A program made the translations under genes and the position numbers. Under the pieces are notes generated by a model. That model had not been told where the DNA came from. It was given only the letters and a program-made list of their open reading frames with translations, and did no database searches. 58,536 bases of DNA from Desulfobulbaceae bacterium (GTDB taxonomy: Bacteria > Desulfobacterota > Desulfobulbia > Desulfobulbales > Desulfocapsaceae), in the NCBI GenBank assembly GCA_031287565.1, contig JAITSS010000017.1, forward strand, positions 1 to 58,536, in the 5' to 3' direction. Each line of letters opens with the position of its first letter. The first letter of the stretch is position 1. This document shows positions 1 to 58,536 of this stretch, piece after piece.

Positions 1-1
1 C

Positions 2-109
2 CAGGAAACCTCGGAGATGACCAAGCAGAACATCCTGCAACAGGCCGGTGTGTCGATCCTCGCTCAGGCCAACCAGACGCCGCAGTTGGCGCTGTCGCTC
101 CTGGGCTAA
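2..109 (+). CDS. fliC: Flagellin, C-terminal end (partial)
   Basis: Only the last 35 codons lie in the window; the gene enters from the left edge. The peptide contains [19 protein letters not shown] and ends in QLALSLLG, the conserved C-terminal D0 helix of bacterial flagellin that packs into the core of the filament. This helix is also what the export chaperone FliS binds, and fliS follows about 190 bases downstream on the same strand, which supports the call. Nothing can be said about the surface-exposed central part. The open frame has no start in the window, so it is certainly truncated by the window edge and not broken. Confidence 0.9.
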
Positions 110-152
110 AAGAGAGAGACGGCTTCATTGTCATTCTCTTCCCGCTTAACCA

Positions 153-190
153 GGCTTGGCGGCGATTCATACACGAGTCGCCGCTAAGCC
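153..190 (+). terminator. Hairpin downstream of flagellin gene
   Basis: Two 13-base arms (153-165 and 178-190) are complementary apart from one G-T pair, with a 12-base loop. The position, 43 bases after the flagellin stop, suits a terminator or an mRNA 3'-end stabiliser for a highly expressed transcript. No T-tract follows (the next bases are TTACAAAC), so it is not a textbook Rho-independent terminator. Confidence 0.5.
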
Positions 191-263
191 TTACAAACAA
201 GTTGCGGAATCCGTCGCGGGCGCTACGGCGCGTTCCACCCTACCACCCCGGTTTTCCGAATCC

Positions 264-282
264 TTGGCGATCTTATCGCCAA
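264..282. promoter_or_regulatory. Perfect short inverted repeat before fliS
   Basis: TTGGCGAT-CTT-ATCGCCAA is an exact 8-base inverted repeat with a 3-base centre. It ends 19 bases before the fliS start and just upstream of the GAGG ribosome site at 291-294. It could be an operator or a small 5'-UTR hairpin. I see no clear sigma-28 or sigma-54 element here, so its role is inferred only from position. Confidence 0.35.
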
Positions 283-301
283 CAATGTATGAGGCACGCG
301 A

Positions 302-727
302 ATGACTGAACACAGCCAATACCTGCGCAACCAGATTTTCACCGCCACGCCGGAACAACTTCTGATCATGCTGTACGATGGGGCGATTCGTTTTACCCGT
401 CAGGCGATTTCCGGCGTCGAGGAAACAAATCTCAATATGATGTCGCACGGCATTCGCCGGGCCATGGCCATCATCACCGAGTTTTCCAACACCCTGAATC
501 ACGAAGTCGGTGGCGCCATCGCCGAAAATCTGGACGCTCTCTACAATTTCATGGTGCGGGAGCTGACTTTGGCCAACCTGCATCGCGACGCCGAAAAGCT
601 GCGTGTGGTCGAAAACCTCTTGGTCGGCCTGCGGGCGACCTGGGCCGAAGCGATTCAAATCAACCGAGGTGCCACCGCTCAAACGCTTATGCCCCGCCAA
701 TATGCGCCCTTGGCCATCGCCGGTTGA
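302..727 (+). CDS. fliS: Flagellar export chaperone FliS
   Basis: FliS binds the C-terminal helix of newly made flagellin in the cytoplasm, prevents premature polymerisation and delivers it to the flagellar export gate. The 141-residue product has the family's length and all-helical character, with the typical N-terminal segment YLRNQIFTATPEQLLIMLYDGAIRF and later LNHEVGGAIAENLDALYNFM. The ATG is preceded by GAGG at a 7-base spacing. It lies directly after the flagellin gene and its stop overlaps the alternative TTG start of the next frame, so translation of the two is probably coupled. Identification is secure from sequence and context. Confidence 0.95.
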   Translation: MTEHSQYLRNQIFTATPEQLLIMLYDGAIRFTRQAISGVEETNLNMMSHGIRRAMAIITEFSNTLNHEVGGAIAENLDALYNFMVRELTLANLHRDAEKLRVVENLLVGLRATWAEAIQINRGATAQTLMPRQYAPLAIAG

Positions 728-732
728 CCGCC

Positions 733-1155
733 ATGGCCAAACAGACGCGAGCCACCGAATTGGCTGGACTGTCTTTGTCCCTCTACCGGCAACTGGCCGA
801 CGAACTGCGACTGCTCATACCGAAAGTCGGCGTCGCCGAAGCCGACCTGCTTCTGACTATGGATACGCGCATGACCCAGTTGCGACGGGCGATTGAAAAC
901 GCCGATGGCGAGCTGGCGTCCCTCCTCTCCAAATCCGATGTCGGCGACGGCCCGTCGCCCGAACTGTTGCGCGAACGCCATCAGGCGATGGCCGAAGCGC
1001 TGACGCTGCACCATGAGGCAATCACCCAGGCGGAAGGCGTCAAATCGCTTTTGGCGCACGACCTCGCGGCCATGCGCCAGGGACGTCAGGCGCTGCACGG
1101 CTATACGCCGCCGCCTGAAGACGCGCCAGGCGGTCTGATCAATCGCCAATCCTGA
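733..1155 (+). CDS. FlgN/FliT-like flagellar chaperone (putative)
   Basis: A 140-residue, strongly helical, charged protein without membrane segments, encoded immediately after fliS. A TTG at 724 overlaps the fliS stop and would add three residues; the ATG at 733 was chosen as the more usual start, but either is possible. Size, helical heptad-like composition and position match the small secretion chaperones (FlgN or FliT type) that escort hook-associated proteins and often follow fliS. I see no diagnostic motif, so the family call rests mainly on context. The C-terminal 25 residues are proline-rich and probably unstructured. Confidence 0.55.
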   Translation: MAKQTRATELAGLSLSLYRQLADELRLLIPKVGVAEADLLLTMDTRMTQLRRAIENADGELASLLSKSDVGDGPSPELLRERHQAMAEALTLHHEAITQAEGVKSLLAHDLAAMRQGRQALHGYTPPPEDAPGGLINRQS

Positions 1156-1219
1156 CCTCATTGTCGCTCCACATATTGCCGTTCCCATCCGCCCGAAACC
1201 GGTGGCCTATGAAACCGGC

Positions 1220-1249
1220 TTGCCGCGCGCCCCGTGTTTCAGGTATACT
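1220..1249 (+). promoter_or_regulatory. Sigma-70-type promoter for efp
   Basis: TTGCCG (1220-1225) and TATACT (1244-1249) are separated by 18 bases, giving a transcript start near 1256, about 65 bases before the efp ATG. The -10 box is good; the -35 box matches four of six consensus positions. Confidence 0.5.
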
Positions 1250-1320
1250 GCGCGGCTCACCAAGCCAAAACCCACGGCGCGGCGGCGGCGCGGGTTATGA
1301 GAAACGCCACGGAGAACGGT

Positions 1321-1881
1321 ATGTACAATGCTTCAGATTTACGCAAGGGTTTGAAACTGTTGATTGACGGAAACCCCTATATCGTCATCGATTTTGAATT
1401 TTCCAAACCCGGCAAAGGCCAGTCGCTCTATCGCTGCAAGATGCGCAACATGATCAGCGGCAACCAACTGGTCAAAACCTACCGCTCAGTCGATAAGTTT
1501 GAAAAAGCCGAGCTGGAAGAAAAAACCATGCAGTACCTCTATCACCAGGGCGACGAATATCATTTCATGGATACCACCAGTTATGAACAACTGGCCCTGA
1601 CCGCCGAGCAACTGGGCGACAACGCGCACTATCTGATTGATAACATGGAAGTTGAAGGATTGTTTTTCGACGGTCGGCCCATTGATGTCACGGTGCCAAC
1701 TTTTGTTAATCTGGTCGTCACCCAAGCCGATCCCTGGGCCAAAGGCGACACCACCGGCAACGACACCAAACCGGTGACGGTCGAAACCGGCTACCAATTA
1801 CAGGTGCCGCCGTTCATCGAAGAAGGCGAAAAAATTCAGATTGATACCCGCACCGGCGCATACGTCACCAGGGTGAAATAA
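1321..1881 (+). CDS. efp: Elongation factor P
   Basis: EF-P enters the ribosomal E site and relieves stalling at consecutive prolines. The 186-residue product has the three-barrel family length. The N-terminal KOW-like domain carries the loop KPGKGQSLYRCK, whose lysine between the two glycines is the residue modified in EF-P of the beta-lysylated type. The C-terminal OB segment ends in IQIDTRTGAYVTRVK. An in-frame extension reaches upstream to 1234, but the ATG at 1321 with GGAG about 8 bases before it gives the usual MYNASDLRKGLKL start. The modifying ligase epmA begins three bases after its stop, so the two are surely co-transcribed. Confidence 0.97.
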   Translation: MYNASDLRKGLKLLIDGNPYIVIDFEFSKPGKGQSLYRCKMRNMISGNQLVKTYRSVDKFEKAELEEKTMQYLYHQGDEYHFMDTTSYEQLALTAEQLGDNAHYLIDNMEVEGLFFDGRPIDVTVPTFVNLVVTQADPWAKGDTTGNDTKPVTVETGYQLQVPPFIEEGEKIQIDTRTGAYVTRVK

Positions 1882-1884
1882 TTC

Positions 1885-2796
1885 ATGCCCGATGCTCCGC
1901 ATACGCGGGCGGCCTGCTTTTCCTGCCTGCGCGCCTTTTTCGCCGCCAAAGGTTTTCTTGAAGTCGATACGCCGATTCGCCTACCCGCCATCATCCCTGA
2001 GCGCTTCATAGAGCCAATAACAAGTGAGGATTTTTTTCTGCAAACCTCGCCGGAACTGTGCATGAAGCGGCTGTTGGCGCGGGGTTATCCGAGGATTTTT
2101 CAGATCAGCCACTGCTTTCGTCGGGGCGAAAAAGGCCGCCTGCACCATGAGGAATTCATGATGCTGGAGTGGTATCGCCTGGGCGCGGATTACCGGCGAC
2201 TGATGGCCGACTGTGACGCGCTTCTGGCCTTCCTCGCGCAAAATCTCGACAAATTTCTCCCGCCGGACACGGATTTTATCTGGCCCGCGCGCCTGCGCGA
2301 GGAGTTTTTGCTCGGCGCTGAAACGGTCTCGGTCGCCGACGCCTTCGCCCGCCACGCCCCACGCTCCCTCGACGAGGCCATGGCCGCAGGCGCGTTCGAC
2401 GAACTCCTGGTTCACCATGTCGAACCGCATTTAGGTCGCTCCCGCCCCACCTTTCTTACGGATTACCCGGCGGAATTGGCGTCGCTTGCCAGGCTTTCGC
2501 CGGAAGATGAACGAATCGCCGAGCGTTTTGAGCTGTATTCTCGCGGCATCGAACTGGCCAACGGCTTTTCCGAATTGACCGATGCGAATGAACAACGCCG
2601 CCGTTTCGCCGAAGAAATCGCGACGATCGCCCGCGACGGCAAAACACGCCCAGCCATGCCTGAGCGTTTTCTGGCTGACCTCGCGCGCATTGATGCGGCC
2701 AGCGGCATCGCCCTGGGCTTGGATCGCCTAATTATGTTGCTTTTAGACGAAAGCGCTCTGGCTACAGCCGTGACCTTCGCCCCGGACGACCTGTAA
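1885..2796 (+). CDS. epmA: EF-P (R)-beta-lysine ligase EpmA (GenX/PoxA)
   Basis: A class II lysyl-tRNA-synthetase paralogue without an anticodon-binding domain; it attaches (R)-beta-lysine to the conserved lysine of EF-P. The 303-residue protein consists only of the catalytic core. Motif 2 is visible as FQISHCFRRGEKGR followed by HHEEFMMLEWYR, and motif 3 as GIALGLDRLIMLL near the C-terminus. The family's substrate-side segment ELANGFSELTDANEQ is also present. It follows efp by three bases. Its partner, the lysine 2,3-aminomutase EpmB, is not in the window and must be elsewhere if the pathway is complete. Confidence 0.93.
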   Translation: MPDAPHTRAACFSCLRAFFAAKGFLEVDTPIRLPAIIPERFIEPITSEDFFLQTSPELCMKRLLARGYPRIFQISHCFRRGEKGRLHHEEFMMLEWYRLGADYRRLMADCDALLAFLAQNLDKFLPPDTDFIWPARLREEFLLGAETVSVADAFARHAPRSLDEAMAAGAFDELLVHHVEPHLGRSRPTFLTDYPAELASLARLSPEDERIAERFELYSRGIELANGFSELTDANEQRRRFAEEIATIARDGKTRPAMPERFLADLARIDAASGIALGLDRLIMLLLDESALATAVTFAPDDL

Positions 2797-3293
2797 ATTT
2801 TCGTTTTCCCCACAGGCCGCGAAGTCTAATTTTCGGCACCGACTGAGTATTGGTTCGACAAATAGCCGCCAGTCAGGCTTGACTCGTCTGATTTATTCGG
2901 CATCGCCCCAAGCGCCATCAGCATATTTTCGCTGTTGATCAGACTTTTTCCAGACCGCAACCAGCGCCAGGCGCAATCGGACGAAAAAGCTGAATTGTGA
3001 CGGCGAATTCCCTGGCGTGTCAAGGTCTTAATTGTCTTGAGCCGCCCTCTCATTGACTCCATCCTCCGAGAGATACGCTGGTTTCCCGCCCTGTTTTCCG
3101 CATCGGCGAAAAATACCAGCGCCGCGAGCCTCTGTTTCTCCGTTTTTTCCCCGCGACCGGAGCTTTTTTTCGGATTTTACTGAACAATTCCTTTTCAAGC
3201 CGCCGTCGATTGCGATATTCTGTGTCGAGTCGGCGTTGAAGCGAAATTTTTCATACAATCCCCAGAACAAAACAAGGCGAAACTGGACTTCCC
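2797..3293. other. Non-coding stretch before EPS operon
   Basis: About 500 bases without a convincing gene. Short frames exist on both strands (2826-3062 and 3028-3306 minus, 3053-3382 plus) but none has a ribosome site or recognisable composition. A weak CTCCG...CGGAG stem followed by seven T residues lies at 3139-3170 and could terminate the upstream transcript. The AT-richer part from about 3170 probably holds the promoter of the polysaccharide operon; I cannot assign boxes with confidence. Confidence 0.5.
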
Positions 3294-4880
3294 ATGGAAC
3301 AGGCAACCAATATTGCGCTACGAAAATACGTCGATCTGTTCTATCGCAAAAAATACCTCCTGATCTGGCTGATTCTCATTAGCCTGCCAATCGGTTTGAG
3401 CGCCTATCTGCGCACGCCGAAAGTGTATCAGTCGGTGGCGATGCTCACTTTCAAACCGAGCAACGTCAATCCAAACCCGATGGCGGTGGACGCTCAGGAG
3501 CGCCAATTGCGCGAGATCGTCGGCACCACCTCGCAGTTGCTGGTCAGCAGGACCAACCTTGAGGAGATGATCAAAAAATTCAACCTTTACCCACAATTGG
3601 TGGCGCAGCGGCCAATTGAGGACGTTATTGACGTGATGCGCAGGGATATCATCATTCAACCCGCCAACAGCGGCAACACCTTCCAGATCAGTTATAACGG
3701 CGGCGACCAGTCGAAGGTGATGAAGGTGGTTAGTGAATTGTCTGGGCGCTTCATCGAAATCAGCAACGCCGGCTCGGTCGAAGAGGCGGTGCGCATCGCC
3801 AGTTATACTGAAGGCGAGATGATGGCGGCGAAGTCGGTCATGGATGCAAAGGACCAGGCCATGCGCGACTACAAAAGAAAATATTTTGATGAAATGCCAG
3901 ATCAACGCCCCGAAAATGTCCAACGGATGGTGTCCTTGCAGGAGCAATACCGAAAAAACCAGGACGCCATCCTGACCGCGCAACAGACCATGACGCTGTT
4001 GCAGGAGCAGTTGCAGTCATTGCGGCAACGGCCCTCCACCGAGGTGGTTGCGCCAAACCCGCAGGGAGGAGCGCCGGTGCTTGCTCCGGTTGATCCACTG
4101 GAGCGCTTGCAAAATCAACTCCAGGACCTGCTACGGAAATACACCGAAAACCACCCTGAAGTGAAAAGGGTCCGCGCCCAAATCGCCAAAATGCAGGCCG
4201 AGCCGCGTAGCCCATCCGAAACTGAGCCGTCCGCCCCCGGCCAAGCGCCCGCGCCCAGCCGACCGAAACCCGGCGATTCCGTCACCAGCCGCATCATGAT
4301 GCAGTACGAGGCGCAAATCAGAAATTATGAGTTGCAGATCGCCAGCCTGACCAGAGGAAACGAGGATGTCCAAAAACAGATACTCCAGCTTCAGAAAGCC
4401 GTGGACGCCGCGCCGATTCGCGAAGCGGAATGGTCATCCCTGACCCGTGATTATTCAGTCATGAAGCAGCAATACGACCGTCTGGTGGAAAAAAATCTGC
4501 AAGCGCAATCGGCCTTGAATCAGGCCCGTCGCCAGCAATCCGGCCAATTCCGCATTGAGGATCCGGCCCGTTTTCCGGAAACGCCGTTCAAACCCGATTT
4601 CAAGCGCATTATGGGCGCATGTTTTGTGTTTTCTGGCGGTTTAGGCATCGCCATCGCGGCGCTTTCGTTCTTTTTCGACCAATCGTTCCGCATTCCCGCC
4701 GACCTGGAGAATTATCTGAAACTGCCGGTGGTCAGCGTGGTGTCCTACATTCCAACGGCGCGTGAAAAGAAACAGGATCGCATCATGTTCCTGGTCAAAG
4801 CATTAAGTCTGCTGTTCGCCGGAATGCTGGTGATGGGCTACTTCGCCTGGGCCTGGCATATGGAAAAAATCGTCATTTAA
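3294..4880 (+). CDS. Wzz/GumC-type polysaccharide chain-length protein
   Basis: An inner-membrane polysaccharide co-polymerase that controls exopolysaccharide chain length and partners a tyrosine autokinase. The 528 residues show the classic layout: a transmembrane helix at about 22-42 (YLLIWLILISLPIGLSAYL), a long periplasmic region with extended coiled coil from about 190 to 420 interrupted by a proline-rich linker (about 305-325), and a C-terminal hydrophobic pair starting near 440 (GACFVFSGGLGIAIAALSFFF and a last helix near 500-518). A PEFPF-like RFPETPFKPD segment precedes the C-terminal helix, as in the family. The next two genes are an ExeA-like ATPase and a BY-kinase, an arrangement known from exosortase (XrtA)-linked EPS loci. 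Confidence 0.88.
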   Translation: MEQATNIALRKYVDLFYRKKYLLIWLILISLPIGLSAYLRTPKVYQSVAMLTFKPSNVNPNPMAVDAQERQLREIVGTTSQLLVSRTNLEEMIKKFNLYPQLVAQRPIEDVIDVMRRDIIIQPANSGNTFQISYNGGDQSKVMKVVSELSGRFIEISNAGSVEEAVRIASYTEGEMMAAKSVMDAKDQAMRDYKRKYFDEMPDQRPENVQRMVSLQEQYRKNQDAILTAQQTMTLLQEQLQSLRQRPSTEVVAPNPQGGAPVLAPVDPLERLQNQLQDLLRKYTENHPEVKRVRAQIAKMQAEPRSPSETEPSAPGQAPAPSRPKPGDSVTSRIMMQYEAQIRNYELQIASLTRGNEDVQKQILQLQKAVDAAPIREAEWSSLTRDYSVMKQQYDRLVEKNLQAQSALNQARRQQSGQFRIEDPARFPETPFKPDFKRIMGACFVFSGGLGIAIAALSFFFDQSFRIPADLENYLKLPVVSVVSYIPTAREKKQDRIMFLVKALSLLFAGMLVMGYFAWAWHMEKIVI

Positions 4881-4903
4881 GGTTTACCGGGAGCGTCAAA
4901 TCT

Positions 4904-5866
4904 ATGTACCGGGAGTTTTTTGGCCTGCAAAGCAAACCGTTTGAATTGACCTCGGATTCACGGTCGTTGTTTCTCAGCGAAACCCACCGCCAGGGTTTGG
5001 CGACTCTGAAATACGGCGTGGTTTCCAATTCCGGTTTTCTGCTACTCACCGGCGGCGTCGGCACCGGCAAAACCACCCTGATCAACGCCCTGGTGACTGA
5101 ACTGAAAGACAGCCATTATCTGTGCCTGCTCTCCAACCCTATCCTGGAAGTAGCTGATTTTTATCGTTATTTCGCCGCCAAGCTCGGCTTGCGCTACGAC
5201 GGTGTCAAAAGCCACTTTCTGTTGATGTTGTCGCAACTGCTGGAAAAATGTCTGGTCACCAATCGCAAGGTGCTCCTGATCATTGATGAGGCGCACGCCC
5301 TGCCCTACGACCTGTTTGAGGAAATTCGTTTTCTGGAAAATGTCTCATCCGAGCAAAAAAACATATTAAGCATTTTTTTAGTTGGCCAGCCGGAATTGCT
5401 GGGACGCCTGGCCGAAGAGCGATTACGCGCGGTGCGACAGCGGGTGGGCATCCGTTTTCATCTCGAACCCCTGACCAGCGCCGATGTGCTCGCCTACATC
5501 AATTATCGTTTGATGGTGGCCGGACGCGATACGTCGTTGGGCGACCTATTCACCGACAAGGCGGTGGAATATATCCACCGGGCGACCGGCGGCGTGCCAC
5601 GGGTCATCAATGTCGTCTGCGACAACGCCATGCTCACCGCCTATTCGCGCGGGCAACGGCAGATCGATCACACCATCATCCAGGAATGCGTGAAGCAGAT
5701 GTACATTCCCGGCGATGAAAATGTGTTGGAGCCAATTCCGGAACAAAGCTTCTGGGAAAAATGGCTGTGGCCGCTCATCGTCTGCGCCGCCGTCCTGGAA
5801 ATTCTGGCGGTGTGGCTGGCCGTTCATTGTGGCCTGGTCGATTATATTGTCGGTTTATTCAAGTAA
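4904..5866 (+). CDS. ExeA-like AAA ATPase of EPS locus
   Basis: A 320-residue AAA ATPase beginning MYREFFGLQSKPFELTSD, the typical start of the ExeA/GspA-like family. Walker A is GGVGTGKTT (about 47-55) and Walker B is VLLIIDEAHAL (about 123-133), followed by sensor-type LVGQPEL. A single hydrophobic helix close to the C-terminus (WPLIVCAAVLEILAVWLAV) should anchor it in the inner membrane. In exosortase-linked polysaccharide clusters a protein of this type sits between the chain-length protein and the autokinase, exactly as here. Its substrate is unknown. It starts 23 bases after the previous stop, so it belongs to the same transcript. Confidence 0.85.
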   Translation: MYREFFGLQSKPFELTSDSRSLFLSETHRQGLATLKYGVVSNSGFLLLTGGVGTGKTTLINALVTELKDSHYLCLLSNPILEVADFYRYFAAKLGLRYDGVKSHFLLMLSQLLEKCLVTNRKVLLIIDEAHALPYDLFEEIRFLENVSSEQKNILSIFLVGQPELLGRLAEERLRAVRQRVGIRFHLEPLTSADVLAYINYRLMVAGRDTSLGDLFTDKAVEYIHRATGGVPRVINVVCDNAMLTAYSRGQRQIDHTIIQECVKQMYIPGDENVLEPIPEQSFWEKWLWPLIVCAAVLEILAVWLAVHCGLVDYIVGLFK

Positions 5867-5878
5867 TTGAGGGGCGCG

Positions 5879-6733
5879 ATGGGAAAATTCACCGATATTC
5901 TCGAAAAATCCGGCGTCGATCAGCGGGAAAACTGGCGAGAGGAGCCAGAAGAACAACCCGACAAACGCAGGCGCAGCCGCCGGGCGCGCTCCAGCGTGCC
6001 ACAGCAACAATGGGACGAGCGCTTTCAGCGGGTCAATAATATTTCCTGGCAAGCCGCCGAATCGTTTCGCATGTTGCGCTCAAAAATCCTCTATCCGGAT
6101 GACGGCGGTGATCGTTTCCGCACCATCATGGTCACATCGTCATCGCCTTCAGAGGGAAAAAGTTTCGTCTCGGCCAATATCGGCGTGTCGATCGCCCAAG
6201 GCGTCGATCAACATGCCTTGCTGGTCGATTGCGACCTCAGACGACCGTCGCTCGCCAAACTATTCGGCATTTCGATCAGCAATAACCGGGGCTTAGCCGA
6301 TTACCTCGCCGATGAAAAGTACCAACTGTCCAATCTGCTGCTGAAAACCGCCATTGATAAATTGTCGATTCTGCCAAGTGGTATGCCGCCGGATAATCCC
6401 GCCGAACTTCTGGCTTCGGCGCGGATGAGTGGTTTGGTCGATGAGTTATCCAGTCGTTACGAAGACCGCCTGATCATTTTCGACAGCCCGCCGTTCCAGG
6501 TCGCGTCTGAAACAGTAGTCTTGTCGAAGCGCGTGGATGGCGTGGTGCTGGTGGTCGGATACGGGAAATCGGCGCGGGCGCACATCAAAGAAGTGGTGGA
6601 AAACATCGGTGCCGACCGCATCATCGGCGTGGTGTTCAATGGAATGCGCGACAACTTCTTCCAGCGCCGGGTGCTTGACGCTTACGGCTACTACGGTAGC
6701 TACTACGGCTACGTCGATAAAAAAGAGCTGTAA
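5879..6733 (+). CDS. Tyrosine-protein autokinase (BY-kinase, CpsD/CapB type)
   Basis: A P-loop bacterial tyrosine kinase that autophosphorylates a C-terminal tyrosine cluster and regulates polysaccharide polymerisation through the Wzz-like partner. Walker A is SSSPSEGKSFVSANI, Walker A' is ALLVDCDLRRPSLAKLFG and Walker B is LIIFDSPP. The last 20 residues hold seven tyrosines (YGYYGSYYGYV), the expected autophosphorylation tail. The activating membrane protein is a separate gene here, as in the split type of BY-kinase. The ATG at 5879 has GAGG six bases upstream; an in-frame TTG at 5867 directly after the previous stop is less likely. The following gene is convergent, so this ends the operon. 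Confidence 0.9.
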   Translation: MGKFTDILEKSGVDQRENWREEPEEQPDKRRRSRRARSSVPQQQWDERFQRVNNISWQAAESFRMLRSKILYPDDGGDRFRTIMVTSSSPSEGKSFVSANIGVSIAQGVDQHALLVDCDLRRPSLAKLFGISISNNRGLADYLADEKYQLSNLLLKTAIDKLSILPSGMPPDNPAELLASARMSGLVDELSSRYEDRLIIFDSPPFQVASETVVLSKRVDGVVLVVGYGKSARAHIKEVVENIGADRIIGVVFNGMRDNFFQRRVLDAYGYYGSYYGYVDKKEL

Positions 6734-6797
6734 GCAAAATCCCGCCTATCCGCCTCAGCGCCCAGAGCGCCCACGGCGGCTTTTCTTGCCATAGTCC

Positions 6798-8540
6798 TCA
6801 GCGACCTTTTTTCGGCAGCAACGCTTCCAGCATTTTTCTTTGCCGCATCCGCTCGGCCGCGCCACGCGCCACGGGAATCGCCTGACCGCTGTCGCGGTCG
6901 AGGCCCGTGACGTACATGGCGGTGGCGATGGTTCCCGGCGTCGGCGTGAAATCCTGAAAAGCCGCCACGGTCAATCCCAGTTTTTTCATATCACGAGCCA
7001 GGATTCTCGCATCTTCCTCGGTCGCGCCGGGGTGGGCGCTCAGCACATAGGGACTGAGCCAGGCTGGTTTGCCCAGGTCGCGACCGATTTTCCGGCACAA
7101 ATCCAGGAGTTGTCGTAATTCCTCATGCTTTTCCTTGTGCATCAGGCGAAGCACGCGCTCGCTGCTGTGCTCTGGGGCGATTTTCAAAACACCGGGGCAA
7201 TGCTTATCAAGAATCTGCCGTAGCAGACGCGGCGTTTTACGCAGTAGCTCCATGCGTAATCCAGAAGAAATAAAGACGTGGCGCACGCCGGAAATGGCAC
7301 TCACATCACGCAAAAGCTGAAGAAATTCATCCTCATCGGTTTCCAGATTTTTGCAGACCTGTGGATACAGGCAATCACGGCGGCGGCAACCACGGATGGC
7401 GCAACGGCTGGCGTACAGATTGGCGGTCGGCCCGCCCAGGTCGCTGATTGTGCCGTTGAAATCCGCCCGCCCGGCGATTTTCGCGCATTCGGCGACAATC
7501 GCGACGCGGCTGCGGCTCTGGATGACCGCGCCCTGATGCCGGGTGATGGCGCAGAATGAGCAGCCGCCGGCACAACCGCGGACAATGGTCACGGAATCGG
7601 CGATCATCCTGGCCGCCGGGATGTCGCCCGCCGCCGGATGCGCGCGGCGCGTATACGGCAGGGCGTATATCGCGTCAAATTCGCGGGTCGAAAGCGGCGC
7701 CGCCGCCGGATTTTGCAAGAGCCAATGACTGCCCTGGTTCTGCAACAACACCCGCCGATCATCTTGCCGCGCCAAGCGGTCAATGGTCAGCTCGGTTTCG
7801 AGAAAAAGCCTGGGCCGGGCGGTGATGGCCGCGAACGAAGCCAATGCCAACAAACCGTCAGCGGCTTCGGCGCGGCGCTCTTTTTCCGCCTCGGTCAGAC
7901 GCTCGCAGGTGCCGACAACGCCCGTAAGCGGCAGATGTTCGCGCAGGCGGCTGGCAATTTCCCGCGTCGCCCGTTCGCCCATGCCATACACCAACAAATC
8001 AGCCTTGGCGTCGCAGAGAATCGAGGCCCGCAATATCGCCTGCTGATAATCATAATGGACGAAGCGCCGCAACGACGCCTCGATACCGCCCAAAACCAGG
8101 AGCGTCGTCGGGAAGACGGCCCGCGCCAAATGGCTGTAGACCAGACAGGCGCGGTCAGGACGGCGACGGTTTTTGCGGTCGCGTTCGCCGCGCCACGGGT
8201 TGCCGTCCGGTGAATAGGCGTCTTTGTCTCGCACCTTGCCGCCGGCGCTGTAGTTGGCGACGATGGAATCGAGGTTGCCGCCGGTAATGCCGCAAAAGAG
8301 TCGCGGCGCGGGAAATTGGCGGAAGTCGTCCAGGCGGTCGTGACGCGGCTGCGCCAGAATCGCCACCTTCAGGCCGTCGGCTTCTAGCGCCCTGGCGATG
8401 ATGGCGACGCCAAACGACGGATGATCGACGTAGGCGTCGCCGGTGACGAGTAGCACATCATAGGAGCGCCAGCCGCGCTTCCGGCATTCTTCCCAGGATT
8501 GCGGCGGGAAATCAAAGCGGGCGCGCGGATTATGGTTCAA
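6798..8540 (-). CDS. ygiQ: YgiQ-family radical SAM protein
   Basis: A member of the UPF0313/YgiQ radical SAM family, whose biochemical role is not established. The N-terminal third is a B12-binding-like fold region containing VLLVTGDAYVDHPSFGVAII. The radical SAM motif is RGCAGGCSFCAI (CxxxCxxC), followed by a second cysteine-rich segment (CAIRGCRRRDCLYPQVC) characteristic of this family. The frame stays open upstream to 8720, inside the preceding gene. I chose the TTG at 8540, which gives 580 residues, starts just before the conserved region and overlaps the upstream stop by 11 bases; no strong ribosome site marks it, so the start is uncertain. It is translated with the preceding beta-helix gene. 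Confidence 0.88.
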   Translation of the reverse strand: MNHNPRARFDFPPQSWEECRKRGWRSYDVLLVTGDAYVDHPSFGVAIIARALEADGLKVAILAQPRHDRLDDFRQFPAPRLFCGITGGNLDSIVANYSAGGKVRDKDAYSPDGNPWRGERDRKNRRRPDRACLVYSHLARAVFPTTLLVLGGIEASLRRFVHYDYQQAILRASILCDAKADLLVYGMGERATREIASRLREHLPLTGVVGTCERLTEAEKERRAEAADGLLALASFAAITARPRLFLETELTIDRLARQDDRRVLLQNQGSHWLLQNPAAAPLSTREFDAIYALPYTRRAHPAAGDIPAARMIADSVTIVRGCAGGCSFCAITRHQGAVIQSRSRVAIVAECAKIAGRADFNGTISDLGGPTANLYASRCAIRGCRRRDCLYPQVCKNLETDEDEFLQLLRDVSAISGVRHVFISSGLRMELLRKTPRLLRQILDKHCPGVLKIAPEHSSERVLRLMHKEKHEELRQLLDLCRKIGRDLGKPAWLSPYVLSAHPGATEEDARILARDMKKLGLTVAAFQDFTPTPGTIATAMYVTGLDRDSGQAIPVARGAAERMRQRKMLEALLPKKGR

Positions 8541-9939
8541 TGGAAATTGATGGGTACAGGCCCTGCCGAGGGCCAATATGATAGGGTTGGATGGTGTTGA
8601 TCGCGGTGCTCTGATGATCCTGGGCGTGGCCGCGATTTTTTCCCCTGCTGTAAAACGCGCCGTTATGCTCCAAAATGTGGTGAATGGTGGCGCGGTATCC
8701 TTCAACAAACAGGTTTCCATCGCCGGAAAAGGTCATGTCGCCTATCGACAGTTCACGCGATTGACGTAAAACGCTTAAGGCGACCGAGTTGGTGGCCAAA
8801 TCGGACGGTGAACCGATAAAACCCCAAACCAGGTGGTCTTCCGGGATGTTTATCGCCTCGTCGCTGTCGATGATGGTATGCGCCATGATGATGCAGCCTT
8901 TGCCGATACTGATCGGCGCTTCCGGCTTACCGTTCAGAAAGCTGTTAAAGGCGACGAAAATATTTTCTCCCAACTGGCTGTGGATGATTTTGGCGCCGTG
9001 CGCGGTGATGTCGTAGCCGGTCAGTTTGGAATGGACGATGAAGGTGTTTTCCTGGGCGTTCGAGCCACGACCCATTTCGGCGTTGTCGAGGTAGGCCCGC
9101 TGACTAATCAGCACGTTTTCGCCGATTTTCGTTCTCCCTTTGATCAGCGAAAATCGGTTAACCGTCGAAGTAGCCGGAATCCGCAGCTTCCCTATCTTAA
9201 TATTGTCGTAGATACGGTCAAAATCGGCTTTCTTGCCATCGACAAAATCAAAGAGGATGCCGGTGGGCCGGTGGTCGGCGTCAAAGGTGATGTAGCGGCG
9301 CAGAATTTCCGACGGCAGGGTGTAATGAAAGGAGAATTCATCTTTTTCGATCCACACCGTGCCCGGCTTGATCACATGATGAAACAGCTTATCGACCTGA
9401 AGATAGGAAAAGTCGCCAACCACGCAGGAATGCAACGACATCTGATCAACGGTGGCGAAGACGCCTAAATAGCAACCTTCCAAAGTCGAGCCGTGGATGT
9501 TGGAGTAATGGGCGGCCACCGAATTGCGCACGAACAGCTCTTCCGGCGTTTCGATATTGTGCGAGCGGCTGTGAATCAGGGTGCGGAAGAGAAAACTGTT
9601 GCGAATCAGGATGAATTCATCCTCGGTGAGCGGCAATTGTTTGACCCCCATGGCCAGATCGCCTTTTCGCTTCAACTCGTCGCCGCGCAAATCGCTTTTG
9701 TACACCACCGAATCATGGACGTAGCACTTGCCGAGAAAATAGCTGCCGGCGATGTTCGAGCCGGTGAAATGCAGGCGCAGCGGGTGTTTCGAGGTGACGG
9801 CGTAGGTGGCGTAATACTCAAGCATTTTGCGTGGATCGGTGACGGCGTTGATATAGGCGTCGACATGAAAATCGTATTCACGCAGGCTGGCGTTCACCCG
9901 GCTGATGATCCGCTCAACCAGGAGGAAAAACTGTTTCAT
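8530..9939 (-). CDS. Left-handed beta-helix (hexapeptide-repeat) protein
   Basis: A 469-residue protein whose middle and C-terminal parts are full of short isoleucine/valine-spaced repeats (IGENVLISQRAYLDNAEMGRG, IHSQLGENIFVAFNSFLNG, ISIGKGCIIMAHTII), the pattern of left-handed beta-helix acyl- and nucleotidyltransferases. There is no signal peptide or membrane helix. The N-terminal 200 residues do not resemble a known catalytic domain that I can name, although they also contain repeat-like stretches. GGAG lies about 6 bases before the ATG. The gene overlaps the ygiQ start, so the two form a pair. It could be an acyltransferase or a non-enzymatic scaffold; substrate unknown. Confidence 0.6.
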   Translation of the reverse strand: MKQFFLLVERIISRVNASLREYDFHVDAYINAVTDPRKMLEYYATYAVTSKHPLRLHFTGSNIAGSYFLGKCYVHDSVVYKSDLRGDELKRKGDLAMGVKQLPLTEDEFILIRNSFLFRTLIHSRSHNIETPEELFVRNSVAAHYSNIHGSTLEGCYLGVFATVDQMSLHSCVVGDFSYLQVDKLFHHVIKPGTVWIEKDEFSFHYTLPSEILRRYITFDADHRPTGILFDFVDGKKADFDRIYDNIKIGKLRIPATSTVNRFSLIKGRTKIGENVLISQRAYLDNAEMGRGSNAQENTFIVHSKLTGYDITAHGAKIIHSQLGENIFVAFNSFLNGKPEAPISIGKGCIIMAHTIIDSDEAINIPEDHLVWGFIGSPSDLATNSVALSVLRQSRELSIGDMTFSGDGNLFVEGYRATIHHILEHNGAFYSRGKNRGHAQDHQSTAINTIQPYHIGPRQGLYPSISIEP

Positions 9940-10164
9940 GGTCTGCTCCGGATAAGATTGTTTTCCACCTCGCGGGGAAACCGACTTTCATCGGGCCAGC
10001 AAAACAAGCGGCGCGGAAAATACCACAATCTCTGGCTATCCCTCCATCTTTTTCACCGTCCGCCGCCAGCGCGACAGGTATCCTGGCGCGGCGCATATCC
10101 CCTTCCGCAAATGAAGGCTCTTGTGAGCAAGGCATCGTCAAGTGTTGGCCCGCCCGTGCGCCGC

Positions 10165-10193
10165 TTGACGTTTGTCAGTCAATTGACGATACT
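10165..10193 (+). promoter_or_regulatory. Sigma-70-type promoter for hybrid kinase
   Basis: TTGACG (10165-10170) and GATACT (10188-10193) are spaced by 17 bases, with a second TTGACG at 10183 that makes a partial direct repeat. Transcription would start near 10200, about 36 bases before the kinase ATG. Confidence 0.5.
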
Positions 10194-10235
10194 GGCGGCG
10201 AACCTGGTTTTATTTTGACGGCGACGAAACGGACC

Positions 10236-11885
10236 ATGACTATGGAATATCAGGCGGTAAATTCAAACCAGAAAACCATTCTGATGGTCGATGATCAGAC
10301 GGAAAACCTGGTGATTTTAGCGGGCATACTCAAACCCTATTATCGCGTCAAAGCGGCCCGCTCCGGCAAACACGCGCTGGAAATCGCCAGGGTTGTCCCG
10401 CGTCCGGACATGATCCTTCTCGATATGATGATGCCGGAAATGGATGGTTTCGCAGTCCTTGATCAGTTGCTCGCCCGCCCGGAAACCGCCGATATTCCCG
10501 TTATTTTCGTCACCGCTAGCCACAATCCCAAAGATGAGGAAAACGCCTTTGTGCGCGGCGCCGTCGATTACATTACCAAACCCTTTCAGCCGCCGGTGGC
10601 CCTGGCGCGGGTGCGGCTGCATCTGGCCTTAAAGCAGGCCAACGACGAACTGGCGCGGCAGAACAGCCTGTTGGAAGAACGGGTGCGTGAACGCACCAAA
10701 GAGCTGGAAGAATACCAGCATCAACTGCTGCAAACCGAAAAAATGGCCTCCATCGGCCTTTTGGCCGGCGGCATCGCCCACGACTTTAATAATATCCTGA
10801 CACCAATCATCGGCTATTGCGAATTGCTGATGGACGATTTGCGACCCGGCAATCGCCTGTACGACGATGTGCGCCAGATATTTCTCGCCGGTTTACGCGC
10901 CAAAGACCTGGTCAGCGAAATTCTGACCTTTGCCCGCAAAAACGAATTTGAAAAGCGCCCGATCCGCATCGCTTCCCTGGTCAAAGAAACGCTGAAACTG
11001 CTGCGGGCCAGCCTGCCCGTGACCATCGAATTACGTCAGGAATTTGACCAGAGAGTCGGCAATGCGCTGGTCTCAGCCGACCCGTCGCAGGTGCAGAGCA
11101 TCCTGATGAATCTCTGCACCAACGCCACCTACGCCATGCGCGACAAAGGCGGCGTGCTTTTGGTCGAGCTGTCGGCCAGCGACGAAAGCGACGCCGCTTT
11201 TCTGCGGTCGCGCAAATTTGCCAGTCCAGCGGCGCGGCTCAAGGTCAGCGACACCGGCCTTGGCATGGACGAAGCCATTCGCCGCCGCATCTTCGAGCCG
11301 TATTTCACCACCAAACCGCCCGGCGACGGCACCGGTCTTGGCCTGTCCGTCACCTACGGCATCGTGATGGAGTTGCGCGGCGTCATTGATGTCAAAAGCC
11401 AGCTCGGTGTCGGCTCGACATTCATTATCTACCTACCACTCCTGAATGAAAGCGCTAAAGTGGCGGGTCCGGTCATTTCCGCCGAGTTGCCGAAAAACCT
11501 GGCCAATATGCGGGTGATGTTCGTCGATGACGACGAAGCGGTGCTGACTTTAGGCGGCCAACTGCTGCGCCGCATGGGAATGCGCGTTGAAAGTTTCAGC
11601 AAAAGCACCGAAGCCCTGGCTAGTTTTCTCTGTCATCCTGACCAATTCGATTTAGTGATCACCGACCAGTCGATGTCCAAACTCACCGGCGCGCAACTGG
11701 CCAAAGAAATGACCGCCGTCCGCCCCAACCTGCCAGTCTTGCTCTGCTCCGGCAACCCGCAGATTCTCACAGAAACTCAACTCAAAGAATCCGGGGCGCG
11801 GCAAGTGCTGACCAAACCTTTCCAGACCCAATCGTTGATCGACGCGCTGCGGCAAATCGCCGGGCAAAAGCAAAGCGACGAGTGA
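10236..11885 (+). CDS. Hybrid sensor kinase, REC-HisKA-HATPase-REC
   Basis: A soluble phosphorelay protein. An N-terminal receiver (about 12-130; VDDQ, phosphoacceptor aspartate in [11 protein letters not shown], lysine in YITKPF) is followed by a coiled coil (about 140-175), a dimerisation and phosphoacceptor helix with [14 protein letters not shown], a full ATPase domain (N-box [28 protein letters not shown]) and a C-terminal receiver ([25 protein letters not shown]). There is no membrane segment or DNA-binding domain, so it probably reads an internal or upstream phosphoryl signal. The ATG at 10236 was chosen; ATG 10242 and TTG 10215 are alternatives and no start has a strong ribosome site. 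No cognate partner gene is adjacent. Confidence 0.9.
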
Positions 11886-11984
11886 CCGCCGTCGTCGTTT
11901 TTTTCTCTTGGCCACGCCGCCCGTTTCACCAGTTTTAGCGTTTCCTTACTCTATTACTTCTCTCTACGAAAATTCGCCCTACCC

Positions 11985-12013
11985 TTGACACGCCGGACGC
12001 GGCCAGGTATAAA
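11985..12013 (+). promoter_or_regulatory. Strong sigma-70 promoter of P-ATPase cluster
   Basis: TTGACA (11985-11990), a 17-base spacer and TATAAA (12008-12013) form a near-consensus promoter. It lies about 50 bases before the first gene of the cluster, and a strong GGGAGGGA ribosome site follows at 12053-12060. High basal expression is expected; I see no operator-like repeat overlapping it. Confidence 0.75.
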
Positions 12014-12065
12014 GCCCGCCGTCCGAAGTTCATGTTGGCTAATTTTATTTATGGGAGGGAACATC

Positions 12066-12323
12066 ATGTGGCAACAGGGTTGGTGGAAATATGGCTTGTG
12101 GCTGGGAGCGGGGATAGTCGTCGGCGCGGCGGCGACTATGCTGGTATCGAAAAATTCCGCTGGTATCCGAAAAGGCGCGGCCAGGGTGCTCAGCCATGGC
12201 ATCAATTTGAAGGATAAAGCCTGCGAGGTTATGGCCACCGCCAAAGAGAATCTCGACGACATCGCCGCCGAAGCCCGCCACGAAAACGAGCTGCGCAAAG
12301 GCGAGACCGGCGAAGCCGCCTGA
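12066..12323 (+). CDS. Small single-pass membrane protein (YtxH/DUF5132-like)
   Basis: An 85-residue protein starting MWQQGWWKYGLWLGAGIVVGAAA, with one glycine-rich transmembrane helix (about 8-27) near the N-terminus and a charged, helical, probably cytoplasmic tail. The start is fixed by GGGAGGGA five bases before the ATG. Small membrane proteins of this shape are often found beside P-type ATPases with HMA2 domains, which is the case here. Function is unknown; an accessory or membrane-anchoring role for the transporter is only inferred from the shared transcript. Confidence 0.65.
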   Translation: MWQQGWWKYGLWLGAGIVVGAAATMLVSKNSAGIRKGAARVLSHGINLKDKACEVMATAKENLDDIAAEARHENELRKGETGEAA

Positions 12324-12424
12324 GAGAGAAAACTTCCTTTTCCCTTTCCACCATTTCAAAGCGCCGTCCGGGCCTGCCTGTGACAGACAAGCTGCGGGCG
12401 GCGTCAGCCGACGGAACAATCACC

Positions 12425-14611
12425 ATGTACAATGGCGAAGGAACAATAATCTGCCAGGTTCAGGGCCAGGCGTCCACGCCGGTGACGCAAAACGCCGCCG
12501 CATCCATGCCCATGAACGCGCCTGATTTCGCCGCCCCTTTTTATCGGGTGGCCCATAAAAGCGCCGGACGACTCCGGCTACGACCGCTCAGGCCGGAAGA
12601 CGCCGCCGCCTTACCGGATAATCAGATCATCGCCGCCAACGCTTTAGCGCGCTATTGCGACAACTTACCGGCAACCGCCCAGGTCAGCGTCGCGCCCGTA
12701 ACCGGCAGCGTATTGATTATCGTCCTTCGCGCCAACACCTCGCCAGCGCGCAAAAATGACGGTGAACCGCGCAATCCAGTGCCGGGACGACTTGTCAGTT
12801 ATCTGATCCCCAAGCTGTTCAACACCGCCGTCGCCATCTGGCGCGCCCTGCCCTATATCGGGCGCGGCCTCGTCGCCTTGGCCCGCGAACGCGCCCTGAC
12901 TCTTGAAACGCTCGACGCCTCAGCCCTGCTCGTCTGCATCCTGCGGCGCGACTATAAAACCCTCGCCTCAATCATCTTCTTCTTCGCCTTGGCTGAATAC
13001 CTGGCCGACTGGACGCGGAAGAAATCGGAAGCCGACCTGGCGGAAAAACTGGCTCTGAATATCGATTCGGTATGGATTGAAGCGGCGGGCGAGGAAATCC
13101 AGATTCCTTTCCGCCGTCTGAAAAAAGACGATACGGTCATCGTGCGCGGCGGCTGCGCCATCCCCGCTGACGGCCGCGTCGTCGCGGGCGAAGGCATGGT
13201 CAACCAATCCTCGCTCACCGGCGAAGACATGCCACAGCGTCGCCAAGTCGGGTCGAGCGTCTACGCGGGCACGATTCTGGAAGAAGGCGAATTGCGCGTT
13301 CAGGTTGAAAAAGCCGGCGGCGACAGCCGCATCCGCTCGATCCTGCGCTATATCGAAGAATCGGAAGAAGCCAAGGCCGGTATCGCCGGGCGCTACGAGC
13401 GCATCGCCGATTCGGTGGTGCCGTGGAATTTTCTTCTGGCCGGGCTGGTTTTGCTGATCACGCGCTCGCCGTACCGCGCCGGTTCAGTGCTTCTGGTCGA
13501 TTATTCCTGCGCCATCCGGCTGGCGACGCCGCTCTGCATCCTGACCGGAATGCGCGAAGCCGCCGACTGCGGCGCTCTGGTCAAGGGCGGCAAGGCCATT
13601 GAGGCTTTGGCCGAAGCCGACACCGTGGTCTTCGACAAAACCGGCACCCTCACCGAAGCGCGACCGGAGGTGGTCGAAGTCATCCCCTTCGGGCCGCTGA
13701 CCAAGCCAGGCGGCCGCGAGCAGGTTCTGAAAATCGCCGCCTGTCTTGAAGAACATTTCCCGCATCCGGTCGGCCAGGCAGTGGTCGAAGCCGCGAAAAA
13801 GGAAGGCATCAACCACCGCGAAGAGCACACCGAAGTCGAATTTATCGTCGCGCACGGCATCGCCTCGCGGCTGAACGGACAGCGCGTGTTGCTGGGCAGC
13901 GAACATTTTGTCCTCGAAGATCATCATACGCGGCTCAGCAAGCGGCAGCATGAAACCGTCGAACAGCGAGCGGCGCTGGGTTTATCGCTGCTCTATCTGG
14001 CGCTTGACGGCGAGCTGGCCGGTCTCATCTGCATCGCCGACCGCCTGCGTGACGAAACGCCCGCCGTGATTCAGGCGCTGCGCGACGACGGCGCGCGGCG
14101 CATCATCATGCTGACTGGCGACGGTCTGCGCACCGCCAAACGCATCGCGGCCATGGCCGGCATCGACGAATACCGCGCCAACATGCTGCCGGAAGAAAAA
14201 GCCGCCTTCGTCGCCCTCTTGCGCCAACAAGGCGGCAAGGTACTGATGATTGGCGACGGCGTTAATGATTCGCCAGCCCTTGCCGCCGCCGACATCGGTT
14301 GCGCCATGCAGGGCGGCGCCGACATGGCCCGCGAAGTAGCCGACATGGTGTTGGTGAGCGGCAGATTGGAAGATATGCTGACGGCGCGGGCCATCGCCCG
14401 TGAAACACTGGCGCGGGTGCGCGTCGGTTTTGGCTTTTCTCTGGTCTGGAACACCATGCTGCTTACGGCCAGCCTCGGCGGCGTCATCAGCCCCGGCGTT
14501 TCGGCCTTTCTGCACAACGCCGGCACCTCGGCCCTGGCGGTGCGGCTGATGCGGCCAATGTCCGACGACATTGTTCCGCAAACACCTCTTTGCCTGGAGG
14601 CGCGGCCATGA
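12425..14611 (+). CDS. Atypical P1B-type ATPase with HMA2-like N-terminus
   Basis: A heavy-metal-type P-ATPase by its cytoplasmic domains: actuator loop SSLTGEDMP, phosphorylation site DKTGTLTEARPE (Asp about 404), the P1B-specific HP dipeptide in EEHFPHPVGQA and the hinge GDGVNDSPALAAADIG. The N-terminus lacks CxxC but has an HMA2-like segment (HKSAGRLRLRP). The transmembrane metal site is unusual: the position of CPC in copper, zinc and cadmium pumps reads YSC (residues about 360-362, followed by AIRLATP), so the substrate cannot be predicted from known classes. Fewer membrane helices are apparent before the actuator domain than in CopA. A GTG start at 12380 would add 15 residues. The next two HMA2 genes follow directly. 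Confidence 0.85.
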   Translation: MYNGEGTIICQVQGQASTPVTQNAAASMPMNAPDFAAPFYRVAHKSAGRLRLRPLRPEDAAALPDNQIIAANALARYCDNLPATAQVSVAPVTGSVLIIVLRANTSPARKNDGEPRNPVPGRLVSYLIPKLFNTAVAIWRALPYIGRGLVALARERALTLETLDASALLVCILRRDYKTLASIIFFFALAEYLADWTRKKSEADLAEKLALNIDSVWIEAAGEEIQIPFRRLKKDDTVIVRGGCAIPADGRVVAGEGMVNQSSLTGEDMPQRRQVGSSVYAGTILEEGELRVQVEKAGGDSRIRSILRYIEESEEAKAGIAGRYERIADSVVPWNFLLAGLVLLITRSPYRAGSVLLVDYSCAIRLATPLCILTGMREAADCGALVKGGKAIEALAEADTVVFDKTGTLTEARPEVVEVIPFGPLTKPGGREQVLKIAACLEEHFPHPVGQAVVEAAKKEGINHREEHTEVEFIVAHGIASRLNGQRVLLGSEHFVLEDHHTRLSKRQHETVEQRAALGLSLLYLALDGELAGLICIADRLRDETPAVIQALRDDGARRIIMLTGDGLRTAKRIAAMAGIDEYRANMLPEEKAAFVALLRQQGGKVLMIGDGVNDSPALAAADIGCAMQGGADMAREVADMVLVSGRLEDMLTARAIARETLARVRVGFGFSLVWNTMLLTASLGGVISPGVSAFLHNAGTSALAVRLMRPMSDDIVPQTPLCLEARP

Positions 14612-14844
14612 TTTCAAGTTTTTTCAGCGGACGGGTGCGGGTGCGCCATGAAGCCTTAAAAAACCGCGAAACCCTGCGCATGGTTTTGGATATTCTGGCC
14701 AAACGCGACGGCATCACCAGGGCCGAACCCAACCCCGTCACCGGCAGTCTTTTAGTCATCTACGACCCGGCGGTCATCTCCCGCGCCGAACTGACCGAAA
14801 CCGCCAAGATGCTTGAGGAAAAATTCGCCGCCCGTTTCAGTTGA
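14608..14844 (+). CDS. HMA2-domain small protein
   Basis: A 78-residue single-domain protein with the HMA2 pattern SGRVRVRHEALKN...GITRAEPNPVTGSLLVIYDP, a ferredoxin-like fold related to metal-binding HMA domains but without the CxxC pair. Its ATG overlaps the ATPase stop (ATGA) and GGAGG lies at 14596-14600, so translation is coupled. It probably interacts with, or is a detached regulatory domain of, the P-type ATPase. A metal-binding role is not supported by any cysteine or histidine pair in the sequence. Confidence 0.75.
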   Translation: MISSFFSGRVRVRHEALKNRETLRMVLDILAKRDGITRAEPNPVTGSLLVIYDPAVISRAELTETAKMLEEKFAARFS

Positions 14845-14859
14845 GGAGGAAAAGAAAAA

Positions 14860-15270
14860 ATGATTGTCAGCGCCTTTGCCGGACGCCTGCGGCTGCGTGA
14901 CGCCGCCCTGAAAAACCCGCGAACAATTGCCGAAATTGAGCGCGTTCTTGCCAACCAATCAGGAGTGACCACGGTCGCGGCCAACCGGCGCACCGGCGGC
15001 CTTTTGGTCCGCTACAACCCGGCCACACGAAGCGAAGCGCAAGTGCTCGCCGCCGTCGCCCCGTTTCTCAGCGACGCCACCAACGGCGTGCTGCTCGCCA
15101 ACCCGCGCCGCTCGCCTGGCCGACGGGCGCGACACGGCGAAAACCTGCTGTTGGCCTGGATGTATGCGATTACCGGCGTCAGTGGCTTCATCGACAAGCG
15201 CGTCCACTTGGCCGCCAGTTTGGCCCTGACCATCCTGGCGGCGCGGCACGCCCTGAAACGCCTGGGCTGA
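14860..15270 (+). CDS. HMA2-domain protein with C-terminal membrane segment
   Basis: 136 residues: an N-terminal HMA2-like domain (AGRLRLRDAALKNPRT...GVTTVAANRRTGGLLVRYNP) that is clearly paralogous to the preceding gene, a basic linker (RRSPGRRARHG) and a weakly hydrophobic C-terminus (LLLAWMYAITGVSGF, LAASLALTILAA) likely to associate with the membrane. GAGGAGGA gives a strong ribosome site. It closes the transcript that begins at 12066. Function is inferred only from the cluster. Confidence 0.72.
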   Translation: MIVSAFAGRLRLRDAALKNPRTIAEIERVLANQSGVTTVAANRRTGGLLVRYNPATRSEAQVLAAVAPFLSDATNGVLLANPRRSPGRRARHGENLLLAWMYAITGVSGFIDKRVHLAASLALTILAARHALKRLG

Positions 15271-15568
15271 AACCATCTGGTGTGACAAAAAGACAGCCGT
15301 TGCACACATCGACCAGGTTCCAGGTTTATCGAGCGGGCCAAGCGATTTTGAAGTTACTATTTGGCAGGAAAATGAAAATTTCAGAAACCAAATATCGCTT
15401 TGAAAGAACGTGCAAATTGATGATTAAGCAATATTCATGCCAGACCTGGAATGACTACTACATTGCAGGATGTCTTGGAAACTACACTAACTGCGCGACA
15501 GGCAACGGGACATACTACAAAGTGGCAGTTGCAAAGCCACGCCGTTGCTGACTATAGTGACGCCCACT
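15271..15568. other. Non-coding region left of the repeat array
   Basis: Nearly 300 bases without a convincing gene; one short plus frame (15282-15551) has no ribosome site or familiar content. Part of it (about 15345-15425) is noticeably more AT-rich than its surroundings. If the array is a CRISPR read in the plus direction, this would be the leader side. No cas gene is present here or elsewhere in the window. Confidence 0.4.
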
Positions 15569-15947
15569 CCCAGAGATGGGAACGGAACCGGTTCCGATTG
15601 TGACAATAACAGTCCAGATAACAGTCCTAGCACAAATGCCCAGAGATGGGAACGGAACCGGTTCCGATTGTGACATTCATTTAAAAATGAATTGCACTTT
15701 TTAATCCCCAGAGATGGGAACGGAACCGGTTCCGATTGTGACAATAAACTGCCTGGCCTTCTGAGCCTGACTCATACCCAGAGATGGGAACGGAACCGGT
15801 TCCGATTGTGACCATTTTCCGTCATTCCCGCGCAAGCGGGAATCCAGACTGCCCGTTCTCTGTATTTTCTTGATGCCCCTGGATGCCCGCCTGCGCGGGC
15901 ATGACGGTTGTCCTAGAGATGGGAACGGAACCGGTTCCGATTGTGAC
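15569..15947 (+). CRISPR. Five-repeat orphan CRISPR-like array
   Basis: Five copies of a 36-base repeat start at 15569, 15639, 15707, 15777 and 15912. The first four are identical; the fifth has one change (CCC to CCT at its start). The repeat begins CCCAGAGATGGGAACGG, contains the self-complementary core CGGAACCGGTTCCG and ends GATTGTGAC. The spacers are 34, 32, 34 and 99 bases and share no sequence with each other; the long one holds an inverted-repeat element. The degenerate last repeat and an ATTGTGAC end resembling the ATTGAAAC handle of many type I/III repeats suggest plus-strand reading, with the leader at the left. No cas gene is visible, so type and activity are unknown. Confidence 0.75.
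15819..15907. mobile_element. 89-bp inverted-repeat (MITE-like) element in the array
   Basis: Arms of 29 bases at 15819-15847 (CCGTCATTCCCGCG...ATCCAG) and 15879-15907 are complementary with three mismatches. The GTCATTCCCGCGNAAGCGGGAATCCAG-like arm is a well-known dispersed palindrome of bacterial genomes, thought to be non-autonomous. It occupies most of the 99-base interval between the fourth and fifth repeats; 6 and 4 bases remain on its flanks, possibly with a TT target duplication. It has no coding capacity. Confidence 0.7.
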
Positions 15948-15992
15948 TTCAAAACGCCCGGCGCCCGAAAACGGTCGCCCCTAGGCAAAGGT

Positions 15993-17579
15993 TTAGACGA
16001 TTTCCCTGGTCTTTCTGAATTCAATCTCCGGCCATTTTTCGATGAAGAATTTCATCATCCATTCGCTGTCGGCGAGATAGGTAAGAAATCCTTCCGAATC
16101 GGTGGCCAGGGCCGCCTCGTTCTTCCGCTCGAATTCGAGTAGCTTTTTCTTATCCTCACAGTGAATCCAGCGGGCGGCCTGATAGTTGACCGGCTCGTAG
16201 ATGGCGTCAACGGCATACTCGTTTTTCAGTCGCGCCATGGTCACTTCAAATTGCAGAACGCCGACCGCGCCCATGATGTAATCCGAACCAATGCGCGGGC
16301 GGAACACCTGAATCGCCCCTTCCTCGGCCAGTTGGGTCAAGCCTTTTTGCAACTGTTTGAGTTTCAACGGATTCTTCAGTAGCACGCGGCGGAAATGCTC
16401 CGGCGCGAAATTGGGTATGCCGATGAATTTCAGCGGCTCTTTTTCAGAAAAAGTATCGCCGATTTTGATGGTGCCGTGGTTGTGCAATCCAATGATGTCG
16501 CCGGGCCAAGCTTCATCGACATTGGCCCGCTCCTGCGCCATGAAGATGGTGGCGTTGTTCAAAGCCACATCCTTTTCCAAACGGTGATGGCGCACCTTCA
16601 TACCCCGCGTGAAACAGCCGGAACAGACGCGAAAAAAGGCGATGCGGTCGCGGTGCGCCGGGTCCATATTGGCCTGAATTTTGAACACGAAGCCGGAAAA
16701 TTGTTCTTCATCCGGAAAAACCAGGCGGCTTTGACTCTGCCGCGGCCCCGGCGGCGGCGCCATTTCAACAAAGGCGTCAAGCAGTTCCCGCACACCAAAA
16801 TTATTGACGGCGCTACCAAAAAAGACCGGCGATTGGCCAGCTTTTAGGTATTCATCATAATCAAAGGGGTTGGCGGCGCCGGAAAGCAGTTCCAAATCAT
16901 CGCGCAGTCCCTGGGCCTGCCGCCCCAAAAATTCATCCAGGCGCGGGTCGTCCAACCGCTCGATGGTCACACCGTCGCGCTCACGGGTTTCGCCGCCGGC
17001 TTTGAACAGATGCAGGCCGCCAGGCCGGAAATTCCAGACGCCCTTAAAATCCTTGCCCATGCCAATCGGCCACGACAAGGGCGCGCACTCAATCTGTAAT
17101 TTATCCTCAATTTCCGATAAAAGCTGTAAAGGCGGCAGCCCCTCGCGGTCTAATTTATTGATGAAAGTGATAATCGGCGTGTTGCGCATCCGGCAGACTT
17201 CCATCAATTTTTCGGTCTGCGCCTCGACGCCCTTGGCGCCGTCGATGACCATGATCGCCGAATCGACGGCAGTTAAAACACGATAGGTATCTTCGGAGAA
17301 ATCCTGGTGGCCCGGCGTATCAAGCAGGTTGATTTCATGGTCTTTGTAGGTGAACTTCATCACCGAGGTGGTCACGGAAATACCGCGTTCCTGCTCGATA
17401 CTCATCCAATCGCTGGTGGCGTGCCGCGTGGTTTTGCGCGATTTGACCGCGCCGGCCATGTTGATCGCGCCGCCGAATAGGAGCAATTTTTCAGTCAGGG
17501 TTGTTTTGCCGGCGTCGGGGTGGCTGATGATGCCGAAGGTGCGGCGGCGGGCGATTTCTTGGGTAATCTGATTGGTCAT
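15993..17579 (-). CDS. prfC: Peptide chain release factor 3
   Basis: A translational GTPase that recycles release factors 1 and 2 from the ribosome after termination. The 528-residue product matches the usual length. G-domain motifs are visible in order: [16 protein letters not shown] (G1), [10 protein letters not shown] (G2), DTPGHQDF (G3) and NKLDRE (G4). The RF3 segment [18 protein letters not shown] follows G1. The frame extends to 17636, but [17 protein letters not shown] at 17579 is the family start. It is divergent from rfbB, with a 114-base gap that holds the promoters of both. The repeat array lies 45 bases beyond its stop. Confidence 0.96.
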
Positions 17580-17693
17580 TTCGTAAGGAAATTGGGAAAA
17601 AATTGCTGGGAAAAGACGGATGCTGTATAAGCTCATCCGGGTTTTGGGCGAAGGCCGCCTACAATATGATTTTTTCCTGGGAATGCAAACATT

Positions 17694-18770
17694 ATGACAC
17701 GAACCATCCTCGTCACCGGCGGTTGCGGCTTCATCGGCGCCAACTTCGTGCGCCTGATCCGCGAAAGCCGCCCCGATTGGCGCGTTATCAACGTCGATAA
17801 ACTGACCTATGCCGGCAATCTGAACAATCTGGTCGGCATCAACGAAGGCGAGCGGTATCGCTTCGTTCGCGAAGATATTTGCGACACCCAGGCGATGCGG
17901 CGCTTATTCAGCGAAGAACCAATTGATACCGTCGCCCATTTCGCCGCCGAATCGCATGTTGACCGGTCGATTGCCGGGCCAGACGCCTTCATCCAAACCA
18001 ATATTTTCGGCACATTCAGTCTGCTGGAAGCGGCGAAAAACGCCTGGCTGGATAAACCCGGCCCAGGAAATGCGCCCTGCTTTCTGCACGTTTCCACTGA
18101 TGAAGTCTATGGCTCGCTCGGCACAAGCGGCTATTTCACCGAAACCACGGCCTATTCGCCGCGTTCGCCCTACTCGGCCTCGAAGGCTTCGTCCGACCAT
18201 CTGGTCAGCGCCTATTTCCACACCTACGGCCTGCCAGCGCGCATCACCAACTGTTCTAATAACTATGGGCCGTATCAATTCCCGGAAAAACTGATCCCTT
18301 TAATCTTCAATAACGCCCTGCACGGCAAACCGCTGCCGGTCTACGGCGACGGCCAGAATGTCCGCGACTGGCTCTATGTCGAAGACCACTGCCGGGCGAT
18401 TCTTCTGGTTATCGAACAGGGAGAAAACGGCGAACGCTACAACATCGGCGGCCACAACGAAAAAACCAATGTCGAAGTTGTCACCACGGTCTGCGATCTT
18501 CTCGATGTGAAACGTGGTCTTCTGCCCGGCAGACGTCGGCGCCGCGAGCTGATAACCTTTGTCAGAGACCGCCTGGGCCATGACCGCCGCTACGCCATCG
18601 ACCCAACGAAAATCCGCGAGCGCCTGGGTTGGCGGCCACAATTAGATTTCGCGGGCGGCATTGAGGCGACCATCGACTGGTACCTGGCCAACACCGCCTG
18701 GGTCAACAAAGTGGCCGACGGTTCCTATCAAAAATATTATGCTGAAATGTACGGGCGGGCAATCGCCTGA
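17694..18770 (+). CDS. rfbB: dTDP-glucose 4,6-dehydratase
   Basis: The second step of dTDP-L-rhamnose synthesis: NAD-dependent conversion of dTDP-glucose to the 4-keto-6-deoxy sugar. A 358-residue extended SDR with the nucleotide-binding GGCGFIG near the N-terminus, the family segment [10 protein letters not shown], the catalytic YSASK (about 163-167) and [15 protein letters not shown]. The stretch [24 protein letters not shown] is a slightly longer and more basic version of the usual loop. It should be in one operon with rfbC, but an AAA ATPase gene and a gene fragment lie between them. rfbA and rfbD are not in the window. Confidence 0.95.
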
Positions 18771-18795
18771 AGCAAGTCGATAAAACGGAGGAACG

Positions 18796-19956
18796 ATGAA
18801 TCCGACATTTTCACGTTTGCAAGCGCGTGGTTTCCGCCATCTGCATGACCTGGATATGCCGTTCGCGCCCCTTAATGTTTTCATCGGCGTGAACGGCGTC
18901 GGCAAAAGTTCCATCCTGGAAGTAATGCGTGTCCTAGCTGCTTCGGCAAATGGGCAATTGCAGAAAACGATCAATGCGGCGGGAGGATTAGCCAGTCTGA
19001 AAACGTATGGCCGGGATGATTCCATGTCCTTGCGCCTGGAAATGCCTGTCGCCGGAAAAGAAGCTATCAGTTATGAATTGTCGTTGCAAATAAGCGGAAC
19101 GGGCTACCGGATAGCCCAGGAGACGTTAAGGCAAAGACGTCATAAACGCGGAGAAAAAGACCAATATTTCAAATACATAGAAGCGGACGAGAGCAATATC
19201 CGCTATTACAATCCAGCGAAAAAAAAATTACAGCGACCTGAATGGGAACAGAATCCCCTGGAGACTTCTCTGGCGCAGGCGCCCAGGATGTTTCAGGATA
19301 CTGAAAAATTCCGCGCGCTTCTGTCTGGTTCCGCGCTGTACCACACCCTTGATGTATCGCCACGCGCGCCTGTTCGCTTACCCCAGATGATGCAACCGGC
19401 CCATATGCCCGGCGAAAATGGCGAAGACCTGGTTTCCTATCTGTTTTATGCGCGCGAAACTGATGCCGACCGTTTCAGGGAAATCGAAAATACCCTGCGC
19501 GTCGCCTTCCCAAATTTTGAACGTCTGGAATTTCATCCTGTGGCGGCGGGTTCGCTGGCCCTGACCTGGAAAGAGACTTCGTACAACAAATCTTTTTATA
19601 CACACCAGCTTTCCGAAGGGACGTTGCGCTTCCTTTGGTTGGTCGCGCTTCTCCACAGCCCTGAATTGCCGACGGTCACGCTCATTGATGAACCGGAGGT
19701 CAGCCTGCATCCGGAAATGTTGCGCCTTTTAGTCGAACTGTTCCGCGAAGCGTCATCACGAACGCAACTTATTGTCGCGACTCATTCCGACCGTCTCGTT
19801 GGTTTTCTGGCGCCGAGCGAACTTGTCGTCTGCGATTTTGATGAAGAGGGCGGCATGAAGACAGCCCGCGCCGACACGCTGGAGCTGGAACGCTGGCTCA
19901 GGGATTACAGTTTGGATCAGCTCTGGGAGATGGGGCGTCTGGGAGGGCGGACGTGA
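18796..19956 (+). CDS. AAA (RecF/OLD-like) ATPase
   Basis: A 386-residue ABC-type ATPase of the AAA_21 family. Walker A is GVNGVGKSSILE (about 31-42), the signature-like region is around QLSEGTLRFLWL, Walker B is VTLIDEPEVSLHPEML and the switch histidine is in IVATHSDRLV. AGGAGG-like bases (GGAGGAACG) precede the ATG. The stop overlaps the next start (GTGA), so it was built as a two-gene unit with the TOPRIM-like gene that follows. Comparable ATPase/TOPRIM pairs include OLD-type and PARIS-type phage-defence modules; a defence role here is inference. The ATPase looks intact although its partner is truncated. Confidence 0.8.
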   Translation: MNPTFSRLQARGFRHLHDLDMPFAPLNVFIGVNGVGKSSILEVMRVLAASANGQLQKTINAAGGLASLKTYGRDDSMSLRLEMPVAGKEAISYELSLQISGTGYRIAQETLRQRRHKRGEKDQYFKYIEADESNIRYYNPAKKKLQRPEWEQNPLETSLAQAPRMFQDTEKFRALLSGSALYHTLDVSPRAPVRLPQMMQPAHMPGENGEDLVSYLFYARETDADRFREIENTLRVAFPNFERLEFHPVAAGSLALTWKETSYNKSFYTHQLSEGTLRFLWLVALLHSPELPTVTLIDEPEVSLHPEMLRLLVELFREASSRTQLIVATHSDRLVGFLAPSELVVCDFDEEGGMKTARADTLELERWLRDYSLDQLWEMGRLGGRT

Positions 19957-20153
19957 GCGCGGCAAAACGAAGTGTCCGCATTGCCGTTCTGGTGGAAGGC
20001 GCAAGCGAAGTCGTCTTCAAAAGAGCGCTCATCGCTTTTCTCCAAACGCGCCTGCCGGGCAATATGCCAAAACTTGATTTCATGCCCTACAATGGCCGGA
20101 TACCCACGGACGACGTGCTGAAACGCCATGTGACCAATTTAGAAGAGGAATGA
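19953..20153 (+). pseudogene. Truncated DUF4276/TOPRIM-like partner
   Basis: Only 66 residues: RIAVLVEGASEVVFKRALIAF is the start of a DUF4276 (TOPRIM-like) protein, with the conserved VEG.SE acidic motif, and the frame continues through PYNGRIPTDDVLKRHVTNL and then stops after EEE. Family members that I know continue for well over another 100 residues, including the second acidic motif. The GTG start overlaps the ATPase stop and has GGGAGG upstream, so the beginning is normal. The 3' part appears to have been deleted up to the ribosome-binding region of rfbC, which now sits inside its last codons. Confidence 0.7.
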
Positions 20154-20155
20154 AT

Positions 20156-20704
20156 ATGCAAGTCATCAAAACCATCATCGACGATGTGCTCCTGATCGAA
20201 CCGAAAGTCTTCGGCGACCATCGTGGCTTTTTCATGGAAAGCTTCAACCGCCGCGTCTGGCAAGAGAAGACCGGCGTCGAATTCAACTTCGTCCAATCAA
20301 ACCATTCGCGTTCGACGAAAAATGTTTTGCGCGGCGTCCATTACCAACTGGCGCATCCGCAGGGGAAATTGGTGCGGGTGGTCAATGGCGCGGTCTTCGA
20401 CGTGGCCGTTGACCTGCGCCAGAATTCGCCCACCTTCGGACGCTGGGTCGGCGAAATTTTAAGCGCCGACAACAAGAGGCAACTGTGGGTGCCGGAGCGT
20501 TTCGGCCACGCCTTTCTGGTGTTATCTGAATCCGCCGATTTCCTCTACCAGACCACCGAGTATTATCATCCGGAAGACGAACATTGCCTGCTGTGGAACG
20601 ACCCGACCGTAGGAATTACCTGGCCTTTGGACGGCGCTTCACCCCTGATGTCGGAAAAAGACCTGCGCGGCAAATCTTTGGCCGAAGCGGCGCTGTATCA
20701 ATGA
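20156..20704 (+). CDS. rfbC: dTDP-4-dehydrorhamnose 3,5-epimerase
   Basis: Epimerises dTDP-4-keto-6-deoxyglucose at C3 and C5 in rhamnose synthesis; a cupin-fold dimer. The 182 residues include the family segments EPKVFGDHRGFFMESFN, NHSRSTKNVLRGVHYQ (catalytic histidine in RGVHYQ), GKLVRVVNGAVFDVAVDLR and VPERFGHAFLVLSE. The ATG at 20156 is preferred over 20150 because GAGGA at 20145-20149 is then properly spaced. That ribosome site lies within the end of the truncated TOPRIM gene. The gene ends 21 bases before a convergent kinase gene. Confidence 0.95.
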   Translation: MQVIKTIIDDVLLIEPKVFGDHRGFFMESFNRRVWQEKTGVEFNFVQSNHSRSTKNVLRGVHYQLAHPQGKLVRVVNGAVFDVAVDLRQNSPTFGRWVGEILSADNKRQLWVPERFGHAFLVLSESADFLYQTTEYYHPEDEHCLLWNDPTVGITWPLDGASPLMSEKDLRGKSLAEAALYQ

Positions 20705-20725
20705 CCGCCGCGCCCCTGCCGCGCT

Positions 20726-22639
20726 TTATTGTGGCTTACGCAACTCGTCCTGAATCACCGTCGCCAAGCTGTTCATACTGAATGGTTTAGCCAGACAATG
20801 GCCGATGCCCAACCGCTCGGCCATTGCCAGATCCTCCGGGCTGAGATAGCCCGACGCCATCACCACCCGTTGATCGGGGCGAACGGTTTTAATCCGCTTG
20901 AAAACATCAAACCCGTTCACCCCTTCCTCCATCCATTTATCCAAAATGATCATATCAACCGGGCGACTGTTCAAGAGCGACATGGCCCGTTCGGATGTAT
21001 CCGCTTGAAAGGCTTTGTAGCCCAATCGCTGTAAAATCGAGGAAACAATCGCCAATTGCTGCTGATCGTCATCGACCACCAGCACAACTTCTCCCTGACC
21101 GCGTGGCGGCGTGACGGCGCAACCGACCTCATCGGCCATCCTCTCTTCGGCAATGGCCGCGACCGGGAAATAGAGGGTGAAGCGACTGCCCCGCTCGGAA
21201 CTGACAACATCGACATAGCCACGGTGGTCGCGCATGGTGTTGATAACAATCGCCAAGCCCAGGCCGGTACCGCTGCGCCCCATCTCTTTTTTGGAATAGA
21301 ACGGCTCGAAGATGCGCGGCAAGTCCGCCGGCGCAATGCCTTCGCCTTCGTCTTCAATCGACAGAATCGCGTATTCGCCGGGCGGAATTTTTTCGTACAG
21401 GGCGCGTCCACGCTTCAACAAGCGCCGTCCAGTGGTCACGACAATTTCGCCCAGACCGCGACTGGCCTCGGCGCTGTTGCGCAGCAGGTTGAGAAACGAT
21501 TGCCTGATATGCAGTTCTGACACCAGCAACCGTGGCAGGTCGTCGGCCAGGCGGAAGGTGAAACGCAGCTGCGGATAATCCTTCCGCAACACCCGCATTT
21601 CAATCGAGCCACGCGCCTCTTCAATAATCTGGTTGAGTTGGCGCGGCTCACGGGCGGTGGTCGCGCCACGGGCGACGGTGAGTAAATCGGCGACAATCGC
21701 CGCCGCCTGCTGTCCAGCGGCGCGGATTTCCTCTAGGTCGTGGTGGTATTTGTCGCCCTCCGGCAAATCCAACATCAACAATTCCGGATAGGTAACGATA
21801 CTGGTGAGAATGTTATTCAAATCGTGGGCGACGCCGCCGACCATCAGACCAATATTTTCCATGCGTTCAGCGCCGCGCAGCCGTTCTTCCATGCGCAGGG
21901 CGCGGCGCTCGGCCTGTTTCCTCTCACTGATGTCGCGCACCGCCGCCACAAAAGCGCCGTCATCGGTCGCCTTCACACGCGCCTCGACGAGAAATTTCCC
22001 GCCAGATTTGTGTCGGGCCACCATCTCCAGCGCCACCGCGCCTGTCTGCCCGCCAGGCAGGCGCATCAGGACGCGCGCCCGCCAATGCTCAAAGAGATCG
22101 GCCAAGTCGCGTCCCGGCAATTCATCTTCGGCATAGCCAAACATTTCCGCCAGTTGGCGATTGGTTTGGATGATGCCGTCCTGGCCAAAAAAGACAATGC
22201 CTTCCCAGGTGGCGTCGGCCAACTGCTGGAATTTGCGTCGGCTTTCGATCAGTTCGCGCTTCAGCGATTTGTTTTCGACGGCGCGATCAATCACTCGCGT
22301 CAGTTCGGCGGGCGCGCAGGGTTTGTGCAGATAGTCGCTGATGCCAAAACGCATTGACCGCACGGCGCTGTCAATTGAGGCCATGCCGGTCAGAATGATG
22401 ACGGCGGTGTAGGGATGCAGCCGCGACAATTCGCCCGCCAGATCCATGCCGTCGCAATCGGGCAGAATCAGATCGAGCAAAACCGCGTCGAAGTGGTCAG
22501 AACGCAAAAGTCGGCGCGCTTCTTCGCCACTTGCGGCGCAGGCGACCACATATCCCTGCTGACGCAACATGATTTCAGTGATGCCGCGAAAAACTGGTTC
22601 GTCGTCAACCAACAAAATTTGAGTGGCGTAGGCGTCCAT
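20726..22639 (-). CDS. Hybrid sensor kinase, REC-PAS-HisKA-HATPase-REC
   Basis: A soluble 637-residue phosphorelay protein. N-terminal receiver (LVDDEPVF; aspartate in VLLDLILPDCDG; YLHKPC), a PAS domain (about 140-250) ending in the PAC-type AAVRDISERKQAERRA, phosphoacceptor helix GGVAHDLNNILTSI, complete ATPase domain (LLRNSAEA, DEGEGIAP, GRSGTGLGLAI) and C-terminal receiver (LVVDDDQQ, IILDKWMEEG, LAKPFSMN). The second receiver has DKWME in place of the common DxxMP, a known variant. An ATG at 22669 would overlap the upstream gene and has GGAAGGGG next to it; I took 22639, which begins directly at the receiver. Probably a partner of the HDOD-kinase gene upstream. Confidence 0.88.
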   Translation of the reverse strand: MDAYATQILLVDDEPVFRGITEIMLRQQGYVVACAASGEEARRLLRSDHFDAVLLDLILPDCDGMDLAGELSRLHPYTAVIILTGMASIDSAVRSMRFGISDYLHKPCAPAELTRVIDRAVENKSLKRELIESRRKFQQLADATWEGIVFFGQDGIIQTNRQLAEMFGYAEDELPGRDLADLFEHWRARVLMRLPGGQTGAVALEMVARHKSGGKFLVEARVKATDDGAFVAAVRDISERKQAERRALRMEERLRGAERMENIGLMVGGVAHDLNNILTSIVTYPELLMLDLPEGDKYHHDLEEIRAAGQQAAAIVADLLTVARGATTAREPRQLNQIIEEARGSIEMRVLRKDYPQLRFTFRLADDLPRLLVSELHIRQSFLNLLRNSAEASRGLGEIVVTTGRRLLKRGRALYEKIPPGEYAILSIEDEGEGIAPADLPRIFEPFYSKKEMGRSGTGLGLAIVINTMRDHRGYVDVVSSERGSRFTLYFPVAAIAEERMADEVGCAVTPPRGQGEVVLVVDDDQQQLAIVSSILQRLGYKAFQADTSERAMSLLNSRPVDMIILDKWMEEGVNGFDVFKRIKTVRPDQRVVMASGYLSPEDLAMAERLGIGHCLAKPFSMNSLATVIQDELRKPQ

Positions 22640-22643
22640 ACAA

Positions 22644-24689
22644 TCAATAATCAAACAAGAAATTTTCATCCCCTTCCAGAGCGGAAGGAGTGGTCGGCGC
22701 GGTCAGACGAAACAACCAGCCGGATTCGCCGTCGGCGCGACTGATGACGCGGCCACCCACGGCGAACAGGCGTTTACGCGCCAACTGCGCCACCAGAATA
22801 TCGCCGCGCCAAGCGGGGTCGCGGCGCTCGGAGATGCGAATGTCAACCGTGGCCAAGCCATCGCCTGAATCACTGGTGGCAACCGTGACAACGCCGCCGT
22901 CGGCCACGGCTTTGCCGGCGGTATCGAGAAGAATTTCCAGGGTCTGGCGCAAAATATCTGGCGATGACGAAAACGGTTCCAACGCGGCGTCATAGTGTTC
23001 ATCGAAACGCCGCTCCGGGGCAAGGCCGCGAAACAGGGTGACAATCTCAGCGAGTAAGTCGTTCAGATCGATTTCTTGCAGTCGCGCCTCCTGCACGCTT
23101 TCGGCGAGACAGCGCAGTTGCCCGGCCACCTGGCCGATGCGTTCGCTTTCACCGCCGATAAGCGCCAGGATCGCGGCCAAACCATTGCCGCTTACCAGCT
23201 TGTCTTCCATAACCCGGATGGCGTTGCGCACCGTGGCCAAGGGATTGACGATTTCATGCAGGATGCCGCGAGCGATATTTTCGGCCACCTGCAATTCGCG
23301 ACGGGCCAACAGACGCGCCTGCCGCCGCCGCATTTCCTCCTGGTGAATGCGAGCGCCGACGTGACTGGTGAAGAGCAGAATCGTTTCCTGATATTTTTGC
23401 ACCGCTGGAAGCTGCCCTTCGTTCAGGCCCAAAAGCGCCACGCCGCGACGGCGCGTATCCAGCGGCACCGGCGCGGCCAGAAGGGCCGTCGTGCCGAAAC
23501 GAACAAGGATTTCCCGCTCGGCCTGTCCGCCCGCCTCCTGGCTAATATGGCAGGTGAAGCCCGCGCCACGACACAGGGCGACGCAGGAATCGCGGTCATT
23601 CTCCGGCCAGAGCCGTCCGCTCAGCGCATCATGCAAGGGATTGCGGCGCGAAGGATAGAATTGCAGCCGATCATGGTCGGGAATCAAGGGCAATACGTAT
23701 TCAACGCCAAGCAGAACCGCCATGCCCTGCTCCAGTACCTGACATATTCCGGCCAGATCGGAAGCCGCGAGCAGACTGGCGAGCAAACCCTCAAGCCTGG
23801 CCATGGACAGCATTCGGTCGGTCAGGCGGCGTTTGCCGTCTTCTTCCGGCGCGACCACAGGCAGTTCGACAAGCGGCGACTCGATCCGAAGACCCATCAT
23901 CCGCGCCAGTTCATCGACCGAATCCTCGGCTGCCGCATACAAATCCTCAATCTCCGCCGCCTTCAGCCAGCGCTGGTCAGGGAAAATAGACGAGTCGGCC
24001 GTCTGCCCGGTCAGGCGCAGACGGGCAATGGTTAAAACCGACAACAAATCGGCCACCGACGGCAAACGCTCAAGCGACGGCGCGGCCACCAGTTCAGCCA
24101 GCTCCGCAAGCTTCCATGTGCGCAGCAGCATCCCACCGATTTCCCGGCGCGTATACCCAAACGCCGTGGCTTCCGCCGCGCAAAGGGCCGTTTCCCAATC
24201 CTTTCGCGGCGTATCGGTGAGCATCGCGGCATAGCGTTCCGGCATCCGAACATAAAAAAACAACATGCCGATGCCGTCGAGCAACCCGGCCAGATAGGCG
24301 TCCGACGGTTTGTCGCAAGCCAGCTTTACGGCCAGTTTTTGGCAAAACGAAGCGGACAAAATCGCCCGATGCCAGAAAACAGCCATCCAGCGGTTATCGC
24401 CTTTGCCAACGCGGAACACCTCATGCACCGACGCCGAAATGGCCAGATTGCGCAGAATATCAAGGCCCAGAAACACCACGGCCTGGCCAATATCGCCTAT
24501 CGGATGTCTGGCTCCGAACAGGGCCGAGTTGGCCAGCTGCAACACCCTGGCGGTTAAAGCCGGGTCGCGGCTAATGATCGGGCCGACATCCGACACCGTG
24601 ACATCCTGACGACCACAGGCATCAATCAGATCAATCAGCACCTGCGGCAGAGCGGGCAAAGCGCCGACATCAATCATGTTCACAGGCAT
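22644..24689 (-). CDS. HDOD-GAF-histidine kinase-like protein
   Basis: A 681-residue soluble signalling protein. An N-terminal HDOD domain (about 5-215; LPALPQVLIDLIDAC, SRDPALTARVLQLANSALFG, LDILRNLAISASV) is followed by a GAF-like region (about 290-440) and a kinase-like core with ILHEIVNPLATVRNAI (His about 478). The ATPase domain looks degenerate: the N-box asparagine is aspartate (EILLDTAGKAV) and no DxGxG box is recognisable. It may therefore bind but not phosphorylate, or act through its neighbour. The frame opens at a GTG (24716); the ATG at 24689 was preferred, with a third choice at 24677. The REC-PAS-kinase gene follows and may be its partner. Confidence 0.8.
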   Translation of the reverse strand: MPVNMIDVGALPALPQVLIDLIDACGRQDVTVSDVGPIISRDPALTARVLQLANSALFGARHPIGDIGQAVVFLGLDILRNLAISASVHEVFRVGKGDNRWMAVFWHRAILSASFCQKLAVKLACDKPSDAYLAGLLDGIGMLFFYVRMPERYAAMLTDTPRKDWETALCAAEATAFGYTRREIGGMLLRTWKLAELAELVAAPSLERLPSVADLLSVLTIARLRLTGQTADSSIFPDQRWLKAAEIEDLYAAAEDSVDELARMMGLRIESPLVELPVVAPEEDGKRRLTDRMLSMARLEGLLASLLAASDLAGICQVLEQGMAVLLGVEYVLPLIPDHDRLQFYPSRRNPLHDALSGRLWPENDRDSCVALCRGAGFTCHISQEAGGQAEREILVRFGTTALLAAPVPLDTRRRGVALLGLNEGQLPAVQKYQETILLFTSHVGARIHQEEMRRRQARLLARRELQVAENIARGILHEIVNPLATVRNAIRVMEDKLVSGNGLAAILALIGGESERIGQVAGQLRCLAESVQEARLQEIDLNDLLAEIVTLFRGLAPERRFDEHYDAALEPFSSSPDILRQTLEILLDTAGKAVADGGVVTVATSDSGDGLATVDIRISERRDPAWRGDILVAQLARKRLFAVGGRVISRADGESGWLFRLTAPTTPSALEGDENFLFDY

Positions 24690-24850
24690 AGGTTCCGACA
24701 CGACGGCTCCAGACACTTGTAATTGTTAGTAAAAATCCATCTTTCTTTACTGGGTGTATCACAAACACATATGAATTTCAAAAATCGGAGGAAAAGAAAT
24801 AGTCAAGAAAAGAGCGCGTTTGCTCTTGCCCGCCCGCGCCGCCCGGAGTC

Positions 24851-24879
24851 TTGACAAGGACAGCGGCGTTTTTTATAGT
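24851..24879 (+). promoter_or_regulatory. Sigma-70 promoter of tRNA-Gly
   Basis: TTGACA (24851-24856), a 17-base spacer and TATAGT (24874-24879) place the transcript start near 24886, ten bases before the mature tRNA 5' end. This is a strong stable-RNA-type promoter. Confidence 0.8.
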
Positions 24880-24895
24880 AGTTGCTTTCATCTAG

Positions 24896-24970
<75 letters not shown>

Positions 24971-24985
24971 ATTTTGAATTGGTAT

Positions 24986-25030
24986 AATAGGCACTTATCT
25001 CCGTCAAAGGTTAAGTGCCTATTCCTTTTT
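24986..25030 (+). terminator. Rho-independent terminator after tRNA-Gly
   Basis: A perfect 12-base inverted repeat (AATAGGCACTTA at 24986-24997 and its complement at 25012-25023) is followed by CCTTTTT. It lies 15 bases after the tRNA 3' end and would also act as a hairpin at the end of the convergent integrase remnant. Confidence 0.88.
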
Positions 25031-25232
25031 AGATCTCCGTGTGAGACTGAGTGTGAGACTTTTCTCTCGCGGCCTCATAATCACCTATTGCCTGTTTCTC
25101 GCTCTCGTTAAAGCTGTGCAAGTAAATCTCTGTCGTCTTACGGTTCTCGTGGCCAAGAATTTTTTGGCTCTTTCCCAAAACGGGTGGGTAAAGGTAAGCC
25201 GGGCGGCGGGATTTGGCCTTGACCACAGCCAA
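25029..25232 (-). pseudogene. Tyrosine recombinase (integrase) C-terminal remnant
   Basis: The last part of this 67-codon frame (QKILGHENRKTTEIYLHSF, then NESEKQAIGDYEAAR) is the C-terminus of a phage-type tyrosine integrase: the LGH motif and the nucleophilic tyrosine in TEIYLHS. Everything upstream, including the rest of the catalytic domain and the arm-binding region, is missing, and the first 20 residues (SRRPAYLYPPV) are unrelated sequence. It points toward the tRNA-Gly gene, as integrases beside their attachment site do. It is therefore a scar of an element once integrated at this tRNA. Confidence 0.75.
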
Positions 25233-25321
25233 TGGCTACGGTGTCAAATATATTCAGGTTGCCGTAGGATATTATTTTTCTGATCTGACTTGGCTCTCCT
25301 TAGTTTTAACAGGCGAAAAAC

Positions 25322-25352
25322 AAAAAAACCGGGAAGGAACATCCCTCCCGGT
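25322..25352 (-). terminator. Terminator of the rplY operon
   Basis: Read on the minus strand, ACCGGGAGGGA and TCCTTCCCGGT form a long stem with a 3-base loop and one mismatch, followed by seven T residues. It lies 34 bases after the rplY stop and should end the long minus-strand operon from ccdA to rplY. Confidence 0.85.
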
Positions 25353-25385
25353 CGCAAAACGAAAAATAAAAAATAAAAAATAAAA

Positions 25386-25946
25386 TTATTTTACCAGCTT
25401 AACCACCTGGACACAAACCTGGTCGGCCTTTGACAGCATTTTGAGATTGTCCGGGATGTTGAAGGCGGCGAAGGTATATTGATCGCCGATGGCCAGACCG
25501 GTGATATCCAGTGTGCATTCGTCGGGCACATCCAGCGGTTTGCCTTCAAGGACGATATGGTCAACGAAGGTTTGCAAGATGCCACCCAGGTCAACACCCT
25601 TCGGCACGCCGACGAAACGCACCGGCACATCGTAGCGGCGGGATTTTTCCAGGTCGATTTCACAAAAGTCAACATGGATCAGGGCGTTTGTCACCGGGTT
25701 GGTCTGAATTTCGCCGATGATGACGTGCTTTTGCGCGCCGCCTTCGATATTCAGGGTGACAACGGTGTTGCGCCGCGCATACTCCAGAAGCTTGGCGCGC
25801 AGAGATTTTCCGTCGGTTTGCAACAGCGTGGCTTCCGAACCAGCGCCATACGTCACCGCCGGAATAATCCCCTGGCTGCGCAGGCGGCGCATCGGGCCTT
25901 TGCCGGTCACATCTCGTTTAGCGACATCAATTGTGCATTGTAACAT
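25386..25946 (-). CDS. rplY: 50S ribosomal protein bL25 (Ctc form)
   Basis: Binds 5S rRNA in the large subunit. The 186-residue product is the long Ctc form: an N-terminal 5S-binding barrel (DVTGKGPMRRLRSQGIIPAVTYG) plus the C-terminal beta-rich domain (RYDVPVRFVGVPKGVDLGGIL). An AAGGAGG site lies before the ATG at 25946; the frame itself extends 12 codons further. The order ispE, tRNA-Gln, prs, rplY is widely conserved in Proteobacteria, where pth usually follows. Here a terminator and the integrase scar come next and pth is absent. Confidence 0.95.
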   Translation of the reverse strand: MLQCTIDVAKRDVTGKGPMRRLRSQGIIPAVTYGAGSEATLLQTDGKSLRAKLLEYARRNTVVTLNIEGGAQKHVIIGEIQTNPVTNALIHVDFCEIDLEKSRRYDVPVRFVGVPKGVDLGGILQTFVDHIVLEGKPLDVPDECTLDITGLAIGDQYTFAAFNIPDNLKMLSKADQVCVQVVKLVK

Positions 25947-26043
25947 GGTTCCTCCTTGTCGTTCGACCCTCTCGCGGCCCATCCGCTACCTGTCCGAACG
26001 ATGATGCAAAACGGGCGGGGAAACGCCCGTGGTGAAAAACTAT

Positions 26044-26982
26044 TCAGACAAACAGCGAGCTGACCGAATCTTCGTTAAAAATGCGGGAAATGGCCTCGGC
26101 CAAAAGCGATGAAACCGATAAAACGGTGATTTTGTCGCAGGCGGCGGCGTCCGGACGCAAGGGGATACTGTTTGTCACCATTAAGGATTTAATCGCGGAA
26201 TTTTCGATACGGCTGACCGCCGCCCCGGACAAGACCGGATGCGAGCAACAGGCATGGACTTCCTTCGCGCCGTTATTCAGCAACGCGGTCGCGCCGTTGC
26301 ACAGGGTGCCAGCGGTATCGACCATATCATCCAGCATGATCGCCACCTTGCCTTTGACATCGCCGATGACGTGCATGGCCTCGCATTCGTTTGGTTTGTC
26401 GCGCCGCTTATCGATAATGGCCAACGAGGCGTTTAAGCGTTTGGCGAAGGCGCGGGTGCGCTCGACGCCACCGGCGTCCGGCGAAACCATCACCACATCC
26501 TGAAAGTGGCTGAGAATATGTTTTAGGAGCACCGGCGCGGCGTAAAGATGGTCAACAGGAATATCGAAAAAGCCCTGGATTTGACCGGCGTGCAAATCCA
26601 TGCACAAGGCGCGTCGCGCCCCGACCGCCATCAGCATCTGCGCCACCACCTTGGCGGAAATCGGTACCCGTGGCGCGACTTTGCGATCTTGCCGGGCATA
26701 GCCGTAGTAGGGCATAACGGCGGTGATGCGTCTGGCCGAAGCCCGGCGCAGCGCATCGACAATCAGCACCAACTCCATCAGATGGTCGTTAACCGGCGTG
26801 CAGGTCGGTTGAATGACGAAGGCGTCAGCGCCGCGCACGTTCTCTTTGATTTCGACAAAGATTTCGCCGTCACTGAACTTTCGTACCTCGGCCTCGGCGA
26901 GAGGCATGCCAAGGTGTTGGGCGATTTCCCGCGCCATGACGGGATGGGCGTTGCCGCTGATAATCTTCAGTGTTTTCGGCAT
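26044..26982 (-). CDS. prs: Ribose-phosphate pyrophosphokinase
   Basis: Makes PRPP from ribose 5-phosphate and ATP, the precursor for nucleotides, histidine and tryptophan. The 312 residues match class I enzymes. Visible motifs are the start [27 protein letters not shown], the ATP-site [10 protein letters not shown], the PRPP-binding loop [15 protein letters not shown] and [14 protein letters not shown] near the C-terminus. It is transcribed after tRNA-Gln and 97 bases before rplY. hisG, a PRPP consumer, is elsewhere in the window at 43.8 kb. Confidence 0.97.
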
Positions 26983-27024
26983 GACAATGGAAAAAGATGA
27001 GGAAAGGATATGGAACGAATTGAC

Positions 27025-27100
27025 TGGCTAGGGCGGGAGGATTCGAACCTCCGTATGACGGGATCAAAACCCGTTGCCTTTACCGCTTGGCTACGCCCCA
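27025..27100 (-). tRNA. tRNA-Gln (TTG)
   Basis: A complete 76-base cloverleaf with encoded CCA on the minus strand. The acceptor stem TGGGGCG pairs with CGCCCTA (one G-T pair), the anticodon stem ACGGG/CCCGT encloses TTTTGAT with anticodon TTG, and the T arm is GGAGG-TTCGAAT-CCTCC. It lies between ispE and prs, the conserved proteobacterial position. Its 5' end overlaps the last codons of ispE by ten bases, so it is probably processed from a read-through transcript. I see no separate promoter. Confidence 0.96.
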
Positions 27101-28008
27101 GTCAACGCATGGGTCACAAACACCAAAGAACCGAATTCCCGACGCAAATCTTCTGCCATTGTGGTCGGCGCATCCGGGAAATCCCTGTGGGAAAACAACG
27201 CGAACACTGTCGCGCCGCTACCGCTCATCAAAGCGCGAGCCGCGCCCAAGGCGATGAGGCGATTTTTGATGCGGGCGATCTCCGGGCGCATGGCGATGGT
27301 CACAGCCTCAAGGTCGTTTTCCAGCTCAGTCAGAGGCTGGCTCCCGCCCGCGCCGGGGCCAGACTTTGTAGTTTTTTTCCTGGGCGATGTCAACGACAAT
27401 CTGGAGAAAACCTCCTTGGTGGACACCGCGAAACCGGGGTTGACCAAAACAATATGATAGCCGTCCAGCGTCGGCGCGGCGCGGAGAATTTCGCCGATGC
27501 CGCCGGCATAGGCGGCGGGCGCGGCGAAGAGGAAAAACGGCACATCCGCGCCTAAAGAAAGGCCGATGTTTGCCAGGGTGTCCGCATCCAGTGGCGCGCC
27601 GCATATCTGGTTCAGGCTGGCAAGCGTCGTCGCCGCGTCGCTGCTACCGCCACCCAGGCCAGCCGCCGTCGGGATATGTTTTTCTAACAAAATATCAAGG
27701 CCATTAACGCCGCCGCGATTGGCCGCTCTCGCATCGCAGGCGGCGAAAAAGGCCGCCGCCGCCCGCCAGACCAGGTTGGTCGCGTCGGCGGCCAGGTTCT
27801 GATTCCGCACCTCAAGGCGAATTCTCGGCGTGGCGCGAGGCGTAATTGTCAGGTAATCGCAGAGAGCGATCTTCTGCATCCAGCTCGATAACTCGTGATA
27901 GCCATCGGCCCGTCGCCTGAGCGCCCGCAGATACAGATTGATTTTCGCCGGAGCCGAGACCGTCATCGTCGTGAATGGCTCGGCGGGCGTTTTTTGTTGC
28001 GCAGGCAT
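27091..28008 (-). CDS. ispE: 4-diphosphocytidyl-2-C-methyl-D-erythritol kinase
   Basis: Phosphorylates CDP-ME in the MEP pathway of isoprenoid synthesis. A 305-residue GHMP kinase: SAPAKINLYLRALRRRADGYHEL at the start, the ATP loop PTAAGLGGGSSDAATT (about 108-123), LGADVPFFL and the C-terminal MSGSGATVFALF. The segment SPRKKTTKSGPGAGGSQPL (about 225-245) is an extra basic linker. The ATG at 28008 overlaps the DUF1844 stop by one base (TGATG). Its TAG stop at 27091-27093 lies within tRNA-Gln, so the last two sense codons and the stop are also tRNA sequence. Confidence 0.95.
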   Translation of the reverse strand: MPAQQKTPAEPFTTMTVSAPAKINLYLRALRRRADGYHELSSWMQKIALCDYLTITPRATPRIRLEVRNQNLAADATNLVWRAAAAFFAACDARAANRGGVNGLDILLEKHIPTAAGLGGGSSDAATTLASLNQICGAPLDADTLANIGLSLGADVPFFLFAAPAAYAGGIGEILRAAPTLDGYHIVLVNPGFAVSTKEVFSRLSLTSPRKKTTKSGPGAGGSQPLTELENDLEAVTIAMRPEIARIKNRLIALGAARALMSGSGATVFALFSHRDFPDAPTTMAEDLRREFGSLVFVTHALTGA

Positions 28009-28328
28009 CAAGACTTTACGGCTTTGACGAAGCGAATTTTACAGTCGTAGACGATGCTTTTCAGAAGCTCTTCCTCGTCACGGCTGAGGTTGCCTTTGGT
28101 TTTCCGCTCAAGCATGACCAACGTGTCGATGGCGTTTTTGGCCAGGTCGAAATCAAGCGTTTTCTGGCCGGTCGTCGGGTCGGGAATCTCGCCCATATGA
28201 AAGAGCGCCGAGGTGTTCAGCGACAGGATAAAGGCGGAAAACGTCACCTCCGGCATCATGCAGCGGCCATGGCGGTCTGGTGTCTTGCCTTCGCCGCACC
28301 CGCAGGCATGTTCAGTATGATTTTCCAT
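28008..28328 (-). CDS. DUF1844 family protein
   Basis: A 106-residue protein with the DUF1844 core MPEVTFSAFILSLNTSALFHMGEIPDP, a helix-rich domain of unknown function common in deltaproteobacteria, ending TKGNLSRDEEELLKSIVYDCKIRFVKA. The N-terminus adds a short cysteine/histidine segment (HTEHACGCGEG). ATG 28328 has GAGGGG upstream; an in-frame ATG at 28358 is less likely. Its stop overlaps the ispE start by one base. Members of the family are often beside ispE or tRNA modification genes, but no function can be stated. Confidence 0.85.
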   Translation of the reverse strand: MENHTEHACGCGEGKTPDRHGRCMMPEVTFSAFILSLNTSALFHMGEIPDPTTGQKTLDFDLAKNAIDTLVMLERKTKGNLSRDEEELLKSIVYDCKIRFVKAVKS

Positions 28329-28409
28329 ATTGCCCCTCATAAAAGTTTGTTTTTTCATCTAAAAATAAAAAAATCGCCTGCACACGAGATAAGCATCTCG
28401 GAAAACAAA

Positions 28410-29315
28410 TCAAGACGGATGTCGGCTGCGGTTGAGGGCGGCCGCTTTCTGGCGCAGACGGCGCAGACCGCTTTCGGCCAGATAGAGCAAAAGGGCCAGC
28501 CAGATCAGAGAAAAACCAAGCATACGGTCGCGGGGAAACTGTTCGTGGTAGACGAACAGACCTATCAATAAATTGATGGTCGGCGACAGATATTGCAAAA
28601 GCCCGACCAGGGACAACGGAATGCGTTGCGTAGCGAAATTGAACAGCAAAAGCGGTAGCAATGTAACCAAACCAGCCCCGGCCAACAGCAGTGACGTTCG
28701 CCAACCGGCATAAACGAATTCGCCCTGGCCGCGCGCGAACAGCCAGATGAGCGCAATCAGGGCCGGTGGAAACACCACGATGGTTTCGATAAGAGCGCCG
28801 GTCAGAACCGGTTCGGTAGCCTTTTTGTGCAGCAGGCCATAGACGCCGAACGAGGTGGCGAGCAGCAGGGCGATCCAGGGAAATTGGCCATAAAAAACCG
28901 TTAGATACACGATGCCCACGACCACCAGAACCAGGGCCGCCACCTGGACCGGGCGCAGGCGCTCGCGAAAAAAGATCACCCCGAAGCACACGGAAATCAG
29001 GGGATTGATAAAATAGGCCAGGCTTCCTTCCAGGATGTATCCGGCGTTGACCACCCAGATATAGAGCAGCCAGTTGCTGGTGAGCAGAAGCGAAGTGGCG
29101 ATATAGAGCGCCAGGCGACGGCGGTCGCGCATCACCGTGAGCGCCTCGCGGGTCTGACGCAAGGGCGCCAGCAACAGCAGGCAAATCACCAGTGACCAGC
29201 AGATGCGGTGGCATAAAATTTCCGTGGCCGGAGCGGCCTGCACGCTTTTCCAATAGATGGGCAAAAAGCCCCACATCAGATAGGCGGCAAGCGCCGAAAA
29301 AATCCCGGCGGACAT
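28410..29315 (-). CDS. rarD: EamA-family permease RarD
   Basis: A 301-residue inner-membrane protein with ten predicted helices in two EamA halves. It carries the RarD start YLMWGFLPIYWKSV and segments such as ATSLLLTSNWLLYIWVVN and GLLQYLSPTINLLIG, which set RarD apart from other EamA proteins. RarD is named for a chloramphenicol-sensitivity association; its real substrate is not established. The ATG lies one base after the stop of the ccdA-like gene, so the two are translationally linked. An 81-base gap with a small hairpin separates it from DUF1844. Confidence 0.9.
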   Translation of the reverse strand: MSAGIFSALAAYLMWGFLPIYWKSVQAAPATEILCHRICWSLVICLLLLAPLRQTREALTVMRDRRRLALYIATSLLLTSNWLLYIWVVNAGYILEGSLAYFINPLISVCFGVIFFRERLRPVQVAALVLVVVGIVYLTVFYGQFPWIALLLATSFGVYGLLHKKATEPVLTGALIETIVVFPPALIALIWLFARGQGEFVYAGWRTSLLLAGAGLVTLLPLLLFNFATQRIPLSLVGLLQYLSPTINLLIGLFVYHEQFPRDRMLGFSLIWLALLLYLAESGLRRLRQKAAALNRSRHPS

Positions 29316-29316
29316 T

Positions 29317-30072
29317 TTAAGCCACAGTCGGCAGCGCGCCGCTCAACCAGTAATAAAGAATGTACAGGCCAGCCGCCAAAAGGAAGAACGCGGTCAGTTT
29401 ATGGCTATAGGGGAGGATTGCGCGGAGCGCGCCGACCACCAGCCGCCCTTTGACAAAGGCGATGGCCAGAGTCAGCGCCAGCAGAATGCAGCCGACGCCG
29501 CCGACATAGGCCAGACACAGACGCGCGACGGCCATGGCGTCTCTGGTCGCCACTGAGCCGCCGAGCATGGCCAGGAAAATTGGCAGGGCGCAGCCAAGCG
29601 AGGTTAGGCCATAAGCCAGACCAAACAGAAAAAAACCCCTGCTGGTGATGTCGCGGGGATCGCCCAGTTTCTCAGCGATTTTCGCCAAACGCGGCAGGGA
29701 AATATTCTGGCCGAACAGCATCCAAACGCCGGAAATCATCAGGAGCAACGCGACGACCATGGCGAACCAGGGAATCATATCCATCAAAACCAAACCACCG
29801 CTGGCCACCACCAGGCCGCAAGCCAGAAAAACCAGAGCGAAGCCGCAGGTGACGACCAGGGCCAGCCACAGGGCGCGGACCAAACGCCGCCAGGGCGACA
29901 GGCTGACGATTTGCCGTTCTTCCGTGCCCAGATACAACGACAGATACACCGGTAGCATGAAGAATCCGCAGGGATTCACCGCCGAAACCATGCCGGCGCC
30001 AAAGGCATAGCCAAAGGGCAAAAAGGCGGCCAGACGTCCGAGCAATTCCGCGATATAGCTTTGAATTTCCAT
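29317..30072 (-). CDS. ccdA: CcdA/DsbD-type membrane thiol transporter
   Basis: A 251-residue membrane protein with about six helices, the CcdA/DsbD-beta fold that moves electrons from cytoplasmic thioredoxin to periplasmic acceptors for cytochrome c maturation or disulfide isomerisation. The two redox cysteines sit in the expected places: VNPCGFFMLPVYLSLYLG in helix 1 and YGLTSLGCALPIFL in helix 4. The frame extends upstream to 30144, but MEIQSYIAELL at 30072 has AGGA at a fitting distance. No thioredoxin-like partner is adjacent, so the acceptor is unknown. Confidence 0.82.
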   Translation of the reverse strand: MEIQSYIAELLGRLAAFLPFGYAFGAGMVSAVNPCGFFMLPVYLSLYLGTEERQIVSLSPWRRLVRALWLALVVTCGFALVFLACGLVVASGGLVLMDMIPWFAMVVALLLMISGVWMLFGQNISLPRLAKIAEKLGDPRDITSRGFFLFGLAYGLTSLGCALPIFLAMLGGSVATRDAMAVARLCLAYVGGVGCILLALTLAIAFVKGRLVVGALRAILPYSHKLTAFFLLAAGLYILYYWLSGALPTVA

Positions 30073-30278
30073 TGTTTTTCCTGTAGTGAACATCTTGTCG
30101 ATAGGGTTTATCCGCGCTTCTCGACGCCGCGCCGAAAATACCATGGGCGCGGAGCGCGGGCAAGGCGAGGCGGGCGTGAGGCCGGGGAAATGAAAAACGA
30201 AAAAACGGAAAAATGAAAAGCCTCGAAAAACTTTCTTGGCCTGTGATAGACTGATTCGGTTGAAAAAAAGTTATTCAT

Positions 30279-30347
30279 ATGGCCGATTTTACTGCCTATC
30301 GTAAGGCATACACTTTGATCTATGAGCGCGAGCAACGTGACGAGTAA
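30279..30347 (+). CDS. Possible 22-residue leader ORF
   Basis: An ATG frame encoding MADFTAYRKAYTLIYEREQ and three more residues overlaps the start of the HDOD-REC-GGDEF gene by 26 bases in another frame. The peptide has three tyrosines and many charged residues but resembles nothing I know. The ribosome site is weak. It could serve as a coupling or leader peptide because the following gene also lacks a good ribosome site; equally it may be chance. Confidence 0.25.
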   Translation: MADFTAYRKAYTLIYEREQRDE

Positions 30348-32235
30348 CCGGGAAATCTTTTCGCGGATGAATCTGACCGAAAAGTTGCCTTCTCCGCCGC
30401 GTATGGCGATGGAGCTGGTGCGTTTATGTCACACCGAAAGCGCGTCGTTGGACGACCTCGTAAAACTCATTGAAGCCGACCCGGCCTTGTCGGTGGCTTT
30501 GTTGCGCGCCGCCAATCGCGAAACCGCGCCGATGGTGGCCAACACCAGCCAAATCATCTCGATTCCGGAAGCGGCGCTGGGCATCGGCAAGCATGGCGTG
30601 ATCGGTTTGGCCCTGGGTTTTTCCTTAAGCGCCAAAATCCCTGGCGGACCATGCCAGTCATTTCATTACGAACGGTTCTGGTCGCAATCATTAGCGCGGG
30701 CCATCGCCGCTGCCGCCATCGCCGAAAAAAGCGGCGTCGCCAAGGCCGGAGATATGTATGCCTGCGGCCTGCTCGCCGCCATCGGCGAACTGGTTCTGGC
30801 CACCTCGTTTCCCGGCGAATACGACGCGATTCTGGCCCATAAACCTGCGCCGGATCGGCTTTTGTCCGAAGAAAAGAGCGCCTTCGGCCTCAATCAGCAT
30901 GAGCTGACCGTCGAGCTGTTCCATGAATGGGGTTTGCCGCGACTTTTCGGTCAGGTGGCGGCGCTGCACACCTTTTCTCCCGATATTGAAACCAGCGCCG
31001 AAACTCCGGCTCGGCTGATCGAACTTCTGTATATGGCCCACAAAATTTCTGAAATCTGCCTGGCCGATCCACTGAATCAGCGCGATTTCGCCTTGGTTGA
31101 GCAAATGGCCGCGCGCTTTGGCCTGGGCGATGAGGAATTTCCGAATTTTTTCGACGACATTGCCACACTTTTTGATGAGCGCGGCGAGCTTTTGCGTATC
31201 CGCTCGCAAAAAAGCCCGTCGTACCGCGAAATCAAAGTGATGGATGTGCCCAGAGGCGAATACGGCGGCTACCAACCAACGGGGCGACTGAGCATTTTAG
31301 CCGTCGATGACGACCCGATTTCACTGCAAACCCTCACCCAATACCTGCGCGGCAAAAACCGCCGCGTTCTGACCGCGCGCAGCGGCGAACAGGCGCTGAA
31401 CCTGGCGCTTGAGGAAAAACCCGATATGGTGATCACCGACTGGCGGATGCCGGATTTAGACGGTATTGGCCTGTGCAAAATCCTCCGTCGCACCAGCCTG
31501 ACCGAACACATGTATATCATCGTGCTTTCCGGTTGCGAAAGCGACGACGAATTGGTGCAGGCATTCAACGCCGGGGCCGACGATTATGTGGTGAAACCCT
31601 TTTCGCCCAAAGTGCTGGAGGCCCGTATCCGCAGCGGCGAACGGCTGTTGCGCTACCACCAGACTATCGTCCGCGACCGTGAAATCATCCAGCAGTACGC
31701 CTCGCAACTTTCAATCGCCAACAGCCAGCACCAGGTCATGGCTATGACCGACCAACTGACCGGTCTGTCCAACCGACGCAACGCCATGCTGCGCATGAAA
31801 GACGCGGTGGCGCAAGCCACCCGCTTTCAGGATGCTCTGTCGTGCATCATGCTCGACATTGACCATTTCAAGCGCATCAACGACACCTACGGCCACGATA
31901 TCGGCGATCTGGTGTTGCGCGACGTGGCCAAAATATTCACCGGCAACGTCCGCGGCTACGATATGGTCAGCCGCATCGGCGGCGAGGAATTTTTAGTCAT
32001 CTGCGGGCGCAGCGGGCTTGACGAAACCCGGCAGTTGGCTGAACGCCTGTGCCAGGCTGTCGCCCGTCACGAAACCCGCTCGCCGACCGGACAGATCGTC
32101 CGCTGCACCGTCAGTTGCGGCGTCGCCACTTGGCACCAGCACTATCTGAATGGCAGCGAATTTCTGAAAAACGCCGACATCGCCCTCTACAAAGCGAAAA
32201 ATGCGGGCCGCAACCGGGTGGAAGTGGCCGACTGA
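30322..32235 (+). CDS. HDOD-REC-GGDEF signalling protein
   Basis: A 637-residue cytoplasmic protein combining three modules: HDOD (about 12-220; PPRMAMELVRLCH, IEADPALSVALLRAANRE), receiver (about 325-445; AVDDDPIS, aspartate in VITDWRMPDLDG, YVVKPFSPK) and diguanylate cyclase (about 475-635; LTGLSNRRNAM, LDIDHFKRINDTYGHDIGD, active-site GGEEF). The cyclase therefore looks active and would make c-di-GMP under control of receiver phosphorylation. A PilZ protein that could read the signal is encoded at 52.9 kb. The ATG at 30322 lacks a strong ribosome site and overlaps a short upstream frame. Confidence 0.92.
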   Translation: MSASNVTSNREIFSRMNLTEKLPSPPRMAMELVRLCHTESASLDDLVKLIEADPALSVALLRAANRETAPMVANTSQIISIPEAALGIGKHGVIGLALGFSLSAKIPGGPCQSFHYERFWSQSLARAIAAAAIAEKSGVAKAGDMYACGLLAAIGELVLATSFPGEYDAILAHKPAPDRLLSEEKSAFGLNQHELTVELFHEWGLPRLFGQVAALHTFSPDIETSAETPARLIELLYMAHKISEICLADPLNQRDFALVEQMAARFGLGDEEFPNFFDDIATLFDERGELLRIRSQKSPSYREIKVMDVPRGEYGGYQPTGRLSILAVDDDPISLQTLTQYLRGKNRRVLTARSGEQALNLALEEKPDMVITDWRMPDLDGIGLCKILRRTSLTEHMYIIVLSGCESDDELVQAFNAGADDYVVKPFSPKVLEARIRSGERLLRYHQTIVRDREIIQQYASQLSIANSQHQVMAMTDQLTGLSNRRNAMLRMKDAVAQATRFQDALSCIMLDIDHFKRINDTYGHDIGDLVLRDVAKIFTGNVRGYDMVSRIGGEEFLVICGRSGLDETRQLAERLCQAVARHETRSPTGQIVRCTVSCGVATWHQHYLNGSEFLKNADIALYKAKNAGRNRVEVAD

Positions 32236-32243
32236 CGGCAGTT

Positions 32244-32351
32244 TTACCGTCGGTGACGATGCGCCGGACGGCGCATGATTGTCCTGGTCGTTGCCGATGA
32301 TGCCGCCAACCACGCCGCCGCCAAGAGAATGGCCAGCAAAAAACCACTCAA
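32244..32351 (-). CDS. Possible 35-residue membrane peptide
   Basis: A short frame overlapping the stop of the U32 gene (TTGA) encodes LSGFLLAILLAAAWLAASSA followed by a very basic tail (TRTIMRRPAHRHRR). One hydrophobic helix with a positively charged end is the profile of a real small membrane protein. The only start is TTG and AGGAGG lies 13 bases upstream, longer than ideal. It is convergent with the GGDEF gene, nine bases away. Confidence 0.25.
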   Translation of the reverse strand: MSGFLLAILLAAAWLAASSATTRTIMRRPAHRHRR

Positions 32352-33634
32352 TTTTCACCCGTCGCCTCCTGATGAAGGCGGCGAAAGAGTCCGTATTTCA
32401 TGGCCTGCGGCAAAGCCGGATGCGTGTGCAGCCGCGCCGTCTGGCCGGGGTTGACCAACGGCTGATTCGCGCCCTTGGCATCGACCAAGGCCGCGACCCG
32501 CGCCGGAATCGTCGCCAGACCCGGTGGCAGATATTCAATTTCATCCCCGACAGCAAAACGGGTTCGCGCCTCGATTAGAGGCGTTTTTCCCGCCTCACGC
32601 ACCAGGGCCACCGGCTCATAGAGCTGGGTGGTTTTGGTGGCGTCGTAGAGCATGTCTTCCGGCCCCGGACGCCCGAAGAAAAAATTTTCGCTGACGCCGC
32701 GGCTGCCGACCCGCGCAATCTCGGCCATGAATTCCGGCGGCATGACGATATTTTCCGGCTCGGCCCAGGCTTCGACCGGGATATTTGCCAGATAATCGAG
32801 CGCCGCCCGATAGACTCGCGTCGCGCCGCCGACATAGTAGACCGATTTCATGCGGCCTTCGATTTTCAGCGCATCAATCCTCGCTGAAATAAGTAGTGGA
32901 AGACGTGGCAGCAGGCACAAATCCCGCGAGTTGAAGATATAGGCGCCGCGCCCGTCTTCCTCGACCGGGAAATAGTGGCCGGGGCGTTTTTCCTCCACCA
33001 AGGCGTAGCCATAGCGGCAGGGATGAGCGCATTCGCCGCGATTGGCGTCCCGTCCGACCATATAGTTTGAGAGCATACAGCGCCCTGAATAGGATATGCA
33101 CAAGGCGCCGTGCGCGAAAACCTCCAACTCGCCAGCCACCCCGGCGCGAATCTCCTGGAGTTCTGTCAATGACAACTCCCGCGCCAGATTGAGACGTTTT
33201 GCCCCAATGGCGAACCAGAACCGGGCCGCGTCCAGGTTGGTGATATTGGCCTGGGTGGAAAGATGGATGGGCGTTTTCGGCGACAAGCGGCGAATCCGGT
33301 TGAAGATGCCGGGGTCGGCGACGATCAAGGCGTCAATCCCCAGCGAGTCGAGTTGCCGCGCGTAGTCGTCAAGTCCGAGGAAATCGTCGTTATGGGCGAA
33401 GATATTCACCGCCACATAGAGTTTTACGCCGCGCGGTCGCAGAAAATCCCTGGCTTCTTCCATCTCCGACAGCGAAAAATTGCCCGCCTTTTGCCGCAGA
33501 CTAAACTGTTTGCCGCCGAGATAGACGGCGTCGGCGCCGTAATGGACAGCGGTTTTCAGCTTTTCCAGATTGCCGGCCGGCGCCAGTAATTCGGGCAGGG
33601 CCGGGCGGGCTGGCTTTCTTTCAATTTGCGGCAT
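32348..33634 (-). CDS. Peptidase U32 family protein (TrhP/YegQ-like)
   Basis: A 428-residue U32-family protein. The family signature is clear: EVFAHGALCISYSGRCMLSNYM, then RDANRGECAHPCRYGY, with the four cysteines that hold the cluster needed for prephenate-dependent tRNA/rRNA hydroxylation in the TrhP and RlhA types. The N-terminal barrel starts PELLAPAGNLEKLKTAVHYGADAVYLGG. Size (about 430) and the C-terminal beta domain fit the YegQ/TrhP subgroup that hydroxylates U34 of certain tRNAs, better than a secreted collagenase. It is divergent from mnmA, another U34 modification gene, across an 86-base gap, which supports a tRNA role. Confidence 0.82.
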   Translation of the reverse strand: MPQIERKPARPALPELLAPAGNLEKLKTAVHYGADAVYLGGKQFSLRQKAGNFSLSEMEEARDFLRPRGVKLYVAVNIFAHNDDFLGLDDYARQLDSLGIDALIVADPGIFNRIRRLSPKTPIHLSTQANITNLDAARFWFAIGAKRLNLARELSLTELQEIRAGVAGELEVFAHGALCISYSGRCMLSNYMVGRDANRGECAHPCRYGYALVEEKRPGHYFPVEEDGRGAYIFNSRDLCLLPRLPLLISARIDALKIEGRMKSVYYVGGATRVYRAALDYLANIPVEAWAEPENIVMPPEFMAEIARVGSRGVSENFFFGRPGPEDMLYDATKTTQLYEPVALVREAGKTPLIEARTRFAVGDEIEYLPPGLATIPARVAALVDAKGANQPLVNPGQTARLHTHPALPQAMKYGLFRRLHQEATGEN

Positions 33635-33720
33635 TGTCGGGTATTTTGGCTGAATTTATGGCTACGGGAAAAATTTTTCCTGAAATATCATGGATTCACA
33701 GGGAATTTGCAAGAAAGCTA

Positions 33721-34758
33721 ATGGCAAAGGAATCGGTGGGCATAGCCCTCTCCGGCGGCGTCGATTCGACGGTGGCGGCCTGCCTGTTGTTGGAAGATGG
33801 TTGGGATGTGACCGGGTTTTTCATGGAATTGGCCCAGCCCGACCTGGAGCATCAGCGCCGCCGCGTGACGGAAATCGCCGCCCGGCTGGGTATCGAACTG
33901 CGCCGCATTGACCTGCGCGATGATTTTCACAAAAGCGTGATTGCTTACCTGCGTGAGCAATACCGCCTTGGCCTGACACCAAATCCCTGCGTGGTCTGCA
34001 ACCGCGAAATCAAATTCGGCCTGTTGCGGCGGGCGATGGCGGCGGTCGGCATCAAGCGGATGGCCACCGGACATTATGCGAGAATTCGGCGGGATAATGG
34101 CCTCAGCCTGCTGAAAGGCGTGGATGGGCGTAAAGACCAATCCTATTTCCTGGCCGCTTTAGACCCGGCTCAGCTCGATGGATTGGCGCTGCCTTTGGGC
34201 GAGTACCTGAAAAAAGATGTCTTTGCCATGGCCCTGGCGCGGGGATTTTCCGGATTTTCCGGCGAAAGCCAGGATGTTTGCTTTCTTGCCGACGGCGCGG
34301 TTGGTGATTTCCTTGCCGACCAATTGGGCGAAAATGATGGCCCGATCATGACGAAAGAAGGCCGGGAACTGGGGCGTCACCACGGCCTGTTTCGCTATAC
34401 CGTCGGCCAACGGCGCGGCCTCGGCCTGCCGGATGCGACACCTTGGTACGTTGTCAGGTTAGATTGGAAAAAGAACGCCGTCATCGTCGGGAAAAATGAT
34501 GAACTCTTTTGTGCTGGCCTGACAACATCTCCGGCGCGATGGCTCCGACGACCCGCCGATTTTTCCGGCCTGTTCACGACGCGGATTCGCTCCGGCCACG
34601 CCGGTTGCCTGGCGTCAATCGTTGCGGACGCCGCCGATTGCCTGACAATAAAATTTACCGAATCGCAACGGGCCGTCGCGCCGGGGCAATTCGCGGTTAT
34701 CTATCATGATGATGAAGTTTTGGGATCGGCTGTTATTGATGCGCCGCTTCCTTGTTGA
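33721..34758 (+). CDS. mnmA: tRNA-specific 2-thiouridylase MnmA
   Basis: Adds sulfur at C2 of U34 in tRNAs for Lys, Glu and Gln. The 345-residue product has the PP-loop ALSGGVDSTVAACLL, the first catalytic cysteine in NPCVVCNREIKFG, the tRNA-binding GHYARI and KDQSYFL, and the second cysteine in GESQDVCFL. The open frame starts at a TTG (33634) with another ATG at 33658; ATG 33721 begins directly at the PP-loop domain and has AAGAAAG upstream. A glutamine tRNA with a T at position 34 is encoded at 27.0 kb. It is divergent from the U32 gene. Confidence 0.94.
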   Translation: MAKESVGIALSGGVDSTVAACLLLEDGWDVTGFFMELAQPDLEHQRRRVTEIAARLGIELRRIDLRDDFHKSVIAYLREQYRLGLTPNPCVVCNREIKFGLLRRAMAAVGIKRMATGHYARIRRDNGLSLLKGVDGRKDQSYFLAALDPAQLDGLALPLGEYLKKDVFAMALARGFSGFSGESQDVCFLADGAVGDFLADQLGENDGPIMTKEGRELGRHHGLFRYTVGQRRGLGLPDATPWYVVRLDWKKNAVIVGKNDELFCAGLTTSPARWLRRPADFSGLFTTRIRSGHAGCLASIVADAADCLTIKFTESQRAVAPGQFAVIYHDDEVLGSAVIDAPLPC

Positions 34759-34844
34759 ACCTGTCCGCTACCGGCAGGCGTTCTTTACGAACAAACCGCT
34801 TTCGAGAACTGGAAGTGGCACATTGACAATGGGGCGTATTCGGC

Positions 34845-34877
34845 TTTGGGAGCGCGGAAGCGCGCCGCGCTCCCAAA
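34845..34877. repeat. REP-like palindrome
   Basis: A perfect 13-base inverted repeat (TTTGGGAGCGCGG and its complement) encloses a 7-base GC loop. It lies between mnmA and mtaB. A run of A residues follows on the plus strand and TTTTTT precedes on the minus strand, so it does not fit a terminator for mnmA. It resembles dispersed GGGAGCGCGG palindromes seen in many genomes. Confidence 0.55.
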
Positions 34878-34966
34878 AAAGAGGCCGCCGACAATAACAT
34901 CGTGATTCAGACGATAGGAAACAGCCTCTCCGGCGGGCCAGACCAGTGACAAGCCCATCCATCTCC

Positions 34967-36280
34967 ATGCCAAACCTTGCCGTCATAACTCTGGGTTGCA
35001 AAGTCAACCAGTACGAATCAGCCGCCTTTCAGGACGCCGCCGTCGCCGCCGGTTACAGAATTGCCTCGCATGGTGAAGAAGCTGATTGCGTCATCGTCAA
35101 CACCTGCTCCGTCACCAACCGCGCCGCGATGCAATCAAGGCAAGCAATTCGCCAGGCAATACGGAACAATCCCGCCGCGAAACTGATCATCACCGGCTGC
35201 CATGCACAGGTGGCGTCTGCGGAAATCGCCGCCATGGCCGAGCTGGCTGGCCGCCAGGCTTGTTTGGTCGGTAATGGCGAAAAGGAAAAAATCGCTGGCT
35301 TACTCGCCGCGTCGAGCTGGCCGCCGACCATCGTCAGCGATATAGCCCATGTCAGTGAAATCGCCCGTTTGCCGACCAGGCATTTCGCCGAACGCACCCG
35401 CGCTTTTTTGCGGGCGCAGGACGGCTGCGAAAGTTTTTGTTCGTACTGCATCGTGCCGTTCACCCGCGGCAAAAGTCGCAGTTTGCCGCTGTCTGAAGCG
35501 CTGGCGCAGGCGGAAATCTTTGCCAAATCCGGCTATCGTGAAATCGTTATCACCGGCATTCACGTCGGATACTACGGGCGCGATCTTCCTGGAAAAATTC
35601 GTATTATCAACTTGTTAGAAGAATTATCGGGAACATTTCCGCACATCCGTTTTCGCCTCAGCTCAATCGAGCCGACGGAAATGACTGATGAATTGCTGGC
35701 GCTTTTTTGCGGGCGAAAAAATCTCATGCCGCACCTGCACATTCCTTTGCAGAGTGGCGACGACACGATTCTCGCGGCCATGGGTCGCCGCTACCGCGCC
35801 GTCGATTTCGCCGCCGTCATCGCCCGCTGCCGCGAAGCCTTGCCGGAGGCGGCGCTTGGTTGTGATGTTATGGTCGGCTTTCCCGGCGAAACCGAGAGTC
35901 TCTTTGCCAATACCCGCGATTTCATTGCCGAAATCGCGCCTGACTATCTGCACGTTTTCCCCTATTCACCCAGGCCCGGCACCAGAGCCGCCACCTTTTC
36001 CGGTCAGGTACATGGCCGGGAGAAGCAGCGGCGAGCGGCGGATTTACGCGCCCTTTCCGAGGCGCTACGGCTGGATTTTTATCGACGCAATCTGGGAAAA
36101 ACGCGGCAAATTCTTATGGAAAACGACATCGGCGCGACCGGATTACGCGCCGCCCTGACCGACAACTACATCCATGTGGGCGTGTCGTCGTCGAAACCAG
36201 CCGGTAGCGTCATGACGGCGCGTTTAACGGCGATTGACAGCGGCCACGTCGTCGCTGAGGTATGCGGCCATGAAGATTGA
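34967..36280 (+). CDS. mtaB: tRNA t6A37 methylthiotransferase MtaB
   Basis: Converts t6A37 to ms2t6A37 in ANN-decoding tRNAs. A 437-residue radical SAM methylthiotransferase: N-terminal UPF0004 domain (TLGCKVNQYESA, NTCSVTNRA, ITGCHAQ) binding the auxiliary cluster, radical SAM motif QDGCESFCSYCIVPFTRG, central segments HLHIPLQSGDD and DVMVGFPGET, and a short C-terminal TRAM-like part. The TLGCKVNQ start and the RGKSRS after the SAM motif fit MtaB better than MiaB or RimO. ATG 34967 was chosen over GTG 34946. It overlaps cinA by eleven bases. Confidence 0.93.
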   Translation: MPNLAVITLGCKVNQYESAAFQDAAVAAGYRIASHGEEADCVIVNTCSVTNRAAMQSRQAIRQAIRNNPAAKLIITGCHAQVASAEIAAMAELAGRQACLVGNGEKEKIAGLLAASSWPPTIVSDIAHVSEIARLPTRHFAERTRAFLRAQDGCESFCSYCIVPFTRGKSRSLPLSEALAQAEIFAKSGYREIVITGIHVGYYGRDLPGKIRIINLLEELSGTFPHIRFRLSSIEPTEMTDELLALFCGRKNLMPHLHIPLQSGDDTILAAMGRRYRAVDFAAVIARCREALPEAALGCDVMVGFPGETESLFANTRDFIAEIAPDYLHVFPYSPRPGTRAATFSGQVHGREKQRRAADLRALSEALRLDFYRRNLGKTRQILMENDIGATGLRAALTDNYIHVGVSSSKPAGSVMTARLTAIDSGHVVAEVCGHED

Positions 36281-37562
36281 GATCATCGCCATCGGTGATG
36301 AACTGACCTCCGGGCGGATCATCAACACCACGTCGAGTTTCGCCGCTCGCAGGCTTTTTGAGGCCGGGTTTGATATTTACGCCATCCACACCATCGGCGA
36401 TACGCCACGACTCATCGGTGAAGCCGTGCGCCGGGCGCTGACTCATGTCGATGCGGTGATCGTTACCGGCGGCCTGGGCGCGACCGACGACGATCTGACC
36501 ACCGAAGCTATTTCCAACGCTTTGGGCAGGCCGACTGCGGTCAACGAAGAGATGCTGGCCGCCATCCGCCATCATTTACGCGAAAGAAGCGAACAGGGGG
36601 CGGCGGGTTTGCCGATCCGGCAGACGGGCGCCGATCATCTGGAAAAACTGGCCCGCTTGCCGCGCGGCGCCGAGGCTTTGAATCCCTGGGGCAAGATGTC
36701 AGGCTATCGCCTGGTGCACAACGGCAAACCAATCTATTTTTTGCCGGGTATCCCCAGCCAGATGCGGCGTTTGCTGATTGATTACGTGCTGCCCGGCCTC
36801 GCCACCTGGAGCGATGGACAAACGTCGATGATTCGTCAGCGTCTGTTCCGCATTTTCGGCTTGCCGGAAATCGAGGTCAACCGCCGCATTGCCGCGCTGG
36901 CTCTGCCGAAAACGGCGAGGCTTGGCTACTATCCGGTTTTTCCTGATGTTCATTTGAATCTGGTGGTCAGGTCGATGGATGGCGTGGAGGGCCTGCCCGC
37001 CACCAAGCAGGCGGGCGACGCGGCCTTCACCGGGGCCGTCGCCATGATCGAAGAAACCTTGGGTGAAGCGATCTATGGCCACAATCAGGAAACCCTGTCG
37101 GCGGTTGTCGGTCGGCGCTTGCTTGGGAAAAAGTTGACGCTCGCCACCGCCGAATCGTGCACCGGCGGCATGATCGGTGAATGGCTGACTTCGACGCCCG
37201 GCAGTTCGGCCTGGTATCTGGGCGGCGTCATTTCCTACGCCAATCAGGTGAAAGAAGGGGCTTTGGCCGTGTCGAAGGAGATGCTGGCCAGTCATGGCGC
37301 GGTTTCCGCCGAAGTGGCCGAGGCGATGGCTGCCGGTGTCCGTCGCCTGTGTCGCGCCGACTTGGCCATCTCCGTCACCGGCATCGCTGGACCGGATGGC
37401 GGCAGCGACGAAAAACCGGTCGGCACCGTGTATATCGGCTTGGCCGATGAGCAAGGGACGCACGCCGAGCGCTTTCTCTTCGATGGCGGTCGCCGACAAA
37501 TCCGCGAAATCAGCGCCCAGACCGCGCTGAACATAGTCAGAAAACGCCTGGCCGCGCCTTGA
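36270..37562 (+). CDS. cinA: CinA-family nicotinamide-nucleotide amidohydrolase
   Basis: A 430-residue two-domain protein: an N-terminal COG1058/MoCF-like domain (EIIAIGDELTSGRIINTTSSF, VIVTGGLGATDDDLTTEA) with ADP-ribose pyrophosphatase-type activity in characterised members, and a C-terminal PncC domain (ATAESCTGGMIGEWLTSTPGSS, SVTGIAGPDGG) that deamidates NMN for NAD recycling. The full-length arrangement is typical of CinA. ATG 36270 overlaps the mtaB stop and has TGAGG upstream. There is no recA nearby, unlike in some competence operons, so an NAD-salvage role is more likely. Confidence 0.92.
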   Translation: MKIEIIAIGDELTSGRIINTTSSFAARRLFEAGFDIYAIHTIGDTPRLIGEAVRRALTHVDAVIVTGGLGATDDDLTTEAISNALGRPTAVNEEMLAAIRHHLRERSEQGAAGLPIRQTGADHLEKLARLPRGAEALNPWGKMSGYRLVHNGKPIYFLPGIPSQMRRLLIDYVLPGLATWSDGQTSMIRQRLFRIFGLPEIEVNRRIAALALPKTARLGYYPVFPDVHLNLVVRSMDGVEGLPATKQAGDAAFTGAVAMIEETLGEAIYGHNQETLSAVVGRRLLGKKLTLATAESCTGGMIGEWLTSTPGSSAWYLGGVISYANQVKEGALAVSKEMLASHGAVSAEVAEAMAAGVRRLCRADLAISVTGIAGPDGGSDEKPVGTVYIGLADEQGTHAERFLFDGGRRQIREISAQTALNIVRKRLAAP

Positions 37563-37637
37563 TGCTCTTGAGTCACCAACGACAACATCAAACCAGGTCT
37601 GCAGCAACAAACATCGATTGCTTCCTGACTTCTCCCT

Positions 37638-37963
37638 TTAACGGCCATGCGCGCCGGTGACGCCGAATTCCACAGGGATTTTCACGTAAAAAATTTGTAG
37701 CCCGGCCTTCTCGATGGCGCCGATCAGGGCCTTGGCTTCATTTTCGCTGACGGCCATGCTGACCTTGACCGGTTGTTCGGCCAGCTCGAAAAAATGGGCG
37801 GAATACCATGCGCCGTCGCGGCCAAAACCCGTCTCCGCCGTGCGCAAGGCGCAGCCTTTGACGCCGAGTTCCCTGGCCGTTCGCAGTATCCACTCAGAGC
37901 GATGCTGAGCCGTCCGCGCGTCCGTCCCCGTTGCGTATAAAAAGTCAGTTGATCGCCGCGCAT
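37638..37963 (-). pseudogene. DUF190 protein, frameshifted
   Basis: Two overlapping frames make one DUF190 (PII-like fold) protein. ATG 37963 starts MRGDQLTFYTQRG in one frame; the continuation TDARTAQHRSEWILRTARELGVKGC...GLQIFYVKIPVEFGV is in another. Joining them needs a -1 shift at the GGGG run (37926-37929 on the plus strand), giving about 108 residues, the family length. DUF190 genes often follow crcB, as here (four bases apart). It may be a sequencing indel, a real mutation or a slippage site. DUF190 is thought to help regulate the fluoride channel; that is inference. Confidence 0.75.
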
Positions 37964-37967
37964 AATC

Positions 37968-38357
37968 CTAAGGTAAGAAATTTTTGAGCACGGCGAAAAC
38001 GCCCATGCCGAGAAAGAGCGCCGCCAGCGAGCCGCCGACGTGCAGGCCGATGGTGGCCATGGCCAGGAACAGCCGTCCCTGTTGCAACAGCGTGGCGACT
38101 TCGGCGGAAAAGGTGGAAAAAGTGGTCAATGCGCCTAAAAAACCGGTAATCACCGCCAGCCGCCATTCCGGCGCGGCCTGTGGCAGCGCCGAAAACAGGC
38201 TGATGGCCAAGCCGATGAAAAATCCGCCGCCGATATTCGCCGTCAGCGTGCCCAACGGAATGGGCGGAAACACCGCGTTGAGCGCCAATCCCAAGCCCCA
38301 GCGGCAGAGCGCGCCGACGACCGCGCCCGCGCTTATCGCGCAGATTGAAGTCAACAT
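37968..38357 (-). CDS. crcB: Fluoride exporter CrcB/Fluc
   Basis: A 129-residue, four-helix membrane protein that works as an antiparallel dimer to release cytoplasmic fluoride. Conserved features are GALCRWGLGL, GTLTANIGGGFFIGLA (channel asparagine) and GFLGALTTFSTFSAE (the phenylalanine-box and T/S track). A single gene of this kind forms a homodimer. It starts two bases after the mntH stop, so no room exists for its own riboswitch; expression must follow mntH. The frameshifted DUF190 gene follows. Confidence 0.95.
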   Translation of the reverse strand: MLTSICAISAGAVVGALCRWGLGLALNAVFPPIPLGTLTANIGGGFFIGLAISLFSALPQAAPEWRLAVITGFLGALTTFSTFSAEVATLLQQGRLFLAMATIGLHVGGSLAALFLGMGVFAVLKNFLP

Positions 38358-38359
38358 AA

Positions 38360-39628
38360 CTATTTGATGACGCTTGCGAGCAGCATGATGTTTAAGGCGG
38401 CGACAATCGCGGTGAGGAAAATCAACAGGGTTTTCGTGCCGGGGCCGTTGGCGTATTTGCCCATGACGCGCTTTGATGATGTCAGGTAAACCTGGGTGAT
38501 CATGGTGATCGGCAACTGGACTGAAAGCGCCATTTGCGACACCAGAAGTCCCTGAAATGGGTCGCTGATGCAGCAGATGATGAGAAGCCCGGCCAAAAGC
38601 GAACCAGCGGCGCCAAAGAGACTGTGCTTGTCGCGGATATTGTATGCCTCACCGGCAATTCCCGCCGTGATGATGCCGCCGGCCATGCCGGATGTCACCG
38701 ATGAGGCGACGCCCGCCATCAGCAGGGCGATGGCGAAGATATTGGCGGCATTGCCGCCCAAAAGCGGTCGCAAAAGCTCCTGCGCCTGCTCCAGCTCGGT
38801 GACGTCCTTGCCGATGGTCCAGAAAGCGGCGGCGGCCAGGATGATCATGGCGCTGTTGATCGCCCAGCCGATCAGCATGGAAAACAGGGTGTCGAGAAAT
38901 TCCAGATCGAGCTGCTTTTCAATGATTTCTTTATCTTCCAAATGCCACTTGCGGCTTTGGATAATTTCTGAATGCAGAAATAAATTGTGAGGCATAACGA
39001 CCGCGCCCAAAACGCTCATGATCACCAGCATCGAGCCTTCCGGGAAGGCTGGCACGACCCAGCCTTGGCCGGAAGCCGCCCAATCAACCGGGGCGAGGAA
39101 TAATTCATAGAGAAATGACAGGCCGATAAGGGAGACGAAGCCGATGATCCATCGCTCTATTTTGCGATAGGAATGGCTGAGCAACATGAACAGAACGAAG
39201 ACCGTGACCAAACAAGCGCCGCCGACAATCGGCAGACCAAAGAGCATTTTCAGGGCGATGGCGCCGCCGAGAATTTCCGCCATGCTGGTCATGCACGAGG
39301 CGGCGAAGGCGGAATAGAGAATTGGCCTGCCCAGCCATTTCGGCAGATAGCCGTTGGTCGATTCAGCCAGGCATTTGCCGGTGACGATGCCCAAGTGCGC
39401 GGCATTGTGCTGTAAAACAATCAGCATGAAGGTGGAGAGCGTTACCATCCACAACAAAGAATATCCGTATTCGGCCCCGGCGGCCAGATTGGCGGCCCAG
39501 TTGCCGGGGTCGATGAATCCGACCGTCACCAACAGACCCGGCCCGATATATTTGAGTATTTCCAGCCCGCCGTTATTCAGATGGCGGATGTCCTCACATT
39601 TTTTGACGATCAGCTTGATGAAGCGCAT
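38360..39628 (-). CDS. mntH: NRAMP-family divalent metal transporter MntH
   Basis: A proton-coupled Mn2+/Fe2+ importer of the inner membrane. The 422 residues form about eleven helices with the metal-site motifs DPGN in TM1 (VGFIDPGNWAANLAAGAEYG) and MPHN in TM6 (AVVMPHNLFLHSEIIQS). The frame is open to 39796, but ATG 39628 with GGGAG upstream and MRFIKLIVKKCEDIRH is the sensible start. The 266 bases up to the next gene hold no gene; I looked for a yybP-ykoY-type manganese riboswitch and could not find its conserved core. It leads the mntH-crcB-DUF190 transcript. Confidence 0.94.
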   Translation of the reverse strand: MRFIKLIVKKCEDIRHLNNGGLEILKYIGPGLLVTVGFIDPGNWAANLAAGAEYGYSLLWMVTLSTFMLIVLQHNAAHLGIVTGKCLAESTNGYLPKWLGRPILYSAFAASCMTSMAEILGGAIALKMLFGLPIVGGACLVTVFVLFMLLSHSYRKIERWIIGFVSLIGLSFLYELFLAPVDWAASGQGWVVPAFPEGSMLVIMSVLGAVVMPHNLFLHSEIIQSRKWHLEDKEIIEKQLDLEFLDTLFSMLIGWAINSAMIILAAAAFWTIGKDVTELEQAQELLRPLLGGNAANIFAIALLMAGVASSVTSGMAGGIITAGIAGEAYNIRDKHSLFGAAGSLLAGLLIICCISDPFQGLLVSQMALSVQLPITMITQVYLTSSKRVMGKYANGPGTKTLLIFLTAIVAALNIMLLASVIK

Positions 39629-39894
39629 GGTTGGCTCCCATGGGTTGGATTCGCTTGGCGTGTTTGTTTGTCTTTCATCATGAAAATCCTGGCTGTCGTT
39701 ATAGCGGCATTGGCTGGGGGATAGCCAGAGGAACGCCGATGAATGCTTCCACGGCCCGGACTGAGAACTATTGCCTACCGGAGCCGTGCATACCATTGAC
39801 CAACCTGCGTTTTTTGCAATTCAGTAAGCAGGTCACATTGTCCGGCGGTCATCGACTTGGTTGAGGGCGAAAATTCGATGACCTGGTATCAACT

Positions 39895-40905
39895 TCAGCG
39901 CTTGCTTTCTTGTCCTTCGTCCTGTTTCTGACCGCCTAGCGTCTGGTTTTCGCCCCGTTCCTGAAGATAAAACAGTCCGCCCAAGGATGAAATGAGCAGC
40001 GTTTTCAGGCGCAGCAAGAGGGCCACCGACAGGGCCAGCGGTTTCGGTATTCCCAAAAGCGAGAAAAAGAGGACGAAACTTCCCTCCCACAGGCCGATGC
40101 CGTTGATGGTTATCGGCAACACCGCGAGCAGCAGGATAAACGGCGTGACAATCAGCATCTCGATGAAATCAGGTTGATAATTCAGGGCCAGGCAGGAGAG
40201 ATACAGGTTGAGGCCGGTGATGACATGGAACAGAACCGACAGCAGCATGATGCCCGCGAACTCCGGCAGCTGGTGGCGAAATTCCTGCAATGACTGGTGC
40301 AGGCCGATGAGTTTTTCCCTGAAGCGGCCGCCGCCGGGAACAATCGTAAAGAACAATCGCGCGACGAGGGCGAATCCGCGCCGTGAAAAAGCCAGGAAAA
40401 CGAGAAGGCCGGTTCCGGCGAGCGCCGCCAGACAAATCGTTTTCAGGTTGCCGATATGGATAAAGGGATGGTCAATGACCACCGCCAGGCTGGTGAGCGA
40501 AACCAGGGCGACAAAGCCGGTGAAGCGCTCCATGAAGATAGAGAGGAAGACATCGGTCATGCGACCGCTTTTGCGGCCCAGGATCAGGCCGCGCGCCGAA
40601 TCGCCGCCGATCATGCTCGGTAGGAAATTGTTGAAGAAATTGCCGAGGATATAGAGGCGAACCAGCGAATGCAGACTGGTTGCGATGCCCTTGCGCCGCA
40701 GCAGAATGCGCCATTTCCAGCAGCTTAAAACGATCATGCCGTAGTTCAGCAGCAGGAGCAGGGCGACATACCACCAGTTGAGGCGGGCAAAGAGCCGCGC
40801 CACTTCGGCAAGAGGCACGCTGTACAGGACAATGACCACGAAAAGCGCCGTTACGAGCGCCTTCGAGGCGAGAAAGACACGGGCGCGGAGCTTGGAGGCC
40901 ATCAT
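39895..40905 (-). CDS. Flippase-like (UPF0104) membrane protein
   Basis: A 336-residue protein of the lysylphosphatidylglycerol synthase transmembrane/UPF0104 family, with about eight helices and the conserved FFNNFLPSMIGGDSARG loop, ERFTGF and the late NGIGLWEGSFVLFF motif. It lacks the soluble GNAT-like transferase domain of MprF, so it acts in the membrane only, perhaps as a lipid or glycolipid flippase. It overlaps the stop of the preceding GT10 gene by four bases, linking it to glycan assembly. ATG 40902 is an equivalent start. The C-terminal 20 residues are polar. Confidence 0.82.
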   Translation of the reverse strand: MMASKLRARVFLASKALVTALFVVIVLYSVPLAEVARLFARLNWWYVALLLLLNYGMIVLSCWKWRILLRRKGIATSLHSLVRLYILGNFFNNFLPSMIGGDSARGLILGRKSGRMTDVFLSIFMERFTGFVALVSLTSLAVVIDHPFIHIGNLKTICLAALAGTGLLVFLAFSRRGFALVARLFFTIVPGGGRFREKLIGLHQSLQEFRHQLPEFAGIMLLSVLFHVITGLNLYLSCLALNYQPDFIEMLIVTPFILLLAVLPITINGIGLWEGSFVLFFSLLGIPKPLALSVALLLRLKTLLISSLGGLFYLQERGENQTLGGQKQDEGQESKR

Positions 40906-41972
40906 ACGCCTCCAGCCAGACGCTTGGAGATATGCAGGCTCTTGATTGCCATTTGCTCGGCGAAATTGCGTAGGCCGCTCATCGGATGTTTCAGGCGCAG
41001 AGTCGGACGATTCATGATGATCCTGCCGTTTTTGGGTTGGGGAATGTCGCGGTTTTCGTAGTCGCTGGCTAAACGGTCGATGACCGCGAACAGGTTATAT
41101 TCTTCCAGCGCCCGCCGCCGCGCCTCCCGCACATAGGGTAAACGGTCATGGTATTCGTTATTGGCGATGGTTGAGCGGATAATGTCGGTGGTCTTTTTCA
41201 GGTCGTTTATATTGATACGAATGAAACTTTCTTTGGGGAAATAGTCTTCGGCATTGGGGCAGCCGTAAAAGAATGGCACGGCGTAGCCCAGGAAAATATC
41301 CGGCAACTTCTCGGTCAGATGGTGGGGATAGTAGTGGTTTTCGATGGTCAGATGGTATCTGTAGGGATCGATGACCTCGGCTTTGTCGTTGATCGGCCGC
41401 CTGCCATGACCGAAGACTTCCAGTTCCGGGATGGCTTGTCGCAGGTGTTCTGTAAAATCAAACCTCTGATGGTGTAGCGTGACCCGTCCCTGACGGATCG
41501 AGCAGATCGTGGAAACCTGCCGCGTTTTTTCCGGCGCTTCCATGCTGGATAACTCATCGTAGTCTCTGATATGGCCGTCCCCAAGCGGATAGCCGTAGTA
41601 CCAGATGAGGCCAGGCTGGCTGAAAACCACCTGTGGATGTGGCATGGCCCACGGCTCCTGAAATGTCAGGATTATCCCAAATTGACGCAGATAATCGCGG
41701 CCATAAACGGTAATTGATGAAGGTTCACTGGTAATGAGCAAGGTTTTGCGCGGGTCGCAACGCAGCTTTTCCAGGCCAAGCCAACCGTGGGTTTTCGGCA
41801 GGTCGTGGTACACCACCAGCCAGTCGTATTCTTCGGCCAACGGGTTGAAGAAAAACTCGCTGTCACGCCAGCGGTTTTCCGCGCCTGGCAATTGTCGTGA
41901 CCAGCGCCGGGCGTCATGGCCGGGCGGGATGGCTCTGGTCATCAATTTGATTCGTCTTGCCACAGTGTTCAT
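40902..41972 (-). CDS. GT10 fucosyltransferase-like glycosyltransferase
   Basis: A 356-residue protein whose C-terminal half has the GT10 (alpha-1,3/4-fucosyltransferase) motif: YRYHLTIENHYYPHHLTEKL, then PDIFLGYAVPFFYGCPNAEDYFP and SFIRININD. The N-terminal half holds the family's DWLVVYHDLP and LLITSEPSSIT segments. The donor is probably GDP-fucose or a related sugar and the acceptor an LPS or surface glycan; this is inference. The start at 41972 (MNTVARRIKL) was chosen over the longer frame that would run into the divergent gene. The flippase-like gene follows with a four-base overlap. Confidence 0.8.
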   Translation of the reverse strand: MNTVARRIKLMTRAIPPGHDARRWSRQLPGAENRWRDSEFFFNPLAEEYDWLVVYHDLPKTHGWLGLEKLRCDPRKTLLITSEPSSITVYGRDYLRQFGIILTFQEPWAMPHPQVVFSQPGLIWYYGYPLGDGHIRDYDELSSMEAPEKTRQVSTICSIRQGRVTLHHQRFDFTEHLRQAIPELEVFGHGRRPINDKAEVIDPYRYHLTIENHYYPHHLTEKLPDIFLGYAVPFFYGCPNAEDYFPKESFIRININDLKKTTDIIRSTIANNEYHDRLPYVREARRRALEEYNLFAVIDRLASDYENRDIPQPKNGRIIMNRPTLRLKHPMSGLRNFAEQMAIKSLHISKRLAGGV

Positions 41973-42035
41973 AAAAATATCCGGATAAAAATGCTTCCTT
42001 TGCCCACAGCGAAAATCCAGCGGCGATATTTCCAC

Positions 42036-42506
42036 ATGATTACAGAGAGCGATGAACAAATCGCCCGGCTCCGGCCGGTTCTTGGTGAGCGCCTGCATTG
42101 TCGCCCCGGTTGCGCCGACTGTTGCCGCCCGTTTTCGGTGTTCGCGCTGGAGGCGGCGATGATTGCCGGACAAGAAATACGGCCAGCCGCGTCGCCTGCT
42201 GCGGCCGATGTCTGCGTTTTTTTAGAAAACGGTCTGTGCCGAATCTATCGGTTCCGGCCTCTTCTCTGTCGCGGTCAGGGTTTGCCGCTGGCCTATATTG
42301 ACGATTCCGCCGAGGCGGAACATCCGTGTCTGGAGATTTCAGCCTGTTTGATGAATTTCCCGGAGGATACGGAATTCGCCATGGAGGAACTTCTGTTTCT
42401 CGATGAAACCAATCGGCGTTTGGCGGCGCTGAATATTCAATACTGCCGCCAGGCGCGGCTTGAGGCCGGGCGACGCGTGCCGCTGGCGGCGATCTTTTCG
42501 CCGTAA
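42036..42506 (+). CDS. YkgJ-family cysteine-cluster protein
   Basis: A 156-residue protein with the YkgJ/UPF0153 pattern: CRPGCADCCRPFSVFALEA near the N-terminus, then CVFLENGLCRIYRFRPLLCRGQGLP. The spaced cysteines are expected to bind Zn2+ or an iron-sulfur cluster; family function is unknown. The C-terminus adds further cysteines (CLEISACLMNF). ATG 42036 leaves room for a divergent promoter against the GT10 gene; ATG 41991 would leave only 18 bases. Ribosome sites are weak for both. Confidence 0.78.
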   Translation: MITESDEQIARLRPVLGERLHCRPGCADCCRPFSVFALEAAMIAGQEIRPAASPAAADVCVFLENGLCRIYRFRPLLCRGQGLPLAYIDDSAEAEHPCLEISACLMNFPEDTEFAMEELLFLDETNRRLAALNIQYCRQARLEAGRRVPLAAIFSP

Positions 42507-42554
42507 TCTCGAATCGCGGCGGGTCGGCCATTCCCGGCTTTTTCTCGTTGTTAT

Positions 42555-43084
42555 TTATTGCTCATAATAATACGATGTTTGAACGCTTTTGATAATCATT
42601 TCAAGACTTAAATCATTTGTTAAATTGTTTTTGATAAGCGTGTTGATTTCAAGCGTATTCACAGAACTGCGTTCCATTGCTTGTAGGTACAATTTTTATC
42701 AATCTTCGACCAATCGGCCACCAGTCCGGAATGTTTTTTCAGCATCTGATCCAGCCATATGCGCATACTTCTGCCCTTGCCCTCTACAAATGGGTGGGCC
42801 ACCTTCATTTCGACATATTTATCAATAATGTCGTCAAACGAGCGCTCGGACATGAGTTCAATTTTTGCCAGCGCCTCTCTGAGGTACAGGCTGTTGGCGA
42901 ATCTGAAATTGCCTTTTGAAATATTCACGTCACGTATTTGCCCGGCGAAATCATCGATTTCTCTGAACAAATACCTGTGAATATCACACAAAGCGCGCAA
43001 TGAGCCGACTTCGATTGTGTCAATGGTGCCGCTGACATACAGTCGGCAGGCATTTGTAAGGCTTTTTGGGTCGCTCTCGTTCAT
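42555..43084 (-). pseudogene. fic: Class III Fic protein, frameshifted near C-terminus
   Basis: Closely follows the small Fic AMP-transferases of the NmFic type: [37 protein letters not shown] and [21 protein letters not shown]. The first frame stops at 42659 (QWNAVL), but the sequence continues in another frame as [17 protein letters not shown] and ends IKSVQTSYYYEQ, the inhibitory helix with its S-xxx-E motif. A single missing base near 42680 (AAGCA for AAGGCA) explains the break. The Fic motif has K in place of the conserved N (HPFxEGKGR). ATG 43084 fits the family start. No antitoxin gene is needed for class III. Confidence 0.8.
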
Positions 43085-43176
43085 GCGCTCTTTCATCCTG
43101 GTCGGCCCGCGCCACATGATGTTTTTGTCATGGCGCCTGGTCTGATAAACGATGAGTTTTTAAGGCGGGCTGGGAA

Positions 43177-43782
43177 TCATGGCAGGCGATTTTCCTGCTT
43201 ATCGTCCACCAGCCGGGCGATTTCGGCCAAAAGCGCGTCCTTGCCCAGACCGGTTTTGGCCGAAAAGAGGATGCGCCGCTCCGGCGTCAGCGAATGCCCG
43301 GCGTCGAGCAAGGTGGCCTGACGACCGCGTTCATTTCCCGAAAGCTTGTCGGCTTTGGTGTACACGCAAATGGCCGGGATACTTTTTTCGGCCAGCCAGG
43401 CCAGAAGTTGCCCATCCTGCTCGGTGGCCGGGTGACGAATATCCATGATCACGACCACGGCCTTGAGTTGCCGCCGCTTTTCCAGATACGAGGCGATGAG
43501 TTCACCCCAATCCTCGCGCATGGCCCGCGACACCCTGGCAAAGCCGTAACCCGGCAGATCGACAAAATACAAGCGCTCGTCGCAGAGAAAAAAATTCAGC
43601 CCCTGGGTTTTTCCGGGTTTGCCGCTGACTTTGATATAATCGCGGCGGTCCAGGATGCGGTTTAAGAGACTCGATTTGCCGACGTTCGAGCGCCCGGCGA
43701 AGGCCACTTCCGGCAGATCATCCTGCGGCAACTGATTGAGCCGGTGGACGCTGATGCTGAATCGGACATCGAAGATGCGCAT
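43177..43782 (-). CDS. engB: Ribosome biogenesis GTPase EngB (YihA/YsxC)
   Basis: A small essential GTPase acting late in 50S subunit assembly. The 201 residues carry G1 GRSNVGKSSLLNR, the switch region KVSGKPGKTQGLNFF, G3 DLPGYGFA, G4 YTKADKL and G5-like FSAKTGLG. The start overlaps the hisG stop by one base (TGATG), so the two are translationally coupled. About 90 bases with no gene separate it from the broken fic gene. Confidence 0.96.
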   Translation of the reverse strand: MRIFDVRFSISVHRLNQLPQDDLPEVAFAGRSNVGKSSLLNRILDRRDYIKVSGKPGKTQGLNFFLCDERLYFVDLPGYGFARVSRAMREDWGELIASYLEKRRQLKAVVVIMDIRHPATEQDGQLLAWLAEKSIPAICVYTKADKLSGNERGRQATLLDAGHSLTPERRILFSAKTGLGKDALLAEIARLVDDKQENRLP

Positions 43783-44654
43783 CAGATAACCTTATTCAGT
43801 GTGTATTCGATGATGCCTTCCGCGCCATTCTTTTTCAGGCTGGGTATCAGCTCACGCACTTTTTCCTGCGAGATAACCGTTTCAATCGAGTACCATTTTT
43901 TGTTATACAAATGGGCGATGGTCGGGGCGTTGAGGCTGGGCAACAGTGCGACAATGGCGTCCAGCCTGTCTTCCGGCGCGTTCATCTTCAGGCCGACGAT
44001 GCGGTCGGCGGCCAGCGAGCCTTGCAGCATCATGAAGATATTTTCAATCTTTTCCCGCTTCCACGGGTCTTCCCAGGCCGCGTTGTTGGCGATGAAAATG
44101 GTGTTTGATTGCATCAGTTCGTAGATGATTTTCAGGCCGTGGGCGCGGATGGTCGATTCGGTTTCGGTGACTTCGACGATGGCGTCCACCAGGCCGGAGA
44201 CCACCTTGGCTTCGGTCGCTCCCCAGGAAAATTCCACATCAACCTTGATGCCTTTCTCCGCGAAAAAACGCTTGGTTACGCCGACCAGTTCGGTGGAAAT
44301 TTTCTTACCGGCCAAATCTTTAATGTCGCGAATCGGCGAATCGCCGTTCACCGCGATGATCCAGCGCGTCGGCTTGCGGCTGACTTTGGAATAGACCAGA
44401 TCGCCGACGACATAGACATCCGACTGGTTTTCATCGGTCCAATCCTTGCCGGTAATCGCCGCATCGAGCAGGCCGGATTCGACATAGCGCGACATTTCCT
44501 GCGGGCGGCAGATCGAGCACGATAAATCCGGGTCGTCGATTTCCGGGAAATAATTCCTGGCGACTGGTTTGATTTGCCAGCCGGCCTTTTCAAACAATTC
44601 GATGGTGGCCTTTTCCAAGCTGCCTTTGGGCAGGCCGAGTTTCAATTGCGGCAT
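43782..44654 (-). CDS. hisG: ATP phosphoribosyltransferase, long form
   Basis: First step of histidine synthesis: ATP plus PRPP gives phosphoribosyl-ATP. The 290-residue product is the long form with a C-terminal regulatory domain that binds histidine. Motifs are [23 protein letters not shown], the PRPP-region [18 protein letters not shown] and the C-terminal [23 protein letters not shown] precedes ATG 44654; the open frame extends further upstream without a start as good. hisI lies 37 bases upstream and engB overlaps downstream. No hisZ is needed for this form. Confidence 0.95.
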
Positions 44655-44691
44655 AACGCCTCCTTTCGCGACGATATTGTGGCGCTGTGGA

Positions 44692-45081
44692 TTATTTATA
44701 GACTTCTTTCGGGTCGAAGAGCGGTTCGCCTTCAACAATCAATGTATCGCCCTGAACGCGGCGGTAAAAGCAGGTGCGCTGTCCGGTGTGGCAGGCGGCG
44801 CCGCCTTTTTGTTCGACCTTGTACATCACCGTGTCGGCGTCGCAATCGACGTAAATATCTTTAATGATTTGCACGTTGCCGCTGGTTTCTCCCTTCAGCC
44901 ACAGGGATTTCCTTGAGCGGCTGTAGTAGTGGGCCTTGCCGGTTGCAAGGGTTTTTTCCCAGGCTTCGCGGTTGATATAGGCCAGCATCAGGACTTGGTT
45001 GTCGCGGTAGTCAACGGCTATCGCCGGGATAAGGCCGTCGCGGCCGCCATCGAAATTCAGTTCAGGCACAAAAAACCTCAT
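44692..45081 (-). CDS. hisI: Phosphoribosyl-AMP cyclohydrolase
   Basis: Third step of histidine synthesis, a Zn-dependent hydrolase. The 129 residues are the single-domain form without the HisE pyrophosphohydrolase. Signature segments are [33 protein letters not shown], the metal-site [11 protein letters not shown] and [14 protein letters not shown]. It lies between a lipoprotein gene and hisG; hisE is not in the window. Confidence 0.96.
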
Positions 45082-45110
45082 TCGTTTTATGTATTTTTTT
45101 CAAGGACGAA

Positions 45111-46913
45111 TCACGGAAGCCCGCCGTCGGCGGACGGGGCGGTTGTTGGCGCTTGTCCAGGTTGGTCGGCGTATTGCAACAATTCCGGGTCAATTGAGCG
45201 GATTTCCTGCTCCACCCGTTCAATGTTGTTCGTCACTTTGGCGGCGATTTCCGCCTCCGGGTATTTGACAAGAATATCCTTTAAGATGCGTCTGCTCTCT
45301 AAAAGCAGTTTTTTCTTCGCATCCATATCGGCGATTTTCGTATAGCGGATGTACAATTCGGCGGCTTTGCGTCGTTGGTCCTGCGCCGCCTTCAGCGTGA
45401 TTTCGCCGACTTTGGCCTTGGCTTTGTCGCCCATGGCGGGATCGCGTTCCAATTCGGTGAAGGCGTCAATGGCCTCGTCATAGCGGCCATTCTGGGCCAA
45501 GAGCAGGCCGCTATTCCATTTGCGTTGCGATTCCTGCTCTTGTTGTTGGCGGACGGTCTCGCGGTCCACCGCTTCGGCAAAGGCGATTTCCTCACTTTTT
45601 TCCTTGAGAATGGTCTTCTGCTCGCCCTCGATGATGGCCTGGGGCACCGAGTCGATCATGTTCGCCGCTTCCTCAAATTTCTTCCGCGCCGCCAGCTTAT
45701 CGGCGGATGAGACCAGGCCGTTGATCCAGTTTTCGGCCTTTTTCTTCGTTTGGTCGCGGATATATTCAATGTTTTCCGAGACCGGCGATTGCGGATGTTT
45801 GCGCAGAAAATTATCGGCCAGGGCGCTGACCGTAAAGCCGTCGCGCTCCGGCGCGTAGATCAGCCAGCGGCGCATGATGTCGGCGTATTCGCGTAATGCC
45901 GGGTCGTTGCGCGAGCCGGAGGTGATCATGGCGGCCTGGCGATTCGCCCAGTCTTCGTTGTCGCCGAGCTTTTTATAGTCGTCTTCAATCAGTCGGTATT
46001 GGCGCAGGGCCAGGGTGTTGTCGCCTGTAGCCAGCGCAATATCGGCCAGGTTCTGGCGCAGGCGCAACGTATCCGGGCTGTCTTCGTCATCCAGCCGTTG
46101 CAATAGATCGCGGTAGATGGTCGCCGCGCCTTTTTCATCGCCCTGACGCAGCAGTGATTGGGCGGCGGCATTCTGCGCCGACACCCGCAAGCGGACGCCC
46201 TGTTCCGGCGGTAGCGCTCGCCAGAGCTGGGCCGCGCTTTCGTAGTTGCCGGCGGCATAGTTGCGTAGCAGGGTGTCTTCAGTGGCTTGCAGCGGTCCGT
46301 CGGCGATCTTCGGGGTTGGCGGCTTTTCGGTCAGCATCAGGCCGCAGCGGCTTTCAAGAAAATCAATGTCGGTTTTATACAGGTCGCGGGCGGTCTGCAC
46401 CGAAACGGTTTTGCCCGCTCCGGCGTTCATGCTGTCGAGCATGTTGGCGCGCAACAGCGAATAGCCGTTCATCACCTTTTGCAACTGTTGGAAACAGGAA
46501 ATCAGTTCGGACGATTCCTCCGGGCTGACGGCGGTCGCCGATGATTGGCGGTCGAGTTCGCGCCAGCGGTTGAGCTTTTTCCCGTATTCATCGAGTCGCT
46601 CGTTGACGTAGGTCATCGACGGCAGCACCTCTTCTTGTCTGACTGTGGTGGTGCGAATCGGCTGATTTTCCGGCATATCGACATAATCCTGCCGCTCGCC
46701 TCCGGGCAACCCGCCGTCAGGAAAATCGGCGGCATTCGGCCCGCCTTCATGAATCCCTTGGTTCTCGTCCTGATAAAGCGGCCTGGCGGCGCGGCGGCCA
46801 GGCGGCGGCGACGTGGAGAAGCCGTCATCGGTTTGGGTTAAAGGCTGGTGACAAGCGCCCACGAGCAGGGCGGCGGAGCAGAGGGCGATGGCGGACAAAA
46901 ACGATTTTTTCAT
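45111..46913 (-). CDS. Repeat-rich outer-membrane-type lipoprotein (unknown)
   Basis: A 600-residue lipoprotein: signal peptide MKKSFLSAIALCSAALLVGAC with the lipobox cysteine at 21. After a disordered proline/glycine-rich region the rest is alpha-helical with TPR-like pairs (NYESAAQLWRALPPEQG, KGAATIYRDLLQRLDDED, NTLALRQYRLIEDDYKKLGD, GRYDEAIDAFTELERDP). The tail is again proline-rich. It probably serves as a periplasmic scaffold, possibly for LPS or envelope assembly given the waaL and msbA genes upstream. I do not recognise a named family. Confidence 0.7.
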   Translation of the reverse strand: MKKSFLSAIALCSAALLVGACHQPLTQTDDGFSTSPPPGRRAARPLYQDENQGIHEGGPNAADFPDGGLPGGERQDYVDMPENQPIRTTTVRQEEVLPSMTYVNERLDEYGKKLNRWRELDRQSSATAVSPEESSELISCFQQLQKVMNGYSLLRANMLDSMNAGAGKTVSVQTARDLYKTDIDFLESRCGLMLTEKPPTPKIADGPLQATEDTLLRNYAAGNYESAAQLWRALPPEQGVRLRVSAQNAAAQSLLRQGDEKGAATIYRDLLQRLDDEDSPDTLRLRQNLADIALATGDNTLALRQYRLIEDDYKKLGDNEDWANRQAAMITSGSRNDPALREYADIMRRWLIYAPERDGFTVSALADNFLRKHPQSPVSENIEYIRDQTKKKAENWINGLVSSADKLAARKKFEEAANMIDSVPQAIIEGEQKTILKEKSEEIAFAEAVDRETVRQQQEQESQRKWNSGLLLAQNGRYDEAIDAFTELERDPAMGDKAKAKVGEITLKAAQDQRRKAAELYIRYTKIADMDAKKKLLLESRRILKDILVKYPEAEIAAKVTNNIERVEQEIRSIDPELLQYADQPGQAPTTAPSADGGLP

Positions 46914-47008
46914 GGCGGACCATCATCTTTGGGGAACAAAAAAAGGCTGTATCCGGGTGAAACGACGCCCGACGAAGTGAGTGGCCATTATGTAGAGAAC
47001 GAACAAAT

Positions 47009-48241
47009 TCATGTCAAGTTTTCGCTATCTTCGGCCAGGAGCAAACCGGTCATTAGGATATAAAAATGTCCCTGGTGGGAATCAAAGAGCAGAGAATTAG
47101 CCAGGCATCCCAAAGCCATGGCCAGGGCGACGCCTTCAAGCAGGCGGCGGCCCTCGATCGGGCGGCGGCGGCCCTCAATGGTCGGCGCGACCAGCAGGGC
47201 GAGAAACAAGGCCAGACCGCAGACGCCCGTCTGCTCGGCGAAAAAAAGATAGTCATTGTGCGGGTTATCGGTGGCTTGGGTGCGTTGGCCCAAAGCCGCG
47301 ACCAGTCTTTTCTGCTCGCCGGGAAACGAGCCGACGCCCTTGCCGAGCCACGGCGATTCGGCGAAAAGCGTCACGGCGTTATGCCACCAATCGTAGCGCA
47401 TTCCCATTGAGGTGCGGGACTGGCCTGGTTGGTAGCGCCGCGTTTCTTTGACGATCTCGCGGACGCGCACGGAAACGATGGAGGATGATTGCCAGGTCAG
47501 AGCGGCCAGGGCGGCGACGAGCAGCGCGCCGACCGTCATCCGCCGCCACGAACAGCGCCGTAAAAAGGAGAAGGCTAGAAGCGCCAGGCAGATCATCCAG
47601 CCGGTGCGGCCTGGCGTGATGGAAAACAGATTGAACCCGGCCAGCAGCGCGACCGCGATGTAGGCGCGGCGTTGTTTCCTGGTCGTCGCTGCCGCCATGG
47701 CCCGCTCAACGAGGAAAAAAATGAACATGGCCATGAAAAAACTGTGGGTGATGTGGTAGACGAGGGAAAATCCGTGCCGATCAACGAAGATGGCCGTGCC
47801 CAGAAGCACGGTGATCAGCTTGAAATACGATACGAGCAACAACACGGCGCAGCCGCCCATGAAGGCGTCCACGGCTTTTCGGCGGAGTGTTGGCGCGTCA
47901 CTGACCAGCGAGAAGACAATCGGCAGGTAGAGCAGTTTTCGGTATTTTGCAAGAATTTCCAGGCCATAACCGAAAGGAGCCGTCGTATATATCAGGCTTG
48001 CCGCAAGGAGCGCAAACAGGGCGCAGGCCAGAGTGGCGCTGGGCGAGCGGCGGAATATTCCCAAGACGGCGGCGGGTTTGCCGGAAAGCAGCCAGCAGAC
48101 AGCCATGAACAAGGCGCAGAGGTTTAAGAGCGCCACCGACAGCGGCAGGAAAAAACAGGCGCAGATCAGGGCCGCGCCGCCGAGTCGGGCGAAAAAATCG
48201 CGAAATCGCGCCGACTCGCGGCGGTTCTGTGATATAATCAT
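47009..48241 (-). CDS. O-antigen ligase family protein
   Basis: A 410-residue polytopic membrane protein (about eleven helices) with the Wzy/WaaL layout: a large periplasmic loop late in the sequence holding RTSMGMRYDWWHNAVTLFAESPWLGKGVGSFPG and DNPHNDYLFFAEQTGVCGL. The conserved R...G...H pattern of O-antigen ligases is visible (the histidine in NPHNDYL). WaaL transfers finished O-antigen to lipid A-core; a Wzy polymerase is the alternative. Directly after msbA (stop-to-start 7 bases), which favours an LPS role. Confidence 0.82.
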   Translation of the reverse strand: MIISQNRRESARFRDFFARLGGAALICACFFLPLSVALLNLCALFMAVCWLLSGKPAAVLGIFRRSPSATLACALFALLAASLIYTTAPFGYGLEILAKYRKLLYLPIVFSLVSDAPTLRRKAVDAFMGGCAVLLLVSYFKLITVLLGTAIFVDRHGFSLVYHITHSFFMAMFIFFLVERAMAAATTRKQRRAYIAVALLAGFNLFSITPGRTGWMICLALLAFSFLRRCSWRRMTVGALLVAALAALTWQSSSIVSVRVREIVKETRRYQPGQSRTSMGMRYDWWHNAVTLFAESPWLGKGVGSFPGEQKRLVAALGQRTQATDNPHNDYLFFAEQTGVCGLALFLALLVAPTIEGRRRPIEGRRLLEGVALAMALGCLANSLLFDSHQGHFYILMTGLLLAEDSENLT

Positions 48242-48248
48242 TGGTGTG

Positions 48249-49973
48249 TCAGGAAAACTGCATTCGATACAGATGGGCATATTCGCCTTGCCGCGCCAAA
48301 AGCGTGTCGTGCGCCCCTTCCTCGACGATGCGACCGTCTTTTATGACGATGATGCGGTCGGCGTTTTTGATGGTGGAGAGGCGATGGGCGATGACAAAGG
48401 TGGTGCGGCCGCGCATCAGATTTTCCAGCGCTTTCTGTACCTCGTGTTCGGCTTCCACATCGAGGGCCGAAGTCGCCTCGTCAAGAATCAGGATTGGCGC
48501 GTCTTTTAAGATCGCCCTGGCGATGCAGAGTCGTTGCCGTTCACCGCCGGACAGCCGCGCTCCGCCCTCACCGATGACGGTATCAAAACCCTGCGGCAGC
48601 GCCTGGATGAAATCGAGGGCGTAGGCCGCCTCGGCTGCTTGCCGCATTGCCGCCTCATTGGCCTCGAAATTGCCGTAGAGAATGTTGTAACGCGCCGTTT
48701 CGTTGAACAAAATGGTTTGCTGTGTGACGATCGCCACCTGCTGTCTCAGGCTGGTAAGCGTCACCTCGCGGACATCGTGGCCGTCGATTTTCACCGCGCC
48801 TTTGGTCGCGTCGATGAAGCGGGGAATCAGATTGGTCAGCGTGGTTTTGCCGCCGCCGCTGGCACCGACAATGGCCAGGGTTTGGCCGGTCGGCACCCGC
48901 AGATTGATGTCGCGCAGCACGTCCTCGTTTTCATAGGCGAACGATAAGCGTTCGAAACGAATTTCGTTTTTGAATGGCGGTAGCTCAATGGCGTCTGGTC
49001 GATCGGTAATATCGGGTGGTAGGTCGAGCACTTCGTAGGCGCGGACGGCGGCGGCCAGGCCCTGTTGGATGGTCGAGTTCAGCCGACTGACGTCTTTCAC
49101 CGGGCCGTAGGCCGAGATCAGCGCCGTGAGAAAGGCGAAAAAATCGCCCGCCGTCATGCCGCCGCGCAAGACTTCCCAGCCGCCGATCCAGATGAAGCAG
49201 GCGATGGCGATGCCGCCGATGAATTCGGTCAGCGGGTGTTGCAGCGAGCGGAACTGCGCGTCTTTGATGACTACCTTGAAGAGTCCGGCGATCTGGTCGC
49301 TGAAACGGCGGTTTTCGTGCTGTTCACGGCCAAAGGCTTTAACGATGCGGTTGCCGGTGATGGTTTCAAACAGTCGGTTCGAGACGCCTGCGGTTTCTTC
49401 CTGGGTGCGGGTGCTGAGGCGGCGAAAAATGGCGCTGAAACGGATAATCGGCCAGGCGGCCACCGGCAGCACCAGAAGGGAAATCAGGGCCAGCTTCCAG
49501 TTGAGGTAGCAGATCAGGGCCAGTGAGAACAAAATCTGGAAGAAATCGCGCAGGATCGTCACCAGCGCCGACGAAACGGTCTGCTGCACCAGAGTAATAT
49601 CGGAAATCACACGCGAAATCAGGGTGCCGGTGGGATAGGTATGAAAAAAAGCCAGCGAATGGGCCTGGACATGGGCGAAAATTTTTGTCCGCAGGTCGCG
49701 CACCACCGATTGGCCGACAAATTCGAGCAGGAAGGAATGCAGATAATAAAAGAGCGAATTCAGCAGGAAGACCGCGACCACCACCAGCGGCAACCAGTTG
49801 AGATAGAGGGAATTTTTGGCGATGAAAATGTGGTCGAGCACAGGTTTGACCAGATAGGCCAGTAAACTGGTCATGGCCGCGCCCATAACCATCGCCAGGC
49901 AGGCCAGGCCCAGACGTCCGCGGTAGGGCTGGGTAAGCGCCAGGAGACGGCTCAGGATTTCTTTATTGGTCAT
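48249..49973 (-). CDS. msbA: Lipid A exporter MsbA (ABC transporter)
   Basis: A homodimeric ABC exporter that flips lipid A-core across the inner membrane. The 574 residues have an N-terminal six-helix domain and a C-terminal ATPase with Walker A GASGGGKTTLTN, signature RLSGGERQRLCIARAI, Walker B ILILDEATSALD and the H-loop IVIAHRLSTI. Sequence style (TSSLLAYLVKPVLDHIF, RVISDITLVQQTVSSALVTILRDF) and length fit MsbA. ATG 49973 was chosen over the longer frame because MTNKEILSRLL begins the family homology. The promoter should lie between 49990 and 50090; the sigma-54 unit beyond it points the other way. Confidence 0.9.
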   Translation of the reverse strand: MTNKEILSRLLALTQPYRGRLGLACLAMVMGAAMTSLLAYLVKPVLDHIFIAKNSLYLNWLPLVVVAVFLLNSLFYYLHSFLLEFVGQSVVRDLRTKIFAHVQAHSLAFFHTYPTGTLISRVISDITLVQQTVSSALVTILRDFFQILFSLALICYLNWKLALISLLVLPVAAWPIIRFSAIFRRLSTRTQEETAGVSNRLFETITGNRIVKAFGREQHENRRFSDQIAGLFKVVIKDAQFRSLQHPLTEFIGGIAIACFIWIGGWEVLRGGMTAGDFFAFLTALISAYGPVKDVSRLNSTIQQGLAAAVRAYEVLDLPPDITDRPDAIELPPFKNEIRFERLSFAYENEDVLRDINLRVPTGQTLAIVGASGGGKTTLTNLIPRFIDATKGAVKIDGHDVREVTLTSLRQQVAIVTQQTILFNETARYNILYGNFEANEAAMRQAAEAAYALDFIQALPQGFDTVIGEGGARLSGGERQRLCIARAILKDAPILILDEATSALDVEAEHEVQKALENLMRGRTTFVIAHRLSTIKNADRIIVIKDGRIVEEGAHDTLLARQGEYAHLYRMQFS

Positions 49974-50096
49974 TGTTTTGCTGAAGTGACAGGGGCCAAA
50001 ATATGGCATTTTTCGCTACGTGGAACCCAGTAGTATACACCGGAGCCAGTCATTACTGAAGGAAAGAATTGTCGCGGCCCGGCCTGGGGTATAGAT

Positions 50097-50130
50097 ATTT
50101 GTACAGGCGGCGCGGCTAATTAGTACAAAT
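50097..50130. promoter_or_regulatory. Candidate enhancer-binding site
   Basis: ATTTGTAC (50097-50104) and GTACAAAT (50123-50130) form an exact inverted repeat with an 18-base centre. It lies about 93-126 bases upstream of the sigma-54 -24 element, the usual distance for a bacterial enhancer-binding protein. The regulator is not encoded in the window. Confidence 0.45.
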
Positions 50131-50222
50131 TCTTGGATATTTATCGCCATGCCGGGTGAATCGCCCGACGATTTTGTCGTGAATTGTCGCTAATTCAAAG
50201 AAATACAATTGTCCATCGTCAG

Positions 50223-50238
50223 TGGCACGGTATTTGCT
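50223..50238 (+). promoter_or_regulatory. Sigma-54 (RpoN) promoter
   Basis: TGGCACG-GTAT-TTGCT matches the -24/-12 consensus (TGGCACG-N4-TTGCW) at every fixed position, with the GG and GC exactly 12 bases apart. The transcript should start near 50249. Activation would need an enhancer-binding protein; an inverted repeat upstream is a candidate site. Confidence 0.85.
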
Positions 50239-50248
50239 TAAGTAAAGG

Positions 50249-50305
50249 CATCTCTTCTCTCCTTTCTCCTGAAAAAGCCGGTCTCGCCGCAGAGACCGGC
50301 TTTTT
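50249..50305 (+). ncRNA. Candidate sigma-54-driven small RNA
   Basis: The predicted RNA starts near 50249 and reaches a strong terminator after about 57 bases, with no reading frame. The 5' half is a pyrimidine tract (TCTCTTCTCTCCTTTCTCCT), which is complementary to Shine-Dalgarno-type sequence and is expected to be single-stranded. The 3' half is the terminator stem. Short RNAs with such anti-SD tracts and a terminator are a known trans-acting design. The alternative is that the hairpin is an attenuator in the leader of the DUF362 gene, 43 bases downstream. Expression is not shown by sequence alone. Confidence 0.5.
50272..50305 (+). terminator. Strong Rho-independent terminator
   Basis: AAAAAGCCGGTCTC (50272-50285) pairs perfectly with GAGACCGGCTTTTT (50292-50305) around the 6-base loop GCCGCA. 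Because both flanks are A- or T-rich it can act in both directions, and it is the strongest hairpin in this part of the window. Confidence 0.9.
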
Positions 50306-50347
50306 CGCTTTTCTGGGCTTGCCGTTTTTCGCGAACGGGGAAATTGT

Positions 50348-51334
50348 ATGCCGGTCAATCCGCGCATCCGGCAATTCCGCCGCCCGTTCCCCGTCGCCGC
50401 CATGTCCGAATCGTCGTCGCCCGCCGTTTTCCTGCAACATACCGATTATCAGAAAGAACATCTCGAACTGGCCATCGCCCGTTTCGCGCCGCATCTGGGT
50501 CTCGACCGGTCGTTTCATGGGCGGACGGTTCTGCTTAAACCGAATCTGATCAGCGCCCTGGCGTCGCCCCTCGCCTGCACCGATACGCGGATTTTGCTCG
50601 CCATGGCCCGTTGGTTTCTCGATCATGGGGCTACTGTGTTGGTCGGCGATTCTCCGGCCTTCGGCTCGGCGGCCTTGGTCTTACGTCGCCTGGGCGTCAT
50701 GCCGGAATTAAAAAAACTGGCGGCGCGCGTTGTCGAATTTTCCGCATCACAGCCGCTCGATGTGGCCGGTTCGCGGCTCTCTGTCGCCAGGCAGGCTCTG
50801 GAATGCGATCTGCTGGTCAACCTGCCGAAGATCAAAGCGCACGGCCAGATGTATTACACCGGCGCGGTCAAGAACTTTTTCGGCCTGGTCATCGGCATGA
50901 AAAAATCCCGGCTGCACATGACGCATGGGAAAAATCATCACGAATTCTCCACGCTGCTCAGCCATTTGCCAAGGCTTGTCGCGCGGCAAATCACGGTCGC
51001 CGACGCGGTTGACGTGATGCACGTCAGCGGGCCTGTGCGCGGCGCGCGACTTACGGTCGGTTGCCTGGCGGCGGGCCTCGACCCATTCGCCGTCGATACC
51101 GCCCTGATCGCGGCCTTGGAACTGGCGCCGGAGCGCTGCCCGTTGCAAAGTCTCGCCTTGGCAACGAACCAAGCATCCTCTTTCCCGGAAAATATTCTGT
51201 ATCCATGTGAATCGCCTGAAAACTTTTACGGAAGCGGCTTCATTGCCCCGTCAGCGCTCGCGCCGGTTCGTTTTCATTCCTTGCGATTTGTGGTAAGCAC
51301 CGCGAAACGTTTGGCTTTGGCCCTGCGTCGTTGA
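50348..51334 (+). CDS. DUF362 domain-containing protein
   Basis: A 328-residue DUF362 protein. The family's marks are VLLKPNLISALASPLACTD, then LVNLPKIKAHGQMYYTGAVKNFFG and an invariant-looking RQITVADAVDVMHVSGP. There are no ferredoxin cysteines, unlike many DUF362 members, so it is the short form. Function is unknown. ATG 50348 has GGGGA nine bases upstream; ATG 50402 is an alternative. It is the first gene downstream of the sigma-54 promoter and terminator. Confidence 0.85.
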   Translation: MPVNPRIRQFRRPFPVAAMSESSSPAVFLQHTDYQKEHLELAIARFAPHLGLDRSFHGRTVLLKPNLISALASPLACTDTRILLAMARWFLDHGATVLVGDSPAFGSAALVLRRLGVMPELKKLAARVVEFSASQPLDVAGSRLSVARQALECDLLVNLPKIKAHGQMYYTGAVKNFFGLVIGMKKSRLHMTHGKNHHEFSTLLSHLPRLVARQITVADAVDVMHVSGPVRGARLTVGCLAAGLDPFAVDTALIAALELAPERCPLQSLALATNQASSFPENILYPCESPENFYGSGFIAPSALAPVRFHSLRFVVSTAKRLALALRR

Positions 51335-51372
51335 TAATCATCTGAATAGACAGGAAAAAACAGGAGCGCCGC

Positions 51373-52125
51373 ATGTTGGGTTTTCATGGCAGAACCGCGC
51401 TTGTCACCGGCGGCAGTCGCGGCATTGGCCGGGCCATCGCCGCCCGCCTGGCGGAAATGGGCGCCGATCTGGTCGTGAATTATGTGCGGCATCGGAAAGA
51501 CGCCGAGGAAACGGCGGCTATGGTGGGCAAGGCTGGGCGGCGCTGCGTGTTGGTTAAAGCCAATGTCGCGGTTCAGGCCGATGTCGAGCAGCTTATGGAG
51601 GTGGCGCGTCTCGAATTCGGCAAATTGGATTTTCTCATCAGTAACGCCGCGTCAGGGGTGTTCAAACCGGCGCTGGAGTTGACCGAGCGCCACTGGAATT
51701 GGGCGATGGACATAAACGCCAGAGCGCTTCTGACTCTGGTGCAAAAGGCCCTGCCGCTGATGCCGCCAGGCAGCCGCGTTATCGCCGTTTCCAGCCTGGG
51801 CGCGGTGCGGGCGATAGAAAATTATACCACCGTCGGCGCATCGAAGGCGGCTCTGGAATCCTTGGCGCGGCATCTGGCCGTCGAGCTGGGGCCGCGTGGA
51901 ATTCATGTCAATACCATCAGCGCGGGCGCGGTCGATACCGACGCCCTCAAACATTTTCCAAACCGTGAACAGATTCTTTCGGCGGCGATTCAGCGGACGC
52001 CGCTTGGTCGGTTGACGACGCCTGAAGATGTGGCCGACATCGCGGTTTTTCTCTGCGGCGAATTGTCGAAGATGGTGCAGGGGCAGGTGATTACCGTCGA
52101 TGGCGGCTATGCCATTCGTGGTTGA
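51373..52125 (+). CDS. fabL: Enoyl-ACP reductase FabL-like SDR
   Basis: A 250-residue short-chain dehydrogenase. NADPH-site TGGSRGIGRAIA near the start, VNYVRHRKDAEET (FabL-like), the SNAASGVFKPALELTERHW segment, active site ENYTTVGASKAALESLARHLAVE and VDTDALKHFPNREQIL, which together resemble FabL enoyl-ACP reductases rather than 3-ketoacyl-ACP reductases. It would catalyse the last reduction of fatty-acid elongation. AGGAGCG precedes the ATG. No other fab gene is close, so this is an identification by motif only. Confidence 0.75.
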   Translation: MLGFHGRTALVTGGSRGIGRAIAARLAEMGADLVVNYVRHRKDAEETAAMVGKAGRRCVLVKANVAVQADVEQLMEVARLEFGKLDFLISNAASGVFKPALELTERHWNWAMDINARALLTLVQKALPLMPPGSRVIAVSSLGAVRAIENYTTVGASKAALESLARHLAVELGPRGIHVNTISAGAVDTDALKHFPNREQILSAAIQRTPLGRLTTPEDVADIAVFLCGELSKMVQGQVITVDGGYAIRG

Positions 52126-52163
52126 GCGTTTGAGAAAAGGAAAAAAGGAAAAGTGTTCAGCGC

Positions 52164-52775
52164 ATGACAGCGAAGGTATTCATCCTGCGTCAATCCCTGC
52201 TGTTGGCCTCGGCCTCGCCCAGGCGTAAGGACCTGCTCGCTTCGGTCGGCATTGATTGCCCGGTGTATCCCGCCGCCATCGACGAAACCCGGCGGCGGCG
52301 CGAAGCATCGGAAGGCTATGTTCGCCGCATGGCCGAGGAAAAAGCCCTGGCGGTGGCGCGTCGCTTTCCCGAATCGTATGTGTTGGCCGCCGATACCGTG
52401 GTCGCGCGAGGAACATATCTGCTGGGGAAACCGGCGTCCGTCCAAGAAGCGGCGCGGATGCTGACCGAGCTTTCCGGCAAGACCCATCGCGTGCTGACTG
52501 CATATTGTATCAGCCAGGTATCAAGCGGATTGCATATCCTTGAACATGTCACGTCCAAGGTGCGCTTCGCCGACTGGGACGCGGCGACCATCGCCGCCTA
52601 CGCCGCCTGCGGCGAACCGCTGGATAAAGCCGGAGCCTATGGCATTCAGGGCGCGGGCGCCTTTCTTGTGGCTGGTGTCGTTGGCTCATCGACCAATGTG
52701 ATTGGTCTGCCGCTGGCTGAAGTGATCAGGCATTTCCTCGATTTGGGCGTCGTCGTCCCGGCGGGCACTCCCTGA
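52164..52775 (+). CDS. maf: Maf-family nucleotide pyrophosphatase
   Basis: Hydrolyses non-canonical or pyrimidine nucleoside triphosphates. The 203 residues hold SLLLASASPRRKDLLASVG at the start, the catalytic aspartate in VLAADTVVARG, LSGKTHRVLTAYCI, DKAGAYGIQGAGAFLV and GSSTNVIGLPLAEV. These are the Maf motifs; the loop TYLLGKPAS fits the YhdE subgroup. It lies 38 bases after the reductase gene. Confidence 0.92.
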   Translation: MTAKVFILRQSLLLASASPRRKDLLASVGIDCPVYPAAIDETRRRREASEGYVRRMAEEKALAVARRFPESYVLAADTVVARGTYLLGKPASVQEAARMLTELSGKTHRVLTAYCISQVSSGLHILEHVTSKVRFADWDAATIAAYAACGEPLDKAGAYGIQGAGAFLVAGVVGSSTNVIGLPLAEVIRHFLDLGVVVPAGTP

Positions 52776-52805
52776 GGCGCTGTGGATTGAACAATGATAT
52801 GGAAG

Positions 52806-52831
52806 ACGCCTTGTTTTTTCGCGGCGTTTTT
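52806..52831 (+). terminator. Weak terminator after maf
   Basis: ACGCC and GGCGT form a 5-base stem with a 12-base loop, followed by TTTTT. It is short and may only be partly effective. It lies 31 bases after the maf stop. Confidence 0.35.
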
Positions 52832-52950
52832 CAGACAATACAGGAAACAACCGGCGGTCAGGGAACTTCTTTGCTTTCATTGTTCAGTCTGGACGCTTTG
52901 GTAAAGGCCGCGCATTTCGCCCTCATGTGTTCGTTGTAAGGAGTGTTTCC

Positions 52951-55900
52951 ATGGCAGACATACGCCCGCCGGGCGCGGTTGATGTGCTGAAATTATTGAA
53001 TAACGCGGTGCATTCCCGACGGGTTTTTCTCGTCGGTTCATCGCAGATTGATATATCGCAGGAACGCGCCGTGGCGGCGTTGCGGCGGTATCTGGAAAAA
53101 AATTCGCTGTTCGCTCTGGCTATTCATGGCGGCGAATATGTTTTGTCGGGGCTTCCGATAAGTCAGGAAACGCTTGACGCCATTCCCAACCTGCTCCTCT
53201 ACCGCCAACTGGAATTGCTTCAGCAGCCGCAACTGTGTCTGAAGTCGGGTTTCGACGAGGCGTCCTTGCCGTCGCTCCTGAATCTCCTGGCGGCCAAAAT
53301 CGAAGAAATCAAGAAGGAGGGCGGTGGCGGCGAATATATCCGCGCCCGCGGTCTGGAAAATTTCTTCCCCACCGCCGATCTTTCAGATGAGCTGGAAAAA
53401 ATGGCGAGGGAAAACGCCGAAGCGCCAACCGGCGGGCATTTCCTTGATAAGCTACCAATAAAACAAGAATTTCTTGATTATCTACTTGGGAAGAACAACT
53501 CGGCCCGCCGCGCCAGGCAAATTGGCGAAATCCTGCGTCAGCCGGATGAGGGCGGCAAACTTGTGGCCGGTTGTCTGGCCACTGCGGTCAACGGTTTGCT
53601 GAACAAGCGGCAACTGCGCGAATCGCAGTTTTATAACGCCATTGTGCGGCGGGCGCTTGACCTGACGCCAGAGGACGACCACGGCGAGCTACTGCGCGCG
53701 ACGGCCGCCTCGCTCGCTGAAGTTCTACCGGCGCGGGCTGTGGCTATTTGCTTCGCCCAGGAACATACCTTGGTCGCTGGCAGGCGTCTGTGGGAGAATC
53801 TGTTGCATCTGACCTCGCTCGATGTCATCGGCGAGATCGTCGGCTTGCTGCGTGGACGTTTGGCGCAGCTTCGACCGCGTCGCGACGGCGATGACTTGGA
53901 AACCCGTCGTTTCAGCCAGACCCTCGACGATATTTTGGCTTCGGATCGTGGCAAACAGTATCTGGGCTATGAAAAAACCAAGACACTCCTGGAAAGCGGC
54001 GAGCTGGAGCGGCGTAAGAAGCGGGCGCAGGCTGGATTAGCGGCCCTGGGACGCGGCGATTTGTCGCTTTTTGATAACGAAGAAATGTTGTCCGTTCTGC
54101 CGTGGATCGGGCGCAAGATGGCGCGTGAGGGACGGCAGCGCGATGTCGGCGGCATTCTGAGCCGCGTCATGGCCCGCATCGAGCAGCGCCAGCGGCCGAT
54201 TTCGCCGAGTCTCGCCCATAAATTGGTGGAAATGGTCGATGATTTCCGTCGCGAAAAACAGGGCGCGTTGTTGGTTCTGGCCGCCCAGCCGCTGGCCGGT
54301 TGCCTGGCGGTTTTGTCGGATGGCCCGGCCTGCGCCAGCGTCGCCCGCGCCCTCGCGCAGGTCATGCAGATATGCTGGAAGGGCGGGCGGATGGATACCG
54401 GCGACGCGATTTTGCGCGTCTTTTCCCAGATTCGCGACGGGAAAATCGCCAAAACCGCCACCGTGAAGCGGAGTATCCTGCAAGAAGTAGACAGCGGCGT
54501 CTCGCGGGAAATGCTGGAACATTTTTTTCAGACCTGCCTGCGCAATAGCGATCCCGGCGACGCGGCGATGGATATGCGCCTGGTCATGCTGGGACCGGTG
54601 GCTGGACGCTTCCTTATCGAACGGCTGATGCATTCGGAAAACGCCGCCGAACGCCTGCGCATCATCGACCTGTTGTCGCGCGGTCTTTCATATCTACCGG
54701 GCATTGTGTTGGAAAAGCTCGCCGACCCGATGCCCTGGTATGGCAAACGCAACCTCTTGAAGTTGTTGGCTGAAAACGGTGATGTCTCACACCTCGAACC
54801 GATTTTCGCCTTTCTGCGTCATGACGACCTGCGGGTGCAGCGCGAAGCCTTTCTCTGCCTTTATAAAATCAGCGGGCGCAGGCGACGCGACACCCTCTTG
54901 CGCGTGTTGTCCACAGCCTCTGAAAGCATCCGCCTGCAAGCGATCAAAGCGCTTATCCCCTACGCCGATGAAGAAACGCTGAATGTCGCCCGCCAGATCA
55001 TCGACGAGCGTGAGATGTATTCGCCCGCCGCCCGCGACGAATTGCTGATTGGCGTCTGTCAGCTTTTGGAGCGCTGTCCACCGGCCGACAGTATCGGCGT
55101 TCTGCGCGATTTCCTGGCTCTGCGCGATACCAAAGGTGGACGCGGCATCGGAGAGGCGGTGTGGTTTGAGGCGGAAAAAGCCCTCAAACAGCAGCGCAAA
55201 AATCTTGCCGATCATAAAAAACGCCAGGCACAGGCCCTGGGACGGCGCAAGATAGCGCAGCGGCATCTGGCCCGCGCCACACCAGCCTTGCCTTCGGCCC
55301 GTCTGGCTTTTTCGCTTTCAGGCGACGCCGACGAGCGAACGATTGCCCGCTTGCTGGCGGTGGGCGACGCGGCGGCGGCCGAGCGGCTCTTTCTGGAGAC
55401 GATTGGTCGCCTGAGCCAACAAGGAGAAATCGCGGGTGCCAGGCGTTTTCGGCAATGGTTCGGCGAGCGGCAGCCAGAAAATTCGTCCGCGATGATCAAA
55501 GCTGGCGAGCTGATCGGCGCGGCGCGCGACGCTTCGGTGGAAAAGAGCCATCTGGAAATCTGGGCCGATTTTTATGACCGCCTGACGACCGAGGAATTCA
55601 CCGCGTTTTATCAGGCGCTTGTCCACCGCGATTATCAGGACGAGGAAATCATCATCCAAAAAGGTGAAGAGCGGCACTGCCTGTTCATGATTAACACCGG
55701 GCGGGTCAAAGTCGTTCAGCGTGGCGATGAGGGCGACGATACGCTCTTGCAAAGCCTGGATGGCGGTCAGTTGCTGGGCGTCGGCGCTTTTCTTGACCCG
55801 GCCATTTGGCCAGCCGCGGCGGCCAGCGTTGGCGTGAGCAATCTGTCCTGCCTTGATCTCGGCCAGATGTCGGTCTGGGAAGAGCGGCAGCCGGAACTGG

Positions 55901-56376
55901 AAGGCAAGCTGAGAAAATTATGCGACGCTTTTACGAGCGTGGACGACGCTTTGCGCAAAACCGGTCGCGAGCGGCGGCGTTCAACCCGTTACGCCGCCCA
56001 GGCGCATGTCGGAATGCGGCTTTTCGATAATGCCGGCAGGACGCTTGATGTCGGCCATGATGGCGAATTGATTGATGTTTCTGACCAGGGCTTGTCGCTG
56101 CGCCTGCATATCGGCAACCGCCGTGAGGCCCGCCAGTTGCTGGGACGCGATGCGTCGTTTGCGGTGGCGGCGCAGGCGGAACACGCGCCCGCGCTGGTCG
56201 CCGATGGTAAAATTGTCGCCGTGCGCGAACTTCAGGCGCAAGGCGGCGAGGCGCTCGAAAATTCTCTGCATGTGTCGCTGAACAAACCAATCGGCGAGCG
56301 GCGACTGATGGAAATCATGAAATTGCGCGACATCCTGATCGATTCTCCCGCGCCCACTCTTCCCTCCGATCACTGA
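52951..56376 (+). CDS. HEAT-like protein with cNMP-binding and PilZ domains
   Basis: A 1141-residue soluble protein. The N-terminal two-thirds are helical repeats without a recognised catalytic motif; residues about 550-760 resemble HEAT pairs (LRIIDLLSRGLSYLPGIVLEKLA, LRVQREAFLCLYKISGR). A cyclic-nucleotide-binding domain follows (about 880-980: FYQALVHRDYQDEEIIIQKGEERH, INTGRVKVVQRGDEG, GQLLGVGAFLD), then a PilZ domain (about 1005-1110) with an RRRSTRY and IDVSDQGLSL pair that matches the RxxxR and D/NxSxxG c-di-GMP motifs. ATG 52951 has AAGGAG upstream; GTG 52927 is an alternative. It may integrate cAMP and c-di-GMP signals; a DNA-binding domain is absent. Confidence 0.8.
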   Translation: MADIRPPGAVDVLKLLNNAVHSRRVFLVGSSQIDISQERAVAALRRYLEKNSLFALAIHGGEYVLSGLPISQETLDAIPNLLLYRQLELLQQPQLCLKSGFDEASLPSLLNLLAAKIEEIKKEGGGGEYIRARGLENFFPTADLSDELEKMARENAEAPTGGHFLDKLPIKQEFLDYLLGKNNSARRARQIGEILRQPDEGGKLVAGCLATAVNGLLNKRQLRESQFYNAIVRRALDLTPEDDHGELLRATAASLAEVLPARAVAICFAQEHTLVAGRRLWENLLHLTSLDVIGEIVGLLRGRLAQLRPRRDGDDLETRRFSQTLDDILASDRGKQYLGYEKTKTLLESGELERRKKRAQAGLAALGRGDLSLFDNEEMLSVLPWIGRKMAREGRQRDVGGILSRVMARIEQRQRPISPSLAHKLVEMVDDFRREKQGALLVLAAQPLAGCLAVLSDGPACASVARALAQVMQICWKGGRMDTGDAILRVFSQIRDGKIAKTATVKRSILQEVDSGVSREMLEHFFQTCLRNSDPGDAAMDMRLVMLGPVAGRFLIERLMHSENAAERLRIIDLLSRGLSYLPGIVLEKLADPMPWYGKRNLLKLLAENGDVSHLEPIFAFLRHDDLRVQREAFLCLYKISGRRRRDTLLRVLSTASESIRLQAIKALIPYADEETLNVARQIIDEREMYSPAARDELLIGVCQLLERCPPADSIGVLRDFLALRDTKGGRGIGEAVWFEAEKALKQQRKNLADHKKRQAQALGRRKIAQRHLARATPALPSARLAFSLSGDADERTIARLLAVGDAAAAERLFLETIGRLSQQGEIAGARRFRQWFGERQPENSSAMIKAGELIGAARDASVEKSHLEIWADFYDRLTTEEFTAFYQALVHRDYQDEEIIIQKGEERHCLFMINTGRVKVVQRGDEGDDTLLQSLDGGQLLGVGAFLDPAIWPAAAASVGVSNLSCLDLGQMSVWEERQPELEGKLRKLCDAFTSVDDALRKTGRERRRSTRYAAQAHVGMRLFDNAGRTLDVGHDGELIDVSDQGLSLRLHIGNRREARQLLGRDASFAVAAQAEHAPALVADGKIVAVRELQAQGGEALENSLHVSLNKPIGERRLMEIMKLRDILIDSPAPTLPSDH

Positions 56377-56381
56377 ACGCC

Positions 56382-57641
56382 ATGTGGGGAACAAAAATCT
56401 TCGCCGCCTTGTGCCTAACCGGTCTTCTTGCCGCCGCATTGTCGGCCGCGCCGCCTGTGCCGCCGCCCATGGCCAAAGTCGCGATGCTTAGCGAAACCAC
56501 GCCCGCGCCGTCGCGCTTCCTGGCGCGAGGAACGGAAATCATCGACCGGCGAAGCGGTACAAGCATGCTTTTCAAGGGAATCGGCTATTCGCCGTACCTG
56601 CCCGGCGAAACGCCTTTACAAGGCGCGGCTCCGGCGGACGACGGGCGCTATACCGAACACTTCCAGCTGTTTCAGCAACTTGGCGTCAATTATCTGCATG
56701 TCTTTCCCTTGAATATGCCGAAATCTTTCTTCGCTGAGCTGGATAAAAGTAATCTTCTTTATGGCCAGGATATGTTCGTTTGGGCCTATGAGGATGATTT
56801 TCTCGACGAAGCCTTTCAGGCGAAAACCCTGAACGACCTGAAAAAGGTCATTGACCACACCTACGCCGTCGGCAGGCCGGACCGTCTGGTGCTGTTTTCC
56901 GTCGGCGATGAACTGCAAGCGAAATCAATCATCGAAACCGACCGCAGGCATCCGCAAGTCAGTGAATATGTGGGAAAACACCTGACTGTGCGCCACCGCA
57001 CGCCGACCGAAGTGGCCCTGGCCCGTTTGATTGACGGGGCCATCGACTATGAATTAACCACCTACGGCAACAGACATCTCTACTGCCACACCAGTTGGAC
57101 ACACGTCGGGCCGCTGGCCGACCGGCGCGACCTGGAAGTCCCCTATGAAAACGCGCTGTCGGCGGATATGGGCGATCTGGTCTGCTTAAATGTCTATACC
57201 TACGCCCGTGGCGTGCGCACTTCGCCCGCTGGTTCAGTTACGGGTAGCAGCTATCAGGGCTATCTGGAAGAACTGGCGGCAAAAACAAATAAACCGATTC
57301 TCATCACCCAGGTTGGCTTTTCCACTTCGCCCAACGAACCGAAACCCTGGGTGCCGGGTTTTGGCGGCCACGATGCGCGAAAAATCCCGACGCTGTTTAC
57401 GGAAATTGGCCGCGATGTGAGCACAGCCAAGGGCCATGAAAAGTTCCGTGGCCTGGTCTTTTTTGAATTGAACGATGAGTGGTGGAAGAGCGGCGAAGAC
57501 CCAAGCGATTGCGCCCGCCATGAAGAGAACGACCCGGAGGAGTGGTTTGGCCTCTACTCAGTCGATGAAGATGGCCATTTACAGGCTAAAGGTCAGTTGC
57601 CCGAAGCGGCGCGGCGAGTCTTTTCCACCCTGGGGAAGTGA
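56382..57641 (+). CDS. Exported glycosidase-like (TIM-barrel) protein
   Basis: A 419-residue protein with a signal peptide (MWGTKIFAALCLTGLLAAALSAA). The rest resembles TIM-barrel glycosidases of the GH5/GH72/GH17 type: ILITQVGFSTSP, FSVGDELQAK (candidate acid/base glutamate about 177) and FRGLVFFELNDEWWKSG near the end. Where many relatives have a nucleophile glutamate (ITE.G), this protein has glutamine (Gln about 310). It may therefore be inactive as a hydrolase, or use another residue. The start lies five bases after the preceding stop, so it is co-transcribed. Confidence 0.6.
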   Translation: MWGTKIFAALCLTGLLAAALSAAPPVPPPMAKVAMLSETTPAPSRFLARGTEIIDRRSGTSMLFKGIGYSPYLPGETPLQGAAPADDGRYTEHFQLFQQLGVNYLHVFPLNMPKSFFAELDKSNLLYGQDMFVWAYEDDFLDEAFQAKTLNDLKKVIDHTYAVGRPDRLVLFSVGDELQAKSIIETDRRHPQVSEYVGKHLTVRHRTPTEVALARLIDGAIDYELTTYGNRHLYCHTSWTHVGPLADRRDLEVPYENALSADMGDLVCLNVYTYARGVRTSPAGSVTGSSYQGYLEELAAKTNKPILITQVGFSTSPNEPKPWVPGFGGHDARKIPTLFTEIGRDVSTAKGHEKFRGLVFFELNDEWWKSGEDPSDCARHEENDPEEWFGLYSVDEDGHLQAKGQLPEAARRVFSTLGK

Positions 57642-57644
57642 GGC

Positions 57645-58536
57645 ATGATTGATTTTTCGCCTGACTGCCGCGCCGTCTTGATCGGTAGCTTGCCGCTTAG
57701 CGATCACCGGGCCGCTTTAGAGATGATTCTTCGCTACACGCCGGACATTCCGCTCTGGCCGCAGTTGCCGCGTTTGGCCAAAGAAGGGATGACCAGGCAG
57801 TTTATTGATGGCTTCCCTGGTTTGACCGAAGACGGAAAGCGCTTCTGGATTGATACGGAAGGAGCGGATTTCACGACGCGCATGGCCGAGTTTTATGAGG
57901 ATTGCGGCGCGCTCGATGACGATTCCAACCCCTCAAGCCGGGCGCGCTTCGCCCTGGATCGCGACGCCGCCCGTGGTTTTTACGTGTTTTGTCAGGCGAT
58001 GGCGGCAAAAACGACAAGGCCGTGGACGGTCAAAGGCCAGATTACCGGGCCTGTCACCTGCGGCATCGGCGTGCGCGACAGCTCTGGCCGCGCCATTATT
58101 CACGATGATAATCTGCGTGATATGTTGGCGCGGCTCATCGCCTCGCGGGCTGAATGGCAGACGCGGGTTCTTGGCGGTCTGCCGCGCTTAGCGGCCGCGC
58201 CCATGCTGTTCATCGACGAACCGGCGATGGTCGGTTTTGGCTCCAGCGGTTTTTCAGGTATCAGCGAAGAAATGGTGAGCGAGGCGGTGGGCGCGGTGAT
58301 TGCCGCGATCCATCGCGGCGGCGGCGTGGCTGGCGTGCATATCTGCGCCAACGGCGATTGGCGGCCGGTTTTGACCTCGCAAACCGATGTTGTCAGTTTC
58401 GACGCCTACAGTTATTTCGAGTTTCCTCAGAAACTCCCTACTGTCGGCAATGTTCTGGGTGTCGCGTCTGGCCGGGATGCGATGGAGCGGAATATGCTAC
58501 GAAAATCCCACGCCAAAATGCGAAAAATAAAATTTT
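57645..58536 (+). CDS. UroD/MetE-family protein (partial, runs off end)
   Basis: An open frame from ATG 57645 to the window edge (297 codons, no stop). It starts AVLIGSLPLSDHRAALEMIL and contains WTVKGQITGPVTCGIGV, AAPMLFIDEPAMVG and GVHICANGDWRP, as in uroporphyrinogen decarboxylase/cobalamin-independent methionine synthase-like proteins, where the H.C motif binds Zn. After KLPTVGN the sequence loses resemblance to the family (expected a GIVPT-like region) and becomes AT-rich and basic, which may reflect the end of the assembly or a frameshift. The call for the first 260 codons is good; the end is not. Confidence 0.65.
   Translation, partial: MIDFSPDCRAVLIGSLPLSDHRAALEMILRYTPDIPLWPQLPRLAKEGMTRQFIDGFPGLTEDGKRFWIDTEGADFTTRMAEFYEDCGALDDDSNPSSRARFALDRDAARGFYVFCQAMAAKTTRPWTVKGQITGPVTCGIGVRDSSGRAIIHDDNLRDMLARLIASRAEWQTRVLGGLPRLAAAPMLFIDEPAMVGFGSSGFSGISEEMVSEAVGAVIAAIHRGGGVAGVHICANGDWRPVLTSQTDVVSFDAYSYFEFPQKLPTVGNVLGVASGRDAMERNMLRKSHAKMRKIKF

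Follow-up and report, generated by a model that had tools for sequence, protein, structure and literature searches.

What does the short interval in front of the DUF362 protein gene of this Desulfobulbaceae contig encode, and on what would its product act? Within the window, by which we mean the whole 58,536-nucleotide stretch of DNA that was analyzed, a sigma-54-type promoter box, a pyrimidine tract, and a terminator follow each other closely (Table 1). The original prediction read them as a regulated small-RNA gene outside the known families, and this is borne out by the promoter box, an upstream dyad, the covarying terminator, and the lack of an Rfam match. We hold it to be nearly certain that positions 50223 to 50307 constitute a real, conserved small-RNA gene of the sigma-54 type. 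Its product is probably an sRNA of ~60 nt that depends on sigma-54 and acts in trans, mainly by silencing outer-membrane porins.

Table 1. Features at and near the predicted small-RNA gene (window positions)
Feature	Position	Strand	Basis and remarks
Inverted repeat of the original prediction, ATTTGTAC-N18-GTACAAAT	50097-50130		Exact; the sister species has both arms
Predicted activator (EBP) site GTACAAATTCTTGGAT	50123-50138	+	Order-wide dyad; sister species shares the window copy
Sigma-54 (-24/-12) promoter TGGCACG-GTAT-TTGCT	50223-50238	+	Sequence TGGCACGGTATTTGCT and box in homologous loci
Predicted small RNA	50249-50307	+	Start ~50249 (+/-2) from -12 spacing; conserved body of relatives begins there
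Unpaired near-invariant tract AUCUCUUCUCUCCUUUCUCC	50250-50269	+	Predicted seed for pairing at porin mRNA starts (Shine-Dalgarno and start codon)
Intrinsic terminator, 16-bp stem and 6-nt loop	50270-50307	+	Fold and covariation; outermost pair G-U
DUF362 protein gene, linked neighbor	50348-51334	+	PF04015, 138 bits; 67/72 family loci
Short-chain dehydrogenase gene, second in linked block	51373-52125	+	PF13561
Maf-family gene, third of the block in the window	52164-52775	+	PF02545

The pattern TGGCAC-N5-TTGC occurs without mismatch only once in the window, at the promoter position. With one mismatch, four cases were seen versus 6.4 expected, and therefore the box by itself is weak evidence. The window's own genome contains TGGCACG-N4-TTGC nine times and the pattern read backwards not once; eight of these exact boxes lie elsewhere in the genome (L001 to L008). 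Homologous loci offered an independent test, since the covariance model of the RNA holds no promoter. A high-scoring GG/GC sigma-54 box was found directly upstream of the RNA in 81 of 86 loci, and identical scoring of the stretch 250 to 300 nt upstream gave 1 in 85. The near-perfect RpoN promoter claimed at the outset was thereby corroborated. The 86 loci are the 98 model matches minus 12, namely, eleven copies of genomes already counted and one antisense hairpin. Among the five loci lacking a box, L069, L015, and L148 are near-misses, and L173 and L164 are doubtful matches. The transcript start follows from the usual spacing, with the C of the -12 GC counted as -12.

Conservation was analyzed in a first search of positions 50000 to 50350 against 58 genomes (the window's own and relatives). 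Many of the matches in the family cover the RNA from its predicted start to the hairpin, tract included, and the upstream flank aligns in the sister species G002 only (72%). Promoter, tract, and terminator are conserved together; the flanks are not. Among 257 genomes of the order Desulfobulbales, 128 were matched by a covariance model built from the RNA alone (R1; cut-off, E ≤ 1e-5), nearly always with a single copy; in the window's family, Desulfocapsaceae, 69 of the 93 genomes were matched. One genome, G100, harbors two full copies of the RNA (L178 and L179).

Furthermore, an exact scan with the tract core and the first hairpin bases was run on one genome each for 84,980 species and yielded 35 matches. 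These are labeled Desulfocapsa, Desulforhopalus, Desulfopila, Desulfoprunum, Desulfobulbus sp. Tol-SR, "Ca. Desulfatifera," Desulfobulbaceae, or Desulfocapsaceae; of the remaining labels, five read only Proteobacteria, Deltaproteobacteria, or delta proteobacterium, and one reads Desulfobacterales (L092). A scan of the phylum (395 sampled genomes) gave matches in 10, including four that do not belong to the order. Of these four matches, L379 has a clear sigma-54 box, L380 and L382 have weaker ones, and none is visible at L381. A UC-rich tract and a hairpin stand behind the sigma-54-like boxes of L379, L380, and L382, which suggests a deeper, diverged RNA family. A phage copy of the RNA was also considered and rejected: as judged by eye, the match L114 lies in unrelated sequence, and L115 matches on the opposite strand, at a strong ribosome site. 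The perfect 20-nt complement of the tract on this viral contig (~9380 to 9400 of L115, at an apparent gene start) is most likely a strong ribosome site by chance.

In the window, the covariance model matched positions 50244 to 50313 with 76.9 bits. None of the start codons ATG, GTG, and TTG occurs in 50249 to 50311; the predicted small RNA is noncoding, with its own sigma-54-type promoter box and its own intrinsic terminator. The pyrimidine tract that had been described between promoter and terminator is present, and its core ATCTCTTCTCTCCTTTCTCC is near-invariant across the window's family. Positions 50249 to 50313 fold with -28.1 kcal/mol (z = -6.6), leaving the entire tract unpaired, and both the best and the centroid fold contain the terminator alone. 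This terminator had been given as a perfect 14-bp stem at 50272 to 50305. It does exist and covaries, but the stem is longer, comprising 16 pairs from 50270 to 50307. In line with the covariation search that had been proposed for related genomes, the RNA is widespread and its hairpin pairs covary: in 86 distinct sequences, aligned by fitting to the covariance model, two-sided changes were found at 15 of 15 pairs, 94.8% of the cells were paired, and the covariation score was reached by no shuffle. An unfitted alignment of 25 sequences showed two-sided changes at 11 of the 15 pairs.

Approximately 100 bp upstream of the sigma-54 box, a dyad with the consensus GTAYAA-N4-TTGTAY is found order-wide. 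A score of at least 10/12 was reached in 92 of 101 loci versus 24 of 505 mononucleotide shuffles, a score that is fitted, given that these loci also supplied the motif; the fixed position, -89 to -106 in 85 of the 92 scoring loci, was not fitted. In 1.77 Mb of partly redundant DNA, dyad and box occurred together at 88 sRNA-like places and at 4 further places; of these four, L171 is again an sRNA locus. The dyad is likely an activator site. It is absent from the original prediction, which had noted an exact inverted repeat at the usual enhancer distance (ATTTGTAC at 50097 to 50104 and GTACAAAT at 50123 to 50130). The repeat is exact indeed, and the sister species retains both arms and the 18-nt spacing around a diverged spacer. 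However, the dyad shares only the right arm with it, and the likely enhancer is the dyad rather than the whole repeat.

Reverse-complemented, the tract reads GGAGAAAGGAGAGAAGAGAT(G), an idealized ribosome site leading into a start codon. Since an earlier single, exact search for ribosome sites had no Shine-Dalgarno-preserving control, a search allowing mismatches and a permuted control were added. With at most one mismatch, the target pattern AAGGAGAGAAGAGATG was matched 98 times in 91 genomes of the family; 31 of the matches fall on the antisense strand of the RNA itself, which leaves 67, or 66 once one repeated dnaK is merged. Only 52 target matches open an ORF of at least 80 aa or an ORF cut by the end of the stretch. 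Outer-membrane protein genes are opened by 25 of the 66 distinct matches: 14 belong to one porin family, 3 to a second porin family, and 7 to a TorF/Gcw_chp-like family, and 1 is a TonB receptor, with the naming based partly on similarity seen by eye and the family members not named below assigned by eye. The other 41 matches are not outer-membrane proteins. As for the models behind the names, the porins matched NCBIfam DESULF_POR1 below its cut-off, L239 of the second porin family scored above the Pfam Porin_2 cut-off, L302 was narrowly above the Pfam Gcw_chp cut-off (L142 resembles it with 26% identity), and L303 exceeded the cut-off of TonB receptor models.

In the control, the Shine-Dalgarno sequence, the ATG, and the spacer letters were kept and only the order of the spacer was changed. 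Searched in the same 91 genomes, it gave 40 matches, among which no recognizable outer-membrane protein was found (all were read, and 20 ORFs of at least 80 aa were compared with Pfam). The difference between 25/66 and 0/40 corresponds to a Fisher p of about 9e-7, where independent events are few because 14 of the 25 represent one porin family in two genera. The target prediction against mRNA ribosome sites that had been suggested originally thus returned concrete candidates. Among the pattern matches, dnaK appears in three genomes, G016, G093, and G097 (L237, L295, and L296). An outer-membrane protein of ~190 aa (L202 to L215 and L320 to L349) resembles the C terminus of the porin, and several genomes encode it near the porin gene. 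It was considered as a target and rejected, since no matching ribosome site was seen in the start regions that were read.

Owing to the dominance of one porin family among the pattern matches, porins were also gathered by protein homology, using two queries that had themselves first been noticed via their ribosome sites. Forty-three of the 52 porin loci were scored with the RNA of their own genome; the other nine comprise seven without an sRNA sequence and two with unparsed starts (L353 and L355). Measured against shuffled tracts, the 43 porins paired with a mean z of -3.8, compared with -0.97 for 40 Shine-Dalgarno-matched genes (p = 1.7e-11), and a Watson-Crick run of at least 8 was present in 34/43 and 5/40, respectively. 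After removal of the 17 porins that had been found by the pattern, the remaining 26 from 24 genomes still gave a mean z of -2.8 (p = 1.5e-7), 20 of them with runs of at least 8. The anti-Shine-Dalgarno character ascribed to the tract thereby gains specific candidate targets, the porins.

The same outcome had been obtained with 32 porins in earlier versions of this test. The first set aside nine rows for which no sRNA was known (they represent eight porins) and another nine that used the sRNA of a genus-mate; the second left out G000:C71, which has no complementarity, and had G000:C13 added by hand; the final version includes both. Runs of 8 to 9 nt, with weaker energies (-14.6 to -17.1), are also seen in four porins whose genomes gave no RNA match. 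No homologue of porin P0001 was found in 22 f3 genomes; f3 to f5 have their own version of the tract.

One of the three porin homologues in the window's own genome fits well. The start of porin C13, AAAAGGAGAAAAAGAGATG, pairs with -23.0 kcal/mol and ranks among the best 2.8% of the 465 gene starts sampled; in this sample, a few starts are counted twice and some ORFs are doubtful. The other two pair weakly (C46, -11.8; C71, -7.6). In the same genome, dnaK, groEL, and some nonporin genes rank equal to or above the C13 porin, with an 8-nt run at the groEL start (L217, C77:38906) and a 10-nt run at the dnaK start (L219, C32:92795). Possibly these complements mark further targets, or they are simply strong ribosome sites.

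Taken as a mechanism, the preferred reading would work as follows. An enhancer-binding protein at the dyad would switch on RNA polymerase-sigma-54, and the transcript would end at the intrinsic terminator. The UC-rich 5' tract, predicted to be unpaired, would likely pair with the Shine-Dalgarno sequence and the start codon of porin mRNAs, so that ribosomes would be kept off these mRNAs, and translation blocked, while the activator is on. TonB receptors, the TorF/Gcw_chp-like outer-membrane family, dnaK, and groEL would be further candidate targets.

This reading has to be weighed against the alternative named from the beginning, an attenuated leader: the sigma-54 promoter would drive the DUF362 operon, and the tract and terminator would form a read-through switch in cis, for example as a protein-binding site. 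The linkage is steady in the window's family (f1), where DUF362 lies directly downstream on the same strand in 67 of 72 loci, and four of the five misses lie at the end of the available sequence (L030 is a real miss). Moreover, in many f1 loci the first DUF362 start codon is only some 20 to 40 nt past the end of the model (34 nt in the window), leaving little room for a separate DUF362 promoter. DUF362 is also downstream in 9/13 f3 and 3/4 f4 loci and in the single loci of f7, f11, and f14. At 38 of 102 loci, one of the first two genes downstream is a relative of the short-chain dehydrogenase. On the other hand, the RNA is matched without DUF362 at L030, and no DUF362 gene was found within ~1.4 kb in f5 (0/6), f8 (0/1), f10 (0/1), and f15 (0/2); the f5 loci nevertheless retain the RNA with its box and tract. 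The RNA also has no start codon for a leader peptide, the best and the centroid fold of 50249 to 50313 show the terminator alone, and a role in cis does not predict the complementarity to porins. The leader alternative finds backing in f1 but not in f5, and we consider a purely cis-acting leader unlikely, though far from negligible.

The two roles are compatible, however, and for this reason the likelihoods that we attach to the competing readings overlap and do not sum to one. Transcripts that read through the terminator may extend into DUF362, in which case the terminated leader may itself be the trans-acting RNA, and one activation would both silence porins and meter DUF362. The close f1 spacing together with the porin complementarity is in keeping with such a double role, and the lack of linkage between RNA and DUF362 in f5 speaks against it; it is a sizable possibility, if not the one we expect. 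Alternatively, the tract could be a decoy or a general ribosome-site antisense: it would pair with whatever strong Shine-Dalgarno sequence it meets, or bind a protein, and have no specificity for porins. Its complementarity to an idealized ribosome site, the matches to dnaK and groEL, the 41 of 66 distinct matches that are not outer-membrane proteins, and the perfect complement on the unrelated viral contig L115 all agree with this. Nevertheless, Shine-Dalgarno-matched genes pair less well than porins, and the spacer-permuted control retrieved no recognizable outer-membrane protein in 40 matches. We regard a tract without porin specificity as improbable.

A wider proposal, less likely than not, is an envelope switch on sigma-54 that is order-wide, perhaps phylum-wide, in which a dedicated activator at the dyad would induce a 60-nt RNA serving both as the terminated DUF362 leader and as a trans-acting anti-ribosome-site silencer of porins, TorF-like proteins, and TonB receptors. 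If true, this would be the sulfur bacteria's counterpart of sigma-E/MicA-RybB on a different sigma factor. If the porin-silencing reading is right, outer-membrane permeability in these bacteria would be partly governed by a sigma-54 switch via RNA. Since the promoter, the activator site, the terminator, and candidate targets are in hand, the RNA is testable in cultured relatives. The conserved dyad could serve as bait for finding the activator and the signal that it reads. The divergent gene present in 24 loci (e.g., L082) was rejected as the activator, since it reads by eye as a histidine kinase, of the PAS/GAF type. Upstream neighbors vary in general; a phosphoglycerate dehydrogenase-like (serA-like) gene, also identified by eye, is found in 36 loci (e.g., L058).

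For comparison with known systems, the enterobacterial porin-repressing sRNAs are the obvious reference, which we take to be MicA and RybB. These have an unpaired seed and an intrinsic terminator. The porin-repressing sRNAs of enterobacteria are under sigma-E control (PMC1804206) and act on omp mRNAs. The likeness consists in a short RNA with a stress-type alternative-sigma promoter, an unpaired seed, an intrinsic terminator, and omp mRNA targets, which are predicted in the present case. In contrast to the enterobacterial RNAs, the present one has a sigma-54 promoter with an activator dyad instead of sigma-E, has no Rfam match, carries a UC-rich seed that spans both Shine-Dalgarno and AUG, and usually precedes DUF362. 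It was set apart from the sigma-E set because the sigma-54 box was found in promoter position.

Part of NcS25, a small RNA of Burkholderia cenocepacia, is complementary to the Shine-Dalgarno sequence on a porin mRNA, and repression of the porin was shown (PMC10117139, in the part available). It belongs to another phylum, the same part of the article reports no sigma-54 motif upstream of ncS25, and ncS25 shares its terminator with a neighboring gene, unlike the RNA described here. In a sulfate reducer, Desulfovibrio vulgaris, the available part of PMC4641369 lists four noncoding RNAs in the sigma-54 regulome, one of them upstream of DVU3282 in the DVU1419 regulon, labeled envelope stress, and that of PMC3333781 covers DVU0679 and its sRNA. 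These resemble our RNA in that sigma-54 is combined with a dedicated activator, a likeness by description; the portions of the two articles at hand give neither targets nor functions for the D. vulgaris RNAs. The literature on sigma-54- or RpoN-dependent sRNAs, as far as its accessible parts go, further includes an RNA derived from a glutamine synthetase mRNA. No published description of an RNA at 50249 to 50307 was found in a search that took in few subscription papers and no preprints.

At the gathering score, Rfam returned only two tRNAs and no family at the RNA. Below threshold, RsaE/RoxS (RF01820; 20.3 bits versus a gathering score of 79), the rpfG RNA (RF03023; 20.8 bits versus 75.9), and the Thr leader matched and were ruled out by their scores. 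The RF03023 consensus starts, as the locus does here, with a sigma-54-like GGCAC-N-TGC box that is followed by hairpins downstream. This start, GGCACAGAUACUGCAU (compared with window positions 50224 to 50311), looks like a sigma-54 promoter and not like RNA; RF03023 may be another sigma-54-driven sRNA whose family model includes the promoter.
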